NCBI RefSeq assembly: GCF_000384215.1
Contig: NZ_KB913032.1
Location: 6,471,605 to 6,535,604 of the forward strand
Source of the DNA: Amycolatopsis alba DSM 44262
GTDB lineage: Bacteria; Actinomycetota; Actinomycetes; Mycobacteriales; Pseudonocardiaceae
Direction: 5' to 3'
Length of the DNA: 64,000 nt
Of this stretch, positions 1 through 64,000 are shown in pieces. Below the pieces are notes generated by a model. The model searched no databases and was not told where the DNA came from. It worked only from the letters and a program-made list of their open reading frames with translations. Both the position numbers and the translations under genes were made by a program. Numbering within the stretch: position 1 is the stretch's first letter; each line of letters begins with the position of its first letter.

Positions 1-3
1 TTC

Positions 4-771
4 TTACAAAGTACGAGAGAGGGCCAGCGCGGCGGTCCGGACCGCGGGCGCGACCCGGTTGGTGTGCATGCGATTCGCCCAGCCCGAGATCGACAAGGCT
101 GCCACCGCGACACCTTGTGAGTCGAGCAAAGGGCTCGCGGCGCAGACGACGCCGACACCGGATTCTTCCCGCTCCAAAGCGATTCCTTCGTCGCGGACCT
201 TCGCGAGCTGACGGCGCAACAGACCGGCGGCGGTGATCGTCCGGACGCTGACCCTGGGCAATCCCGCGTCGATCACTTGTGTCACCACGGATTCCGGCGA
301 AAACGCGAGAATGGCCTTGCCGACCCCGGTGGCGTGCGCGGGAAAACGGCCGCCGATGCGGGACGGCAGCGACGGCGCGTCGGGCCCGCGGAGGATGTCG
401 AGATAGACGACCTCGGTGCCTTCCAGGACCGCCAGATGCACGGTGTTGCGGGTCGCTTCGCGGAGATCGGCGAGATACGGCCGCGCCGCCTCGACCAGAC
501 CACGGCGCCGCACCGCCAGCTGGCCGATCTCGAACAGCTTCAGCCCGAGCCGCAGCGCCGAGCCCTCCCGTTCCAGCAACCCGGTCGCGACCAGGTGGCC
601 GGTGAGCCGGTGGACGGTCGACTTCGCCAGTCCGGTCCGCCGCGCGAGCTCGGAAACGCCGAGGGCGTCGTCGCCGGGACGGAAGGCGGAGAGCAGCGCG
701 GCGACACGGGCGGCCACGAGGCCGTCCGCTCCGGTTCGTTCCGGGTCGTCGTTCCGCCCAGCGGCACGCAT
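4..771 (-). CDS. IclR-family transcriptional regulator
   Basis: About 255 aa. It has an N-terminal winged helix-turn-helix ([20 protein letters not shown]) followed by the IclR effector-binding domain ([12 protein letters not shown] and [13 protein letters not shown] are typical of the small-molecule pocket). It is divergent from the acetaldehyde dehydrogenase/aldolase pair and is probably their regulator. The frame also runs back to a GTG at 807, but that would leave only 5 bp between the two divergent starts; the ATG at 771 leaves 41 bp for promoters, so I prefer it. Neither start has a clear Shine-Dalgarno site. The family is secure, the ligand unknown. Confidence 0.85.
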
Positions 772-812
772 GGGTTGAGTGTGCCCTATCCGCTCGGGGA
801 GCGTCACCTGAC

Positions 813-1718
813 ATGGCGCAACGGAAAGCGGTGGCCGCGATCGTCGGTCCCGGAAACATCGGCACCGACCTGCTCGCGAAGCTGAGGCGTAGCGAACACG
901 TCGAGGTGCGATACATGGTCGGCGTGGACCCGGACTCGGACGGGCTGGCCAAGGCCGCCGAGCTGGGGCTGGAGACCTCCGCCGGCGGCGTCGACTGGCT
1001 GCTGTCCCGCGACGAACTGCCGGACCTGGTCTTCGAAGCGACCTCGGCGAAGGCGCATTTGGCGAACGCGCCGCGCTACGCGACCGCGGGGATCCGCGCG
1101 ATCGACCTGACCCCGGCCGCGGTCGGCCCGTTCACGTGCCCGGCCGTGGGCCTGCCGGAGCGGCTCGACGTGCCGAACGTCAACCTCATCACCTGCGGCG
1201 GTCAGGCCACGATCCCGATCGTGCACGCGGTGTCGCGGGTGACGCCGGTGCCCTACGCCGAGATCGTCGCGTCCGTCTCCTCGCGCTCGGCGGGCCCTGG
1301 TACCCGTGCGAACATCGACGAGTTCACCGCGACGACGGCACGCGGGATCGAGCTCGTCGGGGGAGCGAGCCGCGGCAAGGCGATCATCATCATCAACCCC
1401 GTCGACCCGCCGATGATCATGCGCGACACGGTGTTCTGCGCGATCGACCCGGACGCGGACTTCGACGCGGTGACCGAATCCATCCACCGGATGGTCGAGA
1501 CCGTCCAGGGCTACGTGCCGGGCTACACGCTCAAGGCGGATCCGCAATTCGATCCACCCCGAGAGGGCTGGAGCGGGCAAGCGAGGGTCGCGGTGTTCCT
1601 GGAGGTCGCCGGGAACGGGGACTTCCTGCCCAAGTACGCGGGGAACCTCGACATCATGACGGCCGCGGCCGCCCGCGTCGGCGACCTGCTGGCGACCCAG
1701 GAGGAGGTGGCGGCGTGA
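813..1718 (+). CDS. mhpF: Acetaldehyde dehydrogenase (acylating), MhpF/HsaG type
   Basis: 301 aa, the normal family length. It oxidises acetaldehyde or propionaldehyde to the acyl-CoA with NAD and CoA, in complex with the aldolase encoded next. An N-terminal Rossmann motif ([10 protein letters not shown], residues 11-20) and the catalytic cysteine in [11 protein letters not shown] (Cys128) are visible. Its last 4 bp overlap the aldolase start, so the two subunits are probably translationally coupled. Together they form the last two steps of aromatic meta-cleavage or steroid-ring pathways. The dienoate hydratase that normally precedes them is not here. Confidence 0.93.
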
Positions 1719-2749
1719 AGTGGGACGAGATCGACCGTGAGGTCCGGCTGGTCGACACCAGCCTGCGCGACGGCAGCCACGCCATGGCGCACCAGTTCAC
1801 CGAGAAGAACGTCCGTGACACCGTCCGGGCGCTGGACGACGGCGGCGTCTCGCTGATCGAGGTCAGCCACGGCGACGGGCTGGGCGGCTCGACGTTCAAC
1901 TACGGGTTCTCCCTGGTCGACGAGCGGAAGCTGATCGCCGCGGCGGTCGACGAGGCGCGGCACGCGAAGATCGCCGTGCTGCTCCTGCCCGGCCTCGGCA
2001 CGGTCGGCGACCTGAAGGTGGCGGCCGACCTCGGCGCTGGCGCGGTCCGGATCGCGACCCACTGCACCGAGGCCGACGTCTCCGTCCAGCACTTCGGCGC
2101 GGCGCGCGATCTCGGGCTGGAGACGGTCGGTTTCCTGATGCTGTCCCATATGTCGACGCCGGAGGCGCTGGCGAAGCAGGGCCGGATCATGGTCGACGCC
2201 GGCTGCCAGTGCGTGTACGTCGTCGACTCGGCCGGGGCGCTGATCCTGGAGGACGCGGGCGAACGCGTCGCCGCGCTGGTGGCGGAATTCGGCGACGAGG
2301 CCCAGGTCGGCTACCACGGGCACCAGAACCTGAGCTTCGGTGTCGCCAACTCGGTCATCGCCTACCGGGCCGGTGCCCGGCAGATCGACGGTTCGCTGGT
2401 GGCGCTCGGCGCCGGCGCGGGGAACTCGCCGACCGAGGTCCTCGCGGCGACGTTCGAACGGCTCGGGATCCGCACCGGCGTCGACAAGGACGTGCTGATG
2501 GACGCGGCCGAGAACGTCGTGAAGCCGTACATCACCCGGCTTCCGGTGATGGACCGGTCGTCGATCGTGCAGGGTTTCGCGGGCGTGTACTCGAGCTTCC
2601 TGCTGCACGCCGAACGGGCCGCCGAGCGCTACGACGTCCCGGCGCACGAGATCCTCTACCGCGTCGGCGCCGCGAAGTACGTGGGCGGGCAGGAGGACAT
2701 GATCATCGACATCGCGTTGCAGCTGGTCGCCGAACGGTCTCAGGGCTGA
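1715..2749 (+). CDS. mhpE: 4-hydroxy-2-oxovalerate aldolase, MhpE/HsaF type
   Basis: 344 aa. It cleaves 4-hydroxy-2-oxoacids to pyruvate and an aldehyde, which is channelled to the partner dehydrogenase. The DRE-TIM-like signature is [12 protein letters not shown] near residue 11, and the metal-binding HGHQNLSFG motif follows in the second half. The start is the GTG overlapping the previous stop (GTGA), preceded by a strong GGAGGAGG at 1700-1707. The open frame extends much further upstream but only as a shadow of the dehydrogenase. Its 3' end overlaps the convergent TetR gene by 10 bp. Confidence 0.93.
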
Positions 2750-3333
2750 CGGTCGGCCCCGAGCACGAGGCGGACGCAGTGGTCGATCAGGCGGTCGCGG
2801 CTCACCTTGAGCGAGCCGTCGAGGTAGGCGATGAACACGTTGCTCAGCGCGCCGACCAGCCCGATCGACGTCATCTGCCGTTCCGCCGCGTCACCGTGGG
2901 ACAGCTGCCCGCTGACCAGTTCGGCGAAGGAGGGGAGGAGCGCGATCCCGCGTGTGGTCAGCGCGGGATCGGTGATCGGCGCGAGCAGGAGCACGCGGCC
3001 CTTGCGCGGGTCGTCGAGCATCAATCCGACGAAGGCGCGGACGGCGGCCTTCGCCCGTTCGGCGGGTTCGGCCGTGTCGCTGACGGCGTCGACCAGTGCC
3101 TGCCGGGCCTGTTCGCCGATGTGCTCGTAGACCGCGACGACCAGTTCCTCGCGGTCGGTGAAGCTCTCGTAGAAGTACCGCTCGGTCAGCTTGGCGTGGC
3201 GGCACACCGCGCGGACGCTCACCCCGGCGCTGCCCTGGGTGCCCAGCAGGTCGAGCCCGGCCTCGACGAGCTGTTCCCGCCGAGCGGCCTTGCGGTCGTC
3301 CAGGGTCGTGCCTGCCCAGCTCCGGCCGGCCAT
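2740..3333 (-). CDS. TetR-family transcriptional regulator
   Basis: 197 aa. The N-terminal TetR helix-turn-helix is clear ([20 protein letters not shown], about residues 38-57). The C-terminal ligand domain is generic. It is divergent from the MpaB-type oxygenase gene, with two near-palindromic 18-20 bp sites between them, so it very probably represses itself and the oxygenase/F420-oxidoreductase pair. The start ATG lies in 'GGCCATGATCGG' context, with an AGGGGAGGAG-type ribosome site just upstream on the minus strand. The inducer cannot be deduced. Confidence 0.88.
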
Positions 3334-3360
3334 GATCGGCTCCTCCCCTTGACGCGACAG

Positions 3361-3406
3361 TTGACTACGACTGTTGTCAACTTTAACCTGACAACAGTTG
3401 TGGTCA
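3361..3406. promoter_or_regulatory. Two tandem TetR-type operators
   Basis: Two dyads sit in the divergent gap: TTGACTACGACTGTTGTCAA (3361-3380, outer arms TTGAC/GTCAA) and TGACAACAGTTGTGGTCA (3389-3406, nearly perfect). Their centres are about 27 bp apart. Both share the half-site TGAC-A-AC, as expected for one TetR dimer bound at each. The segment is AT-rich for this DNA and probably also carries the promoters for both directions. Confidence 0.7.
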
Positions 3407-3435
3407 ATTTAACCAGCTCAGTGAGGAGACCTGGG

Positions 3436-4356
3436 ATGACACAGCCGCGGCCGCTGGGACCGGATTCGCTGACCTGGAAGTACTTCGGCGACTGGCGAGG
3501 GCTGCTCATCGCCCTCTGGGCCGGATCCATGCAGAACATGCACCCCGAGCTGGGCGCGGGCGTCGAGGAGCACTCGCGGTTCTTCGAGGAACGCTGGCAG
3601 CGGCTGTTCCGCTCGCTGTACCCGATCGGGGGAGTCATCTACGACGGCCCTCGCGCGCGGCAGACGGCGTTGGAGGTACGCGGCTACCACGATCGGATCA
3701 AGGGCGTCGACAAACACGGGCGGCGCTATCACGCGCTCAACCCGGACACCTTCTACTGGGCGCACTCGACGTTCTTCATGAGCGCGATCCTCATCGCCGA
3801 CAACTTCGTCGGCGGCATCGGCGAGACCGAGAAGCGGAAGCTGTTCGACGAGCATGTGCAGTGGTACGAGATGTACGGGATGAGCATGCGCCCGGTGCCG
3901 GAATCGTGGGAGGACTTCCAGCTGTACTGGAAGCGGATGTGCGAGGACGTCCTGGAGGACAACAAGGCCACACGCGACGTCCTCGACATCAAGGACCTCC
4001 CGAAGCCCCATTTCCTGCCGTGGCTGCCGGACTTCGCGTGGAAACTCGTGCGCGGGCAGGTCGCGCGGAACTTCGTCTGGCTGACCGTCGGACTGTACGA
4101 CCCGCCGATCCGCGAACGGCTCGGCTACACCTGGACCGAACGCGACGAGCGGCGGCACCGGCGGACCGGGAAGGTGATCAACGCGGCGTTCAAGCTGGTT
4201 CCGAGAGACCGTCGTTACCACCCTCGCGCCAGGGCGGGCTGGCGTCGCGAGCGTGGCGAACTGGCCACGGACGCGCCGTTGGTCGAGACTCCGGCGAGGA
4301 ACCTTCCGCCGCTTTCGGAGCGGGGCAAACCCGAGCACTACTCACCGAACGTCTGA
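3436..4356 (+). CDS. MpaB-family (DUF2236) oxygenase-like protein
   Basis: 306 aa. It belongs to the DUF2236 family, which includes MpaB-type and latex-clearing haem oxygenases. Features seen are the N-terminal helix with GLLIALWAGSMQNMHP and the conserved core YHALNPDTFYWAHSTFFMSA. The ATG follows GTGAGGAGACCTGGG. It is probably co-transcribed with the downstream F420-type oxidoreductase (12-bp gap), under the divergent TetR. The substrate is unknown; hydrophobic or isoprenoid substrates are typical for the family. Confidence 0.8.
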   Translation: MTQPRPLGPDSLTWKYFGDWRGLLIALWAGSMQNMHPELGAGVEEHSRFFEERWQRLFRSLYPIGGVIYDGPRARQTALEVRGYHDRIKGVDKHGRRYHALNPDTFYWAHSTFFMSAILIADNFVGGIGETEKRKLFDEHVQWYEMYGMSMRPVPESWEDFQLYWKRMCEDVLEDNKATRDVLDIKDLPKPHFLPWLPDFAWKLVRGQVARNFVWLTVGLYDPPIRERLGYTWTERDERRHRRTGKVINAAFKLVPRDRRYHPRARAGWRRERGELATDAPLVETPARNLPPLSERGKPEHYSPNV

Positions 4357-4368
4357 CGAGGAGCCTCG

Positions 4369-5394
4369 ATGAAGCTTGGTTACCACCTCGGTTACTGGTC
4401 CTCCGGCCCGCCCGAGGGCGCGCTGGACGCGGTGGTGAAGGCCGAAGAACTCGGCTTCGACTCCGTGTGGACCGCCGAGGGCTACGGTTCGGACGCGTTC
4501 ACGCCGCTCGCCTGGTGGGGCGCGTCGACCAGCCGGATCAAGCTCGGCACCAACATCGTCCAGATGTCGGCGCGCACCCCGACCGCGACGGCCATGCACG
4601 CGCTGACCCTGGACCATCTGTCCGGCGGCCGGTTCGTGCTCGGGCTCGGCGCTTCCGGACCGCAGGTGGTCGAGGGCTGGTACGGGCAGCCGTATCCGAA
4701 GCCGCTGGCCCGCACCCGCGAGTACGTCGACATCGTGCGGAAGGTCGTCGCGCGCGAGGCTCCGGTGACCCACGACGGGCAGCATTTCCAGCTGCCGCTC
4801 AACGGCGGGGCCGGACTGGGGAAGGCGCTGAAGTCCACGGTGCACCCGTTCCGGAAGGAGATCCCGATCTTCCTCGCCGCCGAGGGGCCCAAGAACGTGG
4901 CGCTGTCGGCGGAGATCTGCGACGGCTGGCTCCCGCTGTTCTTCTCGCCCAAGAGCGACGCCTTCTATCGGACGGCGTTGCAGGAAGGCTTCTCGCGCCC
5001 CGGTGCCAGGCACGGCTTCGACGACTTCGAGGTCGCCGCGTCCGTCCCGGTGCTGGTCCACGACGACGTCGAGGAGGCCGCGAGCTGGATCAAACCGTCG
5101 CTGGCGCTCTACATCGGCGGCATGGGCGCGAAATCGGTGAACTTCCACCACGACGTCTTCGCCCGGATGGGGTACGAGGACGTCGCCGACAAGGTGCAGG
5201 AGCTGTACCTGGCCGGCCGCAAGGACGAGGCGACCGCCGCGATCCCGACGTCGCTGGTCGAGGACACGTCGCTGATCGGACCGGCGGAAAAGATCCGGGA
5301 CGAGCTGGCCCGCTGGGAGGAGACCGTGGTGACCACGCTGCTTCTGCGAGGCGACGCCGCCACACTCACGAAGGTCGCCGAAACCCTCTCGTAG
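4369..5394 (+). CDS. LLM-class F420-dependent oxidoreductase
   Basis: 341 aa luciferase-like TIM barrel. It starts MKLGYHLGYW and has SVWTAEGYGSDAFTPLAWW, then a GTNIVQMSARTPTATAMHA segment typical of actinobacterial F420-using members. The C-terminal GPAEKIRDEL segment matches the family. A GAGGAG ribosome site precedes the ATG. It is second in an operon with the MpaB-like gene, suggesting a two-step redox conversion of the same hydrophobic substrate. Cofactor assignment is from family resemblance only. Confidence 0.87.
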   Translation: MKLGYHLGYWSSGPPEGALDAVVKAEELGFDSVWTAEGYGSDAFTPLAWWGASTSRIKLGTNIVQMSARTPTATAMHALTLDHLSGGRFVLGLGASGPQVVEGWYGQPYPKPLARTREYVDIVRKVVAREAPVTHDGQHFQLPLNGGAGLGKALKSTVHPFRKEIPIFLAAEGPKNVALSAEICDGWLPLFFSPKSDAFYRTALQEGFSRPGARHGFDDFEVAASVPVLVHDDVEEAASWIKPSLALYIGGMGAKSVNFHHDVFARMGYEDVADKVQELYLAGRKDEATAAIPTSLVEDTSLIGPAEKIRDELARWEETVVTTLLLRGDAATLTKVAETLS

Positions 5395-5410
5395 ACGGGT
5401 TGGTCGCGGT

Positions 5411-5461
5411 GCCCCGAGCGCCACGCCTGGGACGCTCATCGTCTCGAACGTGGCGCTCGGC
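5411..5461. terminator. GC-rich inverted repeat after the oxidoreductase gene
   Basis: CCGAGCGCCACG (5414-5425) pairs with CGTGGCGCTCGG (5449-5460) around a 23-nt loop. The same stem with 17-bp arms reappears at 13183-13235, so this is both a likely terminator and a member of a dispersed repeat family. Confidence 0.55.
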
Positions 5462-5484
5462 GCGTATCGCACTGGTGCTCCGGC

Positions 5485-5537
5485 GTCGCGAAAGCCACTT
5501 TCAGGGCATCGGACGTCCCGAAAGTGGCTTTCGCGAC
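5485..5537. repeat. Long-arm hairpin, GAAAGCCACTTTC family
   Basis: GTCGCGAAAGCCACTTTC (5485-5502) is perfectly complementary to the segment 5520-5537. The loop contains CGGACGTCC. Closely related arms and loops recur near 33.1-33.2 kb and 50.9 kb. The 5395-5934 gap holds no convincing gene, only this family of repeats. Confidence 0.75.
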
Positions 5538-5679
5538 ACCCGAACCCGGCAGCCGCACGAGCGGTGGGCACGACACCTTTGCCTTCGGCCCGATAACCCG
5601 AATCGCCACTCACGACCAGCCTGACCGAACCGGTATGGCCTTGCCGCTCACGGGCTGGGTGGATGGTGCTGGACAGGTC

Positions 5680-5723
5680 CTGAAGGCCACCTTTCAGACG
5701 CTCAACGTCCTGAAGGGGCCCTT
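5680..5723. repeat. Imperfect hairpin with GACGCTCAACGTC core
   Basis: TCCTGAAGGCCACCTTTCAG and a partly complementary GTCCTGAAGGGG flank the core at 5697-5709, the reverse complement of the GACGTTGAGCGTC-type loop core seen at 40.27-40.51 kb. Confidence 0.5.
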
Positions 5724-5760
5724 GGGGACAAGTCCGCTGTGGCTGGGCCGGCTGGGAGCT

Positions 5761-5803
5761 GAAGGGCGCTTTCCCCGCGCCGCATGCGGGGAAAGCGCCC
5801 TTC
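5761..5803. repeat. Perfect 18-bp-arm hairpin
   Basis: GAAGGGCGCTTTCCCCGC (5761-5778) is perfectly complementary to 5786-5803 with a 7-nt loop. A degenerate half copy (GCGGGGAAAGCCCCCTTC) follows at about 5816-5833. No reading frame fits it. Confidence 0.75.
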
Positions 5804-5881
5804 GCTGCGTGAGACGCGGGGAAAGCCCCCTTCGGCCCCGCGCCGTTCGTGGGTTGCGACCGTGAGGCCCATCACGTAGCG

Positions 5882-5924
5882 TCCCGGCCACGAACATGAA
5901 GTCGGTTCATGTTCGTGGCCGGGA
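5882..5924. promoter_or_regulatory. 19-bp perfect hairpin covering the ceramidase ribosome site
   Basis: The segment 5882-5900 pairs perfectly with 5906-5924 around a 5-nt loop (GTCGG). The right arm runs into the GGGAGGTG ribosome site (5921-5928) of the ceramidase gene. As RNA it would partly hide that site; as DNA it is an ideal dyad operator. The symmetry is directly seen, the role is inferred. Confidence 0.7.
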
Positions 5925-5934
5925 GGTGCGACTC

Positions 5935-7950
5935 ATGACGGTGAGCCGGAGGCGGGTTCTCGCGGGTGCGGCGGCCTTGCCGGTCGCGGCGAGTGTGCTC
6001 GGTGCCCAGCAAGCACAAGCGGCGCCATCGAAGGGTTTCCGCGTCGGCGCCGGCATCTCCGACGTCACCGGTCCCGCCGCCGAGAACGGCATGATGGGCT
6101 ACTCGATGCCGCAGCAGCAGACCGCCGGCATCCACCTCCGCACCAGGGCGCGGGCCTTCGTGGTCGACGACGGCGCCAAGCGGATCGCCTTCGTGACCGC
6201 CGACCTCGGCGCCCTGTTCCAGTCCGTCCACCAGGGCGTCATGCGCAAGCTCCAGGCCGCGTTCGGCGACGTCTACACCGAGCAGAACGTGCTCCTCAAC
6301 GCCACGCACACCCACTCCGCGTGCGGCGGCGATTCCCACTACGCCGCCTACGATCTCGCGATCCTCGGGTTCCAGCAGGAGGTCTACGACGCCGTCGTCG
6401 ACGGGATCTTCGAAGCCATCAGCCGGGCGCACGCGAACCTCGCGCCAGGCTCGATCCGGCTCGGCCGCGCGGAACTGACCAAGGCGAGCGTCAACCGCTC
6501 CCGCAAGGCCTTCGACCTGAACCCGAAGGCCGACAAGGACCACTTCCCGCAGGCGATCGACCCGGCCGTCACGGTGCTGCGGTTCAGCCAGAACGGTGTC
6601 GACGTCGGCGCGATCAGCTGGTTCGCCACGCACGGCACGTCCATGAGCAACGGGAACCACCTGATCAGCGGCGACAACAAGGGTTACGCCGCCTACGAGT
6701 GGGAGCACGACCACGTCGGCGTGCGCTACCTCGACGGGAACCCGCGGTTCGTCGCCGCGTTCCCGCAGACCAACACCGGCGACATGAGCCCGAACCTGAA
6801 CCTTTCGCCGGGGACACCGGAGACGGAGTTCGAGAACACCCGCACCATCGGCGATCTCCAGTTCCGCGCGGCGAAGAGCGCCTTCGACGCCGCGGCCGAA
6901 GCCGTGACCGGCGGCGTCGACCACCGCATGTGTTACGTGGACATGTCCGATGTGGCCGTCGACGCGAAGTACACCCCGAACGGGCGGCCGCAGCGCACCT
7001 GCACGGCCGCGATCGGGGTGTCGATGCTCGCGGGCAGCCGCGAGGACGGCCCCGGCCTGCCGCTCCCGGAAGGCGTGAAGAACCCGTTCATCGACTGGCT
7101 CGGCGGCATCGACGCGCCGATCCCGCAGGCGCTCGCCGACGCGCACGCGCCGAAGGTGATCGCGGTGCCGTTCGGCGCGATGAAACCGTATCCGTGGACG
7201 CCGGAGGTCCTGCCGCTGCAGATCGTCCGCATCGGACAGCTGCATCTCGTGGCCGTGCCCGCCGAGCTGACCATCGTCTCCGGGCTGCGCCTGCGCCGGA
7301 CCGTGGCAGGCGAACTCGGCGTCCCGCTGGAGAACGTGCTCGTCCAGGGCTACTCCAACGCCTACAGCCAGTACGTCACCACGCCCGAGGAATACGACTC
7401 GCAGCAGTACGAAGGCGCGTCGACGCTGTACGGCCGCTACACGCTTCCGGCCTACCAGCAGGAATTCGCCAAACTCGCGGCCGCGATGAAGGCAGGGAAG
7501 ACCGTCCCGCACGGGCCGACGCCGCGGGATCTGCGCGGCAAGCTGATCAACTTCCAGCCCGGTGTCGTCTTCGACAGCGCGCCCGCGTTCAAGAACTTCG
7601 GTGATGTCACGGTCGACGCGAAGAGCACCTACGCGCGCGGCGAGCAGGTCGCGGTCGAGTTCGTCACCGGGCACCCGAAGAACGACCTCCGGCGCGGCGG
7701 CACGTTCCTGGAGATCCAGCGCCTGGTCGACGGCAAGTGGGTCCGGCACGCCGACGACGGCGACTGGGACACGAAGTACCACTGGGCGCGGACTTTCGTC
7801 GCCGAATCGAAAGCCGTCGTCCACTGGAAGATCCCCGCGAACGCCCCGATCGGCAAATATCGCGTGGTCCACTTCGGCAACTGGAAGAACGGCTGGAACG
7901 GGACGATCTCCGCGTTCAGCGGAACCTCCCGGACATTCGTCGTCTCCTGA
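5935..7950 (+). CDS. Neutral/alkaline ceramidase, Tat-exported
   Basis: 671 aa. It hydrolyses the amide bond of ceramide to sphingosine and fatty acid. A Tat signal (MTVSRRRVLAGAAALPVAAS, ending AQAQA-like near residue 29) marks export. The neutral ceramidase core follows: zinc-site LNATHTHSAC (121-130), a further His in ATHGTS (His233) and the nucleophile region LISGDNKG (Ser245). The C-terminal ~110 residues form the usual Ig-like domain. Start: ATG at 5935 with GGGAGGTG upstream; an ATG at 5896 lies inside the hairpin and would spoil the signal peptide. It heads a four-gene operon with sphingomyelinase, transporter and S1P-lyase-like enzyme. Confidence 0.92.
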   Translation: MTVSRRRVLAGAAALPVAASVLGAQQAQAAPSKGFRVGAGISDVTGPAAENGMMGYSMPQQQTAGIHLRTRARAFVVDDGAKRIAFVTADLGALFQSVHQGVMRKLQAAFGDVYTEQNVLLNATHTHSACGGDSHYAAYDLAILGFQQEVYDAVVDGIFEAISRAHANLAPGSIRLGRAELTKASVNRSRKAFDLNPKADKDHFPQAIDPAVTVLRFSQNGVDVGAISWFATHGTSMSNGNHLISGDNKGYAAYEWEHDHVGVRYLDGNPRFVAAFPQTNTGDMSPNLNLSPGTPETEFENTRTIGDLQFRAAKSAFDAAAEAVTGGVDHRMCYVDMSDVAVDAKYTPNGRPQRTCTAAIGVSMLAGSREDGPGLPLPEGVKNPFIDWLGGIDAPIPQALADAHAPKVIAVPFGAMKPYPWTPEVLPLQIVRIGQLHLVAVPAELTIVSGLRLRRTVAGELGVPLENVLVQGYSNAYSQYVTTPEEYDSQQYEGASTLYGRYTLPAYQQEFAKLAAAMKAGKTVPHGPTPRDLRGKLINFQPGVVFDSAPAFKNFGDVTVDAKSTYARGEQVAVEFVTGHPKNDLRRGGTFLEIQRLVDGKWVRHADDGDWDTKYHWARTFVAESKAVVHWKIPANAPIGKYRVVHFGNWKNGWNGTISAFSGTSRTFVVS

Positions 7951-7967
7951 CCCCGGAAAGGTCTTTC

Positions 7968-8927
7968 GTGCGGAAGCTCGCCGTAGTCGCCATCGCCGCC
8001 GCCCTGTTCGCCGGAACCGCCGTCCCCGCCCAAGCGGCGGTCTCGGTCAAGGTCATGGCGTTCAACATCTGGCAGCTGCCCTGGATCGCCAACCCGAACA
8101 CCTCGGACAAGCAGGCAAGGGCCCGCGCCGCCGAAGACGTCATCCGCGCGAACGACGCCGACGTCGTCGTCCTGGACGAGGCTTTCAGCGCCCAGGCGGA
8201 GGAAATGCGGAACCGGCTGAAGGACGTCTGGCCGTACCAGACGCCCCTGATCGGCCAGTACTGCAAGACGTCGCCGGGCTGGACCACGGTGAACGGGAAC
8301 TGCTCGAATTCGCCCGTCGTGGTCAACGGCGGCGTCACGGTGCTGAGCAAGGCGCCGGTGACCGAACAGCACCAGCTGGTCTTCCGCAACTCCTACTCGG
8401 GCACCGCGGACTACCTGTCCAACAAGGGCGCCGCGCTCGCCCGGCTGGTCGTGAACGGCAAGCCGCTCTGGATCGCGGGCACCCACATGCAGGCCGACGA
8501 GGGACCGGAGACGCTGCCGAAGGCGCACGACGTCCGGATGGCGCAGCTCGGCGAGATCCGGGACCTGGTCACGAAATACGCGCCCGCGGCCGAGCCGGTC
8601 GTCATCGCAGGCGACCTGAACATCGAGTACTGGGCGGGACAGGGGCGCAAGGACTCCCTCGGCCGGACCCAGGTCCAGCAGGGCGAAGCCTTCCTCGGCG
8701 GTATCCTCCGCACGGCCGGCGAAGGCGACTACACCTTCGACGCGGCGACGAACCCGAACGCCGCGAAGTCCGTTCCGGCGACCTATCGCGACTCGCTGGA
8801 CTACGTTGGCGCCGTGCGCGCGGGCGGCCGTCCACTCGCCGCTGTCGGCCCGGTACAGCTCGTGCATTACGACGGTGGCACGATTCCTTCCGACCACTAC
8901 CCGGTGGTGGCCAAGATCCAATACTGA
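7968..8927 (+). CDS. Secreted sphingomyelinase C-type phosphodiesterase
   Basis: 319 aa. It has a Sec signal peptide (residues 1-23, cleavage after AQA) and an endonuclease/exonuclease/phosphatase fold. The metal and catalytic motifs are in order: KVMAFNIWQLPW, VVVLDEAF, DYLSNKGAALARL, AGTHMQADEG, AGDLNIE and SDHYPV. YLSNKG and GTHMQAD match bacterial neutral sphingomyelinases rather than nucleases. It would release ceramide for the ceramidase encoded 17 bp upstream. The start is GTG with GGAAAGG before it. Confidence 0.88.
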   Translation: MRKLAVVAIAAALFAGTAVPAQAAVSVKVMAFNIWQLPWIANPNTSDKQARARAAEDVIRANDADVVVLDEAFSAQAEEMRNRLKDVWPYQTPLIGQYCKTSPGWTTVNGNCSNSPVVVNGGVTVLSKAPVTEQHQLVFRNSYSGTADYLSNKGAALARLVVNGKPLWIAGTHMQADEGPETLPKAHDVRMAQLGEIRDLVTKYAPAAEPVVIAGDLNIEYWAGQGRKDSLGRTQVQQGEAFLGGILRTAGEGDYTFDAATNPNAAKSVPATYRDSLDYVGAVRAGGRPLAAVGPVQLVHYDGGTIPSDHYPVVAKIQY

Positions 8928-8961
8928 GGCCTTCATCGGGAGAATCGCCTCGAGGAGGATC

Positions 8962-10266
8962 ATGGCATCGCTGCCAGCACGGACGAGGTACCGCTACTCG
9001 CTCGGCTCGTTCGTCACCGGCCCGTTCGGCACGGTCCCCGGCCTGCTCCTCCTGAAGTACCTCACCGACACGATGGGCGTCGCGGCGGGCGTGGCCGGGC
9101 TGATCGTGTTCGTTCCCAAGGCCTGGGACGTGCTGTTCAACCCGATCGCGGGCAGGCTGTCGGACGCGGACATGGTCCGAACCGGCAGTCGTCGCCGGTT
9201 CCTGCTCTTCGGCGGCATCGGCGTCTCGATCCTCTTCGCGGCCCTGTTCGCGCATCCGGGCTTCGGCGGCCCGGTGCCTGACGCGATCTACGTCGTCGTC
9301 GTATTCCTGTTGTGTGCCACCGCGTACGCGTTCTTCCAGGTGCCGTTCAACGCGCTGCCCGCCGAACTGACGGACTCGGCCGACGAGCGCACGAAGCTGA
9401 CCAGTATCCGGATCGGTTTCCTCGCGGTCGCCATCCTGATCTGCGGCGGCGGCGCGCCCGCGATCACCGAGGCTGTCGGCGGCATCGCGGGCTACCGCGT
9501 CATGGGCGTGTTCATCGCCGTGATCATCCTGCTGGCGACCCTCGGCGTGTACTTCGGGCTGAAGGACGCGCCGGTCGGCGCGCTGCGACCGAACACGGTG
9601 AGCCCGCGCGAACTGTTCCGGACGCTCGCGCAGTGGCGTCCGTTCCGCTGGCTGCTCGGGGTCTACTTCATCCAGGCGCTCGGCATCGGCACCGTGCTGG
9701 CCGCGATCCCGTTCTTCGCGGAGCGGATCCTCGGCAGCTCCGGCTACTCGACGGTCCTGTTCGTCGGTTTCGTCGGCCCGGCGCTGCTGACCATGCCCCT
9801 GTGGCCGAAACTCGGCGCGAGCGTGGGGAAGCTGGTCGGGTTCCGGCTCGCCACCGCCGCGTTCGGTGTCGGTTTGTTCGGGTTGCTCGGCGCCAAGGTG
9901 TTCCCGTTCCCCGTCACGATGGTGTTCGTCGCGTTCTGCGGTGTCGGGTACGCGGGGATCTCGGTGTTCCCGCTGGCGATCCTGCCGGATCTGATCAGCG
10001 ACGAGGAGGAGCGGACCGGTGAGACCAGGGCCGGTGTCGCGGCTGGGGTCTGGACTGCGTCGGAGACGCTGGGGCTCGCGCTCGGCCCTGGTATCTGGGG
10101 GCTCGTGCTGCAGTTCGGCGGCTACCAGGCCAGCCTCGCCCCTGGCGCCGCGCAGCCGGACAGCGCGCTCACGGCCATCCTGCTCGGCGCGTCGATCCTT
10201 CCGGCGGTGCTGATCCTGTTCGGTATCCCGCTGCTGCGGAAGTCGGTACTGGAGCGCCGGTCGTGA
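8962..10266 (+). CDS. MFS_2/GPH-type transporter
   Basis: 434 aa, about 12 membrane segments. Signatures of the glycoside-pentoside-hexuronide/MFS_2 group are KAWDVLFNPIAGRLSD near residue 52 and DERTKLTSIRIGF near residue 140. The ATG follows CGAGGAGGAT. It lies between secreted sphingolipid hydrolases and a cytosolic S1P-lyase-like gene, with which it overlaps by 4 bp, so uptake of sphingosine or another breakdown product is the natural guess. Vertebrate MFSD2 proteins of this fold move lysolipids and S1P, but I cannot test the substrate here. Confidence 0.85.
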   Translation: MASLPARTRYRYSLGSFVTGPFGTVPGLLLLKYLTDTMGVAAGVAGLIVFVPKAWDVLFNPIAGRLSDADMVRTGSRRRFLLFGGIGVSILFAALFAHPGFGGPVPDAIYVVVVFLLCATAYAFFQVPFNALPAELTDSADERTKLTSIRIGFLAVAILICGGGAPAITEAVGGIAGYRVMGVFIAVIILLATLGVYFGLKDAPVGALRPNTVSPRELFRTLAQWRPFRWLLGVYFIQALGIGTVLAAIPFFAERILGSSGYSTVLFVGFVGPALLTMPLWPKLGASVGKLVGFRLATAAFGVGLFGLLGAKVFPFPVTMVFVAFCGVGYAGISVFPLAILPDLISDEEERTGETRAGVAAGVWTASETLGLALGPGIWGLVLQFGGYQASLAPGAAQPDSALTAILLGASILPAVLILFGIPLLRKSVLERRS

Positions 10267-11663
10267 CCGCCGACGACGTCCTGCGGGAGTTGCGGGAGCT
10301 GCGCGCGGGCGACCTGCCGACCCACGGGGGCCGGACCCTTGCCTACGTCTACGACAGCGGTTTGTCCGAAGTGGACGAACTCGGGGCGGCGGCGCACGCG
10401 CTGGCGTCGTCGGCCAACGGCCTCGATCCGACCGCGTTCCCCAGCCTGCTGCGGATGGAGAACGACCTCGTCGGTACCGCGGCGCGGCTGCTGGGCGGTA
10501 CTGCGGAGACGGTCGGTTCGGTGACCTCGGGCGGCACCGAGTCGTGCATGCTCGCCGTCCTGGCCGCCCGCGACGCGCGTCCCGAAGTGCCCTCGCCGAG
10601 CATCGTGCTGCCCACGACGGCGCACGCCGCGTTCCACAAGGCGGCGCATTTCTTCGGTGTCCGCGTGGTTTCGGTGCCGGTCGATCCGGTGACCTTCCGC
10701 GCCGTTCCCGAGGCGATGGCCGCGGCGGCCGACGACAGCACGGTGCTCGTCGTGGCGAGCGCGCCGTCGTACGCCCACGGCGTCCTCGACCCGATCCCGG
10801 AGATCGCCGCGCTGCTGGACGGCGTCCGGTTCCATGTGGACGCCTGCATCGGCGGCTGGGTGCTGCCGTACCTGGATGCCGGCCCGTTCGGCTTCGACGT
10901 CCCCGGCGTCACGAGTGTTTCCGTGGACCTGCACAAGTACGCCTACTGTCCGAAAGGTGTGTCGGTCCTCCTGCACGCCAACGCCGGGCTGCGCCGATCG
11001 CAGTACTTCGCCAGCGCGGACTGGCCCGGCTACACGATGCTGAACACCACGCTGCAAAGCACGCGTTCGGGTGGCCCGCTCGCCGCGGCGTGGGCGGTCG
11101 TGCGCCACGTCGGCGACGAGGGATACGCGAAGCTGGCTTCGGCCGCGCGTGAGGCCGCGGTGGAGTTCCGCGCCGGTGTCGAGGCGATCGAAGGATTGCG
11201 TGTCCTCGGCGATCCGGTGTCGACCCTGCTCGCGTTCACCGTGGACGCCGGCGCGGGCTTCGATCTGTTCACCGTGGCGGACGAGATGCGGGAGCGCGGC
11301 TGGTACGTCCAGCCCCAGTTCGCTCACGAAACGTCGCCCGCCAATCTGCACCTGACCGTCACGGCGGCGAACCGGGGGAGTGAGAAGGTGTTCCTGGCCG
11401 ATCTCGCGGCTTCCGTCGCCGCGGCCCACGAGTCCGGACCGGTCGTCGTCGACCCGCAGGTGGCGGAGTTCGTCGCCGCGCTGGACCCCGCGACGTTGAC
11501 ACCGGAGCAGTTCGCCGGGCTGCTGGCGGCGGCGGGCCTCGGTGGTGAAGCGGGTTTGCCCACGCGGATGGCGGAGATCAACGCGCTCCTGGCCACCGCG
11601 CCCGGTCCGTTGCGGGAGCGGCTGCTGCTGGAGTTCCTCGGCGCGCTGTACACGGCTTCCTGA
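10263..11663 (+). CDS. Sphingosine-1-phosphate lyase-like PLP enzyme
   Basis: 466 aa PLP-dependent decarboxylase-family protein. Motifs: SVTSGGTES (86-94), HVDACIGG (191-198), the Schiff-base lysine in SVDLHKYAYCPKG (Lys225), and ASADWPGYT...STRSGGPLAAAW. The last two correspond to THKYGYAPKG and DTDWQGG...SRPGG of S1P lyases better than to glutamate decarboxylases. The expected reaction splits a phosphorylated long-chain base into fatty aldehyde and phosphoethanolamine. The C-terminal ~70 residues extend beyond the core. Start GTG overlaps the transporter stop. No sphingosine kinase is nearby. Confidence 0.85.
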   Translation: MTADDVLRELRELRAGDLPTHGGRTLAYVYDSGLSEVDELGAAAHALASSANGLDPTAFPSLLRMENDLVGTAARLLGGTAETVGSVTSGGTESCMLAVLAARDARPEVPSPSIVLPTTAHAAFHKAAHFFGVRVVSVPVDPVTFRAVPEAMAAAADDSTVLVVASAPSYAHGVLDPIPEIAALLDGVRFHVDACIGGWVLPYLDAGPFGFDVPGVTSVSVDLHKYAYCPKGVSVLLHANAGLRRSQYFASADWPGYTMLNTTLQSTRSGGPLAAAWAVVRHVGDEGYAKLASAAREAAVEFRAGVEAIEGLRVLGDPVSTLLAFTVDAGAGFDLFTVADEMRERGWYVQPQFAHETSPANLHLTVTAANRGSEKVFLADLAASVAAAHESGPVVVDPQVAEFVAALDPATLTPEQFAGLLAAAGLGGEAGLPTRMAEINALLATAPGPLRERLLLEFLGALYTAS

Positions 11664-11670
11664 ACCAGCC

Positions 11671-11721
11671 TTGACGCAATCGATCGGTTGCTATACAAAG
11701 TTATAGCAACCGCTTGATTGC
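11671..11721. promoter_or_regulatory. Promoter and dyad operator of the AHSA1/ArsR operon
   Basis: A nested dyad is visible: CGGTTGCTATA (11685-11695) pairs with TATAGCAACCG (11702-11712) around 6 nt, and outer GCAATC (11676-11681) pairs with GATTGC (11716-11721). TTGACG (11671) and TATACA (11692) inside it resemble -35 and -10 boxes with a short spacer. It is the expected binding site for the ArsR repressor encoded in the operon. Confidence 0.7.
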
Positions 11722-11738
11722 TACTTGAGGAGGCTGTC

Positions 11739-12170
11739 ATGGGATTCCCCGACCGCATCGAACGCACTGTCGAAATCGCCCACCCGCCCGCGAAGGTCTG
11801 GGCCGCGCTGACCACGGCCGAAGGACTCGGAACCTGGTTCGGGAACCAGGCGAGCATCGACCTGCGGCCCGGCGGCGACGCCGAGATGAAATGGGACGAG
11901 GGGCACAAGGCGAACATGCGCGTCGAACGCGTCGAGGAGCCGGAGATCTTCGGCTTCACCTGGAACATCTACGGCCTGCCCGACGACGACCCTCGCCGCA
12001 CCTACGTCGAGTTCACCCTCGAACCGGTCGGCGCGGGCACGCGGCTCACCGTCGTCGAGACCGGGTTCTCCCAGCTGCCGGACGAGACCCACCGCGTCGC
12101 GTTCGAAGGGAACACGAAGGGGTGGGCGGCCGAACTGGGCGAACTGATCGAATACCTCGATGCCGTCTGA
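11739..12170 (+). CDS. SRPBCC/AHSA1-domain protein
   Basis: 143 aa START-like domain of the AHSA1 group. It has RIERTVEIAHPPAKVWAAL at the N-terminus, GLGTWFGNQASIDLRPGG, and a C-terminal helix GWAAELGELIEYLD. GAGGAGG (11727-11733) precedes the ATG. It overlaps the ArsR gene by 11 bp. AHSA1-like proteins encoded beside ArsR repressors and DUF899 proteins are common in actinobacteria. Ligand unknown. Confidence 0.87.
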   Translation: MGFPDRIERTVEIAHPPAKVWAALTTAEGLGTWFGNQASIDLRPGGDAEMKWDEGHKANMRVERVEEPEIFGFTWNIYGLPDDDPRRTYVEFTLEPVGAGTRLTVVETGFSQLPDETHRVAFEGNTKGWAAELGELIEYLDAV

Positions 12171-12492
12171 CATCGAAGCGATCGCCGAACAGGTCTTCGT
12201 CGCACTGGCCGACCCGAGCAGGCGGAGCATCCTCGCCACCCTCGCCTCGGGCGGTCCCGCCACGGCGACCGATCTGGCCGACCGGCTGCCCATCACGCGG
12301 CAGGCCATCGCCAAGCACCTCGCGCTGCTCACCGACGCAGGCCTGGTGATCCCTGAACAAGGGGAGCGGCGCCGCATCCGGTACGCGCTCCGCTCCGCCC
12401 CGATGCAGGTCGCCCAGCAGTTCCTCGCCGCGCTCGCCCGTGATTGGGACGGGCCGCTCGCGGCTCTGAAAGAGCATCTGGAGGGATCATGA
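12160..12492 (+). CDS. ArsR-family repressor
   Basis: 110 aa winged helix protein: FVALADPSRRSILATLASGG, then the recognition region TATDLADRLPITRQAIAKHL (residues 35-54) and the wing GERRRIRYAL. No metal-binding cysteines are present, so it is not a metal-sensing ArsR. It overlaps both neighbours (11 bp and 4 bp), hence one transcript. Probably controls the dyad at 11676-11721. Confidence 0.9.
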   Translation: MPSDIEAIAEQVFVALADPSRRSILATLASGGPATATDLADRLPITRQAIAKHLALLTDAGLVIPEQGERRRIRYALRSAPMQVAQQFLAALARDWDGPLAALKEHLEGS

Positions 12493-13181
12493 AGATCACG
12501 ACCGTGTCCCCGGCCGAATGGGAAGAAGCGCGCCTTCGGTTGCTGGTGAAGGAAAAGGAGCTGACCCGCGCCCGTGACGCGCTCGCGGCCGAACGGCGGC
12601 GGATGCCCTGGGTCGCGGTCGAAAAGCCGTATGAGTTCGAAGGCCCGTCCGGGACGGTGAACCTGCTCGACCTGTTCGAGGGACGCCGTCAGCTGATCGT
12701 CTACCGGGCCTTCTTCGATCCCGGCGTCGAAGGTTTTCCGGACCACGCCTGCAAAGGCTGCTCACTGGTGGCCGACCAGGTCGCGCACGTCTCGCACCTG
12801 AACGCCCGCGACACCACCCTGGCGTTCGCCTCGCGAGGCACGCAACCGGACCTCGCGCGCATGAAGGCACGGATGGGCTGGACGATGCCGTGGTACACGA
12901 TCACCAGTGACTTCGACGTCGATTTCGGCGTCGGTGAGTGGCACGGCACCAACGCCTTCATCCGCGAAGGCGACCAGGTGTACCGGACGTACTTCATCAA
13001 CAACCGCGGTGACGAGGTGATGGGCGGGACCTGGAGTTACCTCGACATCACCGCGCTGGGGCGGCAGGAACAGTGGGAAGACTCGCCAGACGGACACCCG
13101 CAGAGCCCGCCCTACGAGTGGTGGAACTGGCACGACGCCTACGGCTCCACTCCCACTCCCTCCGCCTCCGGCTGCTGCTGA
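12489..13181 (+). CDS. DUF899 thioredoxin-like protein
   Basis: 230 aa. DUF899 hallmarks: an N-terminal helix with KEKELTRARDALAAERRRMP, LIVYRAFFDPGVE, HACKGCSLVADQ (a CxxC-type pair), ARMGWTMPWY and a C-terminal PPYEWWNWHDAY. A redox or detoxification role is likely, but no reaction is established. The ATG overlaps the ArsR stop (ATGA). The extreme C-terminus ends in SGCC, an unusual vicinal cysteine tail. Confidence 0.85.
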   Translation: MKITTVSPAEWEEARLRLLVKEKELTRARDALAAERRRMPWVAVEKPYEFEGPSGTVNLLDLFEGRRQLIVYRAFFDPGVEGFPDHACKGCSLVADQVAHVSHLNARDTTLAFASRGTQPDLARMKARMGWTMPWYTITSDFDVDFGVGEWHGTNAFIREGDQVYRTYFINNRGDEVMGGTWSYLDITALGRQEQWEDSPDGHPQSPPYEWWNWHDAYGSTPTPSASGCC

Positions 13182-13182
13182 C

Positions 13183-13235
13183 GCCCCGAGCGCCACGCTG
13201 GGGACGCTCACCGCCTCAAGCGTGGCGCTCGGGGC
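13183..13235. terminator. Bidirectional terminator hairpin
   Basis: GCCCCGAGCGCCACGCT (13183-13199) is perfectly complementary to 13219-13235 with a 19-nt loop, between convergent DUF899 and CobW genes. The stem is shared with the repeat at 5411-5461. Confidence 0.7.
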
Positions 13236-13245
13236 ATCGTGTGCT

Positions 13246-14319
13246 TCAGTGGACGTGCACCGCTTCCCACTCCGGAAACGGGTCCGCACCGGCGAAACCG
13301 GTCGCCAGGCAAGACCGCAGAGAGTCCACCAGCGCGTCCTTCTCCAGCCCCACCCCGATGAACACGAGTTCCTGCCGCGGCGTTTCCTCGACACCCTGCG
13401 GCTCGAACCGCACGACGGACCCGGCCTGCGACCACAGCCCGGTCACCCCCGGCCGCGACGCCAGCGAGAAGAACCCCTTCGACCGCAGCACCGTCCCGAA
13501 CTCCCCGGAATCGAGCCTCCCGACGAAGTCCCACAGCCGCACGGCATCGAAAGCGAGCGAGGCACGGAAGACCACGCTGGAGATTCCGTACTCTTCGGTC
13601 TCCGGGACGTGGTCGCCGTTGAGTTCGGCCACCCAGCCGGGTGCTTCCTGCGCCCGCTCGACGTCGTAGCGCCCGGTGCCGAGCAGCCGGTCGAGGGAGA
13701 CCCTGCCGTGCGTCGAGACGACGACGTCGGCGGCCGGGTTGAGCCGCCGCAGTACCGCCGTCAGCCGTTCGAGGGAGGCGCCCGCGACGAGGTCCGCCTT
13801 GTTCAGCAAGAGGACGTCGGCGAACTCGATCTGGTCCATCAGCAGGTCGCTGACCGTCCGCTCGTCGTCCTCGTACTGGTCCAGCCCGCGTTCGGTCAGC
13901 GCGTCCCCGGACGCCAGTTCCCGCTCGAAGTTCACCGCGTCGACCACGGTCACCATCGTGTCGAGACGCGCGGCGTCCAGGAAAGAGAACGTCGCCGCCA
14001 CGGGCATCGGCTCGGAGATCCCGCTCGATTCGATGAGCAGGTAGTCGAACCGGCCGTCCGCGCAGAGCCGCGAGACCTCTTCGAGCAGGTCGTCGCGCAG
14101 GGTGCAGCAGATGCACCCGTTGGTCATCTCGACGAGCCGCTCCTCGGTGCGGGACAGGCTGTTCCCGTCCCGCACCAGTGCGGCGTCGATGTTGACCTCG
14201 CTCATGTCGTTCACGATCACCGCCATTCGCAGCCCCTCGCGGTTGCCGAGGATGTGGTTGAGCACGGTCGTCTTGCCCGCGCCGAGGAACCCGGACAGCA
14301 CCGTGACCGGCGTCGTCAC
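13246..14319 (-). CDS. CobW/COG0523 GTPase, zinc metallochaperone type
   Basis: 357 aa. Intact Walker A (GFLGAGKTT, 10-18), the CxCC metal motif NGCICCTLR (Cys69, 71, 72), NKAD-type guanine motif LLNKADL, and the C-terminal CobW_C domain with FFSLASRP. Such proteins deliver or ration zinc under starvation. Last gene of the minus-strand Zur operon; its GTG start overlaps the rpmF stop by 3 bp and a GAGAGGGA ribosome site precedes it. Confidence 0.9.
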
Positions 14320-14474
14320 TCTCCCTCTCGATGAAAGTGCTTCATCAGCTTGCGCGGCACGAGTTTCGTCTCGCCGTTCACCTTGATCGGCACCAGGTCC
14401 GGTACGGCCGCCTTCCACTGCGAGCGCCGGGAGCGGGTGTTGCTGCGCGACATCTTCCGCTTCGGGACGGCCAT
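14316..14474 (-). CDS. rpmF: Ribosomal protein bL32, zinc-free paralogue
   Basis: 52 aa. [20 protein letters not shown] is unmistakable bL32. The paired cysteines of zinc-binding bL32 are absent, so this is the C-minus form used when zinc is scarce. Its ATG overlaps the rpmE2 stop (TAATG) and its stop overlaps the CobW GTG. Confidence 0.95.
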
Positions 14475-14731
14475 TACTTCGACCCTCCGCGACGGCCGTA
14501 GCGGCGGTGGAACTTCTCGACCTGGCCCGCGCTGTCCATGATCCGCTGGTTGCCGGTCCAGAACGGATGCGACCACGAGCTGATCTCGACGTTCACCACC
14601 GGATAGGTGTTGCCGTCGCTCCATTCGATGGTCTGCTCCGACGTCGCGGTGGACCGGGTCAGGAAGGCGTCCCCGGTGGAGAGGTCCTTGAACACCACGG
14701 GGTGGTAGTCGGGGTGGATTCCGGGTTTCAC
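14474..14731 (-). CDS. rpmE2: Ribosomal protein bL31 type B, zinc-free
   Basis: 85 aa. It starts [16 protein letters not shown] and contains [13 protein letters not shown], typical of type B bL31, and has no cysteine. It replaces the zinc-binding type A protein during zinc starvation. It overlaps the upstream CobW-like gene by 4 bp and rpmF by 1 bp, so the four minus-strand genes form one operon. Confidence 0.95.
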
Positions 14732-15981
14732 TGCGTTTCGTCCTTTCGGTTCGACGCGTTCACGTCGTGCTTCTCAGGGTCGGTTTCCGTGTCCTCGCAC
14801 GGTTCTTCGTGCCACTCGCCGAACGGGTCCGGGTAGCGGAGCCATTCCTGTTCACCGGCGGCGAGCTCGTCTTCGGTCAGCAACGCGCCGTTCAGGGCGG
14901 CCTCGATCTCGTCGGGCGTGGCCTGGTCGGTGACGACGACCAGTTCCTGGGCGCGGTCGCCGAACGTCGGGTCCCAGCGCAGGGAGGCCAGGGTGCGGCG
15001 CTCGGGGGAGACGTCGGCCCAGTCCGGTCCGCCGGGGGCGGCGAGCCATGCCCCGGCGTGCCCGACGCCGAGACCGCCGCCCGCGGACTCGATCCACAGC
15101 GCCATGTCCGGCTGGCTCGCCACCCAGAGCCGTCCCCGTGTGCGGACGACGCCGTCGAGCAGGACGTCGATCGCGTCGTGGAGCCGTTCGGGGTGGAACG
15201 GGCGCTGCGAGGTGAAGGTGAGCAGCCCGATGCCGCAGTCGGTGTGCAACGGCGGTTCGCCGCGCAGCAGCGGTCCGTGCATGTCGGTGACCTCGCCGCG
15301 CCGGGCGTCGGCCGGGACCGCGTCGAGCACGGTCTTCCCGTCCACTTCGGACAGTCCGACGCGGGGGATCGACGGCGCGACCCGGTCGAGTACCGCCGAC
15401 GCCTTCGCCGCGGACCAGGCGTCCGTCGCCGCGCCGGCGAGGACGAGCAGGTCGGCGAACTCGACCTGCGACAGCGCGACCTGGGCGACCGTGCGCTCGT
15501 CCTCGGGGCTGGCCCGCAGGTCCCGTTCGGCCAGGGTGTCGTCGCCGGTGCTGTCGGCCAGCCAGCCGGCGCAGTCGACGACGGTCAGCACGGCCCGCAG
15601 GTCGACGTCCTCGATCACCGGGCGCTCGCCGACGAGGACGTGGTGCAGCGCCCAGCTGACCGGCTCGGGCTCCATGGCCTCGTCGAGCCGCACCACGATG
15701 CGCCGGACCTGCGGCATCCGCGAAAGCCGTCGCAGCAACGGCAGAAGGTCTTCGCGCAGCGTGCACGAGACACAGCCGTGCGCGAGTTCGAGCACCGTCA
15801 GCTGATCGCGGTCGCCGAGCCGGATCCGCCGCCGGACCACTCCGGAGTGGATCTCCCTCAGGTCGTGGTGCACGACGGCGGTGCCGGGCCCGGCCGAGCG
15901 CAGGCGTTCGGCGAGGTCGGCGTTCGGTCCCGGTGCGAGGCCACTGATCAGGACGAGGGGCACGCGGGGGTTGTCGGTCAC
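14728..15981 (-). CDS. Degenerate CobW-family protein, MRF-like candidate
   Basis: 417 aa. It aligns with CobW proteins over its length, but the Walker A is ruined ([16 protein letters not shown], no GKT) and the CxCC motif is reduced to [12 protein letters not shown] (Cys70, Cys73). It therefore probably binds no GTP. First gene of the minus-strand Zur operon. Mycobacteria carry a CobW-domain protein, MRF, linked to zinc-free ribosomes that recruits the hibernation factor Mpy; this gene could be an equivalent (inference). The start is a GTG with GGAG upstream; longer in-frame starts would read through the Zur box. Confidence 0.8.
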
Positions 15982-16030
15982 TGAAGCTCCGGGGCGTCGA
16001 TGGCGGGCTGGTTCGGCTGTGTACAGTAAA

Positions 16031-16051
16031 TGAAAACGACTATCGATATCA
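16031..16051. promoter_or_regulatory. Zur box between divergent C-minus ribosomal operons
   Basis: TGAAAACGACTATCGATATC plus a final A is a 21-bp dyad (TGA...CG...CG...TCA) fitting the actinobacterial Zur operator pattern. It lies 15 bp before the L28 start and 50 bp before the CobW-like start. One site should let zinc-loaded Zur silence both operons. Confidence 0.85.
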
Positions 16052-16065
16052 ACTCGGGAGGGTGT

Positions 16066-16302
16066 ATGTCCGCCGTGTGCCAGGTCACCGGCCGCAAACC
16101 GGGCTACGGGAAGCAGGTGTCGCATTCGCATCGGCGCACGTCCCGGCGCTGGGAGCCGAACCTGCAGGCCAAGCGGTACTTCGTGCCGAGCGAAGGGCGC
16201 TGGGTCCGGCTGCGGGTCTCGGTGAAGGGCATGAAGACCATCGACAAGCGCGGGATCGAGGCCGTCGTGGCCGGGCTCCGCGCGAAAGGGGTGAAGCTCT
16301 GA
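16066..16302 (+). CDS. rpmB: Ribosomal protein bL28, zinc-free paralogue
   Basis: 78 aa. [20 protein letters not shown] is bL28, with the second cysteine of the usual CxxC replaced (CQVTG). A GGGAGGG (16056-16062) fixes the ATG at 16066; an in-frame ATG at 16030 would start inside the Zur box. First of a rpmB-rpmG-rpsN-rpsR operon. Confidence 0.95.
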
Positions 16303-16469
16303 TGGCCAAGAGCACCGACATCCGGCCGATCATCAAGCTCCGCTCGACGGCGGGCACCGGCTACACGTACGTCACGAAGAAGAACCGCCGGAACGACCCG
16401 GATCGCATGGTGCTGCGCAAATACGACCCGGTCGCGCGCAAGCACGTCGAGTTCAAGGAGGAGCGCTGA
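16302..16469 (+). CDS. rpmG: Ribosomal protein bL33, zinc-free paralogue
   Basis: 55 aa: [20 protein letters not shown] then [20 protein letters not shown]. It has no cysteines, so it is the C-minus form. Start overlaps the rpmB stop (TGATG); its own stop overlaps rpsN by 1 bp. Confidence 0.95.
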
Positions 16470-16774
16470 TGGCCAAGAAGTCCAAGATCGCCAAGAACGA
16501 CCAGCGCAAGGTGATCGCCGCCCGCTACGTCGAACGGCGGCGCGAGCTGAAGGCCACCATCGCCTCGCCGTCCGCGTCGCCGGGGGAGAAGGCGGCCGCG
16601 GTGTCGGCCCTGCAGGCGATGCCGCGCGACGCCAGCGCGACCCGGATCCGCAACCGCGACACCGCCGACGGCCGCCCCCGCGGCTACCTGCGGAAATTCG
16701 GGCTCTCACGGGTCAGGATGCGGCAGCTGGCGCACAACGGCGAACTGCCCGGCGTCACGAAGTCGAGCTGGTGA
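16469..16774 (+). CDS. rpsN: Ribosomal protein uS14, zinc-free long form
   Basis: 101 aa, the long type without the zinc ribbon. [14 protein letters not shown] start, and the C-terminal signature [20 protein letters not shown]. No cysteine. It has an AAGGAGGAGCG ribosome site and overlaps rpsR by 4 bp. Confidence 0.95.
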
Positions 16775-17019
16775 GCGCGATGGGCAGGCCGAACCGGGAC
16801 CGTCCCCTCAAGCGCAAGACGAACCTGTTGCACGCCAACAAGATCACCGAGGTCGACTGGAAGGACGCCGACCTGCTGCGGAAGTTCATCTCCGACCGCG
16901 GCAAGATCCGGGCCCGCCGGGTCACCGGGCTGACCCCCCGGCAGCAGAAGCAGGTCGCCACGGCGATCAAGAACGCCCGTGAGATGGCGTTGCTGCCCTA
17001 CCCCAACGCGGGCCGCTGA
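16771..17019 (+). CDS. rpsR: Ribosomal protein bS18 paralogue
   Basis: 82 aa from the GTG overlapping the rpsN stop, or 79 aa from the ATG at 16780. Core: [20 protein letters not shown] and [20 protein letters not shown], typical bS18, without cysteines. Last gene of the plus-strand Zur operon, closed by the terminator at 17026-17058. Confidence 0.94.
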
Positions 17020-17025
17020 CCCCGC

Positions 17026-17058
17026 CGGTCCGGGCGGTGCGACACGCCGCCCGGACCG
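17026..17058. terminator. Terminator after rpsR
   Basis: CGGTCCGGGCGG (17026-17037) is perfectly complementary to 17047-17058 with a 9-nt loop, just after the rpsR stop. There is no T-tract, as is usual in high-GC actinomycetes. Confidence 0.7.
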
Positions 17059-17084
17059 CGGTTCGGCGTGGAAGAATCGGCACC

Positions 17085-17492
17085 ATGACGGAGAACCCCG
17101 GACAGGCCGAGGAATTCGATCCCGAACTGCTGGAACTGTGGGCGAAGGTGTTCGGCTTCGCCCGCTCGGGTGCGACGGCGGAGATCATCGCCTACGTGGA
17201 CGCGGGCATCTCGGCGAACCTGACCAACGACCGGGGCGACACCCTGGTCATGCTCGCGGCCTATCACGGGCACGCGGAGACGGTCACGGCGCTGCTCGAA
17301 CGCGGCGCCGACCCGAACCGTGAGAACGACCGTGGGCAGAGCCCCTTGGCGGGCGCTGTCTTCAAGAACGAGCCCGACGTCGTGAAGGCGCTCCTCAAGG
17401 GCGGCGCGGACGCGGCGGCGGGAGAGCCGTCGGCGATCGACGCGGCCAGGATGTTCGGCAACACCGAACTGCTGGCCTTGCTCGAGCGCTGA
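17085..17492 (+). CDS. Ankyrin-repeat protein
   Basis: 135 aa with three to four ankyrin repeats: GDTLVMLAAYHGHAETVTAL then LERGADPNRENDRGQSPLAG and AVFKNEPDVVKALLKGGADA. No signal peptide or membrane helix, so cytosolic. Partner unknown; small ankyrin proteins of this kind often bind another protein such as an enzyme to protect or regulate it. Monocistronic, between the ribosomal terminator and cysG. Confidence 0.88.
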   Translation: MTENPGQAEEFDPELLELWAKVFGFARSGATAEIIAYVDAGISANLTNDRGDTLVMLAAYHGHAETVTALLERGADPNRENDRGQSPLAGAVFKNEPDVVKALLKGGADAAAGEPSAIDAARMFGNTELLALLER

Positions 17493-17546
17493 GGCGGTTC
17501 TCACTCGGATCGCGGTCCGGGCCACTGAATCCTTACACTGCCCCGC

Positions 17547-18776
17547 ATGGATGACCCGCATTACCTCTCCGGCCTCGACCTGGCCGGCCGTCGTGTCGTG
17601 ATGATCGGCGGCGGGTCGGTCGCCCAGCGCCGCCTGCCCCGGTTGATCGGCGCCGGCGCGCGGGTCGAACTGGTCTCGCCGCACACCACGCCGTCGGTGA
17701 GTGCCATGGCCGACGCCGGGGAGATCGTCTGGCACGAACGCCGCTACGCCGAGGGCGACCTCACCGACGCCTGGTACGCGCTGGCGTGCACGGACGACCC
17801 CGAGGTCAACGCCGCCGTCTGCGCCGAGGCAGAAAACGCGCGGGTGTTCTGCGTCCGCGCCGACGACGGCGATCGCGGCAGCGCGGTCACTCCGGCGTCG
17901 GGCAGGCACGGCGGACTGCTGGTCGGCGTCCTCTCCGGCGGTGAGCCCCTGCGGTCGGCCACCGTCCGGGACAGCATCCTCGACGGCCTCCGCGCCGGTA
18001 CCGTCGCCGACGGCCGCGTACCGGACGCGCGCGACGAGCTCCCCGGCGTCGCCCTGGTGGGTGGCGGTCCCGGCGACCCGGAACTGATCACCGTCCGCGG
18101 CCGCCGTCTCCTCGCCAGGGCCGACGTCGTCGTCGCCGACAGGCTGGCCCCGCGCGAACTGCTCGACGAACTCTCGCCCCATGTCGAGATCGTCGACGCC
18201 GCGAAGATCCCGTACGGCCGCGCCGCCAGCCAGGACGTGATCAATTCCACGCTGATCGACCGGGCCAAGGCGGGCAAGTTCGTCGTGCGGCTCAAGGGCG
18301 GCGACCCGTACCTCTTCGGCCGCGGCTTCGAGGAGGTCCTCGCCTGCGCGGAAGCGGGCATCCCGGTGACGATGGTCCCCGGCATCACGAGCGCGTTCTC
18401 CGTGCCCGCCGCCGCGGACGTCCCGGTGACCCATCGCGGTGTCGCCCACGAGGTCGTGGTGGTGTCCGGGCACGTCGCGCCGGACGACGAGAAGTCGCTG
18501 GTGGACTGGCAATTGCTGGCGAAGATGCGCGGCACCGTCGTGCTGATGATGGGGGTCGAGCGGCTTCCGCTGTTCACCAAGGCGCTGCTGGAAGGGCGGC
18601 CGGGGGACACGCCGGTGGCGATCGTCGAGGACGGCACGATGCGCACCCAGCGGGTTCTCCGCTCCACTTTGGACAGTGTGGTCGAGGACGCCGCCGCGGC
18701 GGGCGTGCGGCCGCCCGCGGTGATCGTCTTCGGGCCGGTGGCGGGGCTGGCTCAGCCTTCGTTGCCGTCGACGTAG
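17547..18776 (+). CDS. cysG: Siroheme synthase: precorrin-2 dehydrogenase fused to uroporphyrinogen-III methyltransferase
   Basis: 409 aa, two domains. The N-terminal ~150 residues carry an NAD-binding motif (RRVVMIGGGSVAQRRLPRL) of the dehydrogenase/chelatase type. The C-terminal SAM methyltransferase starts at VALVGGGPGDPELITVRGRR and includes VRLKGGDPYLFGRG and PGITSAFSVPAAADVPVTHR. Converts uroporphyrinogen III towards siroheme for sulfite/nitrite reductases. No assimilatory reductase gene lies nearby. Its 3' end overlaps the convergent GNAT gene by 25 bp. Confidence 0.92.
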   Translation: MDDPHYLSGLDLAGRRVVMIGGGSVAQRRLPRLIGAGARVELVSPHTTPSVSAMADAGEIVWHERRYAEGDLTDAWYALACTDDPEVNAAVCAEAENARVFCVRADDGDRGSAVTPASGRHGGLLVGVLSGGEPLRSATVRDSILDGLRAGTVADGRVPDARDELPGVALVGGGPGDPELITVRGRRLLARADVVVADRLAPRELLDELSPHVEIVDAAKIPYGRAASQDVINSTLIDRAKAGKFVVRLKGGDPYLFGRGFEEVLACAEAGIPVTMVPGITSAFSVPAAADVPVTHRGVAHEVVVVSGHVAPDDEKSLVDWQLLAKMRGTVVLMMGVERLPLFTKALLEGRPGDTPVAIVEDGTMRTQRVLRSTLDSVVEDAAAAGVRPPAVIVFGPVAGLAQPSLPST

Positions 18777-19306
18777 AGCCAGTCGGTCCCGTCGTCGCCC
18801 GCGGTGTCGAGGTGGGCGGCCCGGACCAGACCGGCTCGCAGCGCCACCCGCTGCGAGGCGAGGTTCTCCGGCCGGACACGGGCGATCACGAGGTCGTCCG
18901 GCCGGTGGGCGCGGGCCCAGTCCACCGCCGCCGTGGCGGCCTCACTGGCGTACCCGGAACCCCAGGAGGCCGGGAAGAGCCGGTAGAAGAGGTTCAGGAC
19001 CGGACGGCGCCGGAAACCGACGATCTTCACGCCGCAGAAGCCCAGCGTCTCCGCCGAGTCGTGTCGCCGGACGGTCCAGTACCCGAACCCGTACCGGTTC
19101 CACTGATGCGACCAGCGGAGCAGTAGCAGTTCCGCGTCTTTGCGCGTTTCCAGCAGGTCCGAGGGATTGTGCGCGCAGGCCTCCGGATCGGTGTGGAGGG
19201 CGAAGATCGCGTCGAGGTCTTCAGGCACGGGACGGCGCAGGAGCAGGCGTCCGGCCCGCAGTTCCTCGGCGCCCGTGTCGCGGGTCGGCGCCGGGTCAGC
19301 GGTCAT
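18752..19306 (-). CDS. GNAT-family N-acetyltransferase
   Basis: 184 aa, RimJ/RimL-like. ELRAGRLLLRRPVPEDLDAI opens the fold; the acetyl-CoA site region is PASWGSGYASEAATAAVDWA and ARVRPENLASQRVALRAGL. Start ATG overlaps the upstream hydrolase gene by 11 bp, so both are co-transcribed. Substrate unknown. Confidence 0.88.
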   Translation of the reverse strand: MTADPAPTRDTGAEELRAGRLLLRRPVPEDLDAIFALHTDPEACAHNPSDLLETRKDAELLLLRWSHQWNRYGFGYWTVRRHDSAETLGFCGVKIVGFRRRPVLNLFYRLFPASWGSGYASEAATAAVDWARAHRPDDLVIARVRPENLASQRVALRAGLVRAAHLDTAGDDGTDWLYVDGNEG

Positions 19307-20183
19307 GGCAGCGCGCCGAGAAGTCGGTGATGGCGTCGGTCAGGCGGGTCGGGTCGAAGCGCAGTTCGACCGGGCTGCGGGCCTGGACGAACTCCGCCGC
19401 CGGCATGTCCTCGGCCAGTGTGTCGGCGTCGCCGAAGGGATGGATCGGGTCGCCCTCGTGCCCGATGACCAGCGCCGGGGTCTCGATGGTCCGCCGGATC
19501 GACTTGGGCGGTGCGATCCGGCCGAAGAGCACGCCGTGCAGGAGCGCGGCCATCGGCGCGGGCTGCTGGGACAGCGTGTCGGTGACGACGTCGACCCACT
19601 GGTTGCCGTGCGGGACGAGTTTCGCCGCGAGCGCCACCCCTTGCACGGTCACCGGCAGGAAGCGGGCCGCCATGAGCAGCGGCGTGAAGGTGATCAGCCC
19701 GGCGACGATCGCGTTGTCCAGCACGGGCATCTCGACGACCAGGCCGAGCGCGCGCTCCGGCGCGGAGACCCCCACTTCGAGCGCGACGTTCGCGCCCAGC
19801 GACGTCCCGCCGATGACGGCGGCGCCGACGTCCAGGTGGTCGAGCAGGGCGACGGTCTGCTCCGCGAACGCGGGCATCGAGTACAGCCACGAGTCGGTGG
19901 GCCGGTCCGAGTCGCCGTGCCCGAGCAGGTCGAGGGTCACCGCCCGGAAGCCCGCCCGCGCCAGCCTGCGGGCGAGCGGCGCGTGCATCCGCCTGGTCAG
20001 CATGATGCCGTGGGTGAGCACCACGACCCGGTCGCCGGAGCCGAACTCGGTGTAGGCGAGCCGGTGACCCTCATGGGTGAAAGACCCCGACAATTCGATC
20101 GGCCGGGAGGATCGCTCCCGCCGCCGCCCTGGGATGAGTGCGGGCAGGTCGGCGACCGCGGTGGCGCTGCTGGCCGGGCTCAT
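19296..20183 (-). CDS. Alpha/beta hydrolase
   Basis: 295 aa. Oxyanion/beta-strand region RVVVLTHGIMLTRRMH, nucleophile elbow VIGGTSLGANVALE (G-T-S-L-G), an acid/His region ALVIGHEGDPIHPFGDADTL. No signal peptide. It is divergent from the crotonase gene, across a ~110-bp gap, and followed by the GNAT gene. The specific ester or amide substrate cannot be read. Confidence 0.88.
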   Translation of the reverse strand: MSPASSATAVADLPALIPGRRRERSSRPIELSGSFTHEGHRLAYTEFGSGDRVVVLTHGIMLTRRMHAPLARRLARAGFRAVTLDLLGHGDSDRPTDSWLYSMPAFAEQTVALLDHLDVGAAVIGGTSLGANVALEVGVSAPERALGLVVEMPVLDNAIVAGLITFTPLLMAARFLPVTVQGVALAAKLVPHGNQWVDVVTDTLSQQPAPMAALLHGVLFGRIAPPKSIRRTIETPALVIGHEGDPIHPFGDADTLAEDMPAAEFVQARSPVELRFDPTRLTDAITDFSARCHDR

Positions 20184-20210
20184 ATCCCACCGTCCTTCGT
20201 CGATCGTCGG

Positions 20211-20289
20211 TACTCACCGGTAGTACTCGCTGGTACCAGGAAAGCATCTTGTACCCACCGTGGCACAGTGGCCGTTGGCAGCCTGCCAA
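20211..20289. promoter_or_regulatory. Direct repeat and palindrome in divergent promoter gap
   Basis: TACTCACCGGTA (20211-20222) and TACTCGCTGGTA (20224-20235) form a 13-bp-spaced direct repeat. TTGGCAGCCTGCCAA (20275-20289) is a 15-bp palindrome 4 bp before the crotonase ATG. Both are candidate regulator sites for the hydrolase and crotonase directions; no regulator gene is adjacent. Confidence 0.45.
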
Positions 20290-20293
20290 TCAC

Positions 20294-21154
20294 ATGAGTC
20301 AAGATGACCTCATGACCGCTACAGCTGACAGTCTTCCCGATCTCGTTTCGCTCAAGGTGGAGATCGACGGGCACGTCGCCGAAGTGACGCTGCTCGGTCC
20401 GTCCAAGGGCAACGCGATGGGCCCCGATTTCTGGCGTGAGCTGCCGATCGTGTTCCGTGCGCTCGACGCGGACCCGCAGGTCAGGGCGGTCGTGCTGGCC
20501 GGAAGCGGCAAGCACTTCTCCTACGGGCTCGATCTGCCCGCGATGATGCCCAGCTGGGGTGAGATGCTCGGCGGCGACGCGCTCGCGGGCCCGCGGACGA
20601 AGTTCCTCGACGAGGTCAAGACCCTCCAGGCGAGCGTGTCCTCGATCGCCGAATGCCGCAAACCGGTCATCGCGGCTATTTCCGGCTGGTGCATCGGCGG
20701 CGGTGTCGACGTCATCGCGGCCGCAGACATCCGCCTGGCGAGCGCGGACGCGAAGTTCAGCGTGCGCGAGGTCAAGGTCGCGATCGTGGCCGACCTCGGC
20801 AGCCTGCAGCGGCTCGCGCCGATCATCGGCGAAGGGCACCTGCGGGAGCTGGCCTACACCGGCAAGGACATCGACGCGACCCGCGCGGAGAAGATCGGCC
20901 TGGTCAACGACGTCTACGCCGACCAGGAGACCGTGCTGGCCGAGGCGCGCAAGATGGCGGGGGAGATCGCCACCAACCCGCCGCTGGTCGTGCACGGCAC
21001 CAAGAACGTGCTGTCGGCCAACACCGAGCGTCAGGTCGCCGAAGGCCTGCGCTACGTCTCGGCCTGGAACGCGGCGTTCCTGCCCAGCAAGGACCTTGGC
21101 GAGGCCGTGCAGGCGTTCCTCGAGCGGCGCGCGCCCGAGTTCAAGGGCGAGTAG
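20294..21154 (+). CDS. Enoyl-CoA hydratase/isomerase (crotonase family)
   Basis: 286 aa from ATG 20294 (MSQDDLMTATAD) or 280 aa from ATG 20312; neither has a clear ribosome site. Oxyanion-hole segments: VVLAGSGKHFSYGLDLPAMM and AISGWCIGGGVDVIAAADIR, then the SADAKFSVREVKVAIVADLG helix whose acidic residues set the dehydrated/isomerised position. Closest in type to dienoyl-CoA isomerase-like crotonases. It sits 37 bp before an acyl-CoA synthetase, suggesting catabolism of one carboxylic acid. Confidence 0.87.
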   Translation: MSQDDLMTATADSLPDLVSLKVEIDGHVAEVTLLGPSKGNAMGPDFWRELPIVFRALDADPQVRAVVLAGSGKHFSYGLDLPAMMPSWGEMLGGDALAGPRTKFLDEVKTLQASVSSIAECRKPVIAAISGWCIGGGVDVIAAADIRLASADAKFSVREVKVAIVADLGSLQRLAPIIGEGHLRELAYTGKDIDATRAEKIGLVNDVYADQETVLAEARKMAGEIATNPPLVVHGTKNVLSANTERQVAEGLRYVSAWNAAFLPSKDLGEAVQAFLERRAPEFKGE

Positions 21155-21191
21155 AAAGAACCGGCGGCCACCCAGGACCAGGAGGACGATC

Positions 21192-22895
21192 GTGAGCGTT
21201 TCGGAGGCATACCGCACGTTCCGCGAGGCGCGGGACTATCTGCAGGCCCATCGCGAGGACTACGAAACCGCCTATCGCGACTTCACCTGGCCTCGGCAGG
21301 CCGAGTTCAACTGGGCGCTGGACTGGTTCGACGTCATCGCGGCCGACCCGGTCAATCAGGACCGGTACGCGCTGTGGATCGTCGAAGAGGACGGCATCGA
21401 GAACCGCTGGACCTATCCGGAGATGGCCCGCCGGTCCAACCAGGTCGCGAACTGGCTGCGGTCGCTCGGCGTCGCCAGGGGCGACCGGCTCATCCTGATG
21501 CTGGGCAACCAGGGCGAGCTGTGGCAGACCATCCTCGCCGCGATCAAACTGGGCGCGGTCATCATCCCGGCTTCACCTCTGCTCGGCCCGGCGGATCTGA
21601 CCGACCGGGTCGAGCGAGGCGCCGCGAAACACGTGGTGATCCGCTCGGTCGACGTGCCCAAGTTCGACGACGTCGAGGGTGACTACACCCGGATCGTCGT
21701 GGGCGAGCCGGTGGAGGGCTGGCAGTCCTTCGTGGACGCCTACGAGGAAGCGGACGCTTTCACCCCCGACGCCCCGACGCGGGCGGAAGACCCGCTCCTG
21801 CTGTATTTCACCTCGGGGACGACCGCGAAGCCGAAACTGGTTCAGCACACGCAGGTCTCGTATCCCGTCGGGCATCTGTCCACAATGTACTGGATCGGCC
21901 TCGAACCGGGCGACGTCCACCTCAACATCTCCTCGCCGGGCTGGGCGAAACACGCGTGGAGCAACGTTTTCGCGCCGTGGAACGCCGAAGCGACGGTGTT
22001 CCTCTACAACTACGCGCGCTTCGACGCCGTCGCCCTGATGGCGCAGATGGAACGATGCGGCATCACCAGCTTCTGCGCCCCGCCGACGGTGTGGCGGATG
22101 CTCATCCAAGCGGATCTGACCGTGCTGAAGACGCCGCCGTCCAAGGTGGTCGGCGCGGGCGAGCCGCTCAATCCCGAAGTGATCGACCAGGTCCAAAAGG
22201 CTTGGGGTGTCACGATTCGCGATGGTTTCGGGCAGACCGAGAGCAGCGTTCAGGTCGCCAACACCCCCGGACAGGAGGTCGTGCCGGGGTCGATGGGCCG
22301 TCCGATGCCCGGATTCTCCGTCGTGCTCGTGGATCCCGTCACCGGTGAGCGGTCGCGGGAGGGCGAGATCTGCCTCGACCTCGACAAGCGTCCGGTCGGC
22401 CTGATGACCGGTTACGCGGACGACGACGAGCGGTCCGCCGCCGCTTTCGGAGGCGGCTACTACCACACCGGGGACGTCGGTTCGATCGACGAACGCGGCT
22501 ACATCACCTACGTCGGCCGGACCGATGACGTCTTCAAGGCGTCGGACTACCGGATCTCGCCGTTCGAACTGGAAAGTGTCCTGCTGGAACACGACGCGGT
22601 CGCCGAAGCGGCCGTGGTCCCGGCGCCCGATCCGATCCGGCTCGCGGTGCCGAAGGCGTATGTCGTCCTCGCGAACGGGCATGAGCCCACGGCCGAGACC
22701 GCGATGTCCATCCTGGCCTTCACCCGCGAGCATCTGGCGCCGTACAAGCGGATCCGGCGGCTGGAGTTCACCGAACTGCCGAAGACGATCTCCGGCAAGA
22801 TCCGGCGGGTCGAACTGCGGGGCCGCGAGAACGCCGCGGCCGAGCGGCCGGCGGGCGAGTTCCGCGAAGAGGACTTCCCGCACCTGAAAGGCTGA
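21192..22895 (+). CDS. AMP-forming acyl-CoA synthetase, medium-chain type
   Basis: 567 aa. Motifs in order: LLLYFTSGTTAKPKLVQHT (P-loop-like A3), GWAKHAWSNVFAPWNAEATV, DGFGQTESSVQVANTPG (A5), YYHTGDVGSIDERGYITYVG (A7/A8) and the catalytic lysine in PKTISGKIRRVELR (A10). The GWAK / ACSM-like spacing suggests medium-chain or aromatic acids. Start is GTG after CAGGAGGACGATC. Probably activates the acid then processed by the upstream crotonase. Confidence 0.9.
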   Translation: MSVSEAYRTFREARDYLQAHREDYETAYRDFTWPRQAEFNWALDWFDVIAADPVNQDRYALWIVEEDGIENRWTYPEMARRSNQVANWLRSLGVARGDRLILMLGNQGELWQTILAAIKLGAVIIPASPLLGPADLTDRVERGAAKHVVIRSVDVPKFDDVEGDYTRIVVGEPVEGWQSFVDAYEEADAFTPDAPTRAEDPLLLYFTSGTTAKPKLVQHTQVSYPVGHLSTMYWIGLEPGDVHLNISSPGWAKHAWSNVFAPWNAEATVFLYNYARFDAVALMAQMERCGITSFCAPPTVWRMLIQADLTVLKTPPSKVVGAGEPLNPEVIDQVQKAWGVTIRDGFGQTESSVQVANTPGQEVVPGSMGRPMPGFSVVLVDPVTGERSREGEICLDLDKRPVGLMTGYADDDERSAAAFGGGYYHTGDVGSIDERGYITYVGRTDDVFKASDYRISPFELESVLLEHDAVAEAAVVPAPDPIRLAVPKAYVVLANGHEPTAETAMSILAFTREHLAPYKRIRRLEFTELPKTISGKIRRVELRGRENAAAERPAGEFREEDFPHLKG

Positions 22896-22911
22896 CACCC
22901 CGCCCCGCCGC

Positions 22912-23070
22912 ACTCACGTGATCAGAGACGGAACTCGCGTGATCGGGGGCGGAACTCGCGTGATCGAATACCGCACACCCGTGTGCGGCATCCAGTCACG
23001 CGAGTTCCGTCTCTGATCACGCGAGATCGCTCTCCAATCACGCGAGATGTCCATCTGATCACGCGTGATC
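22912..23070. repeat. 21-bp phased repeat array in two opposed halves
   Basis: Three forward units spaced exactly 21 bp (22912, 22933, 22954; core ACTCGCGTGATC) are followed by a GC hairpin (CCGCACACCCGTGTGCGG, 22971-22988) and then four inverted units, again 21 bp apart (TCACGCGAG at 22996, 23017, 23038 and 23059). It fills the gap before the M15 peptidase. No spacers of CRISPR type and no reading frame. Confidence 0.8.
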
Positions 23071-23088
23071 GCCGTGAGGGGGCAGGGG

Positions 23089-23108
23089 TGTGGGTCGAAC
23101 GACCCACA
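23089..23108. promoter_or_regulatory. 20-bp near-perfect palindrome upstream of peptidase
   Basis: TGTGGGTCG-AA-CGACCCACA. A 2-nt centre is too tight for an RNA loop, so it is more likely a DNA operator for a dimeric regulator of the M15 peptidase gene. Confidence 0.5.
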
Positions 23109-23114
23109 GCATGG

Positions 23115-23210
23115 TGACAGGAACCGCGTTAGCATCCCGTGCAGTGAATCGTTGACAACCCGTGGGGGTCACGGGTCTCACCTTCCCTGCCTTGAAAGGT
23201 GTTCCTGTCA
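23115..23210 (+). promoter_or_regulatory. Structured 5' leader closed by a 10-bp stem
   Basis: TGACAGGAAC (23115-23124) is perfectly complementary to GTTCCTGTCA (23201-23210), whose last base is the A of the peptidase ATG. Inside are CCCGTG/CACGGG (around 23159-23174) and CACCTT/AAGGTG (23178-23201), the latter covering the GAAAGG ribosome site. This layout is riboswitch-like, but conserved cores of the c-di-AMP (ydaO) class are not recognisable. Confidence 0.5.
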
Positions 23211-23968
23211 TGCGCATTCGTTTCCTCCTGCCGATGCTCGCCCTCGTGGCGGGCCTCGGTACCGCGGTGGCCACCCCGGCCGCCGCCGATCCCGGCCCGG
23301 TGACGGCGGGCGACGTCGCCGCCTCCGACGCCTGTTACAGCTGGGGACGCACGCTGTCCCAGGGGGCGTCCGGTGAGGACGTCCGGCAACTGCAGATCCG
23401 GGTCGCCGGTTACCCCGGTTACGGTGGCGTGCTCGCCATCGACGGCCAGTTCGGCGCGGGCACCAAGGCCGCGGTCACCCGCTTCCAGCAGGCGTACGGG
23501 CTTGGCGCGGACGGCATCGCCGGACCGGCCACGTTCACGAAGATCTACGCCTTGCAGGACAACGACTGCTCGCCGGTCAACTTCACCTTCGCCGAACTGA
23601 ACCGGTGCAACTCCGACTGGTCGGGCGGCAACGTCTCACCCGCGACGGCGAAGGCCAACGCGCTGGTGTCGATGTGGAAGCTGCAGGCGATGCGGCACGC
23701 CATGGGTGACCGGCCGATCGCCGTGAACGGCGGCTTCCGCAGCGTCGCCTGCAACAACGCGGTCGGCGGAGCGGCCGCCAGCCGTCATCTCTACGGCGAC
23801 GCCGTCGACCTCGGGGCGGGCTCGCAGGGCTTCTGCGGGCTGGCCAAGCAGGCCCGCAACCACGGGTTCAGTGAGATCCTCGGGCCGGGCTACCCCGGCC
23901 ACAGCGACCACACGCACGTGGCTCACCGGGCCAACCGGTTCTGGTCGGCATCGTCCTGCGGGATCTGA
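23210..23968 (+). CDS. Secreted peptidoglycan-binding M15 peptidase (D,D-carboxypeptidase type)
   Basis: 252 aa. Sec signal (residues 1-26, MRIRFLLPMLALVAGLGTAV then ATPAAA). A PG_binding_1 domain (about 40-110: EDVRQLQIRVAGYPGYGG, FGAGTKAAVTRFQQAYGLGA). An M15 catalytic domain with zinc motifs SRHLYGDAVDLG and HSDHTHVAH. It trims or cleaves peptidoglycan stem peptides outside the cell. Six cysteines suggest disulfides. Start: ATG 23210 with GAAAGG 10 bp upstream. Confidence 0.9.
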   Translation: MRIRFLLPMLALVAGLGTAVATPAAADPGPVTAGDVAASDACYSWGRTLSQGASGEDVRQLQIRVAGYPGYGGVLAIDGQFGAGTKAAVTRFQQAYGLGADGIAGPATFTKIYALQDNDCSPVNFTFAELNRCNSDWSGGNVSPATAKANALVSMWKLQAMRHAMGDRPIAVNGGFRSVACNNAVGGAAASRHLYGDAVDLGAGSQGFCGLAKQARNHGFSEILGPGYPGHSDHTHVAHRANRFWSASSCGI

Positions 23969-23974
23969 CCGGCG

Positions 23975-24607
23975 TCATTCCCAGCGCCACAACGACGGCG
24001 GCCGTCCTCCCTTGGGGAGGGCGGCCGCGTGTTCCGTCGTACGCCTCAACCCAGGGACGCGCTCCATGATCCGGCCGAGATTGGCCGGGTAGGGGCGGTC
24101 CCCGGTGAGTGCTTCGGTCGCGTCCAGCGCCTGCGCCGTGGTGAAGACCGGGCCCAGCAGCCCGGCGGTGAAGGCGACGTCCCGCCACAGCTTGTCCGCC
24201 AGCAGCGGACGGCAATCCGCGACGATCCGGTCGTGGTCGAAAGCCAGCGGCGGCACCTCGTTCAACGGAGTCCACACCACGTTCCCCGGCTCGTCGAGCG
24301 CGGGGGACGTGGTGGCCCACAAGGCGATCGAAAGCGTCGGGCCACGGGGATCACGGTTCGGCTCGTCGAAGGTGGCGAGCTGTCCCGTCGCCGAGAGCGC
24401 GTCCGGCGGCAGCCCAAGTTTGGTGACGGCCGCCCGCCCCGCCGCGTCCCGCAGCCGCTCCCCGAGCCCGAGCAGCACCCCCGGCAGGGCGAGCTCCCCG
24501 GCGAACGGCTCGGCGGCTCGCGGCGCGATTCCCAGCAGCACGGTCCTGGTGCCGGGGGCGAACCGCACCACGAGCACGTCAACGGACACCGGCGTCGACT
24601 CGATCAC
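23975..24607 (-). CDS. Nudix-fold protein without catalytic Nudix box
   Basis: 210 aa. VDVLVVRFAPGTRTVLLGIA and ELALPGVLLGLGERLRDAAG correspond to the Nudix fold, but the box reads RAAVTKLGL where REXXEEXGU is required, so the metal-binding glutamates are missing and hydrolysis is unlikely. It may bind a nucleotide, as Nudix-fold regulators such as NrtR do, but no DNA-binding domain is obvious. Start GTG overlaps the stop of the PurA-like gene (GTGA). Last gene of the J-pseudokinase/vWA/PurA-like operon. Confidence 0.75.
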   Translation of the reverse strand: MIESTPVSVDVLVVRFAPGTRTVLLGIAPRAAEPFAGELALPGVLLGLGERLRDAAGRAAVTKLGLPPDALSATGQLATFDEPNRDPRGPTLSIALWATTSPALDEPGNVVWTPLNEVPPLAFDHDRIVADCRPLLADKLWRDVAFTAGLLGPVFTTAQALDATEALTGDRPYPANLGRIMERVPGLRRTTEHAAALPKGGRPPSLWRWE

Positions 24608-25794
24608 GCGTTGATTGTCGACCTTGCCCCGGCGACCCGGTAACCCGCCCTGTCCGGGCCGTACCCGGCGACGGCCACCGGCTTCCGCGCGCGGAACCAC
24701 GCGAGTGGGTCCGGCAGGTCGACGGCGGAGCCGTCACCGGGGACGACCTTCAGCCCGGTCGCGTCGAGATGGGTCACCGCGAGCGCGTCCACGCCGTCGC
24801 AGGCCGCGATCGCGTAGTCCAGCAGCGCCTCGTCGAGGTGTCCTGCCCGCCACGCGCCCTGGAACTCGCCGGTTCCGTTGTGCGCCTCGGGAAAGCGGGC
24901 CAGCACGGCGGCGGACTCGGTGGGCAGCGGCCCCGCGCCGTGCCGGGTGAGATAGGTCCGCGTGACCCCCAGGACCGTATGCGGATGTCCGCCCAGCAGC
25001 TCGCGGGCGTTGTGCGGGGTGGTGGTGGACCAGGTCGTATGCGGATGGAACCCGTGGTGCTGGTCGAGGAGAACCCCCTGCGCTCCCTCGAAAACCAGCC
25101 GCCCGGCCGCCGCGAGCCGTGCTGTCTCGTCCCCGCCGGTGATCCGCACCGCGCCCGCGAAATCGCGGTACAGCGCCACCAGTTCGTCCACGCCGTGCGA
25201 CGGCGTGGCGAGCGGGGCGTAGAACCGCGCGAGCGCGTCCAGTTTGCGCCGCAGCACCGACGGCCGCACGCAGTCGGCGACCGTGGGCGCTTCCCCCGGC
25301 GTCCCGATCACCTCCTGGTTCTCCACCACCTCACCCGGCACGGCCCCGGACAGCAGCGAGTACCAGACGGTCTCGCCGATGCCCTTCCCGCACGAGCCGT
25401 GCCGCCGCGCGCCGCGGGCCTCCTCCCTTGCCCGGTTGGCGTGGATGTGGAACGGCGTCGTGAGCAGCGCACGACCGTCCACACTCAGCAGCGAGAGCGG
25501 GTCCCGGACGCCGCTGCTTTCGAGCTGTCGCGCTTCCGCCGCCAGCGCGAACGGCTCGACCAGCACGAACCGCGACAGGTGGGTGGGCACGCCGGCGAAC
25601 GTGCCCGCCCCGAACTGGCTGAAGGTGTGGTGCCGTCCGTCCACGACGACGTTGTGCGCGGCCTGCGCGCCCCCGTTGAAGCGGACGACGGCGGTGGTGG
25701 GCCGGTCGGCGCAGAGCGCGTCGACCACGGCCCCCTTGCCCTCGTCGCCGAACCCGAGCCCGACCACCACCACGTGCCCGTCCAGGAGGCTCAC
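24604..25794 (-). CDS. Divergent adenylosuccinate synthetase-like enzyme
   Basis: 396 aa, full-length PurA fold. Conserved: VVVGLGFGDEGKGAVVDAL (P-loop and base), RFNGGAQAAHNVVV (catalytic His region), VFEGAQGVLLDQHHG and AGYGPDR at the C-terminus. Changed: the IMP loop GTTGRGIGPAY reads GSCGKGIGETVWYS, the aspartate loop TTGRRRRTGW reads GTGEFQGAWRAG, and guanine-contact TKLD reads THLD. It therefore probably joins or phosphorylates different substrates from housekeeping PurA. Start GTG overlaps the vWA stop. Function unknown; position in a signalling-type operon suggests a dedicated nucleotide product. Confidence 0.82.
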   Translation of the reverse strand: MSLLDGHVVVVGLGFGDEGKGAVVDALCADRPTTAVVRFNGGAQAAHNVVVDGRHHTFSQFGAGTFAGVPTHLSRFVLVEPFALAAEARQLESSGVRDPLSLLSVDGRALLTTPFHIHANRAREEARGARRHGSCGKGIGETVWYSLLSGAVPGEVVENQEVIGTPGEAPTVADCVRPSVLRRKLDALARFYAPLATPSHGVDELVALYRDFAGAVRITGGDETARLAAAGRLVFEGAQGVLLDQHHGFHPHTTWSTTTPHNARELLGGHPHTVLGVTRTYLTRHGAGPLPTESAAVLARFPEAHNGTGEFQGAWRAGHLDEALLDYAIAACDGVDALAVTHLDATGLKVVPGDGSAVDLPDPLAWFRARKPVAVAGYGPDRAGYRVAGARSTINA

Positions 25795-26765
25795 CGCAGC
25801 ACCACGTCGCTCGGGCCGTCCGGCTCGGGCACCGCCGAGGTGACGACCGATTTGGCGCCCAGTTTCGCCAGCGCCTTGCCGACAGCCTTGCTCTCGGCGA
25901 CCGAGCCGATGTCCGCGAGGTCGGTGAGCGCCCGGTCGACGTCGACGACCCGTTCCTCCAGCCCGATCGTGGCCGCGATCAGTTCGCACACCGCGCCGGG
26001 ATCGTCGAGTTTGAGGAAGTTCTGGCCGAGCAGGCCGCTCCAGTGCTCGCCGATCTCCGGGTCGTTGTAGTACGAGGACTGGTTCGGCAGCACGAAGTAG
26101 ACGTGCCACTTGCGGGCCAGCTCCCGGTACACCGACGCCGGGTCGATGTCCTCTCGCACGTCGTCGCCGAGCACACGGCGGATGTGGCGTGCCTCCAGCG
26201 CGGGCTTGTTCAGCTCGTCGCCGATGAGGAACAGATAGCCCTTGCGGCCGCGGTTCTGCCACGCGTCGGTCACCACGTGCCGGGCCATGAAGTAGGCGGC
26301 CAGCTCGTAGGACTCGCTCTTCTGCCCGCCACCACCGCCTTCGAGGAACATCGTGCGCAGCTGCTCGTCCATCCGGTTGTCCGATTCGAACTGCCCGATC
26401 TGCAACGGGACCCGGTCGCTGTCGGCGTCGCCGATCGCGCCGAACAGCACCTGCGGATCGGCCAGGTACCCGCGGCGCTTCAGCAGGCCGTGCAGTTTGC
26501 CGAGTTTGCCCTGCATGATCCGCGGTACCCGGCGCATCGAGCCGGTGACGTCGAACAGCACCGCGATCGGCGTCGAATCGGTGTGGTCGGCTGAATCCCG
26601 GCATTCCCGGACGGCGTTCCGCGGGTCGAGCGCGGCCGCGGCCTTCCAGTCTTTCGCGGGTTTGGCGCGGAGGTCGGCGCTGTAGCCGAAATCGTCCTCG
26701 CCCTTGGCCGCGCGGAAGGTCTTCGCGGCGGCGTAGGCGTTGTCGTCCCAGTGTCCGTGTCCCAT
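25791..26765 (-). CDS. von Willebrand factor A-domain protein
   Basis: 324 aa, cytosolic. A MIDAS-like motif PIAVLFDVTGSMRRVPRIMQ (D-x-T-x-S) lies near residue 75, with a later acidic loop LFLIGDELNKPA. A Gly-rich loop (FLEGGGGGQKSE) lies between. The C-terminal part is helical. Placed 2 bp after the J-pseudokinase gene and overlapping the PurA-like gene by 4 bp, so stoichiometric co-expression is likely. vWA-plus-kinase pairs are known in stress and conflict systems; here it may scaffold or switch the enzyme. Confidence 0.85.
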   Translation of the reverse strand: MGHGHWDDNAYAAAKTFRAAKGEDDFGYSADLRAKPAKDWKAAAALDPRNAVRECRDSADHTDSTPIAVLFDVTGSMRRVPRIMQGKLGKLHGLLKRRGYLADPQVLFGAIGDADSDRVPLQIGQFESDNRMDEQLRTMFLEGGGGGQKSESYELAAYFMARHVVTDAWQNRGRKGYLFLIGDELNKPALEARHIRRVLGDDVREDIDPASVYRELARKWHVYFVLPNQSSYYNDPEIGEHWSGLLGQNFLKLDDPGAVCELIAATIGLEERVVDVDRALTDLADIGSVAESKAVGKALAKLGAKSVVTSAVPEPDGPSDVVLR

Positions 26766-26767
26766 GG

Positions 26768-27736
26768 TCAGGCTCCTGTCTCGGGGATGAGGAAAGGGCG
26801 GAAGGTGCGGGGGCCGTACAGCTCGCCGAGCAGGCAGTCGTACTCGTCGAGCAGGTCGGCCGCGTCGGGTCGCTGTGCCGGGTCGTCCTGCGTGCACCAC
26901 CTGGCGAACTCGCGTTGGCGGGTTTCTCCGTGCGCCAGCAGGGAAAGCATCAGGCTGTGGAGCATGTGGACGTCGGTGGCCGCGGTCATCGGCAGTCCCT
27001 TGTGGACTTCCGGTGGGTACTCGGCGGAGTTGTCCACCGCCAGCGGCAGAGTGCCGCTTTCGACGGCGAAGGACCAGCCGATCAGGACGATGCCGTGTTG
27101 TCCGGGATGGACGAGCACGTTGTCCGCGGTGAGGTGGCCGTGGACGACCCCCGCGCGGTGCGCGCCCGCGACGGCGCGCAGCAGACGCCGGTGCATCCAG
27201 GCGTAATCGCGGCCGTCGAGCCCGTCCGGGAAGGCCTTCCCGATCTCGGCGAGGGTGGTGAACCCGTCGACGAGCGGATCGAGGACGCTGAACGCGCGGT
27301 CGCCCCGCGCCACCGGGCCCGAGGTGTCGAGCAGCCGCGGATAGTAGGGGCGAAGCCAGCGGTGCCGTTCGGTGAAGCCGTCGAGCGTGCGCAACGCCGT
27401 CCACTCGGCGTGGACGAGCGGGTTGAGCGCCGGGTCGCGGACGAGTTTGACCAGATGCGGTCCGGTGGTGCGGTAAGTCGTCGCGACACTGCCCACGGCG
27501 TGCGGGGTCGTGAGGGTGTACGCCGATGTCGCCGTGGTGACGGTCTGGCGCCGGGCGCGTTTCCAGTCGTCGTAGCGGCGATTGAGGACCGCGGCCGCCT
27601 GGTGTGCCCGCTTGTCGCCGGGGTTGCGGTCGGGATGGAGCGCCGCCGCCAGGTCGCGGTAGCGATGGTGGGCGAACAGTGTTGCCGCGTCGACCGAGTT
27701 CTCGATCAGTGTCACGGCGTCGTCCCTGGTGAGCAT
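26768..27736 (-). CDS. J-domain/protein pseudokinase fusion
   Basis: 322 aa. Residues ~18-60 form a J-like domain with the HPD tripeptide (YRDLAAALHPDRNPGDKRAH). A protein-kinase-like domain follows: putative VAIK lysine in HLVKLVRDP and an alpha-C Glu in HAEWTALRTL. The catalytic loop is HGHLTADNVLV (HRD Asp replaced by His), and DFG is replaced by IGW (GIVLIGWSFAVESG). It is thus probably a pseudokinase that could recruit DnaK through the J domain. First gene of the operon. The ATG lies 6 nt after a -10-like TAGACT, so the mRNA may be leaderless. Confidence 0.82.
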   Translation of the reverse strand: MLTRDDAVTLIENSVDAATLFAHHRYRDLAAALHPDRNPGDKRAHQAAAVLNRRYDDWKRARRQTVTTATSAYTLTTPHAVGSVATTYRTTGPHLVKLVRDPALNPLVHAEWTALRTLDGFTERHRWLRPYYPRLLDTSGPVARGDRAFSVLDPLVDGFTTLAEIGKAFPDGLDGRDYAWMHRRLLRAVAGAHRAGVVHGHLTADNVLVHPGQHGIVLIGWSFAVESGTLPLAVDNSAEYPPEVHKGLPMTAATDVHMLHSLMLSLLAHGETRQREFARWCTQDDPAQRPDAADLLDEYDCLLGELYGPRTFRPFLIPETGA

Positions 27737-27742
27737 AGTTTG

Positions 27743-27772
27743 AGTCTAGACGACTCTTACCTGGGGCGGCAA
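27743..27772 (-). promoter_or_regulatory. Promoter of the J-pseudokinase operon, probably leaderless
   Basis: On the minus strand TTGCCG (27772-27767), an 18-nt spacer and TAGACT (27748-27743) are followed after 6 nt by the ATG. That spacing places transcription start on the start codon. GAGTC/GACTC (27742-27746, 27752-27756) form a small dyad over the -10. Confidence 0.6.
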
Positions 27773-27867
27773 GGGGTACTCGGGTGACCGCCGGCACGTG
27801 GGCACAAATCCCGTGCCGTTTCGCCGCTTCGGGAAATAGCCTGAAACGACCGACGGAAAGGACCTGC

Positions 27868-28305
27868 GTGCCGGACAGATCGCGGAAGTCCAGAATTCTT
27901 TTCCGGGTGTTGCTGGTCGGAGCCCCGCTTGTCTACCTGTTGTGTGCCGCCTGGGGATACTTCGGCACCCACGTGCGTGAACTGAACATCGGCGAGGAAG
28001 TCACGGTCACCGAGATCTCGGGATGCGACGAGGGCGGACCGCCGATGAGCGGTCAGCTCCCCTTCTGCTCGGGGGAGTGGCGGTTCGACGACGGACGCAC
28101 CGGCAGCGGGAGCATCGAGGGGGACAAGGTCGCGAAAGGCGACAAGATCTACGCCGGCGACGGATTCGTCTACCGGTCGAGGTCCTCGCTGATCTGGACC
28201 ACGGTGGTCACCGGCCTGATCGGCGTGGTGCTGCTGGGCATGGCGATCACCCTTTGCGTCCTGTACCGGCGGCTGGACGCGATCCGGCGGCGTCAGAAGA
28301 GCTGA
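27868..28305 (+). CDS. Small membrane protein, two helices
   Basis: 145 aa, not recognised. Basic N-terminus, TM1 about residues 14-32 (ILFRVLLVGAPLVYLLCAAW), an extracytoplasmic ~70-residue loop with a cysteine pair (SGCDEGGPP, PFCSGEW), TM2 about 112-134 (IWTTVVTGLIGVVLLGMAIT), then a basic tail. Start GTG with GGAAAGGA upstream; an earlier in-frame ATG at 27784 would put charged residues before TM1. Function unknown. Confidence 0.7.
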   Translation: MPDRSRKSRILFRVLLVGAPLVYLLCAAWGYFGTHVRELNIGEEVTVTEISGCDEGGPPMSGQLPFCSGEWRFDDGRTGSGSIEGDKVAKGDKIYAGDGFVYRSRSSLIWTTVVTGLIGVVLLGMAITLCVLYRRLDAIRRRQKS

Positions 28306-28314
28306 CGCCGCCGG
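28284..28314. terminator. Bidirectional terminator over the stop codon
   Basis: CCGGCGGCGTCAG (28284-28296) pairs perfectly with 28302-28314 around a 5-nt loop, between two convergent genes. Confidence 0.65.
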
Positions 28315-28321
28315 GTGCCCG

Positions 28322-28699
28322 TCAGGGCCGGGTCGCTTCGATCTGCCGTTCGTCCTCGGTCGAGCAGGTCGTCACCGGATCGTTCGGCCCGCTCCCGCAC
28401 GTCCAGGCGCCGATCACCACCGGGCCGGGGCCCTGGGGTGACGCGGCTTCGTCGGGTGTCAGCTTGGTGAAGTAGTCCGTGAGCACCTGTGTCGCTTCGG
28501 CGCAGTCGGTCTTTCCGTGCGCGATGACTTTGTTCTTCGAGCCCTGAAGCCCGGCGACTTCGCCGCAGGGCGTGCCGGCGGGGGTGGGCGCGACGGAGGG
28601 GGAGGACGGCGACGGCGCGGCCGCCGGGGCGGGATCGGCGCCGCAGCCGCTCAGCAGGACGACGGCGAGCGCGGCGGGAAGTACGGCGAGGGTCTTCAT
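28322..28699 (-). CDS. Small lipoprotein A of a paralogous pair
   Basis: 125 aa. Lipobox LLSGC after MKTLAVLPAALAVV, a Pro/Ala/Ser linker, then a compact domain with paired cysteines (TPCGEVAG, KTDCAEATQVLTDYFTK, GAWTCGSG, TTCSTEDE). The same cysteine pattern and VxxxF/W-xC layout recur in the lipoprotein encoded 23 bp upstream, so the two arose by duplication. Not matched to a named family. Confidence 0.75.
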   Translation of the reverse strand: MKTLAVLPAALAVVLLSGCGADPAPAAAPSPSSPSVAPTPAGTPCGEVAGLQGSKNKVIAHGKTDCAEATQVLTDYFTKLTPDEAASPQGPGPVVIGAWTCGSGPNDPVTTCSTEDERQIEATRP

Positions 28700-28722
28700 G
28701 GGCCCTTCTTCTCGGGGATGGT

Positions 28723-29268
28723 TCATTCGACGGGGACGACGGCGGCGAACACGTTCTGTTCGCCCTTGCTGCAACTGGTGCCGCCTTGCGCGGCGGGAGC
28801 GCCGGAGACGCACAGCCAGCCGTCGACGGTCTCGCTGACCGGCTCGTCCGAGCCCGCGGACTGGCGTCCGGCGATTCTCTTGTGGAACGAGCCGACGATC
28901 ACTGTCGCGTCCGGACAGGAGACTCCCGGCCCGTTGAGCACCTGCAGGGTCAGCCCGCTCGCCGCGGTCACCGTCCCGCACGAACCCTGTACCGGTTCAG
29001 CGGGTTTCGGTTTGGGGGCGGGAGCCGGGGCAGCGGACGGACTCGGCGCGGTTTGCGAGGGGATCGGCGGTAGCGGCACGGTGGACACGGGTAAGGAGTG
29101 CGAAGGCTGCGAGACCGTCATCGAGTTGACTGGCGGTGGCGGGGTCTCGCCCGAACAGGCGGCGAGCGTTCCGGCGGCGGCGCAGGCCGCGAACAAGCGC
29201 CTGCACGTTCCCGTGGTCGTCGAGACGGGCAAGGCGATCCTTTCGTCGGCCGGTCGTGGCCGGCCCAT
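28723..29268 (-). CDS. Small lipoprotein B of a paralogous pair
   Basis: About 181 aa. An LFAACAAAGTLAAC lipobox-like region, a Pro-rich linker (PSQTAPSPSAAPAPAPKPKP) and a C-terminal domain with SCGTVTAAS, VSCPDATVIVGSFHKRI, GWLCVSG and TSCSKGE, matching its neighbour. The start is uncertain: ATG 29268 is taken, with ATG 29307 and a frame open to 29385 as alternatives; any of these gives an unusually long segment before the lipobox. Probably co-transcribed with lipoprotein A. Confidence 0.65.
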   Translation of the reverse strand: MGRPRPADERIALPVSTTTGTCRRLFAACAAAGTLAACSGETPPPPVNSMTVSQPSHSLPVSTVPLPPIPSQTAPSPSAAPAPAPKPKPAEPVQGSCGTVTAASGLTLQVLNGPGVSCPDATVIVGSFHKRIAGRQSAGSDEPVSETVDGWLCVSGAPAAQGGTSCSKGEQNVFAAVVPVE

Positions 29269-29369
29269 TCTGACCCGGCCGGGCCCGATGACGTGGCATT
29301 GAGCCATGTTCGGTTCGCGGGAGGCTATCGCGTCGAGCGCGCGGTGATACGCGAGGACCGCCCAAGCAG

Positions 29370-29384
29370 TGTCCATTGTGGACA
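29370..29384. promoter_or_regulatory. TGTCCA-TTG-TGGACA palindrome
   Basis: A 6+3+6 perfect dyad in the ~270-bp gap between lipoprotein B and the next plus-strand gene. CACGGC/GCCGTG (29399-29404, 29421-29426) form a second, looser dyad. No gene is visible in the gap. Confidence 0.35.
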
Positions 29385-29540
29385 ATTAACATGCCGTTCA
29401 CGGCACGACAACACCCTGTTGCCGTGGCGAACCGATCGGACGAATCCGGCCCGTAACCGTTAACACGCGGCCCCGTTCTGCCGAAAACAAAGGTAGCGCT
29501 CCGGCGTGTCCCAGTCCCCGTCACCGAAACCGTGAGAGCG

Positions 29541-29774
29541 ATGAAGACCGACGAACAGACCGATCCCGCGTCACCCCAGGCCACCGCACCGGCGAACACG
29601 GAGCTGCCACCGACGGCACCGTGCACCGTCGTCTGGTGTGGCGGCCGCCCGTACGTCCTCGAGAGCTCCGCCGGCCACACGCGCTGGATGGGCACCGACC
29701 ATCGAGGCAGGCCCGTGGCGCTGACCAGCGCGGACCTGCAACGCCGCGGCTGGACCCACACCAGGGCCAGCTGA
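29541..29774 (+). CDS. Small conserved-type hypothetical protein
   Basis: 77 aa (80 from a GTG at 29532). Disordered Thr/Pro-rich N-terminus, then a compact segment: CTVVWCGGRPYVLESSAGHT, RWMGTDHRGRPVALTSADLQ, RRGW. Cytosolic; no domain recognised. Codon use matches its neighbours. It lies 37 bp before the CDP-alcohol phosphatidyltransferase gene. Confidence 0.55.
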   Translation: MKTDEQTDPASPQATAPANTELPPTAPCTVVWCGGRPYVLESSAGHTRWMGTDHRGRPVALTSADLQRRGWTHTRAS

Positions 29775-29811
29775 CGCGGGAGGACCTGCCGCCGCTGGCT
29801 AGGCTGAGCGG

Positions 29812-30447
29812 GTGAGTACGCCCCCCGAACCGAGCGTGACCAGCGAAGAGCCTTCCCTGCTGCGGCAGGCCCTGAACGTCCCCAACATGCTTTCCATCCT
29901 CCGGCTCGCCGGGGTGCCGGTCTTCCTGTGGCTCCTGCTCGGCCCGAAGGAGGACGGCTGGGCGCTCGCACTGCTCGTGTTCAGCGCCCTCACGGACTGG
30001 CTCGATGGCAAACTCGCCCGCTGGCTCAACCAGATGTCCCGGCTCGGCCAGCTGCTCGACCCCGCCGCGGACCGGCTCTACATCCTCGCGACGCTCATCG
30101 CCTTCCTGCTCCGCGACATCATCCCGTGGTGGCTGGTGGTCCCGCTGGTCGTACGGGAGGCCGTGCTGGGCGTCTGCGTGCTGCTGCTCCGGCGCCGCGG
30201 GTTCGCCCCGCCGGAGGTCACCTACATCGGCAAGGGCGCCACCTTCGTGCTGATGTACGCCTTCCCGTTCCTGCTGCTCACCCAGGGCGGCTCCGACATC
30301 GCCGCGATCGCCCGGCCGATCGGGTACGCCTTCACGGCGTGGGGCGCGGTCCTGTACGTCTATTCGGGCGTGCTGTACGTCATCCAGACCATCCAGGCAC
30401 TGCGGACGGCCGATCCGGCGGGCTTGCGGGAGGCGCCGGGCGCGTGA
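29812..30447 (+). CDS. CDP-alcohol phosphatidyltransferase (PgsA2-like)
   Basis: 211 aa, six membrane helices. The family signature D-x2-D-G-x2-A-R-x8-G-x3-D-x3-D is complete: TDWLDGKLARWLNQMSRLGQ then LLDPAADR. It transfers a phosphatidyl group from CDP-diacylglycerol to an alcohol (glycerol-3-phosphate or similar). Position before gcvH-garA matches M. tuberculosis pgsA2 (Rv1822), which supports the label. GTG start. Confidence 0.88.
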   Translation: MSTPPEPSVTSEEPSLLRQALNVPNMLSILRLAGVPVFLWLLLGPKEDGWALALLVFSALTDWLDGKLARWLNQMSRLGQLLDPAADRLYILATLIAFLLRDIIPWWLVVPLVVREAVLGVCVLLLRRRGFAPPEVTYIGKGATFVLMYAFPFLLLTQGGSDIAAIARPIGYAFTAWGAVLYVYSGVLYVIQTIQALRTADPAGLREAPGA

Positions 30448-30510
30448 CCCGGCGGGATGCGAAACTGCGCGCGTCGGTTTCGAGTGAGGGCACCAGAAAG
30501 GGGAGCGGCG

Positions 30511-30894
30511 TTGTCGACTCCAGAAGAACTGCGGTACACCGAGGAACACGAGTGGGTCTCCGTGCGCGACGGGGGGCTCGTGCGCGTGGGCATCACGGAG
30601 TACGCCCAGGACCAGCTCGGTGACGTGGTGTTCGTCGAACTGCCGGAGGTCGGCAAGCAGGTCGGCTCGGGCGACACGTTCGGCGAGGTCGAGTCGACCA
30701 AGAGCGTTTCGGAGCTGTTCGCCCCGCTCGACGGCGAGGTGGTCGCGGTCAACGACGCGGTGACCGAGTCACCCGAGCTGATCAACAGCGACCCCTACGG
30801 CGAGGGCTGGCTGATCGAACTCCGCCTCGACGACGCGAGCAGCGTCGATTCCCTGCTCGAGGCCGAGGCGTACCAGGCGCTGATCAAGGAATAG
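30511..30894 (+). CDS. gcvH: Glycine cleavage system H protein
   Basis: 127 aa lipoyl carrier that shuttles the aminomethyl group between P, T and L proteins. LRYTEEHEWVSVRDGG start, and the lipoylated lysine in VESTKSVSELFAP (Lys64). The start is TTG with AAGGGGAG 5 nt upstream; the frame continues upstream without a better site. gcvP lies 4 kb downstream under a glycine riboswitch, and gcvT is not in the window. Confidence 0.95.
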   Translation: MSTPEELRYTEEHEWVSVRDGGLVRVGITEYAQDQLGDVVFVELPEVGKQVGSGDTFGEVESTKSVSELFAPLDGEVVAVNDAVTESPELINSDPYGEGWLIELRLDDASSVDSLLEAEAYQALIKE

Positions 30895-30964
30895 CCGCAG
30901 GCCGCGGCCCTCCGGGAAGAGTAGGGGGAGCCGCGGGCCGGAGTTTCGATCAGGCACGGTACGT

Positions 30965-30992
30965 TTGACCTCCACACGTTCTTGAGTAGTAG
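30965..30992 (+). promoter_or_regulatory. Promoter of garA-ftsR
   Basis: TTGACC (30965-30970), a 16-bp spacer and TAGTAG (30987-30992), about 30 bp before the garA ribosome site AGGAGAG. Confidence 0.6.
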
Positions 30993-31022
30993 TGGCAACA
31001 CACATGCGTTAGGAGAGCTCAG

Positions 31023-31490
31023 GTGAGCACGAACGACGGGCCCGGCGTTCCCCCGGAGCAGTCTCCGGAGCGGACTTCTGTCTTCCGGGCCGACTTCCTG
31101 GCCGACGTCGAAGGCACTGAGGCTCCTCCGGCTGCCGAGGCCCCCGTCCAGGGTGTGGACGCGCTGCCCGCGGGTTCCGCGTTGCTGGTCGTCAAGCGCG
31201 GCCCGAACGCGGGTTCGCGCTTCCTGCTGGACCGCGACACCACCAGTGCGGGACGGCACCCGGACAGCGACATCTTCCTCGACGACGTCACGGTTTCCCG
31301 GCGGCACGCCGAGTTCCGCCGTGAGGGTGGCGAGTTCGTCGTCATCGACGTCGGCAGCCTCAACGGCACCTACGTCAACCGCGAGCCGGTCGACCAGGCC
31401 GTACTCGCCGGTGGCGACGAGGTGCAGATCGGCAAGTTCCGCCTGGTCTTCCTGACCGGCACGGGTTCCGGGGGCCAGGGGGCACGGTGA
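31023..31490 (+). CDS. garA: FHA-domain regulator GarA/OdhI
   Basis: 155 aa. It inhibits 2-oxoglutarate dehydrogenase and tunes glutamate metabolism, switched by PknG/PknB phosphorylation of the N-terminal ETTSVFRADFL motif. Here the motif reads ERTSVFRADFL (16-26): the first Thr is Arg, only Thr18 is left. The FHA core is intact: SAGRHPDSDIFLDDVTVSRR (75-94), His95 and GSLNGTYVNR (111-120). It overlaps the MerR gene by 4 bp. Order gcvH-garA-MerR is as in mycobacteria. Confidence 0.94.
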   Translation: MSTNDGPGVPPEQSPERTSVFRADFLADVEGTEAPPAAEAPVQGVDALPAGSALLVVKRGPNAGSRFLLDRDTTSAGRHPDSDIFLDDVTVSRRHAEFRREGGEFVVIDVGSLNGTYVNREPVDQAVLAGGDEVQIGKFRLVFLTGTGSGGQGAR

Positions 31491-32248
31491 CGGCGGCCGG
31501 GCGGCCTGATCGGGATGCGTCGCAGCGCGATGGGTTGAGCATCGGGGCCGTGCTGGCACAGCTGCGCGGCGACTTCCCCGATGTCACCATCTCCAAGATC
31601 CGGTTCCTCGAAGCGGAAGGTCTGGTCCAGCCGGGCCGGACCCCGTCGGGGTACCGGCAGTTCGCCGCGGCGGACGTGGAGCGGCTGCGGTTCGTCCTGT
31701 CCGCCCAGCGGGATCACTACCTTCCGCTGAAGGTCATCAAGGAGCAGCTGGACGCGGCGGATCAGGGTGCCGCGCCGTCGGCGGCGCTGCCCAGGCCGCC
31801 GCGGAAACTCGTTTCGCTCGACGCCCCAGGGGAGAACGGCGGCTTGCCGTCCCCTGGGGACTTCGAGACCGATCGCGAGCTCAGGCTGACCGAGGAAGAT
31901 CTGCTCCGCCAGGCCGGCATCGACGCCGCCACCCTGGCTGAGCTGCGACAATACGGTCTCGTCCGCTCCGGGGCGGCGGGCTTCTTCGACCCTGACGCCG
32001 TCCTCGTCGCGAAGACCGTGAAAGCGATGACCGAATTCGGTATCGAGCCGAGACATCTGCGTGCCTTCCGGGCCGCCGCGGACCGCGAGGTCGGCCTGTT
32101 GGAGCAGATCGTGACCCCGGTGTATCGGCATCGTGACGAGGACGCCCAAGCGAGGGGTGACGAGGTCGTCCGAGAGCTCGCCGCACTGACCGTGGCGTTA
32201 CATACGCTCTTGGTGAAGGCCGGAATACGGGCTGTCACGGGTGGTTGA
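31487..32248 (+). CDS. ftsR: MerR-family regulator, FtsR type (Rv1828-like)
   Basis: 253 aa. MerR helix-turn-helix LSIGAVLAQLRGDFPDVTIS and KIRFLEAEGLVQPGRTPSGY, with LSAQRDHYLPLKVIKEQLDA. The C-terminal half is a second helical domain as in Rv1828/FtsR, a regulator linked to ftsZ in Corynebacterium. Start GTG overlaps garA (GTGA). Confidence 0.88.
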   Translation: MTAAGRPDRDASQRDGLSIGAVLAQLRGDFPDVTISKIRFLEAEGLVQPGRTPSGYRQFAAADVERLRFVLSAQRDHYLPLKVIKEQLDAADQGAAPSAALPRPPRKLVSLDAPGENGGLPSPGDFETDRELRLTEEDLLRQAGIDAATLAELRQYGLVRSGAAGFFDPDAVLVAKTVKAMTEFGIEPRHLRAFRAAADREVGLLEQIVTPVYRHRDEDAQARGDEVVRELAALTVALHTLLVKAGIRAVTGG

Positions 32249-32467
32249 ACGGCTCCGGGAACCGGGAACCGTTGTGAGGCCACTTGTCAATGACTGAATG
32301 TTCGGCACCCGATGCCGTACCGTGAGAGTTGGGTTTGCCACGGGCGAACCGAGAATGTCGGAGACAGCGAGCACAGCGCGCGGAAGACGGGTAGCGTCGG
32401 GACTGCCGATGCTTGGTCGTCGAGACAAGCGTTGCAGCCCGTGCGCACGAGAGGGAGGCGAAGCCCG

Positions 32468-32941
32468 ATGAGCGAGATGCGCGTCGTCGGCGTGCGGGTG
32501 GAGCTACCCGCGAATCAGCCGATCTTGTTGCTGCGGGAAACCGAAGGCGAGCGGTACCTGCCGATCTGGATCGGCTCGGTCGAGGCCACCGCCATCGCCT
32601 TGGAGCAGCAGGGAGTCCGCCCGGCCCGTCCGCTCACCCATGACCTGCTCAAGGAGGTCATCGGGGCACTGGGCCGCGAGCTGGAACAGGTCGTCATCAC
32701 CGATTTGAAGGAAGGCACGTTCTTCGCGGAACTGGTCTTCGACGGGGACATCAGGGTTTCGGCGCGGCCGAGCGATTCGGTGGCGCTGGCACTGCGGGTG
32801 GGGGTGCCGATCCACGCCGTCGACGCGGTGCTGGAGGAAGCGGGCCTCATCATCCCCGACGAGCAGGAGGACGAGGTGGAGAAGTTCCGCGAGTTCCTCG
32901 ACTCGGTCTCGCCGGAGGACTTCCGCGGCGCGGACACCTGA
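32468..32941 (+). CDS. DUF151 'bifunctional nuclease' domain protein
   Basis: 157 aa. MSEMRVVGVRVELPANQPIL and LRETEGERYLPIWIGSVEAT are typical of DUF151, with ARPSDSVALALRVGVPI later. Equivalent of Rv1829. Enzymatic role unproven in bacteria. ATG after GAGAGGGAGGCG. The 219-bp gap before it shows no clear promoter hexamers to me. Confidence 0.9.
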   Translation: MSEMRVVGVRVELPANQPILLLRETEGERYLPIWIGSVEATAIALEQQGVRPARPLTHDLLKEVIGALGRELEQVVITDLKEGTFFAELVFDGDIRVSARPSDSVALALRVGVPIHAVDAVLEEAGLIIPDEQEDEVEKFREFLDSVSPEDFRGADT

Positions 32942-33085
32942 TCACATCTTGGGATCTTGAAGTAAGGGGCGGTGCCGGTGGCGCCGCCCCTCTTCTTGTG
33001 CGCGGCCTCTGTGAAGGCGGCTCCCGCGAGAGCGGAGGCGAAGTCGTCCTGCCGGGCGACAGGTGGTCTCGTCGGAGAGCGTTGT

Positions 33086-33128
33086 GAAAGCCACTTTCGC
33101 AACGTTGAAGGTTGCGAAAGTGGCTTTC
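33086..33128. repeat. Perfect 18-bp-arm hairpin, GAAAGCCACTTTC family
   Basis: GAAAGCCACTTTCGCAAC (33086-33103) pairs perfectly with 33111-33128; loop GTTGAAG. The gap 32942-33305 contains three such elements and no gene. Confidence 0.8.
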
Positions 33129-33172
33129 GCAACACCGGTTCCACCGGCTTTCGCCCCGGCGGCACCGAGCGT

Positions 33173-33224
33173 CGCGAAAGCCACTTTCGCGACATCAGAC
33201 GTCCCGAAAGCCACTTTCGCGACA
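33173..33224. repeat. Direct copies of GCGAAAGCCACTTTCGCGACA
   Basis: Two direct copies of CGAAAGCCACTTTCGCGACA flank ACATCAGACGTCC. Each copy is itself a short palindrome (GCGAAAG-CCA-CTTTCGC). The core matches the loop of the 50.9-kb hairpin in reverse complement. Confidence 0.7.
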
Positions 33225-33233
33225 CCCCAAGTC

Positions 33234-33284
33234 CCGTGAAGGCCTCCTTCACTACCTTCAGGGTAGGTAAGGAGGCCTTCACGG
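33234..33284. repeat. Long hairpin, GTGAAGGCCTCCTT family
   Basis: CCGTGAAGGCCTCCTT (33234-33249) pairs perfectly with 33269-33284; the loop itself contains CTACC/GGTAG. It lies at the 3' end of the minus-strand TetR gene and may terminate it. The same arm recurs at 40.2, 40.6 and 50.8 kb. Confidence 0.75.
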
Positions 33285-33305
33285 ACCGAGGTCGTCGGCC
33301 CGCGC

Positions 33306-33950
33306 TCAGGACGCGGTCGCCTTGACGAACAGGTCCGCGAGTTCCCGTCCGTACCGCTCAAGGTCCAGCTTCGGGTCCGCCGCGAACTTCGCGGCCACCC
33401 CGTCGATGGCCTGCGCGATCGACAGCGCCATCACGTCGGCCGCGAAGTCGCCGAAAGCGCCTTCGTGCTGCCCCTGCTTCAGCTGGCGTTCGAGCCGCCC
33501 GGTCCGGAACTCCTCGACCATCGGCGCCGACATGAACCAGCCCTCGGCGTCCGAGCCGCTCGAAGCCATCTCGACCATGACCCGCACCAGTTCCGGGTAC
33601 GAGCCGAGGAACGCGATCTCCGACTCGATGTAACCGCGCAGGAGCCCCGCCCGGTCGGTCGTGCCCTGGATCCGCTCCTCGAGGAACTTGTCCTTCATCC
33701 CGGTCGCGGTGGTGACCACGGCCTGCATCAGGCCGGCCTTGTTGGTGAAGTGATACGAGATGATCCGGGTGCTGGACAGCCCAGCCCGCTCCTTGATCTT
33801 CGCGAACGACGTCTTGTGGTAGCCGAGTTCGGAGATCGTCGCGATCGTGGCTCCGACGATCTGGGCCCGCCGCGCGGCTTCGGTGACTGACAGCCCCAGC
33901 TCCGCCTGGACCTCTTGCATGGCGCTTTGCGTGGAGGGAGTTACTTGCAT
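33306..33950 (-). CDS. TetR-family transcriptional regulator
   Basis: 214 aa. HTH: ATIATISELGYHKTSFAKIK then ERAGLSSTRIISYHF. The C-terminal domain is of generic type with GAFGDFAADVMALSIAQAID. Start ATG 33950 (MQVTPSTQSAMQE), with a possible later start at 33920. It may be expressed from a leaderless or very short-leader mRNA. The target gene is not evident; it is divergent from the second MerR gene. Confidence 0.85.
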   Translation of the reverse strand: MQVTPSTQSAMQEVQAELGLSVTEAARRAQIVGATIATISELGYHKTSFAKIKERAGLSSTRIISYHFTNKAGLMQAVVTTATGMKDKFLEERIQGTTDRAGLLRGYIESEIAFLGSYPELVRVMVEMASSGSDAEGWFMSAPMVEEFRTGRLERQLKQGQHEGAFGDFAADVMALSIAQAIDGVAAKFAADPKLDLERYGRELADLFVKATAS

Positions 33951-33978
33951 GAGTAAAAAATAACACGGCTGAGTAAAA
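33951..33978. promoter_or_regulatory. Direct repeat GAGTAAAA before TetR gene
   Basis: GAGTAAAA occurs at 33951-33958 and 33971-33978, 20 bp apart, in an AT-rich stretch next to the TetR ATG. It is a likely promoter/autoregulatory site. Confidence 0.5.
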
Positions 33979-34215
33979 GTGGCAAATGCGGCCGAACGGG
34001 GGAGTGCGCGCGGCAAGCCTCAAGAAGAGCTTGAGGTCGACCGCGCGTCGCGTTGACCGCTTTGCCGGACGCGCTTACCGTCAATGGAGGTAAATCGCCA
34101 AGGTGTGATTCGGATGTCTGGGGCATCCGTCTTGACGATGGACTCCGGTGCGGACTCACGTGGGTCCGCGCGGCTTTGTTCGCCGGCCGCCAGGTCGGGC
34201 GAGGGGAGGCATGGC

Positions 34216-34797
34216 GTGGTCGAGGCTGGTAGCCCTCAAGAGCCGCTCGTTCCAATCGCTGACGGCGAGCAGGGCGAGCTGTTCCCCGACTCTTCCCTTC
34301 CGGATGAACTCGTCGGCTACCGCGGTCCCGCCGCCTGCCAGATCGCCGGGATCACGTACCGGCAGCTCGACTACTGGGCCCGCACGAAGCTGGTCGCGCC
34401 GAGCATCCGCACGGCGCACGGTTCCGGTTCGCAGCGGCTCTACTCGTTCAAGGACATCCTCGTCCTGAAGGTCGTCAAGCGGCTGCTGGACACCGGTGTC
34501 TCCCTGCAGAACATCCGCGTCGCCGTCGACCACCTGCGGCTGCGCGGCGTCCGCGATCTCGCCAGGGTCACCCTGTTCTCCGACGGCACCACCGTCTACG
34601 AGTGCACCTCGCCCGAAGAGATCGTCGATTTACTCCAGGGCGGGCAGGGCGTTTTCGGGATCGCCGTCAGCGGGGCCATGCAGGAGATCAGCGGCACCAT
34701 CCACGAGTTCCAGGCCGAGCGGGCCGACGGCGGCGTGATCGAAACCGTCACGCCCGACGAGCTCACGCAGCGCCGTAACGCCCGTCGTACCGGCTGA
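34216..34797 (+). CDS. MerR-family regulator, Rv1830-like
   Basis: 193 aa from GTG 34216, which has GAGGGGAGG 6 nt upstream; the frame is open to ATG 34084, giving up to 237 aa. HTH: CQIAGITYRQLDYWARTKLV then APSIRTAHGSGSQRLYSFKD and LKVVKRLLDTGVSLQNIRVA. Function in mycobacteria: growth-related MerR regulator next to gcvB. Its order (after the DUF151 gene, before gcvP) matches M. tuberculosis. Confidence 0.85.
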   Translation: MVEAGSPQEPLVPIADGEQGELFPDSSLPDELVGYRGPAACQIAGITYRQLDYWARTKLVAPSIRTAHGSGSQRLYSFKDILVLKVVKRLLDTGVSLQNIRVAVDHLRLRGVRDLARVTLFSDGTTVYECTSPEEIVDLLQGGQGVFGIAVSGAMQEISGTIHEFQAERADGGVIETVTPDELTQRRNARRTG

Positions 34798-34848
34798 TCA
34801 CGAAGCCGCGCGAGCGGCAGGGTAGGCTCACTCACGCGGTCGACGAAT

Positions 34849-35064
34849 CCGCGCGGGAGAGACCGAGTCGATAACCGTTGAGCTCGGCGCCGAAGGAGCA
34901 AGTCCTCCCCGGAACCTCTCAGGCACCCTGGACCGCGCGGAAGAGACGCCTCTGGAAAGTGGTTCGCCAGGTCACAGCCTGGCGGCCCCGCCGACGGTGC
35001 AAGCCCGGCTCAACACTCGGGCGAAACTCTCAGGCGCCCCCACGGGGGTACGGACAGAGTGGGG
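34849..35064 (+). promoter_or_regulatory. Tandem glycine riboswitch
   Basis: Two gcvT-type aptamers. The first has GAAGGAGCAAGTCCTCCCCG and AACCTCTCAGGCACC (34892-34926) followed by AAGAGACGCCTCTGGAAAG. The second has GACGGTGCAAGCCC and GAAACTCTCAGGCGCCCCCA with ACGGACAGAGTGGGG. GGTGCAAG/GGAGCAAG and CTCAGGC are the conserved glycine-binding cores. It should turn on gcvP when glycine is plentiful. Confidence 0.93.
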
Positions 35065-35097
35065 AGGGCCAGGACAATCCGTCCCGGCCCCACCCCC
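35061..35097 (+). terminator. Expression-platform hairpin of the glycine riboswitch
   Basis: GGGCC-A-GGAC (35066-35075) pairs with GTCC-C-GGCCC (35081-35090), with outer GGGG/CCCC. It overlaps the 3' end of aptamer 2, so it may compete with it. It lies 20 bp before the gcvP ribosome site. Confidence 0.6.
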
Positions 35098-35116
35098 GCG
35101 TCTTGGGAGGTCCCCG

Positions 35117-37996
<2,880 letters not shown>

Positions 37997-38000
37997 GCCG

Positions 38001-38363
38001 TCAGCCGGGCATCTTGTCGAGAAAGCCCAGCACCTGCTTGATCCGGCCGTCCTCGACGGTGATGACGTCGAAGCCGATCGCCAGCGGCTCCTCCGCGCCC
38101 TCCGGGCCGAGATACCACTGGAACCGTGCGATGTCGTGATGCGCGTCGGGGGCCGCGGGCAGGCTGAACGTCAGGCCCGCGAACTGGGCCTGGGCGCCGG
38201 CGATGAAGCCGTCGACGCCGTCGTGGCCGGTGACGGCGCCGAGCGGGTCGGTGTAGGCGGCGTCTTCGGTGAACACTTCGGCGATGAGCCTGCGGCGCTT
38301 GTCCGCGTCGGTCTCGTTCCACACGGCGATGTACTGCTCGGCGACGCGCTGGATGTCCGACAT
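38001..38363 (-). CDS. SnoaL/NTF2-like protein
   Basis: 120 aa cone-fold protein: IQRVAEQYIAVWNETDADKR, LIAEVFTEDAAYTDP, VEDGRIKQVLGFLDKMPG. Family members act as small isomerases/hydrolases or binding proteins; key residues do not identify a reaction. AAAGAGGAGACACC precedes the ATG. It is divergent from the XRE regulator below and is its likely target. Confidence 0.85.
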   Translation of the reverse strand: MSDIQRVAEQYIAVWNETDADKRRRLIAEVFTEDAAYTDPLGAVTGHDGVDGFIAGAQAQFAGLTFSLPAAPDAHHDIARFQWYLGPEGAEEPLAIGFDVITVEDGRIKQVLGFLDKMPG

Positions 38364-38483
38364 GGTGTCTCCTCTTTCGTTGGCGGGTAACCGATGCCGC
38401 AACTCTGTCGGCCGAGGGTGGGTCTCGTCGATTACGCGTGAGGTAATGGCGGCCCGGCACCCGTGGTGCGTAGGTTCGTGATC

Positions 38484-39305
38484 GTGACGACCACACTGAC
38501 CGCGAGCCGCGCGGGCCGCCCCGTCGGCGAGCTCCTCCGGGAATGGCGCGATCGCCGCCGGATCAGCCAGCTCGACCTCGCCATCTCCGCGGAGATCTCC
38601 ACCCGGCATCTGAGCTTCGTGGAGACCGGCCGGTCCAAGCCCAGCCGCGACATGGTGCTGCGGCTCGGCGAACACCTGGAGGTGCCTTTGCGGGAACGCA
38701 ATCAGCTGCTCCTGGCGGCGGGCTACGCGCCCGCGTACCCCGAAAGCGGCCTCGGCGCCCCGGAGCTGGCGGCGGTCCGCAAGGCGGTCCGACAGCTGAT
38801 GACGAGTCACGAGCCCTATCCGGCCGCCGTCGTCGATCGCGGGTGGAACCTGGTCGACGCCAACGCGAGCGTGTCGATCATGACCGACCTGGTCTCGCCC
38901 GCGCTGATGGCGCCACCGGCCAACGTCCTCCGCCTGACCCTGCACCCGGCGGGGATGGCGCCGCATGTGCTGAACCTGGGGGAGTGGCGGGCCCACCTGC
39001 TCGGCAGGCTGCGGCGGCAGGTGACCCAGACGGCCGATCCGGCGCTGACCGAGCTCCTGGAGGAACTGGTCGCCTATCCGTGTGACGACCCCGTCCCGGA
39101 GGTGGAGGTCCCCGGCCCTGGCGACATCTTCGTCCCGCTGCGGCTGCGGCACGAGGGCGTGGATCTCACGTTCTTCAGCACGGTCTCGACGTTCGGGACG
39201 CCGCTGGACATCACGGTCGCCGAGCTTGTCATCGAGTCGTTCTTCCCGGCCGACACGGCCACGGCGGAGTACTTGCGCGCGTACGCCGGGCGCGGGATGG
39301 AATGA
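38484..39305 (+). CDS. XRE-family regulator with MmyB-like sensor domain
   Basis: 273 aa. Helix-turn-helix at the N-terminus (RISQLDLAISAEISTRHLSF then VETGRSKPSRDMVLRLGEHL). The rest matches the MmyB-type ligand-binding domain (PYPAAVVDRGWNLVDANASV, FFSTVSTFGTPLDITVAELV). GTG 38484 is chosen: TAGGTT (38471-38476) sits 7 nt before it, suggesting a leaderless mRNA; GTGs at 38463/38466 are alternatives. Confidence 0.87.
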   Translation: MTTTLTASRAGRPVGELLREWRDRRRISQLDLAISAEISTRHLSFVETGRSKPSRDMVLRLGEHLEVPLRERNQLLLAAGYAPAYPESGLGAPELAAVRKAVRQLMTSHEPYPAAVVDRGWNLVDANASVSIMTDLVSPALMAPPANVLRLTLHPAGMAPHVLNLGEWRAHLLGRLRRQVTQTADPALTELLEELVAYPCDDPVPEVEVPGPGDIFVPLRLRHEGVDLTFFSTVSTFGTPLDITVAELVIESFFPADTATAEYLRAYAGRGME

Positions 39306-39351
39306 TGCCGGTCAAGAAGCCCTGCCACAGACCAGTGAGGATTCCTCTTCC

Positions 39352-40179
39352 ATGGCCGTGCCTTCCGTCGTCCTGAACAACGAGGTAGCCATCCCCCAAC
39401 TCGGTTTCGGCGTCTGGCAAGTACCCGCGGGCGATACGGCCAGGGTCGTCCGGACCGCCATCGAGGCCGGGTACCGCAGCATCGACACCGCCGCGTCGTA
39501 CCGGAACGAAGCCGGTGTCGGCGAAGCGATCCGCTCGGCGGGCGTGCCCCGCGAGGACCTGTTCATCACCACGAAGCTGCCGAACCCCGCCCACGGCTAC
39601 GACGAAGCCCTCCGGGCGTTCGACGCGAGCCTCGCGGAGCTCGGCTTGGACCGTGTCGACCTGTACCTGATCCACTGGCCGATGCCGACCCGCGGGAAGT
39701 ACGTCGAAACCTGGCGGGCACTGGAAAAGCTCTACGTGGACGGCCGGACGCGAGCCATCGGGGTGTCGAACTTCCACGTCCCGCACCTGCGGCGGCTGTT
39801 CGACGAAACCGGGATCGTGCCCGCGGTCAACCAGGTCGAGCTGCATCCCCGGCTCCAGCAGCAGGCGCTGCGGGAGTTTCACGCCGAGCACGGCGTCGTC
39901 ACCGAGGCGTGGAGCCCGCTGGCGCAGGGATCGCTGCTCGCGGATCCGACGCTGACCGCGCTCGCGGCCAAATACGGCAAGAGCCCGGCCCAGCTGGTGC
40001 TGCGCTGGCATCTGCAGCTCGGCACGGTGGCCATCCCGAAATCCGTGACCCCGTCCCGGATCCGCGAGAACCTCGACGTCTTCGACTTCGAACTGGCCGA
40101 AGACGATCTCGCGGCTCTCGCCGAGTTCGACGACGGCACCCGCACCGGCCCCGACCCGGACACCTTCGACCTGATCTAG
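39352..40179 (+). CDS. Aldo/keto reductase
   Basis: 275 aa, of the 2,5-diketo-gluconate reductase/AKR5 type. IPQLGFGVWQVPAGD start; catalytic tetrad in YRSIDTAASYRNEAGVGEAI (Asp, Tyr), TTKLPNP (Lys) and LYLIHWPMP (His). NADPH loop IPKSVTPSRIRENL. Closely follows the XRE gene (46 bp) but probably independent. Physiological carbonyl substrate unknown. Confidence 0.92.
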   Translation: MAVPSVVLNNEVAIPQLGFGVWQVPAGDTARVVRTAIEAGYRSIDTAASYRNEAGVGEAIRSAGVPREDLFITTKLPNPAHGYDEALRAFDASLAELGLDRVDLYLIHWPMPTRGKYVETWRALEKLYVDGRTRAIGVSNFHVPHLRRLFDETGIVPAVNQVELHPRLQQQALREFHAEHGVVTEAWSPLAQGSLLADPTLTALAAKYGKSPAQLVLRWHLQLGTVAIPKSVTPSRIRENLDVFDFELAEDDLAALAEFDDGTRTGPDPDTFDLI

Positions 40180-40199
40180 CGCCTGACAAGTGGCAAGTC

Positions 40200-40330
40200 C
40201 GTGAAGGCCTCCTTGAGGGTCGAGTGTTTGCTTACCCATTGGTGCGGTTGGCGGTCGGGTGTGGAGGTTTTGGGACGTTGAACGTCCTGGATCTTCCACG
40301 CTCGGTCTCGTTGATGAGGGATTTGGGATA
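40200..40330. repeat. Degraded hairpins with GGACGTTGAACGTCC core
   Basis: GTGAAGGCCTCCTTGAGGG (40201-40219) is a half copy of the 40.6-kb palindrome. GGACGTTGAACGTCC (40273-40287) is a 15-bp palindrome inside a decayed larger stem. No gene in 40180-40665. Confidence 0.65.
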
Positions 40331-40410
40331 GTGAACGTCTCAATCCTTCACAGGTGGGTTCTGTTTCGTCTTGGTGCCGGGCGGGGCTTGTGCTGGGCGG
40401 CGGTGTGGTC

Positions 40411-40457
40411 GACGGGGGAGGATTCCGGCCGTTGAACGTCCGGAATCCTCCCCCGTC
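40411..40457. repeat. Perfect 18-bp-arm hairpin, GTTGAACGT loop
   Basis: GACGGGGGAGGATTCCGG (40411-40428) pairs perfectly with 40440-40457; loop CCGTTGAACGT. Confidence 0.8.
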
Positions 40458-40475
40458 AGGTTCATGGCAGGCACG

Positions 40476-40534
40476 ACCTTGATCAACGGAGGATCGGGGA
40501 CGTTGAGCGTTCCGAATCTTCCGTTGATCAAGGT
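40476..40534. repeat. Long hairpin with 15-bp perfect outer arms
   Basis: ACCTTGATCAACGGA (40476-40490) pairs perfectly with 40520-40534. The centre carries GGGGACGTTGAGCGTTCC, again the shared core. Confidence 0.75.
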
Positions 40535-40594
40535 CTGTGACCGGAATACACCCGCGCAACTACCACCCTCGCGCAGGTCAGGCATAGGTGAACA

Positions 40595-40653
40595 AAGTCC
40601 GTGAAGGCCTCCTTGAGGGACTCAGAGTCCCTCAAGGAGGCCTTCACGGACTT
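40595..40653. repeat. 59-bp perfect palindrome (29-bp arms)
   Basis: The arm 40595-40623 (starting AAGTCCGTGAAGGCCTCC) is fully complementary to 40625-40653 around a single A. It sits 12 bp from the stop of the minus-strand gene and may terminate it. Single arms recur at 33.2, 40.2 and 50.8 kb. Confidence 0.9.
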
Positions 40654-40665
40654 GCCGTGGGAAAC

Positions 40666-41352
40666 TCAGGTGGCCTTGATGCCCGCGGCCGCGAAGTCGG
40701 CCTGCTGGGCGGGCTGCTGCAGGAACTGGCGGAACGTCTGCGAGGCGCGCATCTGGACCTCGTCGATGCTCTTGCCGGCGAGCCCGACGAGCGGGTAGTC
40801 GGCCGAACGCGCCGTCGCGACCGACTGGGCGGGCGAACCGACCAGTTCGGGCTTGGCGGTGTTCAGTTCGGTCACCCAGTACGACGACTCGGGGATCCAG
40901 GCGGCGGGGAGGCCGCCGATGGCGTCCAGGTTCGTCCGGCCGACGAGACCGTCGAGCACGGCGGCCGAGGCCAGCGCGTCGACCTGGATGACCACGCAGT
41001 GGTCGCGGACCACGGTCGCGGCGTTGTTCCACCGCTCGGCCGCCGCGCGGACCGGCTTCTCGATGCTGGGGGTGACGACGACCCGCATCGAGGTGTCGCC
41101 GGCGACACAGGCCTTGGCCTGGGCTTCGGCGCGGGTGCTCAGCTCGCCGTCCGCCCAGTTCCAGCCGAATACGCCGATCGCGATCAGGGCCACCAGGACC
41201 ACGGCGGCGATAGGCCACTTGGCGACCTTGCGCCGCGGGGCCTTCTTCCCGACGATCCGGTGTGAACCTGTCGCCTCACCGCGCCCCTCATACCGCTTCG
41301 GCGGGTCGAGGGGATGCGGCACCGGCTCCTCGGCCACGCTGTGTCGCCCCAT
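40666..41352 (-). CDS. Membrane-anchored extracytoplasmic protein, binding-protein-like
   Basis: 228 aa. Cytosolic charged N-terminus (about 45 residues), one TM helix (KWPIAAVVLVALIAIGVFGW), then an extracytoplasmic domain. The domain resembles part of a type 2 solute-binding fold: MRVVVTPSIEKPVRAAAERW, VVIQVDALASAAVLDGL, AAWIPESSYWVTEL. The length is half of a usual binding protein. ATG 41352 is preferred over the ATG at 41394. No transporter genes nearby. Role unknown. Confidence 0.7.
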   Translation of the reverse strand: MGRHSVAEEPVPHPLDPPKRYEGRGEATGSHRIVGKKAPRRKVAKWPIAAVVLVALIAIGVFGWNWADGELSTRAEAQAKACVAGDTSMRVVVTPSIEKPVRAAAERWNNAATVVRDHCVVIQVDALASAAVLDGLVGRTNLDAIGGLPAAWIPESSYWVTELNTAKPELVGSPAQSVATARSADYPLVGLAGKSIDEVQMRASQTFRQFLQQPAQQADFAAAGIKAT

Positions 41353-41445
41353 CGTTGTCCTTTCGAAACGTGCGCGCTCGCGCTGCGTATGCAATCAAAC
41401 CGTTATCACTCTAACAGGGGAAGGTGTTACGGGGAATGCGACGAC

Positions 41446-42357
41446 TCACAGTTGTTTTTCGCGTGTCGCGGGCACCTTCTTTAACTCCGCCAGAAGCTGT
41501 TGGCAATGCGCTATCAGGTGCTCACGCAGCGGCGCGGCCCGGCGGGCGAAACCGGCCTGCGCTCGGGCGTACTCGGCCCGGCCTTCCGGGGTCTCGATCG
41601 GCACGGGCGAGTACCCGAACGACTCCAGATCGTACGGGCTGGCCCGCATGTCCAGCTCACGGACGTCCGCGGCCAGCTCGAAGCAGTCCCCGACCAGCTC
41701 GGCGGGGACGAACGGGTCGAGTTTGTACGCCCACTTGAACAAGTCCATGTTGGCGTGGAGGCAGCCCGGCTGCTCGAACTCGATCTGGTTCTCCCGCGCC
41801 GGCCGCAGCGTGTTGCGCGGCCGGGCGGGCTCGGTGAAGAACCGAAAAGCGTCGAAATGTCCGCACCGGATCTCGAGCGACTCGACGACGTCGTCCGTTC
41901 CGGTCGAACCGAGCCGGAGCGGAAGTTGTGAGTGACGAACCTCATCCGCCGATTCCCGGTAAACCATTGCCCATTCATGAAGGCCGAAACAACTGAGTCT
42001 CGGTGCGCGGGACGCGGTCGCGGAAAGCAGTTCGAGGACGAATTCGGCGGTCCTGGCCCGGCCCTCGGTGAAGCCCGCCGGATCCAGCATCACGCCGTCC
42101 GGCGTCTCGACGTAGCCCTTCCGCTCCAGGAACCGGTGCGCGGACCGGCCTTCGAGCGCCACGCCCGGCCCCGGTTGCCAGCGTTCGACGTGCCCCGGCC
42201 GGTGCGAGTAGTAGGTGAAGAGGAAGTCGAGCACCGGATGCTTCTCGCCCCGCGAACGGCGGCGCTGGTGCGGGATCGTCCAGCGCCGCATCCGCGTGAC
42301 GTGGTCGTCCTCCCGAGCCCGCCAGACGGGCTCGGGAAGCACGATCGGTCCGGTCAT
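41446..42357 (-). CDS. Conserved actinobacterial protein (often labelled 3-methyladenine DNA glycosylase)
   Basis: 303 aa, cytosolic. Conserved-looking blocks: HPVLDFLFTYYSHRPGHVER, LSCFGLHEWAMVYR, CLHANMDLFKWAYKLDPFVP. Database entries often call this family 3-methyladenine DNA glycosylase, but I see no AlkA or AAG catalytic motif, so the label is doubtful. The ATG overlaps the stop of the upstream CNNM gene by 4 bp, so it is third in that operon. Confidence 0.7.
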   Translation of the reverse strand: MTGPIVLPEPVWRAREDDHVTRMRRWTIPHQRRRSRGEKHPVLDFLFTYYSHRPGHVERWQPGPGVALEGRSAHRFLERKGYVETPDGVMLDPAGFTEGRARTAEFVLELLSATASRAPRLSCFGLHEWAMVYRESADEVRHSQLPLRLGSTGTDDVVESLEIRCGHFDAFRFFTEPARPRNTLRPARENQIEFEQPGCLHANMDLFKWAYKLDPFVPAELVGDCFELAADVRELDMRASPYDLESFGYSPVPIETPEGRAEYARAQAGFARRAAPLREHLIAHCQQLLAELKKVPATREKQL

Positions 42358-43397
42358 GACATGACGTGGGTGCCGTCGCGGACGGTTCCCACGTATTCCT
42401 CTACGAGGTCCTCCAGCGCGACGACGCCGACAGCGGCCCCCGCCGGGCTCAGCGCCCGCGCGAGATGACTGCCTTCCTTGCGCATCGCCGACAACGCCTC
42501 GTCCAGCCGGGCGTCGGCGTGCAGTTCGGTCAGCGCCCGTGTCTTGTCCGACGGCACCACGGTCGTCGGGTCCTCGCCCACGAGGTCGAGGATGTCCTTG
42601 ACGTGGATGTAGCCGGTCAGCGTTCCGTCGTCGGTGCACACCGGGAAGCGGGAGAACCCGGTCGAGGACACCGCGCGCTCGACGTCGCCCAGCGTGGGGG
42701 AGCAGGGCAGCGTGGTCAGCTGCGCCGTCGGGACCAGGACGTCGGCCACCGTCTTCTCCACCGACGACAGCGTTTTGCTGAGCCGCTGGTGCTCGGAGTG
42801 CTCCAGCAGCCCTTCGCGCCGCGACTCGCTGAGCAGCTCGGCGAGTTCGTCGGAGGTGTACGCGGTTTCGAGCTCGTCCTTCGGCTCGACCTTGAACAAC
42901 CGCAGCAGCGAGTTCGCCACGAAGTTCAGCAGCCAGATGAACGGGTTGGCGACCTTCACCCAGGCCACGTGCACCGGGACCAGCCACAACGCCAGCCGCT
43001 CCGGCTCGGCGATCGCGAGGTTCTTCGGCACCATTTCGCCGATGAGGACGTGCAGGATGGTGATGAACGCCAGCGCGATCGCGAACGAGATCGGATGCAG
43101 CAGGACGTCGGGGATCCCGAGCAGTTCGAAGAACCCGGCCAGCTGATGCGCGATGGCCGGCTCGCCGAGCCGTCCCAGCAGCAGCGAGCAGATCGTGATG
43201 CCGAGCTGCGCGCCCGCGAGCATCAGCGAGACGTTCCTGCTCGCGTTGATCACGATCCTGGCGCGGGTCTTACCCTGCTCCAGCAACGCTTCCAGCCTGT
43301 CGCGACGCGACGAGATCAGCGCGAACTCGGCGCCGACGAAGAACGCGTTGGCCAGCAGCAGGACCACGACGAGGAAGATGTAGAACCAGTCGCTCAT
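42354..43397 (-). CDS. CNNM/CorC-family membrane protein (short form)
   Basis: 347 aa. DUF21 membrane domain (three to four helices; NAFFVGAEFALISSRRDRLE and HVLIGEMVPKNLAIAEPERL), then a CBS pair (ADVLVPTAQLTTLPCSPTLG, GYIHVKDILDLV). The C-terminal CorC_HlyC domain of longer members is absent. Thought to act in Mg2+/divalent-ion transport or sensing. It overlaps the long paralogue by 4 bp. Confidence 0.88.
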   Translation of the reverse strand: MSDWFYIFLVVVLLLANAFFVGAEFALISSRRDRLEALLEQGKTRARIVINASRNVSLMLAGAQLGITICSLLLGRLGEPAIAHQLAGFFELLGIPDVLLHPISFAIALAFITILHVLIGEMVPKNLAIAEPERLALWLVPVHVAWVKVANPFIWLLNFVANSLLRLFKVEPKDELETAYTSDELAELLSESRREGLLEHSEHQRLSKTLSSVEKTVADVLVPTAQLTTLPCSPTLGDVERAVSSTGFSRFPVCTDDGTLTGYIHVKDILDLVGEDPTTVVPSDKTRALTELHADARLDEALSAMRKEGSHLARALSPAGAAVGVVALEDLVEEYVGTVRDGTHVMS

Positions 43398-44740
43398 CGG
43401 GCGGGCTCCTGCTCGGCGGGCACGGGGCTTTCACTGACCCGGCGTACTTCGACCTCGGCGATCCGCAGCCGGTCCATTTTGGTCACCGTGAGCCGCCAGC
43501 CGTCGAGATCGGTGGCGTCGCCGGGGGCGGGGATCCGGCCGAGCTGCTCGAGGATCAGCCCGGCGATGGTCTCGTAGTCGCCGTCGGGCATCCGGAACCC
43601 GGTCTCGTCGGTGACCTCGTCGGCACGGAGCTGTCCGGAGACGAGCCAGTTGTCTGCGCCGACCTGTTGGGAGGAAGGCGTTTCCCGCTCGTCGTGCTCG
43701 TCGCGGACGTCGCCGATGATCTCCTCGACGACGTCTTCGAGCGTGACCAGCCCGGCGGTGCCGCCGTATTCGTCGACGACGATCGCGAGCTGGAACCGGG
43801 AGTCGCGCAGCCGGTTGAGCAGCGAGTCGCCCGGCAGCGATTCGGGCACGGTCGGGATCGGCCGCATGACCGAACCGATCCGCACCGTGGCGCGCTGGGT
43901 GGCCGGGACGGTGAACGCCTGCTTGATGTGCACCGCGCCCTGCACGTCGTCGAGATCCTCGGTGTAGACCGGGAAACGCGAGAAGCCGGTGCGGCGCGAG
44001 ATCTCGATGAGGTCGGAGATCGTGTCGTCCACGGTCAGGGATTCGAGCTGGACGCGCGGGGTCATCAGCTCGTCGGCCGTCCGCTCGCCGAAGCGCAGCG
44101 ACTTGTCCAGCAATTCGGCCGTCGACGTGTCGAGCGTGCCGCTTTCGGCACTGGAGCGCACGATCGAGCCGAGTTCCTGCGGGGAACGGGCCGACCGCAA
44201 TTCCTCCTGCGGTTCGACGCCGAACTTGCGGACCAGGAAGTTGGCGCTGTTGTTCATCAGGGTGATGAGCCAGCGGAACAGCGACGAGAACCGCGAGTGA
44301 TACCCCGCGACAGCGCGCGCTGTCTGCAGCGGGCGGGCGATCGCGAGGTTCTTCGGCATCATTTCGCCGAGGATCATCGACAGCGATGTCGCCAGGATCA
44401 GCGCGACCGCCAGCGACACGCCGCTCGCGACGCCCTCGGAGAGGCCGATGGCGGTGAAGAGCGGGCGCAGCAAGTCGCCGATGACCGGTTCGGCGAGATA
44501 ACCGGTGATCAGGGTGGTGATCGTGATCGCCACCTGCGCGCCGGAGAGCTGGAACGAGAGGGTGCGGTGCGCCTTCTGCACGGTGTGCGCGCGCCGGTCG
44601 CCGACCTGGCGGACGTTCGCGTCGACCGTGCTGCGCTCGAGCGCGGTGAGCGAGAACTCAGCGGCGACGGCGAGGCCGGTACCCACGGTCAGCAGGAGGA
44701 ACAGGAGAATGCCGAGAACGGCGAACAGGATTTCCATCAT
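43394..44740 (-). CDS. CNNM/CorC-family membrane protein (long form)
   Basis: 448 aa. DUF21 domain (GTGLAVAAEFSLTALERSTV, LSMILGEMMPKNLAIARPLQ), CBS pair (ADELMTPRVQLESL; FQLAIVVDEYGGTAGLVTLE) and a C-terminal CorC_HlyC domain (WLVSGQLRADEVTDETGFRM). Starts MMEIL; the second ATG is equally possible. Two adjacent paralogues of different length also occur in mycobacteria (Rv1841c/Rv1842c), not far from gcvB, so synteny extends here. Confidence 0.9.
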   Translation of the reverse strand: MMEILFAVLGILLFLLLTVGTGLAVAAEFSLTALERSTVDANVRQVGDRRAHTVQKAHRTLSFQLSGAQVAITITTLITGYLAEPVIGDLLRPLFTAIGLSEGVASGVSLAVALILATSLSMILGEMMPKNLAIARPLQTARAVAGYHSRFSSLFRWLITLMNNSANFLVRKFGVEPQEELRSARSPQELGSIVRSSAESGTLDTSTAELLDKSLRFGERTADELMTPRVQLESLTVDDTISDLIEISRRTGFSRFPVYTEDLDDVQGAVHIKQAFTVPATQRATVRIGSVMRPIPTVPESLPGDSLLNRLRDSRFQLAIVVDEYGGTAGLVTLEDVVEEIIGDVRDEHDERETPSSQQVGADNWLVSGQLRADEVTDETGFRMPDGDYETIAGLILEQLGRIPAPGDATDLDGWRLTVTKMDRLRIAEVEVRRVSESPVPAEQEPAR

Positions 44741-44783
44741 TTCCTGCCGGCGGGGACGGGATCGGCAGGGAGGTCCATGGAAC

Positions 44784-44804
44784 AGCCGGGTGTGCCACCC
44801 GGCT
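44784..44804. terminator. Hairpin downstream of acnR-like gene
   Basis: AGCCGGGTG (44784-44792) pairs with CACCCGGCT (44796-44804) around 3 nt. GTCACC-A-GGTGAC (44812-44824) is a second dyad beside it; one of the two may belong to the CNNM operon promoter. Confidence 0.5.
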
Positions 44805-44903
44805 CGATACTGTCACCAGGTGACTGCGCGTCGCGCACGAAAAGAGTCACTCCTCAATCGGGATCAACAGACACCGCCGCTGTACTGCGGCGATAGGACA
44901 ATC

Positions 44904-45500
44904 CTAACGTGTTCCCCCGGTCGCGTGGGCGCGGTGCCGCCGGACGCTCTCCTCGACCAGGTCGAGGACGGGACCGAGATCGTCGCCGGGCTGGCCCATG
45001 GCGAGGTGCGAGACGAGTCCTTCGAGGACGAGTTCGAGGTACGCGGTCAGGACGTCGACGTCGACGTCGTCGCGCAGGATCCCGGCTTCGCGCTGCCGCA
45101 GCAGACGGCGGCGGGTCGCGGCGGTCAGCTGGTGGGACCGCTCGGCCCAGCGGGCGCGGAACTCGGGGTCGGTGCGCAGCCGCCGGGAGACCTCCAGCCG
45201 CGTGCCGAGCCAGTCGGCCGGGTGCTCGCTGCGGTTCGACAGCAGCTCACGCATGACCTGGACGAGGCCCTGTTCGGCGACGATGTCCGCCATGCGGACC
45301 GCGTCGTCCTCGGCCAGGGCCAGGAAGAGGGACTCCTTGTCCCGGAAGTGGTGGAAGATGGCGCCGCGGGAAAGACCGGTGGCTTCCTCCAGCCGCCTGA
45401 CAGTGGCACCCTCGTAGCCGTAGCGTGCGAAGCACACGCGGGAGCCGTCGAGGATCTGGCGCCGTCGTGCGTCGAGGTGATCCTGGCTGACCCGTGGCAT
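44904..45500 (-). CDS. AcnR-like TetR regulator (aconitase repressor type)
   Basis: 198 aa. N-terminus MPRVSQDHLDARRRQILDGS, then GYEGATVRRLEEATGLSRGA and IFHHFRDKESLFLALAEDDA, matching AcnR of Corynebacterium/Mycobacterium closely. AcnR represses aconitase in response to citrate and lies next to acn there; acn is not in this window. GTACGTACGTAC (45540-45551) upstream is a suitable self-operator. Confidence 0.87.
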   Translation of the reverse strand: MPRVSQDHLDARRRQILDGSRVCFARYGYEGATVRRLEEATGLSRGAIFHHFRDKESLFLALAEDDAVRMADIVAEQGLVQVMRELLSNRSEHPADWLGTRLEVSRRLRTDPEFRARWAERSHQLTAATRRRLLRQREAGILRDDVDVDVLTAYLELVLEGLVSHLAMGQPGDDLGPVLDLVEESVRRHRAHATGGTR

Positions 45501-45539
45501 CCTGGGATCCTGTCACCGGGAACCGGGTCAATGCAATCC

Positions 45540-45551
45540 GTACGTACGTAC
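45540..45551. promoter_or_regulatory. GTACGTACGTAC palindrome, TetR-type operator
   Basis: A perfect 12-bp palindrome 39 bp before the AcnR-like start, within CCGTACGTACGTACTGTG. The end GTACTG resembles reported AcnR sites. Probably autoregulation. Confidence 0.6.
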
Positions 45552-45702
45552 TGTGACCAGTTCGCGGGATGATGCGTCCATCCGGGAACCGGACCGCTCC
45601 GAAACACGTCGGACCACTCGGCCGGATCGGCTGACATGTCGTCCGCCGCTTGGCTACTCTTTGTCCATCACGGTGAGTGAGTGCTGAGGGGAAGGTACGG
45701 GC

Positions 45703-46101
45703 GTGAACATCATCGACAACGCCGCGAGCGCGATCAAGGCCGTCTGGGGTGACCTGGCCACGCCGAAGGAACCGACCGTTTACGGCGGTGGGGGTGGCGG
45801 TGGCGGCGGGTTCGAGATGAGCCCGGAGGAGCTGAAGACCGTCATCGGCCTGTGGGAAGACGAGCTGAAGAAGGTCGTCGACGACGGCGACAAGATCCGC
45901 CGGATCTCGGAGGACCTGATGCCGCCGGGACAGGACGAAGCCAGCTCGAGCTATGTCAATTCCGGTATCGACTCCTTGATGTCCCTGCAGAAGCAGAACG
46001 ACTCGATGAAGGCCTACATCGAGGGCTACATCGCCAAGCTCGAAGTCGCTCGGTCGAAGACCATGGCCACCGACCAGGCCAACACCATGCGCACGACCTG
46101 A
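45703..46101 (+). CDS. Small helical ESX-type protein
   Basis: 132 aa. Short N-terminal segment with AIKAVWGDLATP, a pure glycine run (nine Gly near residues 28-36), then two helices: MSPEELKTVIGLWEDELKKV and SLMSLQKQNDSMKAYIEGYI. No signal peptide or WxG in a helical hairpin, so it is only WXG100-like. Genes for a DUF3558 lipoprotein, a WXG/Gly-rich protein and EspG follow within 10 bp each, so it is probably a type VII-secreted or accessory protein. Confidence 0.7.
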   Translation: MNIIDNAASAIKAVWGDLATPKEPTVYGGGGGGGGGFEMSPEELKTVIGLWEDELKKVVDDGDKIRRISEDLMPPGQDEASSSYVNSGIDSLMSLQKQNDSMKAYIEGYIAKLEVARSKTMATDQANTMRTT

Positions 46102-46104
46102 GGG

Positions 46105-46725
46105 ATGCCGAACGTGTTGAGGAATCGCGCCGCGGTGGCGGCGCTCGTGCTTGTTTCCGTCGCGGTCACCGGCTGCACGGGGGAGACCCCTGGTACGCCG
46201 ACGCCGACCACGGGAACGTCGTCGGCTTCGTCCGCCTCGCCGGATGACCCCGATGTCCCGAAGGTGGCGACTCCGCTGGACGCTTCGAAGTACGTCGGCG
46301 ACGTCTGCAAGCTGCTTCCCGCTGCCACGACCGCGGAATTGGGGTTCACCGAGCCCGGTGAGCCGAAGAGCGACACCAGCAACCCCGCTTGCAGCTGGGG
46401 GATTCGCGGTAAAGCCGCCAGCCTGCAGATCATCCTCGGCAGCGGCAACCGCGAAAAGGGCATGGGGGGCCTGGCCGGCCTGCACAAGGCCAAGAAGTCC
46501 GGGCAACTGAGGTTCCTGGAGCCAGGGCCTGAGGTCGATGGCTACCCGACCGTCTACTACGGACTTGCGGACCGGCGAGCTTCTGGCAACTGCGATCTGT
46601 CCGTCGGTGTTGCCGATGACCTGACGATCAGTGCCCAAGCCGAGGGCTACAAGAGCGAACAGGATTCCTGCGGGAATGCGCAGAAAGCGGCGTCGGCCAT
46701 GATCAAGACACTCAAGGGGGCATGA
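46105..46725 (+). CDS. DUF3558-type lipoprotein
   Basis: 206 aa. Signal peptide with lipobox VTGC (about residue 23), Thr/Ser linker, then the DUF3558 domain (LDASKYVGDVCKLLPAATTA, NPACSWGIRG, DSCGNAQKAASAMIKTL). DUF3558 lipoproteins often accompany ESX-associated genes in Pseudonocardiaceae. Its stop overlaps the next ATG by 4 bp. Confidence 0.85.
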   Translation: MPNVLRNRAAVAALVLVSVAVTGCTGETPGTPTPTTGTSSASSASPDDPDVPKVATPLDASKYVGDVCKLLPAATTAELGFTEPGEPKSDTSNPACSWGIRGKAASLQIILGSGNREKGMGGLAGLHKAKKSGQLRFLEPGPEVDGYPTVYYGLADRRASGNCDLSVGVADDLTISAQAEGYKSEQDSCGNAQKAASAMIKTLKGA

Positions 46726-48062
46726 GGGTGGACGGCAAACAGATCTACGAGAACTTCACCCAGGGCGACACCCGCAACCTGCGCAGCGCGGCCGACCGCG
46801 TCGCGGAACTCTCGGACGCCTACGTCGAGCGCGGCATGGCCATCAAGTCCCTGCAGTCGAGGATGGCGTCGTCCTGGACGGGTTCGGCCGCCGACGCGGC
46901 GAACGCGGGCGCGGGCCCGCTCGAACAGGCCTTCAAGGAGACGGCGGACCCGTTGTTCACCACGAGGAATTCGGTCACCGAGCAGGCTGACAGCTTCGAC
47001 GATTCGGGGTCGTCCGTCGTCCCCGTGCCGCCGAAGCCGGACAAGCCCAACCCCTGGACCACCGGCCTCAAGGGCGCGATCCCGATCGCCGGGCCGTTCA
47101 TGGTCAACAACGACATCAAGAACTACCAGGAGGGCGTCGCCAAGCACGAGGCGGCGAACCAGAACAACGTGCGCGTGATGGACCAGTACGACTCGGTCAC
47201 CAGCAGCACGAGTTCCAGCCTGCCGACCGACTACGGCGTGCTGAAGAACGACGGCGCGAACGTCAGTGTCAAGGTCGGCAGCGGTCCGCCGCCGATCGAG
47301 CCGCCGCCCGTCGTCCCGCCGATCAAGCGGGTCCGGAACGGTGGCGGGGACGACAACGACGGCACCGACACCAGCGGCACGGACGACAACGGCACCAACC
47401 AGAACAAGCCGGGCGGCGACCACAATCAGACCAAGCCTGGCTCGAACGACGATCGCCCGGTGGGCCCGAAAGAGAAGCCCGGCGGCGACCCCAACATCAC
47501 CACGCCCACGAGGAAGCCGGGTCCGGGGGACACGACGCTCCCGTCCGGCGGGGGCCGGGGCAGGCCCGGCGGGGGGACCACGGAGATCCCTGGCCGGACC
47601 CCCGGACGCGGTACCGGCGACCTGGAAGACGTCGTCGGCCTCACCAACGGGCTGAACCAGAATTACGGCCCCGGTGGCGGCGGGCCCAACCAGCCCGGCG
47701 GCACCAGCGGCCGCAATGTTCCCGGCCCCAACAGTGCCGCGGGCAGGCTTCTCGGTGGCGAAGGCGGCCCCGGTGGCCGCGCTGGTGGTCCCGGCGGGCC
47801 CGGTTCCGGCGGTCTCGGCGGTGGCAGGGGCTCCGGCATGGGCAGCCTCGGCGGCGGCATGGGTGGCGCCGACCACCTGGCGGGTGGCCGTGGCGCGGCA
47901 GGTCGCGGCGGCGGTCAGATGGGCCCGATGGGAGCAGGCGGCAGGCGTGCCGAAGGCGACGAGGACGACGAGCACCAGCGTCCCGACTACCTGATCGAGG
48001 CCGACCCCGACGCGATCTTCGGCACCGACCAGCGCACCAGCCCGCCGGTCATCGGCGAGTAG
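46722..48062 (+). CDS. WXG-containing, Gly/Pro-rich putative type VII substrate
   Basis: 446 aa. The N-terminal ~100 residues are helical with MASSWTGSAADAANAGAGPL (W-x-G near residue 47), as in PPE/EspB-like substrates. Residues ~200-420 are disordered: first Asp/Thr/Pro-rich (KPGGDHNQTKPGSNDDRPVG), then Gly-rich (RGSGMGSLGGGMGG). It ends with the acidic YLIEADPDAIFGTDQRTSPP. The EspG-like chaperone gene follows 3 bp later, fitting a substrate/chaperone pair. ATG 46722; a GTG at 46728 is possible. Confidence 0.8.
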   Translation: MRVDGKQIYENFTQGDTRNLRSAADRVAELSDAYVERGMAIKSLQSRMASSWTGSAADAANAGAGPLEQAFKETADPLFTTRNSVTEQADSFDDSGSSVVPVPPKPDKPNPWTTGLKGAIPIAGPFMVNNDIKNYQEGVAKHEAANQNNVRVMDQYDSVTSSTSSSLPTDYGVLKNDGANVSVKVGSGPPPIEPPPVVPPIKRVRNGGGDDNDGTDTSGTDDNGTNQNKPGGDHNQTKPGSNDDRPVGPKEKPGGDPNITTPTRKPGPGDTTLPSGGGRGRPGGGTTEIPGRTPGRGTGDLEDVVGLTNGLNQNYGPGGGGPNQPGGTSGRNVPGPNSAAGRLLGGEGGPGGRAGGPGGPGSGGLGGGRGSGMGSLGGGMGGADHLAGGRGAAGRGGGQMGPMGAGGRRAEGDEDDEHQRPDYLIEADPDAIFGTDQRTSPPVIGE

Positions 48063-48065
48063 CGG

Positions 48066-48818
48066 ATGACCGTCAGAACAGGCCGGGTGGATGTCCCGGT
48101 CGAAGCCTTGGCGGTGCTCGCCGAACGCGAACGCGTCGGTGACCTGCACATCACGCTGCGTCCCGAACCGCGCTGGCTGTCCAGGACGGCCCGCGCGGAG
48201 GCGGACAAGCGAGTGGAAGCCGCGTTGGCGCAAGCCGGGCTGCTGGACTCGAGCGGCCGCGCGTCGGTCGACTTCCTGGACTGGCTCCCGGTGCTCACGA
48301 AACCGGCCATCGAGTACTACGGCTGGGTGAACGCCGGCGGTGAGACCTACGGGCTCCTCGCCGCCTCCCTGGGGTTGCAGGCGGTGCTCGCGGTGTCGTC
48401 CGGCGGATGGGTCGGGCTGCAGGAGATCGACCGGAGGCGGCTGCCCGAGACGCTGATCGAGCAGCTGCCGCCCGTTCCCGCGGGCGGCGGCAGGCTTCGC
48501 ACGGTCCGCGCGTACGAGCTCGAAGAGGCGGCCCGGCGGGGTCCGGACACGCATTCGCTGCCGCCGGTGATCGCGGACATCGTCAGCCTCGTGCAGCGGC
48601 CGGTCGAGGGGAGCGGTGAGCTCTACGTCGGCAAGCGCGACGAAGTCGGCAGGCACGTGGCCGTCGAGGATCCGCTCCACTTCGCCGACACCGACTGGGG
48701 CCGGTACCTCAGCTACACGACCGGGCAAGGCAACGACGCGGTGGTCCACATCGGACCCGCCGGTCAGGCGGAACTGGCGGGCGCGCTCCGGCACGTCTCC
48801 AGCACCCTGGGCGGGTAG
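48066..48818 (+). CDS. EspG-family ESX secretion chaperone
   Basis: 250 aa. It matches the ESX secretion-associated EspG family: VDVPVEALAVLAERERVGDL start, YYGWVNAGGETYGLLAASLG, and a C-terminal GRYLSYTTGQGNDAVVHIGP. Binds PE/PPE-like substrates in the cytosol. No EccB/C/D/E or MycP genes are in the window, so the secretion machine is elsewhere. Convergent with the next gene, 4-bp gap. Confidence 0.85.
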   Translation: MTVRTGRVDVPVEALAVLAERERVGDLHITLRPEPRWLSRTARAEADKRVEAALAQAGLLDSSGRASVDFLDWLPVLTKPAIEYYGWVNAGGETYGLLAASLGLQAVLAVSSGGWVGLQEIDRRRLPETLIEQLPPVPAGGGRLRTVRAYELEEAARRGPDTHSLPPVIADIVSLVQRPVEGSGELYVGKRDEVGRHVAVEDPLHFADTDWGRYLSYTTGQGNDAVVHIGPAGQAELAGALRHVSSTLGG

Positions 48819-48822
48819 GCCG

Positions 48823-49656
48823 TCACCACGGGAAGTCCGCCTGGACGGCGGCCGAGATCGGTTCGAGCTCCTTGACCAGGCGGTCGATCTCGTCGGCGTC
48901 CAGGGCGTTGTACGGCGCCTCCGCGAGCCTGTCGGTCATCGCCTCGACGCGTTCCTTCGCGGCCCGGCCCGCGGAGGTGAGCCAGCCGTCGGCCCCGACG
49001 AGGCCGCGGTCGCGCATGCCGTCGATGACCGCGTCGAGCTGCGCGGCGGGGAGGTGACCGATCCTGCCGAACTCGTGCGCGGGCATGTCGACGGACAGGG
49101 CGTGGAGCACGTGGGCCTCGGTTCCGCCGATGCCCTCGGCGAGCAAAGCGACGATGTGGCCGTCGCCGCGGTGCTCGCGCAGCAGGGTCGCCGCGTGCCA
49201 CAGCCGGGCCAGGGGTGCCTGCGGGACCGGAAGCGCGCGAAGGGCGGCGTAGAGGGCGCGTCCCTCCACCGGTGCGCTGATGGCCGCCTTCAGCAGAAGG
49301 TCGGCGGCACGTTCGACACCGGGGGCGTCGGCGAGGTCACCGAGGATCCGCCGTAGCCCCGCGACGCATCCCCTTTCGCGGGCGGCCAGCGCCGCTTCGG
49401 GTGTGGTCAGGTCCCAGACCTTCGGGATGTGGCGCGCCACCTCGCCTGGGGCGAAGTTGTAGAAGACCGCGTGGACCACCTCGGCGGGCACCGACCGGCC
49501 GAACGGCGCGGCCCGCCCGGCGAAGTAGGCGTCCCACTGGTTGCGCAGGCCGAGCGAGAGCAGGGCCTGGTCCGACTCGTCGGCGAAGTAAGGCGTCAGG
49601 CCGATGGGCTCGATCAGGTCGTACATGCGGCGGGCGACGGGTTCCTGGTGCGACAT
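48823..49656 (-). CDS. SCO6745-family protein (SalK-like helix-turn-helix)
   Basis: 277 aa, all-helical. VARRMYDLIEPIGLTPYFAD and RAAPFGRSVPAEVVHAVFYN at the N-terminus; AATLLREHRGDGHIVALLAE is the family hallmark. The C-terminal half looks like a winged helix (HLPAAQLDAVIDGMRDRGLV then GADGWLTSAGRAAKERVEAM). Function not established. It is divergent from the prolyl aminopeptidase gene. Confidence 0.8.
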   Translation of the reverse strand: MSHQEPVARRMYDLIEPIGLTPYFADESDQALLSLGLRNQWDAYFAGRAAPFGRSVPAEVVHAVFYNFAPGEVARHIPKVWDLTTPEAALAARERGCVAGLRRILGDLADAPGVERAADLLLKAAISAPVEGRALYAALRALPVPQAPLARLWHAATLLREHRGDGHIVALLAEGIGGTEAHVLHALSVDMPAHEFGRIGHLPAAQLDAVIDGMRDRGLVGADGWLTSAGRAAKERVEAMTDRLAEAPYNALDADEIDRLVKELEPISAAVQADFPW

Positions 49657-49829
49657 CTCATCTCCTGCGGTTCGTGGCGGCGGCGTCGTCGTGGCCGCTG
49701 CTCACCTCCTCCACGAACGGCTCCTGCCGGATCCGACAGACGAACTCCGGAAATTTTCGCCGAGAGGTCAGGGCCGGCGCTATTGTGACAGCGCTGTTGT
49801 ATTTCTGGCGGGTCTGGGAGGACGAGAAC

Positions 49830-50777
49830 GTGACACGGCTGTATCCGGAAATCGAACCGCACGACCATGGGATGCTCGACGTCGGCGACGGGCACCTCGT
49901 GTACTGGGAGGTCTGCGGGAACCCCGACGGCAAACCCGCCGTCACGCTGCACGGCGGCCCTGGAACGGGCTGCAGTACCGGTCTGCGCCGGTACTTCGAC
50001 CCGGCGAAGTACCGCGTGGTGCTGTTCGACCAGCGCGGCTGCGGCCGGAGCACGCCGCACGCGGGCGAGCCCGAGGCGGACCTTTCCGCCAACACCACCG
50101 ATCACCTGGTCGCCGACATGGAGCGGCTTCGCGAGCACCTGGGCATCGAGAAGTGGCTGCTCTTCGGCGGTTCCTGGGGCTCGGTGCTCGCGCTGGTCTA
50201 CGCCGAGCGGCATCCGGGCCGGGTCTCGGAGATGGTCCTGATGGGCTTGGCCACCGGGCGCCGGAGCGAGACCGACCTGCTCACCCGCGGCCTCGGCGGT
50301 GTCTTCCCCGAGGCCTGGGCCAAGTTCCGCGACGGGGTTCCCGAAGCGGATCGTGACGGCGACCTGGCGGCGGCGTACCTCAAGCTGCTCATGGACCCGG
50401 ATCCGGCGGTGCACGCGAAGGCGGCCGCGGACTGGTGTGACTGGGAGGACGCGATCATCCCGACTTCGCCGCCGTACAAGAGTTTCGAGACGCCGAAGTT
50501 CCGGCTGGCGTTCGCCAGGCTGGTCACGCACTACTGGAGCCAAGGGTCCTTTTTGGACGAAGGGGTGGTCCTGCGGGAGGCCAAGACGCTGGCTCACATT
50601 CCTGCGGTGCTCGCGGAAGGCTGTCTCGACCTGAGCAACCTCATCGGGACCCCGTGGGAACTGGCGCACGCCTGGCCGGGCAGTGAGCTGGTGGTCATCG
50701 ACGAGGTCGGCCACAGCACGCAGGACGAGCCGATGCGCGAAGTCCTCATCGGCGCTACAGACCGCTTCGCCTCCTGA
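49830..50777 (+). CDS. pip: Prolyl aminopeptidase
   Basis: 315 aa alpha/beta hydrolase of family S33. HGGPGTGCST (41-50), FDQRGCGRSTPHAGEPEADL, nucleophile in FGGSWGSVLALVYAERHPGR (Ser115) and a C-terminal His in VIDEVGHSTQ. Cleaves N-terminal proline from peptides in the cytosol. GTG start with GGGAGGA upstream. TATTGT about 50 bp upstream could be the -10. Confidence 0.93.
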   Translation: MTRLYPEIEPHDHGMLDVGDGHLVYWEVCGNPDGKPAVTLHGGPGTGCSTGLRRYFDPAKYRVVLFDQRGCGRSTPHAGEPEADLSANTTDHLVADMERLREHLGIEKWLLFGGSWGSVLALVYAERHPGRVSEMVLMGLATGRRSETDLLTRGLGGVFPEAWAKFRDGVPEADRDGDLAAAYLKLLMDPDPAVHAKAAADWCDWEDAIIPTSPPYKSFETPKFRLAFARLVTHYWSQGSFLDEGVVLREAKTLAHIPAVLAEGCLDLSNLIGTPWELAHAWPGSELVVIDEVGHSTQDEPMREVLIGATDRFAS

Positions 50778-50792
50778 ACCTCCGAATTCCAA

Positions 50793-50812
50793 GTCCGTGA
50801 AGGCCTCCTTGA
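50793..50812. repeat. Half copy of the 40.6-kb palindrome
   Basis: GTGAAGGCCTCCTTGAGGGA matches one arm exactly. The opposite arm is partly present as GAAGGAGGCCTTCACG at 50998-51013, so the two may form a long stem of ~220 bp across the gap. Confidence 0.65.
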
Positions 50813-50887
50813 GGGACCGCACCTGTCTTATCGGGGGGTAAGGCAACCTGTCGTGTTCGGCTGCTCGCCCGCATGCCGGTTTCTGGT

Positions 50888-50940
50888 GTCGCGAAAGCCA
50901 CTTTCGGGACGTCTGATGTCTCGAAAGTGGCTTTCGCGAC
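50888..50940. repeat. Perfect 19-bp-arm hairpin, GAAAGCCACTTTC family
   Basis: GTCGCGAAAGCCACTTTCG (50888-50906) pairs perfectly with 50922-50940; loop GGACGTCTGATGTCT. Lies between convergent pip and glutamate dehydrogenase genes. Confidence 0.8.
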
Positions 50941-51022
50941 CCTTCCCGACAAGGCCACCTGCCCGGACCTTCGGCTCACTAAGTCGGTGGCCGTCCCGAA
51001 GGAGGCCTTCACGCGCGAACTG

Positions 51023-52213
51023 TCAGGGAATGACCAGAACGGGGGCGGATTCGGAAGCGGTGGCGGCGTCCGAACGGGTGGTTTCGGCGAGCCGCAGGCC
51101 GGTGGTGCGCGGCGCGATCCGGTCGAGGTTCCACGAACTCAGCAGCAGCGCCACCTTCGCCCGCATCTCCGTCCGCAGCCGCAGGAACGAGTCGGCGGGA
51201 TCGGCGCCGACCTCGCCGAGCAGAAGCCACCAGGCCCACGCGGCCGCGCCGGCGTTGGCGACGAAGTCCGGGATCACCGGGATACCACGAGCGGTCAGGC
51301 CCGCTTCGGCGTCCGGAGTGGTCGCCGCGTTGGCGGCCTCGATGACGACCTTCGCCTTGACCAGGCCCTGGTTCGCGGCGCGCAGCGCGTAGGAGATCGC
51401 GGCCGGGACGAAGATGTCGGCGTCCGTCGCCACGATCTCGTCGCGGGGGAGCAGCCGGACATCGGCGGGAAGCCTGCTCCGGTCGATCTCGCCGTACTCG
51501 TCGCGCAGGTCCAGCAGCGCCGGGATGTCGAGGCCCTCGGGCCGGTACAGCGTCCCGGCGGCGTCGGCGACCGCGACGACGTTCATCCCGGCTTCGTGCA
51601 GGTACCAGGCCGCGCCGCCGCCCATCGTGCCGATGCCCTGGATGGCGACCGTGGTCTTCCCGGCGGGCCACTCCCACGCGTCGGCGACCCCGAGACAGGC
51701 CTGTGCGACGCCGTAGCCACCGATGACGTCGCCGAGCAGGAGCCCGCCGGGGACCGGGGTGCTCAGCCCGGCCTGAACCCGGCGAAGGGTGTGCGCCGGA
51801 TCGGCCGAACGGCGGATGGCGGCGTGGTACGACTGTTCGAGCCCCAGTTTCGCGAACACCTCGTCGATCAGGTGCTGCGGCACGCCGAGATCCTCGGCGG
51901 TCACCCAGTGGTTGTCGATCCACGGCCGCAGGAACGCGCAGAACCGTTCCAGCACACCGAAAGCACGCTCGTCCTTCGGATCGAAGTCGATGCCGCCCTT
52001 GGCCCCGCCGACCGGCAGGCCGAAGGTCGCGGTCTTGTTCGCCATCCCCCTCGCCAGGTCCTCGACCTCCGTCATCGTGCAGCCCGCGCGCATCCGGGTC
52101 CCGCCGGTCGCGATACCGGAAACCAGGCTGTGCACTACGAGAAAGCCGGTGGCACCGGTGACGGAGTCGGTCCAGATGAGCCTCATCAGCGGTTCGGCGT
52201 TCCTCGCGGCCAT
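51023..52213 (-). CDS. Glu/Leu/Phe/Val dehydrogenase
   Basis: 396 aa. MTEVEDLARGMANKTATFGL and PVGGAKGGIDFDPKDERAFG hold the catalytic lysine region, EDLGVPQHLIDEVFAKL the Asp. The NAD site is VAIQGIGTMGGGAAWYLHEA. Deaminates glutamate or a branched/aromatic amino acid; substrate class not decidable. AAGGAGG lies 6 nt before the ATG. It is divergent from a LysR gene, its likely regulator. Confidence 0.9.
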   Translation of the reverse strand: MAARNAEPLMRLIWTDSVTGATGFLVVHSLVSGIATGGTRMRAGCTMTEVEDLARGMANKTATFGLPVGGAKGGIDFDPKDERAFGVLERFCAFLRPWIDNHWVTAEDLGVPQHLIDEVFAKLGLEQSYHAAIRRSADPAHTLRRVQAGLSTPVPGGLLLGDVIGGYGVAQACLGVADAWEWPAGKTTVAIQGIGTMGGGAAWYLHEAGMNVVAVADAAGTLYRPEGLDIPALLDLRDEYGEIDRSRLPADVRLLPRDEIVATDADIFVPAAISYALRAANQGLVKAKVVIEAANAATTPDAEAGLTARGIPVIPDFVANAGAAAWAWWLLLGEVGADPADSFLRLRTEMRAKVALLLSSWNLDRIAPRTTGLRLAETTRSDAATASESAPVLVIP

Positions 52214-52384
52214 GCGGCCACCTCCTTCGGGATCTGGGGTCGTCCTGCGCCACTTCCGAGGGTGCCCCCGTCCGGGCGCGGACGTCCATTTACCGAATCT
52301 GAACGATGATGTGCAGAAAAACTGGTGTAACGCCGCTCGACGCGTCATCCGGCATCTGCCAGCGCGCCCGATTACGTTGGGACC

Positions 52385-53308
52385 ATGGAGCTTTCGTTGC
52401 ACCGCTTGCGGATGCTCCGCGAGCTGAGCCGTCGCGGCACCGTCACGGCAGCCGCGGCTTCGCTGCATTACACCGCTTCGGCGGTTTCGCAGCAGCTGGC
52501 GCAGCTGGAGCGGGACGTGGGCGCGAAGCTGTTCGAACGATTCGGCAGGCGGGTGCAGCTGACCGAACTGGGGCTGCTGCTCACCGAGCACGCCGAGGAG
52601 ATCCTGGGGTCGGTCGAGCGGGCGACGCTGGCGCTGGAAGAGGCGCAGGAGACCGTTTCGGTCCGGCTCATGGCCGGGGTGTGGGCGTCGGTCGCTTCGG
52701 GGCTGCTGCCGCACGCGCTGACGGCTCTGGCCGGTGCGCATCCGGGGATCCAGGTCAGGACCCGCGAGCTGGCGCCGGAGGACACCGCGGACGCCGTCCG
52801 TGACGGTGAACTGGATCTGTCGTTCGTGATCGACTACTCCGACGCGCCGATGCCGTGGGACACCGGGCTGGAGCGGGCGGTGATCGCGGTGGAACGGCTG
52901 CACGCCGCGGTGCCAGCCGGCGCCGTTCCCGCTGGCAGCACGTCGTTGCCCGAACTGGCCGAGCATCCGTGGATCCTCGCCAGCCCGAAGAGTCACTTCG
53001 GCCGCGCGGTGCGCACGGCGTGTCACCGCCACGGGTTCGAACCCAAGATCAACCACGAGGTCGAAGAGCAGTCGACGGCGATGGCGATGGTCCGGGCGGG
53101 GCTCGGGGTGACCCTTGTTTCGGATCTCGGGCTCGGCCTCCGCCCGCCGGGGATCGACGTGGTCGCGTTGACCACACCGTTGCTCCGAACGGTTTCGATC
53201 GCTTACCGGACGACCACGTCGCGGCGACCGGCTCTCCAGCTGGTGATCGGGGCGGTCCGCGACGCCGCGGTGGCCTTGGGCCTGGGAACCGAGCCCGCTT
53301 TGCCCTGA
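52385..53308 (+). CDS. LysR-family regulator
   Basis: 307 aa. HTH at the N-terminus (MLRELSRRGTVTAAAASLHY then TASAVSQQLAQLERDVGAKL). Substrate-binding domain follows (SVRLMAGVWASVASGLLPHA). TACGTT (52373-52378) ends 6 nt before the ATG, suggesting a leaderless transcript. Probably controls the divergent dehydrogenase. Confidence 0.9.
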   Translation: MELSLHRLRMLRELSRRGTVTAAAASLHYTASAVSQQLAQLERDVGAKLFERFGRRVQLTELGLLLTEHAEEILGSVERATLALEEAQETVSVRLMAGVWASVASGLLPHALTALAGAHPGIQVRTRELAPEDTADAVRDGELDLSFVIDYSDAPMPWDTGLERAVIAVERLHAAVPAGAVPAGSTSLPELAEHPWILASPKSHFGRAVRTACHRHGFEPKINHEVEEQSTAMAMVRAGLGVTLVSDLGLGLRPPGIDVVALTTPLLRTVSIAYRTTTSRRPALQLVIGAVRDAAVALGLGTEPALP

Positions 53309-53438
53309 TTCGTCCCGTCCTAAATGGTGGTCCGCCGATCCTGCCCGGCAAGAACGCACCTGAATTTGTCAGACCCCGCGTGTAGCGTCCGAAGTCAAGG
53401 TTTCTCAGTTATCGGACAACCGACTGGACGGCGGAAAG

Positions 53439-54701
53439 ATGACTACTGTTCATGATTTCCCCGAGAAGTCCGGGAGCGCGTCGAACGCCACGGCCAAGGT
53501 CCTCTCGGACCGCGCCGAGGGCGAGGCGTACGTGGCTTCCGTGTGCTTCAAACACGGGCCACCGAGACTCCTCGGCGTAGAGCTGGAGTTCACCGTGCAC
53601 TACGCCGACGAGCCCGCCCGGCCCCTCGATCCCGACGATCTCGCCACCGCGCTCGGCCCGCACACCCCGCGGACACTGCGCCCCGACAGCCCCGCCCTCC
53701 CGCTTCCGGCAGGTTCACCGCTGAGCCTCGAGCCCGGATGCCAGGTGGAGATCTCCGCTCAACCCCAGACCACGCTGCGTCACCTGGACGCCGTCGTCTC
53801 GGCCGATCTGGCCCACCTCGAAAACCTCCTCGCCGCCCGAGGCCTGTACCTGGGTGACACCGGGATAGACCGGCATCGCGCTCCTGCCCGCAAACTGGGC
53901 ACCCCGCGCTACGCCGCGATGGAACGCCGCTTCGCCCCGATGGGCACAGGCGGCGCGACGATGATGTGCAGCACCGCCGGCCTGCAAGTCTGTGTGGACA
54001 CCGGCGAGGCAGGCGATCTGGCCGACCGCTGGGCCGCTGTCCACGCGCTCGGTCCACCCTTGCTGGCCACCTTCGCCAACTCCCGGATCCACGCCGGACG
54101 CGACACCGGCCACGCGTCCGCGCGCTGGCTGGCCGTGATGGACACCGAAAAGGTCCGCACCCGGTCGGCGGAACCGACCGGTGATCCGGCGGGGGAGTGG
54201 GCACGCAGGATCCTGGACACCCCGCTGATGGTCCTTCCCGGCCGCGACGGCCGCTGGGACGCGCCCGATTCCCTGACCTTCGCCGACTGGATCGACGGAC
54301 GGGGAGAGAGCGCCGGACTCGGCAAGCCGACCGAGGACGATCTGGCCTATCACCTGACGACCTTCTTCACGCCGGTCCGTCCGCAGGGGTACCTGGAGAT
54401 CCGTTACCTGGACGCCCAGCCCGCCGCCAGGTGGCTGCATCCGGTGGCCCTGCTGGCCGCACTGCTCGAGCGACCGTCCACAGTGGACAAAGTGCTCGAA
54501 CTGTGCGAGCCGGTACTGGGCAGATGGGAGTGCGCGGCCAGGTTCGGCCTGGCCGACCCGGCGATCGCCACCGTCGCGAGGAAGGTGGTGGACCTCGGCT
54601 GTGCCGAACTCGGCACGACCGGTCTGCCGCCGGAGACCATCACCGAGATCAGCGAGGGTGTGCAGTCCCTCGTACGCGGTTCGAGGAGCCACCAGTCATG
54701 A
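53439..54701 (+). CDS. egtA: Glutamate-cysteine ligase of ergothioneine synthesis
   Basis: 420 aa. It makes gamma-glutamylcysteine for EgtB. LLGVELEFTVHY (Glu ligands), SLEPGCQVEISAQPQTTLRH and GTGGATMMCSTAGLQVCVDT are GCS2-like motifs; the C-terminus has LEIRYLDAQPAARWLHPVAL. First gene of egtABCD. The gap upstream (53309-53438) presumably holds the promoter; no clear -10/-35 pair with normal spacing is visible. Confidence 0.92.
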   Translation: MTTVHDFPEKSGSASNATAKVLSDRAEGEAYVASVCFKHGPPRLLGVELEFTVHYADEPARPLDPDDLATALGPHTPRTLRPDSPALPLPAGSPLSLEPGCQVEISAQPQTTLRHLDAVVSADLAHLENLLAARGLYLGDTGIDRHRAPARKLGTPRYAAMERRFAPMGTGGATMMCSTAGLQVCVDTGEAGDLADRWAAVHALGPPLLATFANSRIHAGRDTGHASARWLAVMDTEKVRTRSAEPTGDPAGEWARRILDTPLMVLPGRDGRWDAPDSLTFADWIDGRGESAGLGKPTEDDLAYHLTTFFTPVRPQGYLEIRYLDAQPAARWLHPVALLAALLERPSTVDKVLELCEPVLGRWECAARFGLADPAIATVARKVVDLGCAELGTTGLPPETITEISEGVQSLVRGSRSHQS

Positions 54702-56047
54702 GCGTGGAAAGCACCGACACCAACCCGCTTCGCGCGCTGAGCCCGCAAGACCTGCGGGCGCACGCGGCCGAGGCGCTCACCAGGGCCCGCGAGCGCAGTG
54801 TCGCGCTGACCGACGTCGACGACGAGGAGCTGGTCCGCCAGCATTCGAAACTGATGTCGCCGCTGGTCTGGGACCTCGCGCACATCGGCAGCCAGGAGGA
54901 GCTCTGGCTGGTCCGCGACGTCGGCGGACGCGAGGCGCTCCGGCCGGACATCGACGACATCTACGACGCGTTCCAGCACGCCCGCGCGGACCGTCCGGAG
55001 CTGCCGTTGCTCGGCCCGGCGGAGACCCGCCGGTACGTCCGCGAGGTGCGGGAGAAATCCTTCGACATCCTGGAAAACGTTCCGCTGCAAGGCAGGCGGC
55101 TCACCGAGGACGCCTTCGCGTTCGGCATGATCACCCAGCACGAGCAGCAGCACGACGAGACGATGCTGGCCACCCACCAGCTTCGCAAGGGCGATCCGGT
55201 GCTGCACGCGCCCGCCCCGCCGCCGTCGCGATCCGGGCGGCTGCCCGCGGAGGTGTTCGTGCCCGGCGGTGCCTTCACCATGGGCACCTCCGCCGAACCG
55301 TGGGCGCTGGACAACGAGCGTCCGGCGCACGAGGTCACGGTGGAGGCGTTCTTCATCGACACCACCCCGGTCACCTGCGGGGCGTATGCCGAGTTCCTCG
55401 ACTCCGGGGGCTACGAAGACCCGAAGTGGTGGAGCGAACGCGGCTGGGCGTACCGCAGCGAGCACGGTATCCACGCGCCGCGTTTCTGGAAACGGGAACA
55501 GGACGGCTGGTGGCGGACGCGGTTCGGCGTCTACGAAAAGGTGCCCGCCGCGGAACCCGTCGTCCACGTCTCCTTCCACGAGGCCGAGGCGTACGCGGCC
55601 TGGGCCGGCCGGCGCCTGCCGACGGAGGCGGAGTGGGAGAAGGCGGCCCGATTCGATCCGGCGACCGGCCGTTCGCGCCGGTTCCCTTGGGGTGACGAGG
55701 AACCCGCCCCCGAGCACGCCAACCTCGGGCAGCGGCACCTGCGGCCCGCGGAGGTCGGCGCGTATCCGGCGGGTGCCTCGCCACTGGGTGTGCACCAGCT
55801 GATCGGCGACGTCTGGGAGTGGACCAGCAGCGGATTCGAACCGTATCCGGGGTTCGCCGCGTTCCCGTACAAGGAGTACTCGGACGTGTTCTTCGGCGGG
55901 GACTACCGGATCCTGCGCGGCGGCTCGTTCGGCACGGACGCGGCGGCCATCCGCGGCACGTTCCGCAACTGGGACCATCCGATCCGGCGGCAGATCTTTT
56001 CCGGGTTCCGCTGTGCCCGTGACGCACGACCTGGCGAGGTGGCCTAA
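54698..56047 (+). CDS. egtB: Sulfoxide synthase of ergothioneine synthesis
   Basis: 449 aa. Fe(II)-dependent oxidative C-S bond formation between hercynine and gamma-glutamylcysteine. N-terminal DinB-like domain with the three iron histidines visible: LAHIGSQEELW (His62) and MITQHEQQHDET (His148, His152). C-terminal FGE-sulfatase domain (EVFVPGGAFTMGTSAEPWAL, RRLPTEAEWEKAARFDPATG). ATG overlaps the egtA stop by 4 bp. Confidence 0.94.
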   Translation: MSVESTDTNPLRALSPQDLRAHAAEALTRARERSVALTDVDDEELVRQHSKLMSPLVWDLAHIGSQEELWLVRDVGGREALRPDIDDIYDAFQHARADRPELPLLGPAETRRYVREVREKSFDILENVPLQGRRLTEDAFAFGMITQHEQQHDETMLATHQLRKGDPVLHAPAPPPSRSGRLPAEVFVPGGAFTMGTSAEPWALDNERPAHEVTVEAFFIDTTPVTCGAYAEFLDSGGYEDPKWWSERGWAYRSEHGIHAPRFWKREQDGWWRTRFGVYEKVPAAEPVVHVSFHEAEAYAAWAGRRLPTEAEWEKAARFDPATGRSRRFPWGDEEPAPEHANLGQRHLRPAEVGAYPAGASPLGVHQLIGDVWEWTSSGFEPYPGFAAFPYKEYSDVFFGGDYRILRGGSFGTDAAAIRGTFRNWDHPIRRQIFSGFRCARDARPGEVA

Positions 56048-56052
56048 GCGGC

Positions 56053-56817
56053 ATGTGCCGTCACCTCGCGTATCTCGGCGAGCCGATTTCGCCCGCCGAG
56101 ACGCTTTTTCACGCCCCTCATTCGCTGCTCGTGCAGTCTTACGCCCCGGCCGACATGCGGGGCGGCGGCTCGGTCAACGCGGACGGGTACGGCCTCGGCT
56201 GGTACGCCGAGGCCCCCGATCCGCTCCGGCTGCGCCGGTCCGCTCCCTTGTGGACGGACGGTGACCTGCCCGCGCTGGCCGGGTCGGTGCGGTCGCACGC
56301 CTTCATGGCGGCGGTCCGCAACGGCACGACAGGGATGCCGGTGGTCGAGGCGGCGAACGCCCCGTTCACCGGCGGCGGCTATCTCTTCAGCCACAACGGA
56401 GTGGTGAAGGGCTGGCCGGATTCGATGGCCGAACTCGCCGCCAAACTGCCGATCACCCGCCTCCTGACCCTGGAGGCGACCACGGACTCGGTGCTGCTGT
56501 GGGCTTTGCTGCGTGAGCGGCTCGAAGCGGGCGAAGACCCGCTCGCGGCCGTCACGTGGCTGACCGGTGTGGTCGAGGAAGCCGGGTCGGGTTCGCGGCT
56601 CAACCTCCTGCTGACCGACGGCCGGACGCTCATCGGCACGGCGTGGACGCACTCCCTGTCCTATCGCGACACCGGTGGAGGTGTGCTCGTCGCGTCGGAA
56701 CCGTGCGACGAGCACCCCGGCTGGATCCCGGTTCCCGACCACCACGCCGTCCGGGTCACCGGCGAAGGCGTGCGAATCCTTCCCCTCGAAGCCGATCGGA
56801 GCGCTGAGACACGATGA
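56053..56817 (+). CDS. egtC: Gamma-glutamyl hercynylcysteine sulfoxide hydrolase
   Basis: 254 aa class II glutamine amidotransferase fold. Removes the glutamyl group after EgtB. Nucleophile Cys2 in MCRHLAYLGEP, then SVNADGYGLGWYAE and HNGVVKGWPDSM. 5 bp after egtB; overlaps egtD by 4 bp. Confidence 0.94.
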   Translation: MCRHLAYLGEPISPAETLFHAPHSLLVQSYAPADMRGGGSVNADGYGLGWYAEAPDPLRLRRSAPLWTDGDLPALAGSVRSHAFMAAVRNGTTGMPVVEAANAPFTGGGYLFSHNGVVKGWPDSMAELAAKLPITRLLTLEATTDSVLLWALLRERLEAGEDPLAAVTWLTGVVEEAGSGSRLNLLLTDGRTLIGTAWTHSLSYRDTGGGVLVASEPCDEHPGWIPVPDHHAVRVTGEGVRILPLEADRSAETR

Positions 56818-57791
56818 CCGAAGTGGACCTCGACGTACACCACAGCGAGTCGGACATCACCGAGCAGCTGCGCGCGGACGTCCGCGCCGGCCTGGAAGCG
56901 GACCAGAAGTGGTTGTCGCCCAAGTGGTTCTACGACGCGCGCGGCAGTGAACTGTTCGAAAAGATCACCGCCCTTCCCGAGTACTACCCGACCCGCAGTG
57001 AACGGGAGGTGCTCGCCGCGCGCGGTGGCGAGATCGCGGAGATCTCCGGCGCGCACACCCTGGTCGAGCTCGGATCCGGGTCCAGTGAGAAGACCCGGCT
57101 CCTGCTCGACGCGCTCACCGGCCACGGCACGCTGAAGGAATTCGTGCCGCTCGACGTCTCCGAAACCGCGCTCGCCGAGGCTGCGGAGGCCATCACCGCC
57201 GACTATCCGTCGCTCGAAGTCCGCGGCGTGGTCGGTGACTTCACCCAGCATCTCGACCTGCTGCCGGGGGACAGGCCACGGCTGGTGGTCTTCCTCGGCG
57301 GCACGATCGGCAACTTCCTCCCGGCCGACCGGGCCACCTTCCTTCGCTCGGTCCGTGAAGTACTCGACGAGGGGGAGTGGCTCCTTCTCGGGACAGATCT
57401 GGTGAAGGATCGGGAGACACTGGAACGCGCCTACGACGACGCGGACGGCGTCACCGCCGAGTTCAACCGCAACATGCTCCACGTGATCAACAACGGTCTC
57501 GGCGCGAACTTCGATCCGGCCGCCTTCGACCACGTCTCGTATTGGGACGAGGAGAACGAATGGATCGAAATGCGCCTGCGCGCCCGTGAAGCGCTGACCG
57601 TCGAGATCCCCGGTGCCGATCTGCGGGTGAAGTTCGCCGAGGGTGAATACGTGCGCACCGAGATCTCCGCGAAGTTCCGGCGGGAGGGAATCGCCGCGGA
57701 ACTGGCCGCGGCAGGCTTCGCGGTCGAGAAATGGTGGACGGACTCGGCATCGCGGTTCGGGGTGAGCCTGGCAAGATCTGTCCGTGACTAA
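56814..57791 (+). CDS. egtD: Histidine N-alpha-methyltransferase
   Basis: 325 aa. Trimethylates histidine to hercynine with SAM. WFYDARGSELFEKITALPEY and YPTRSEREVL, SAM motif LVELGSGSSEKTRLLLDALT (about 83-102), VVFLGGTIGNFLP. ATG overlaps egtC; its end overlaps the Ddn-like gene by 8 bp. Confidence 0.95.
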   Translation: MTEVDLDVHHSESDITEQLRADVRAGLEADQKWLSPKWFYDARGSELFEKITALPEYYPTRSEREVLAARGGEIAEISGAHTLVELGSGSSEKTRLLLDALTGHGTLKEFVPLDVSETALAEAAEAITADYPSLEVRGVVGDFTQHLDLLPGDRPRLVVFLGGTIGNFLPADRATFLRSVREVLDEGEWLLLGTDLVKDRETLERAYDDADGVTAEFNRNMLHVINNGLGANFDPAAFDHVSYWDEENEWIEMRLRAREALTVEIPGADLRVKFAEGEYVRTEISAKFRREGIAAELAAAGFAVEKWWTDSASRFGVSLARSVRD

Positions 57792-58260
57792 CCCTCTCAC
57801 CTTGCTCGCTCGCGCGCTCGGCACGAAACCGTGGCTGATGGGACTCGCGGGCGGGATCATCTGGGTGGACAAGAGACTCCACCGGCTGTTCAAGGGGAAG
57901 GTGAGCCTGGTCGCGCTGGCCGGGCTCCCTTCCCTGCGGCTGACCACGACGGGCCGCAAGAGCGGGCTGGCCCGCAGTACCAACCTTTTGTACTTCCCGC
58001 ACGACGAGGATTTCGTGCTCGTCGGCTCCAATTGGGGGAGGCCGAATGATCCCGCCTGGACGCACAACCTGCGTTCGGAACCCGACGCGGTCATCGCGCT
58101 GTCGGGCAAGGAGATCCCGGTCAGGGCCAGGGAACTCCTCGGCGACGAGTACGAAGTGATGTGGAAGCTGCTGCTGGACTTCTGGCCCGGTTACTCCATG
58201 GAGGAGGAAGCCGCTTGCCGTGTGTTACCGATTTTCGAGTTAAAGACAACCACTCGATAG
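57784..58260 (+). CDS. Deazaflavin (F420)-dependent nitroreductase-family protein, Ddn-like
   Basis: 158 aa split-barrel protein. LPSLRLTTTGRKSGLARSTN and LLYFPHDEDFVLVGSNWGRP (the family's GS-x-GG/W-x-P-x-W-x-NL motif, continuing PAWTHNLRSEPDA) mark it. GTG start 8 bp inside egtD, so translation is coupled to the ergothioneine operon. It takes the place where egtE would be expected but is not a C-S lyase. A role in redox balance is possible; unknown. Confidence 0.87.
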   Translation: MTNPLTLLARALGTKPWLMGLAGGIIWVDKRLHRLFKGKVSLVALAGLPSLRLTTTGRKSGLARSTNLLYFPHDEDFVLVGSNWGRPNDPAWTHNLRSEPDAVIALSGKEIPVRARELLGDEYEVMWKLLLDFWPGYSMEEEAACRVLPIFELKTTTR

Positions 58261-58392
58261 GTTCGTACCATCCTTTCGGCCGGTGACTGGGTTACCGGCT
58301 TGTGCGAGGCTCGCTTGGTGTTACGCGCCGTGACATCGGCGGCGCAGGGTGCGACGTGGTCCGACACGTCGCCAGGCGAGGGAGGAGTCGTT

Positions 58393-60024
58393 TTGCCGAG
58401 ATCCACAAGGAGGCCGGTGCGCGGTTTCGCACTGGTAGGGGCACTCGTGGCCGGGGCCGCGTTGACCGGTGCCTCCGGGACGGCGGCCGCCGCTCCGGAA
58501 GCAGGGACGTCCGCCGCCCAGGTCGGCGTGACCGCGCCGGTGACCTGGGGTGCCTGCACGGCGGACCAGGTCCGCGGTGTTCCCGCCGACCAGGTCAAGT
58601 TCTACAGCTGCGCGCGGTATCGCGTCCCGATCGACCACGACAACGCGGCGCTCGGCACGATCGACATCGCGATGCTGAAGCGGGCGGCGAAGACGCCCGA
58701 CAAGAAGGTCGGCTCGCTGTTCCTCAACCCCGGCGGTCCCGGCGGCTCCGGGTTCCGGATGCCGATCGGCGCGGCGAACTACTTCCAGCCGCAGGTGCTG
58801 GACCGGTTCGACGTGATCGGGTTCGACCCGCGCGGGGTCGGGGCAAGCAACCCGCTCAAATGCTTCACCACGCAGGAGGACGCGAACGACGTCTTCGCCG
58901 CGCAGATCCCCGTGCCGCTGTCGCGGCAGGAGATCTCCGGCACGCTGGCGTCCTACCGCGACTACGGCCAGTTCTGCAAGAACAACGCGGGCGCGCTGCT
59001 GAACCACATGTCCACCAAGGACGTTGTGCGTGACCTCGACAAGATGCGGGCCGCGGTCGGCGACCAGAAGCTGACCTTCGTCGGCTTCTCGTACGGGACC
59101 CTGATCGGGTCGACGTACACGTCGATGTTCCCGAAGCAGAGCCGGGCGATCGTCATCGACGGCAACGTCGACCCGGCACTGCGCACCAGCGACGGCGTGC
59201 AGTACGACCGTGAGCGGGCTCGCGGGTTCGAGATCTCGCTCGACGGATTCCTGCGCAAGTGCGCCCAGGCCGGGCCGAAGTGCTCCTTCAGCTCGGGCAC
59301 GCCGCGGGAGAAGTTCGACGAGATCCGCGACTACCTGCGCCAGCAGCCGATCAAGCTGCCTGACGGGAGCAGCTACGACATCAACGCGTTCACCAGCACG
59401 GTTTCCGGGGTGCTGTACTCGCCGACGTCGTTCCCGCCGCTGGCCGACGACCTGCAGGCGCTGTACAACGTCGTCCACCCGCCGTCGGCGCAGGCGCAGA
59501 CGGCGCAGGCCGTCGAGCTGAAGGTGCTGCGGTCGGGAGCGAACGGGCGCGCGGACGCGAACCCGGACAGCCCGTATGTGGGCGACGACTCCTACTTCGC
59601 CGTGAACTGCTCGGACAAGAAGATCACGATCAAGCAGGAGAAGGTCCCCGAGATCGCCGCGAAGTGGGAGAAGGAATCGCCCACCTTCGGTCGCTACCAG
59701 GCGTTCTCGGACGTGGCGGGCTGCCCGGTGTGGCCTGCGAAGAAGCCGGACGTCTACCGCGGCCCGTGGCAGGCCAAGACCGACACCCCGGTGCTGGTCG
59801 TCGGCAACTACTACGACCCGGCGACCCAGTACCTGTTCGCGAAGCGGATGGCCGACGAGCTGGGCAACGCCCGGCTGCTCTCGGTCGACGCCTTCGGGCA
59901 CTGCATCCTGGGTGACTCGCTCGGGGTGGACAAGGTGACGGCCGACTACCTGATCGATCTGAAGGTCCCGGCCAACGGACAGGTGTTCCAGCCGAACGTT
60001 CAGCCGTTCGAAACCACCGCCTGA
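58393..60024 (+). CDS. Secreted tripeptidyl-aminopeptidase-like hydrolase
   Basis: 543 aa. Signal peptide with STRRPVRGFALVGALVAGAA and Ala-rich cleavage region. Alpha/beta hydrolase core of the Streptomyces Slp/TAP type: SLFLNPGGPGGSGFRMP (oxyanion), VIGFDPRGVGASNPLKC, nucleophile FVGFSYGTLIGS (Ser about 233), C-terminal TAP domain with PVLVVGNYYDPATQY (Asp) and DAFGHCILG (His). Acts outside the cell on peptide N-termini. TTG start with GGAGGAG upstream. Confidence 0.9.
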   Translation: MPRSTRRPVRGFALVGALVAGAALTGASGTAAAAPEAGTSAAQVGVTAPVTWGACTADQVRGVPADQVKFYSCARYRVPIDHDNAALGTIDIAMLKRAAKTPDKKVGSLFLNPGGPGGSGFRMPIGAANYFQPQVLDRFDVIGFDPRGVGASNPLKCFTTQEDANDVFAAQIPVPLSRQEISGTLASYRDYGQFCKNNAGALLNHMSTKDVVRDLDKMRAAVGDQKLTFVGFSYGTLIGSTYTSMFPKQSRAIVIDGNVDPALRTSDGVQYDRERARGFEISLDGFLRKCAQAGPKCSFSSGTPREKFDEIRDYLRQQPIKLPDGSSYDINAFTSTVSGVLYSPTSFPPLADDLQALYNVVHPPSAQAQTAQAVELKVLRSGANGRADANPDSPYVGDDSYFAVNCSDKKITIKQEKVPEIAAKWEKESPTFGRYQAFSDVAGCPVWPAKKPDVYRGPWQAKTDTPVLVVGNYYDPATQYLFAKRMADELGNARLLSVDAFGHCILGDSLGVDKVTADYLIDLKVPANGQVFQPNVQPFETTA

Positions 60025-60039
60025 AACACGGGCACGTAA

Positions 60040-60075
60040 CCACGAAGGCCACCGTCTCGGCGGTGGCCTTCGTGG
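60040..60075 (+). terminator. Terminator of the TAP-like gene
   Basis: CCACGAAGGCCACCG (60040-60054) pairs perfectly with 60061-60075 across a 6-nt loop, 15 bp after the stop. Confidence 0.75.
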
Positions 60076-60217
60076 CGTTCGGGACCGGTCCCGAGCACCC
60101 GGCGTTAGGTTCTGGGCGGGGAGGCCGGATGGACCGGAACGAGATTCTCGCTCCGGGTCGTCCGGGTGGGTAACCAGGGCACCGGCCGAGACGGCCGGTG
60201 CCCTGGCCTCGCCGGTC

Positions 60218-60565
60218 TCAGACGTCGACGCTCGCGTAGGCGTCCAAACCGTAGTTCGTGGCGTACGCGTTCTCGACTCCGACGAGCAGGTCGACGATCT
60301 CGAAGTACCGGTCCCAGAACGGCGTCTCGCGCAGCGCCTCGATGAGCAGCTGGTACGAGTGGTGGTCATCGGCCTCCCACACCCACACGTCGGTCACCCG
60401 CGCGGAGTAGAACTCGGTGTCGAAGAACCGGGACCGGACCCCCTTCACCTTGCTCTCGATCGCCGGGAGTACTTCGGTCTTGAAGGACGCCACCCGCTGT
60501 TCGACGGTGAGGCCGAGCCATTCGGGAGTGGTCTTCACCAGCATGAACGCGGTCACTTCGGACAT
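60218..60565 (-). CDS. Darcynin-family protein
   Basis: 115 aa: [20 protein letters not shown] start, then [41 protein letters not shown] ferredoxin-like fold monooxygenase-type protein of the darcynin group; no reaction known. Starts 14 bp after the SDR stop, in an operon MFS-SDR-darcynin. Confidence 0.82.
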
Positions 60566-60579
60566 GGTGTTCCTTCCTT

Positions 60580-61470
60580 TCAGGCGTAGGCGCCGGCTTC
60601 GATGTCCTCGACGAGGGTCGGTCCGAAGGGAGCCCACTTGAGGAGTTCGCGGGTGTGTTCACTGGACGCGGACATGTCCAGCGCGAAGAACCGGCCGACG
60701 AACCCGAAGTGCTCGGCGGCGTTTTCCGGCGCCACGGACACCACCGGGACGTCGAGCGTCCTCCCGATAGCTTCGGCGATTTCCCTTGTCGTGACGGCTT
60801 CTTCGGCGACCGCGTGGAGCAGCGAGCCGGTAGGCGCGCCTTCCAGGCCCAGCCGGACGAGCCGGGCCGCGTCGGTGCGGTGCACCGCCGCCCAGGCCGC
60901 GGTGCCGTCGCCGAGGTAGCCGGAGACGCCGTGTTTGCGCGCGGCCGCGACGAGCCCCGAAACGAAGCCGTGGTCGCCGACGCCGTGGACCGAAGGCGCG
61001 AAACGGGCGCTGATCACCCGCATGCCCTTCTCGGCGTACTCGAGGGCCAGGTTCTCGGCGCCGCCGCGATGAGAATCGGGGCCGACAGCGGGGGAGAGGT
61101 CTGTTTCGACGGCGGGGCGCCCGGTGACGAGGGTCGAGAGCCCCGCGGCGAGCACGAAGGCCCGTCCGGTCCCGGTCAGCACGTCGGCGAAGGTTTCGAC
61201 CGCGGCCCGCTCGGCACGGTTGGACTCGGCGGGGTTGCCCCAGTCGTGCTTGTTCGCCAGGTGGATGACGGCTTCGGCCTCGTCGGCGCCCGCGCGGAGA
61301 CCGTCGAGGTCGTCCAGGTCGCCGCGGCGGACCCGCGCGCCCTTCCGCTCCAGCGCGGCGGCGGAGGTGTCCGAGCGGGCGAGGCCGGTGACCTCGTGAC
61401 CGGCGTCGAGCAGCTCGTCCACGACGGCCGAGCCGATCCAGCCGGTCGCCCCGGTGACGAATACGTGCAT
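60580..61470 (-). CDS. NAD(P)-dependent epimerase/atypical SDR
   Basis: 296 aa. Rossmann motif [20 protein letters not shown], then [16 protein letters not shown] NmrA/SDR features and a C-terminal region [20 protein letters not shown]. The Tyr-x3-Lys is replaced by [15 protein letters not shown] spacing, so it is an atypical reductase. Middle gene of the LysR-linked operon. Confidence 0.87.
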
Positions 61471-61484
61471 GGGATTTTCTCCTT

Positions 61485-62984
61485 TTACTTGGTGGTGCGG
61501 GAAAGGCGTGATTGCAGGACGACGAGCGCCCCGAGGACGAGCACACTCACGCCGATCACCCGCAGGGCCGTGCCCGTACTGGTGACGAACGCGGAAATCA
61601 CTTCGGGCGCGCGGCCGGGTGCCGCGGCGAGGGCTTGCGCCACGGTGTGCGGATCGTGGGCGGCGCGGAGGTCGGCGGGCAGTGCCGCGACGAACTGTCC
61701 GGTGAGAACGGTGCCGATGACCGCGACGCCGAGCGCGCTGCCGAATTCGCGGGTGGTGGCCTGCAGCCCGGCGCCGACACCGGCCTGCGCCGCGGGCAGT
61801 GAACCGGAGATGGCGGCCGACAGCGTCGGAAGGGCCAGCGTGACACCGACGCCGGTCACCACGAGCCAAGCCGCGTAGACCGGATACGGCGTCGATGCGT
61901 CGTTTGTGGACAGTCCGATGAGGCCGCAGCCACAGAAGACGAACGCGATGGCGACGGTGGCGTCGACACCGACGCGCCGGACGAGCTTGCCGACATGCCG
62001 CGCACCGAGGATGACCGGGACGGTCAGCGGGATGATCCCCAGCCCGGTCAGCAGAACACTGAATCCCTTGCCGTACTGCAGGAACGACGCGTTGACGTAG
62101 AACAGTGCGAACATCCCGAAGAAGATCGCGGTCATGCCGAGACAGGCGCTGCGCAGCGCGGGCACACGGAACAACCGGGGATCGAGCAGCGGATGCTCGG
62201 CCTTCAGTTCCACGAACGTCCACACGGCGAACAGCACGACGGCACCGGCGAACCCGATCACCACGATCGGGCTTCCCCAGCCCTTTTCGGGCCCTTCGAC
62301 GATGCCGAGCAGCAACGCGACCGACGCGCCGACGAGCAGGGCGGCGCCGACCGGGCTGAGCGGGCGGTCGTGCCTCGCGGACACCGGCGCGATCCGGGCG
62401 ACGAGCGCGGCGAGCACCAGAGCGAGCGGGATGGCTGCGGCGAACAGCCAGCGCCACGACCCGCCCGACAGCACGGCGCCGCCGCCGACGTTCCCGACGA
62501 CACCGCCGATCCCGGTCATGGACGCCCAGGTCGCGATGGTCACGCCCTTGCGTTCGGCGGGGACGGCGTGCAGCAGAACGGCGAGCGTGTTGGGCAGCAC
62601 GGCGGCGGCCCCGATCCCGGTGATCGCCCGGCCAGCCAGGAGGAAGGGCACGTTCGGCGCGACCGCCGACAGCAGCGCGCCGACCGCGAACAGGGCGAGG
62701 CCGGCGAGCAGGACCCCCTTGCGGCCGAAGCGGTCGCCCGCGGCGCCACCGGGGATCACGAGACAGGCGAAGAAGACGACGTAGGTGTCGACGATCCAGA
62801 TCAGCGCCGACGCGGACGGGTGGAGGTCGCTCGCGGCCAGCATCGGGACGGCGAGGTTGATCGCGGCGACCATCCCGACCACGAGCACGACGCAGGCGCA
62901 CATGGCGGCCAGCAGGCCTTTTCGCGAGACCGGACGGCTCGCCGCGGCTGCGGGATCGTCGCGGAGTTGAAGTCGGAGTGGCAT
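61485..62984 (-). CDS. MFS drug:H+ antiporter, DHA2 type
   Basis: 499 aa, about 14 helices. Motif A: GGAAGDRFGRKGVLLAGLAL; motif C: GIGAAAVLPNTLAVLLHA; later ATTREFGSALGVAVIGTVLT. Probably exports a toxic compound. Divergent from the LysR gene; the SDR and darcynin genes follow at 14-bp gaps, suggesting export plus modification of the same inducer. Confidence 0.9.
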   Translation of the reverse strand: MPLRLQLRDDPAAAASRPVSRKGLLAAMCACVVLVVGMVAAINLAVPMLAASDLHPSASALIWIVDTYVVFFACLVIPGGAAGDRFGRKGVLLAGLALFAVGALLSAVAPNVPFLLAGRAITGIGAAAVLPNTLAVLLHAVPAERKGVTIATWASMTGIGGVVGNVGGGAVLSGGSWRWLFAAAIPLALVLAALVARIAPVSARHDRPLSPVGAALLVGASVALLLGIVEGPEKGWGSPIVVIGFAGAVVLFAVWTFVELKAEHPLLDPRLFRVPALRSACLGMTAIFFGMFALFYVNASFLQYGKGFSVLLTGLGIIPLTVPVILGARHVGKLVRRVGVDATVAIAFVFCGCGLIGLSTNDASTPYPVYAAWLVVTGVGVTLALPTLSAAISGSLPAAQAGVGAGLQATTREFGSALGVAVIGTVLTGQFVAALPADLRAAHDPHTVAQALAAAPGRAPEVISAFVTSTGTALRVIGVSVLVLGALVVLQSRLSRTTK

Positions 62985-63022
62985 GTTCGCCACGCTATTG
63001 ACCTGTATGGTCTTCGTGCCAC

Positions 63023-63059
63023 GCAACTTTGGCAAACAGTAGTTGCGTACAATGCAACT
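63023..63059. promoter_or_regulatory. LysR operator half-sites and leaderless promoter
   Basis: GCAACT (63023-63028), AGTTGC (63041-63046) and GCAACT (63054-63059) form overlapping dyads; AGTTGC-N7-GCAACT is perfect. TACAAT (63049-63054 region) lies only about 6 nt from the LysR ATG, implying a leaderless transcript and tight autorepression. Confidence 0.65.
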
Positions 63060-63965
63060 ATGGCCGACCAGCTGGACCTGAACCTTTTGCGGGTGTTCGA
63101 CGCGTTGCTGCGGGAGGGCAGCGTGACGGCGGCCGCCGAGCGGCTGCACCTGTCGATCCCGGCGGCGAGCCGGGCACTCGGCCGGTTGCGGCGGGCGATG
63201 GGGGACCCGATCCTGGTCCGCGCCGGCCGCGGGATGGTGCCGACGCCATTCGCGCTCCGGACCGCGCCGCGCGTGCGGTCGCTGCTCGACGAGGCGTCGG
63301 CACTGATCAGTGCCGACCGCGATCTGGCGATCGGCGACCTCGAACGCACCTTCACCATCCGCATCAACGATGGCGTCGCAGCGACACTGACGACGGCGGC
63401 CGTCGAGGCGACCGCCGCCGTCGCGCCGGGCGTGGTCCTGCGCTTCGTCGCGGAAGGCAGTGAGAGCACCGAAGCGCTGAGGGACGGTTCGGTGGATCTG
63501 GACATCGGCGCCGGTGACCTCACCGCCCCCGACATCCGCTCGATGCCGCTGTACCGCGAACGAGTGGTCGGGCTCGTCAGGGCGGACGGTCCGCTCGGTG
63601 GCGTGCGGCGTCCGACGCTGGCCCAGTTGTGCCGGTATCCCCACGTTTCGTCCTCCCGGCGGGGCAGGGCCAGGGGACCGCTCGACGACGTGCTGGAAGC
63701 GGCCGGTCTCCAGCGCCGGGTCGCGGCGGTCGTGCCGACGTCCGCCGTCGCCGCGTTCCTGGTCTCGTCCAGCGACTACATCGGACTCGTGCCCTCGCGG
63801 CTCGCCGAGCAGTACGGCCGGTCGCTCGGCCTCCGCTGGTTCCCGATCCCCGCCGACCTTCCGGAGATCGACGTCTGCCTGCTCTGGCATGCGCGCCTCG
63901 ACGCCGACCCGGCCCAGCGCTGGCTGCGCGACACGATCCGCGACGCGCTCGACGTGCCGTCGTAG
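63060..63965 (+). CDS. LysR-family regulator
   Basis: 301 aa. HTH: LNLLRVFDALLREGSVTAAA then ERLHLSIPAASRALGRLRRA, NodD/PcpR-like. Ligand domain includes RTFTIRINDGVAATLTTAAV-type strands. It is divergent from the MFS-SDR-darcynin operon, with half-sites in the 75-bp gap. The gene ends 35 bp before the window edge, and nothing else is readable there. Confidence 0.9.
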   Translation: MADQLDLNLLRVFDALLREGSVTAAAERLHLSIPAASRALGRLRRAMGDPILVRAGRGMVPTPFALRTAPRVRSLLDEASALISADRDLAIGDLERTFTIRINDGVAATLTTAAVEATAAVAPGVVLRFVAEGSESTEALRDGSVDLDIGAGDLTAPDIRSMPLYRERVVGLVRADGPLGGVRRPTLAQLCRYPHVSSSRRGRARGPLDDVLEAAGLQRRVAAVVPTSAVAAFLVSSSDYIGLVPSRLAEQYGRSLGLRWFPIPADLPEIDVCLLWHARLDADPAQRWLRDTIRDALDVPS

Positions 63966-64000
63966 CGGAAATCCTGTCCGGTCACCTGGCTCGCCGCGAG

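Follow-up and report, generated by a model that had tools for sequence, protein, structure and literature searches.

Adenylosuccinate synthetases (PurA, PF00709) have relatives in phages. The part of PMC12884076 available to us counts 481 phage PF00709 proteins, of which 147 are PurZ, and gives Ser at position 13 of PurZ. Nudix proteins carrying a C-terminal winged helix form the NrtR/AraR type of regulator; according to the accessible part of PMC6800001, Mycobacterium smegmatis NrtR binds GTTTTCGA-N7-TCGAAAAC and is released by 50 mM ADP-ribose. In our judgement, cells contain far less ADP-ribose than was used in that gel shift. Nudix-HTH regulators and vWA chaperones are combined in ARG-centred ADP-ribose systems and have been proposed to act in ADP-ribosylation conflicts (PMC9503650, accessible part). 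In TerY-P triads a vWA protein accompanies a kinase-fold protein, and TerY-P-like vWA/kinase/phosphatase modules are reported to be antiphage in the accessible part of PMC11090510.

We analysed an operon from Amycolatopsis alba DSM 44262 that resembles each of these systems in part. It lies within a stretch of 64,000 nucleotides (the window), spans 27736–23975 on the minus strand and encodes a J-domain pseudokinase, a vWA-type protein, a PurA-like enzyme and a Nudix-type regulator (table 1). The enzyme belongs to the same fold family as PurA and, like PurZ/PurZ0 of Z-genome phages, is a PurA relative found in phages, but its gene stands beside that of the vWA protein at all loci checked bar one, which a contig end truncates. 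The operon shares a Nudix-type regulator and a vWA protein with the ARG-centred systems; however, no ADP-ribosylglycohydrolase or phosphatase family is conserved at the module, and the main text of PMC9503650 contains no mention of adenylosuccinate or PurA. Compared with TerY-P triads, the kinase is fused to a J-domain and lacks the HRD Asp, a PurA-like enzyme is added, and no PP2C gene is conserved among the clustered neighbours, part of which were scanned for PP2C. We recognised no paper describing this gene combination in the literature, subscription journals aside.

Operon layout and distribution

Table 1. Features of the operon and its upstream region (window coordinates).
Feature	Position	Strand	Remarks
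Predicted operator, 23 bp, GTAAGAGTCGTCTAGACTCAAAC	27738..27760	-	6/8 arm pairs match here; 8/8 in many relatives
-10-like element TAGACT	27743..27748	-	inside predicted operator, 6 nt before ATG; consensus reading
J-domain pseudokinase gene	26768..27736	-	322 aa, first gene, leaderless-type ATG
vWA-type protein gene	25791..26765	-	324 aa, 2-bp gap to pseudokinase gene
PurA-like enzyme gene	24604..25794	-	396 aa, GTG start, 4-bp overlap with vWA gene
NrtR/AraR-type Nudix + probable winged-helix regulator gene	23975..24607	-	210 aa, GTG start, 4-bp overlap with PurA-like gene, degenerate Nudix box

The preliminary description had seen four tightly joined genes behind one leaderless-type promoter. 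The coordinates agree with this, the promoter being assigned by consensus only, and the spacing of the -10-like element from the ATG is compatible with a leaderless transcript.

The PurA-like gene was found in 56/298 genomes of the host's order, and the same 56 genomes carry the vWA gene (lists compared by eye), with one module copy per genome among the matches found. Fetching 80 named loci by their vWA gene revealed a PurA-like gene following in 79 and a Nudix gene in 78, the missing genes corresponding to contig ends. The same gene set is present on proteobacterial plasmids, and the vWA gene occurs in 207 annotated phage records. Among the best 80 of 454 viral loci fetched by vWA, 79 contain the PurA-like gene and 67 the J-domain pseudokinase, while a regulator gene lies near the viral copy in two. 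Conserved gene order in the named genomes, co-occurrence in the same 56 genomes and recurrence in phages indicate more than a chance arrangement: the homologues travel together well beyond this genome, and the idea of a real, conserved module was borne out, with a palindrome on its promoter side. Judged by gene content, the operon represents, in cellular form, a module that large tailed phages also carry. Its constant core comprises the PurA-fold enzyme and a vWA protein of MIDAS type, which a J-domain pseudokinase usually accompanies, and the bacterial version adds an NrtR/AraR-type Nudix regulator.

Beyond these genes, the most widely shared of the true neighbour families occurs in 16/88 viral and plasmid loci. 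Clustering of neighbours (part of them scanned for PP2C) revealed no further gene family common to most loci. It likewise showed no effector nuclease or toxin family widely conserved beside the module and, with part of the neighbours identified, no further nucleotide-pathway gene widely conserved around viral copies. Within Amycolatopsis, mean identity was 87–94% for the four module genes and 85–100% for ten neighbours; the module thus falls in the lower part of the neighbours' range and not outside it, which gives no clear sign of an arms race.

The reading of a phage origin depends on a midpoint-rooted tree of 69 chosen rows, in which the PurZ branch is very long. Module enzymes formed a group in this tree with support 83/93 on a separate side from PurA, and bacterial copies nested among viral copies in two places. 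The vWA and adenylosuccinate synthase genes of Kuttervirus (PMC10892097, accessible part) were considered as the same module and set aside, our vWA searches having returned no Salmonella or Kuttervirus record.

The PurA-like enzyme and its partners

The PurA-like protein matches PF00709 (E 3.1e-57) and phrog_1211 (E 1.2e-65), which PHROGs assigns to nucleotide metabolism. It did not reach the cut-offs of the PurA equivalog model TIGR00184 (125.6 bits versus 395.55), of NF002223 (149.3 versus 402) or of the PurZ model (33.3 versus 300). An ordinary purA is present elsewhere in the same genome, its product being about 30% identical to the PurA-like protein, and both paralogues were found in 5/5 further module genomes searched. 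The enzyme is thus a distinct paralogue, as had been suspected.

We aligned 205 module rows (116 actinobacterial, 82 viral and 7 proteobacterial). The GDEGKG P-loop and the GPDR end noted previously are both present. Counting rows with a letter at the position, D13 and K16 are conserved in 204/204 and the guanine Asp D333 (E. coli numbering) in 202/204; H41 and Q224 are conserved in 205/205 rows, and the T239 position is retained. We presume the catalytic roles of these residues, other than that of Asp13, from what is generally held for PurA; those of His41 and Gln224 are, we assume, not required for GTP binding alone. The module enzymes differ from PurA in a new Gln at position 38 (N38 in PurA; 203/204 rows), a new His at position 273 (V273 in PurA; 205/205) and the replacement of T129, mostly by C or V. 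Residues T301, R303 and R305, which we take to be the L-aspartate-binding loop of PurA, stand opposite gaps in 205/205 module rows, a result that depends on the alignment, whereas this loop is present in 9/9 canonical PurA rows. Arg143, presumably the ligand of the IMP 5'-phosphate, is kept as R in only 4/197 rows with a letter there. Of the loop changes proposed in the preliminary description, that of the aspartate loop therefore stands, while that of the guanine loop holds by half, with D333 retained and K331 replaced by His.

The missing aspartate loop and the lost Arg143 are compatible with an altered substrate, without pointing to which one. Since the phosphoryl-transfer residues and the guanine-binding Asp are kept, GTP use is probably retained. 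The suggested comparison with both families placed the enzyme in a clade separate from PurA and with an Asp at position 13, where phiVC8 PurZ has Ser; PurZ-type Z-DNA synthesis was dropped on account of this retained Asp13. As far as residues and tree can tell, the enzyme is neither PurA nor PurZ.

The vWA protein matches phrog_2971 (E 2.8e-70) and contains a DVTGS...S/T...GDE pattern that we take to be a MIDAS-like motif. Its structure model, read by itself, is alpha/beta (pLDDT 84.2). The window's protein has no Pfam or NCBIfam match, and a profile search of the PDB with the vWA family gave nothing significant (best E 0.56). Single-sequence searches were of little use: a viral scan with one Agrobacterium vWA query was unproductive, and a phylum-wide search with one vWA sequence matched 2/396, one being its own genome.

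The first protein matches the kinase family phrog_3043 (1e-23), as well as Pfam DnaJ (7e-4) and Pkinase (2e-3), both below the Pfam cut-offs. The kinase had been described as lacking the HRD and DFG aspartates and keeping an HPD J-motif, and this is how it reads: HRD is HGH, DFG is GWS and HPD is present. Counted on distinct rows, HPD occurs in 59/59 actinobacterial, 3/3 proteobacterial and 37/43 viral sequences. The HRD Asp is missing in 59/59 and 3/3 of the bacterial rows and present (as HCD) in 2/43 viral ones. The DFG Asp is kept in 1/59 actinobacterial rows and in about half of the viral rows, where residual nucleotide or metal binding may persist. In 6/6 tested genomes whose module has no J-pseudokinase, none was found elsewhere in the genome. 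As these genomes keep the rest of the module, we regard the vWA and PurA-like proteins as the core and the pseudokinase as accessory, and a chaperone step through the pseudokinase would not be essential.

The probable regulator and its predicted operator

Residues 8–179 of the fourth protein align to AraR (5bs6, E 3.8e-10), and residues 23–181 to 3gz5 (E 9.9e-5), which is listed as a MutT/nudix family protein and which we take to be Shewanella NrtR. Its model (pLDDT 89.8) has helices at 144–151, 157–168 and 174–182, followed by strands at 187–193 and 205–209; together with the alignments this speaks for a C-terminal winged helix joined to the Nudix domain. The Pfam winged-helix model PF21906 (NrtR_WHD) does not match the window's own protein, which has diverged below detection; it scores above cut-off in 7/8 relatives tested and, in another set, reaches E ≤ 0.01 in 5/26 rows. 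On these alignments the protein is best placed as a divergent NrtR/AraR-type regulator and not, as had been thought, as just an inactive Nudix-fold protein; grouping with these transcription factors, it most likely regulates the operon. Its Nudix box is indeed degenerate, with substitutions, by our own reading, at its Gly and at three of the acidic positions, but the loss of acidic residues is not total, as Glu50 is kept. A Nudix gene is present in 19/19 extended regions from module genomes. Micromonospora-like families had seemed to lack a regulator, which was ruled out: the gene stands first in their operons, and in 13/14 operon-first regulators the Nudix box is intact by our own reading. 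Unlike those of NrtR and AraR, the neighbours of the module regulator are not NAD or sugar genes.

The palindrome GTTTNAGT-N7-ACTNAAAC overlies the -10 element and usually has one close match per genome. A perfect 8-N7-8 palindrome precedes the first gene in 41/84 bacterial loci against 0.28 expected (37 of the 41 carrying the window's motif, by our own reading), compared with 2/83 internal control regions and 0/82 viral loci. All 11 genomes searched have a site with at most two mismatches at the module; it is the sole site in 10, and the remaining genome has one other, with one mismatch. A wider regulon, though possible, was set aside, other sites numbering 29 (one strand, 11 genomes) against 31 for a reversed-pattern control, 15 of the 31 in one genome. 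The predicted operator shares its 23-bp 8-N7-8 form and the outer GTTT...AAAC with the M. smegmatis NrtR site described in the accessible part of PMC6800001, although the inner sequence differs.

Possible functions of the module

The reading we favour, with a probability of about 0.45, is a phage-derived, GTP-using machine with a substrate that is neither IMP nor aspartate, repressed until a nucleotide-type signal appears. The regulator would block transcription by occupying the palindrome that overlies the -10, and binding of a nucleotide-type ligand would free it from this site; ADP-ribose is the known ligand of NrtR. The enzyme would then phosphorylate a carbonyl oxygen at the expense of GTP, with neither IMP nor L-aspartate as its substrate. 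Its target is probably brought or held by the vWA protein, acting as a metal-dependent binder of peptides, and by the J-pseudokinase, acting via DnaK. The module likely serves to respond to stress of the nucleotide or NAD type, as in phage infection; phages would use it for themselves, and bacteria would keep it under repression.

A bolder version, which we consider unlikely, adds that this third kind of PurA-fold enzyme, with its vWA partner, is a phage-invented GTP machine that aminates or phosphorylates a lactam or amide outside free IMP, was taken over by bacteria at least twice and, wired there to NrtR-type sensors, is produced only as damage products of the NAD or nucleotide type increase. 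Equally speculative examples of a target would be a purine that has been damaged or deaminated, within nucleotides or RNA, or else an amide of a protein that the vWA/J-protein pair holds.

The gene set is common to some two hundred annotated phage records and many actinobacteria. If our reading is true, what annotations routinely call adenylosuccinate synthetase would have a new enzyme activity, one linked to a vWA/J-protein platform. The module offers a direct test case for phage machinery turning into a regulated bacterial function, and operator and regulator provide a ready handle for finding the inducing signal.

Alternatively, the enzyme could make a modified purine nucleotide (a signal, an antiviral or a protected form) that the Nudix regulator senses, with the vWA protein and pseudokinase regulating the enzyme. 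The retained catalytic core and guanine Asp, the Nudix-type gene in every extended region and the PHROGs class agree with this, yet the rarity of the regulator near phage copies, the lack of a further conserved pathway gene among clustered viral neighbours and the loss of Arg143 leave it a somewhat doubtful possibility. We find it less probable still that the module is a dedicated phage-conflict system, the bacterial operon being defence and the phage copies counter-defence or superinfection exclusion. Carriage by phages and plasmids, the conflict roles proposed or reported for similar parts and the PADLOC matches of the first gene to defence models of the kinase type, led by MkoA (E 2.9e-8), point in this direction; however, PADLOC gave no match for the vWA, PurA-like or Nudix proteins, no effector family is widely conserved beside the module, its identity lies within the neighbours' range and genomes carry a single copy among the matches. 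If the PurA-like protein performed no ligation and served the vWA protein purely as a GTP-dependent switch, this would account for the survival of P-loop and guanine Asp despite the loss of amino-acid-binding positions, but the invariance of His41 and Gln224 and the new near-invariant polar residues Q38 and H273 make this quite improbable. An ordinary adenylosuccinate synthetase duplicate, as the PF00709 match and the database names would have it, was dropped as hardly credible given the sub-cut-off TIGR00184 score, the low identity to the genome's own PurA, the absent aspartate loop and the separate clade.

The module core in bacteria

We read the operon as a phage-derived, GTP-using machine controlled by an NrtR-type repressor. 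Of the steps in this reading, gene content, co-occurrence, residue conservation and palindrome are observed; phage origin, GTP chemistry, presentation of a target, a ligand and repression itself are putative. In a literature search we recognised no paper that describes the vWA/PurA-like/J-pseudokinase/Nudix combination. For both the PurA-like and the vWA protein of the window, the closest matches come from Amycolatopsis. In the 9.81 Mb host genome the PurA-like gene (193 bits) stands apart from an ordinary purA (600 bits), and both kinds were present in all five further module-bearing genomes.

Across the order, PurA-like proteins (E ≤ 1e-40) turned up in 56/298 genomes (10/76 genera) and vWA profile matches in 82/397 genomes (11/85 genera); the 56 genomes were, when the two lists were compared by eye, exactly those of that first sample that also carry the vWA gene. 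Among the top 80 of 469 named actinobacterial loci fetched by their vWA protein, the PurA-like gene followed vWA in 79, a Nudix match was present in 78, both misses being at contig ends, and the J-pseudokinase was matched in 49, a few of the other 31 loci having little upstream sequence. Neighbours outside the module varied by genus, the next family, overlapping reading frames of the module excluded, reaching 31/80 loci. Module genomes of other families gave 19 wider regions: the Nudix gene was present in every one and stood first in the operon in 14, and the J-pseudokinase was present in 15. No J-pseudokinase copy was detected elsewhere (E ≤ 1e-6) in six genomes with a J-less module, while two control genomes were positive; four further J-less genomes gave none in three and one weak match (31% identity, E 1.1e-7), which we take to be another kinase. 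From the gene counts at these loci and the J-less genomes with no copy elsewhere, therefore, vWA and PurA-like form the core of the module; the regulator joins them in bacteria, and the J-pseudokinase is a frequent partner.

The operon's tail-to-tail neighbour resembles, by eye, a peptidoglycan-binding D-Ala-D-Ala peptidase, and a relative was found at 9/9 Amycolatopsis loci.

Coordinates of the operon and of single features at related loci (L handles, fetched loci of relatives with local numbering)
Feature	Locus	Coordinates	Strand	Remark
Four-gene operon	window	27736 to 23975	−	one 2-bp gap and two 4-bp overlaps at junctions
Predicted operator	window	27738-27760		
Tail-to-tail neighbour gene	window	23210-23968	+	
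Small gene of phage Gizmo	L134	7017-7283		4-bp overlap with vWA and with PurA-like
Module on 416-kb viral contig	L164	5228-11608		NrtR-type gene directly ahead of vWA; J-pseudokinase after PurA-like
AAA ATPase, DUF5682 and DUF4132 genes (as annotated)	L137	10301-16696		immediately after the Agrobacterium vitis module, on its downstream side
Second, NrtR-like gene	L095	8679-9215		about 3 kb past the Prescottella module

Phage and plasmid copies

In the Bixzunavirus Gizmo, kinase, vWA, small protein and PurA-like genes follow one another with operon-like overlaps. Mycobacterium phage records gave 188 matches to vWA and 189 to the PurA-like protein, and the two also occurred together in Rhizobium and Vibrio phages. 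Plasmids of Agrobacterium, Acetobacter, Variovorax, Rhizobium and Tsukamurella carry J-pseudokinase, vWA and PurA-like genes, with a Nudix match nearby in four of the five (none was seen in Variovorax); the vWA search also matched Rhodococcus plasmids. In IMG/VR, 454 stretches encode a vWA relative, and the best 80 of these include PurA-like in 79, J-pseudokinase in 67 and a Nudix relative in 2. Across 88 viral and plasmid loci the common families were vWA (88), PurA-like (87) and J-pseudokinase (73); three further clusters (58, 41 and 17 loci) consist of reading frames nested within these genes, and after them the most shared family that is a real neighbour stands at 16/88. The viral copy on the L164 contig is one of the rare ones that bring a regulator of their own.

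PMC12884076 counts 481 PF00709 proteins in phages, and PurZ makes up 147 of these. By these figures some 330 phage homologues remain, most of which, we suppose, belong to the module.

PurA-like enzyme and J-pseudokinase

Residues were compared by mapping 205 module rows (188 distinct) on E. coli K-12 PurA. D13 and K16 were each kept in 204/204 rows with a letter there, H41 and Q224 in all 205, T239 in 203 (Ser in the other two) and D333 in 202/204 with a letter. New shared letters appeared at N38 (Q, 203/204), V273 (H, 205) and I126 (H, 199/205). Arg occupied the R143 position in 4/197 rows with a letter, and T301, R303 and R305 stood opposite gaps in 205/205, a result that depends on the alignment. 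A 69-row tree, rooted only at its midpoint, set canonical PurA (support 96/96) and the module group (83/93, not starred) apart; PurZ was a single row on a very long branch. Among the viral copies, proteobacterial and actinobacterial ones sat at two positions, and a single viral row was placed weakly within the actinobacterial group.

For the J-pseudokinase, motifs were counted in 105 distinct rows (59 actinobacterial, 3 proteobacterial, 43 viral). HPD was present in 59/59, 3/3 and 37/43, respectively, three of the remaining viral rows being gaps. The HRD Asp was absent from all rows except two viral ones, and the Asp at the DFG position was kept in about half of the viral rows.

Regulator and operator

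The 210-aa Nudix protein of the window matched AraR (5bs6) and 3gz5 along most of its length, and its predicted model has strands and one helix, then three helices and two terminal strands. Its match to the NCBIfam ADP-ribose repressor was weak (E 2.3e-4, far under the cut-off), and no NrtR_WHD match (E ≤ 0.01) was found in it; two other proteins of the host genome match NrtR_WHD. The family profile aligned 184 columns with the Agrobacterium protein (98.6% probability), which passed the Pfam NrtR winged-helix cut-off together with 7/8 further proteins scanned, and 5/26 family rows matched NrtR_WHD at E ≤ 0.01. Read by eye, the Nudix box was intact in 13/14 operon-first regulators; in the locus L247 the last Gly is His. 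The second regulator-like gene near the Prescottella module shares 30% identity with the Nudix protein of the window.

Just ahead of the first gene of the module, over the -10, lies a 23-bp palindrome. Many Pseudonocardiaceae have it as GTTTGAGT-N7-ACTCAAAC, many Nocardia and Rhodococcus as GTTTTAGT-N7-ACTAAAAC. Perfect arms occurred at 41/84 bacterial loci versus 0.28 expected, 2/83 internal controls and 0/82 viral loci; 37 of the 41 are, by reading, the operator motif and the rest other hairpins. With up to two mismatches, the module site was the sole one in 10/11 genomes. In the window 6/8 arm pairs match, no better than chance on pairing alone, and this copy is a predicted operator identified by position and sequence. 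The layout is the same as that of the Mycobacterium smegmatis NrtR operator (PMC6800001). At the related locus L243, a longer nested palindrome (GTTCTTCTCA ... TGAGAAGAAC) replaces, by eye, the 23-bp one in the promoter upstream of the Nudix gene, and related, less regular sequences were seen by eye ahead of other operon-first regulators.
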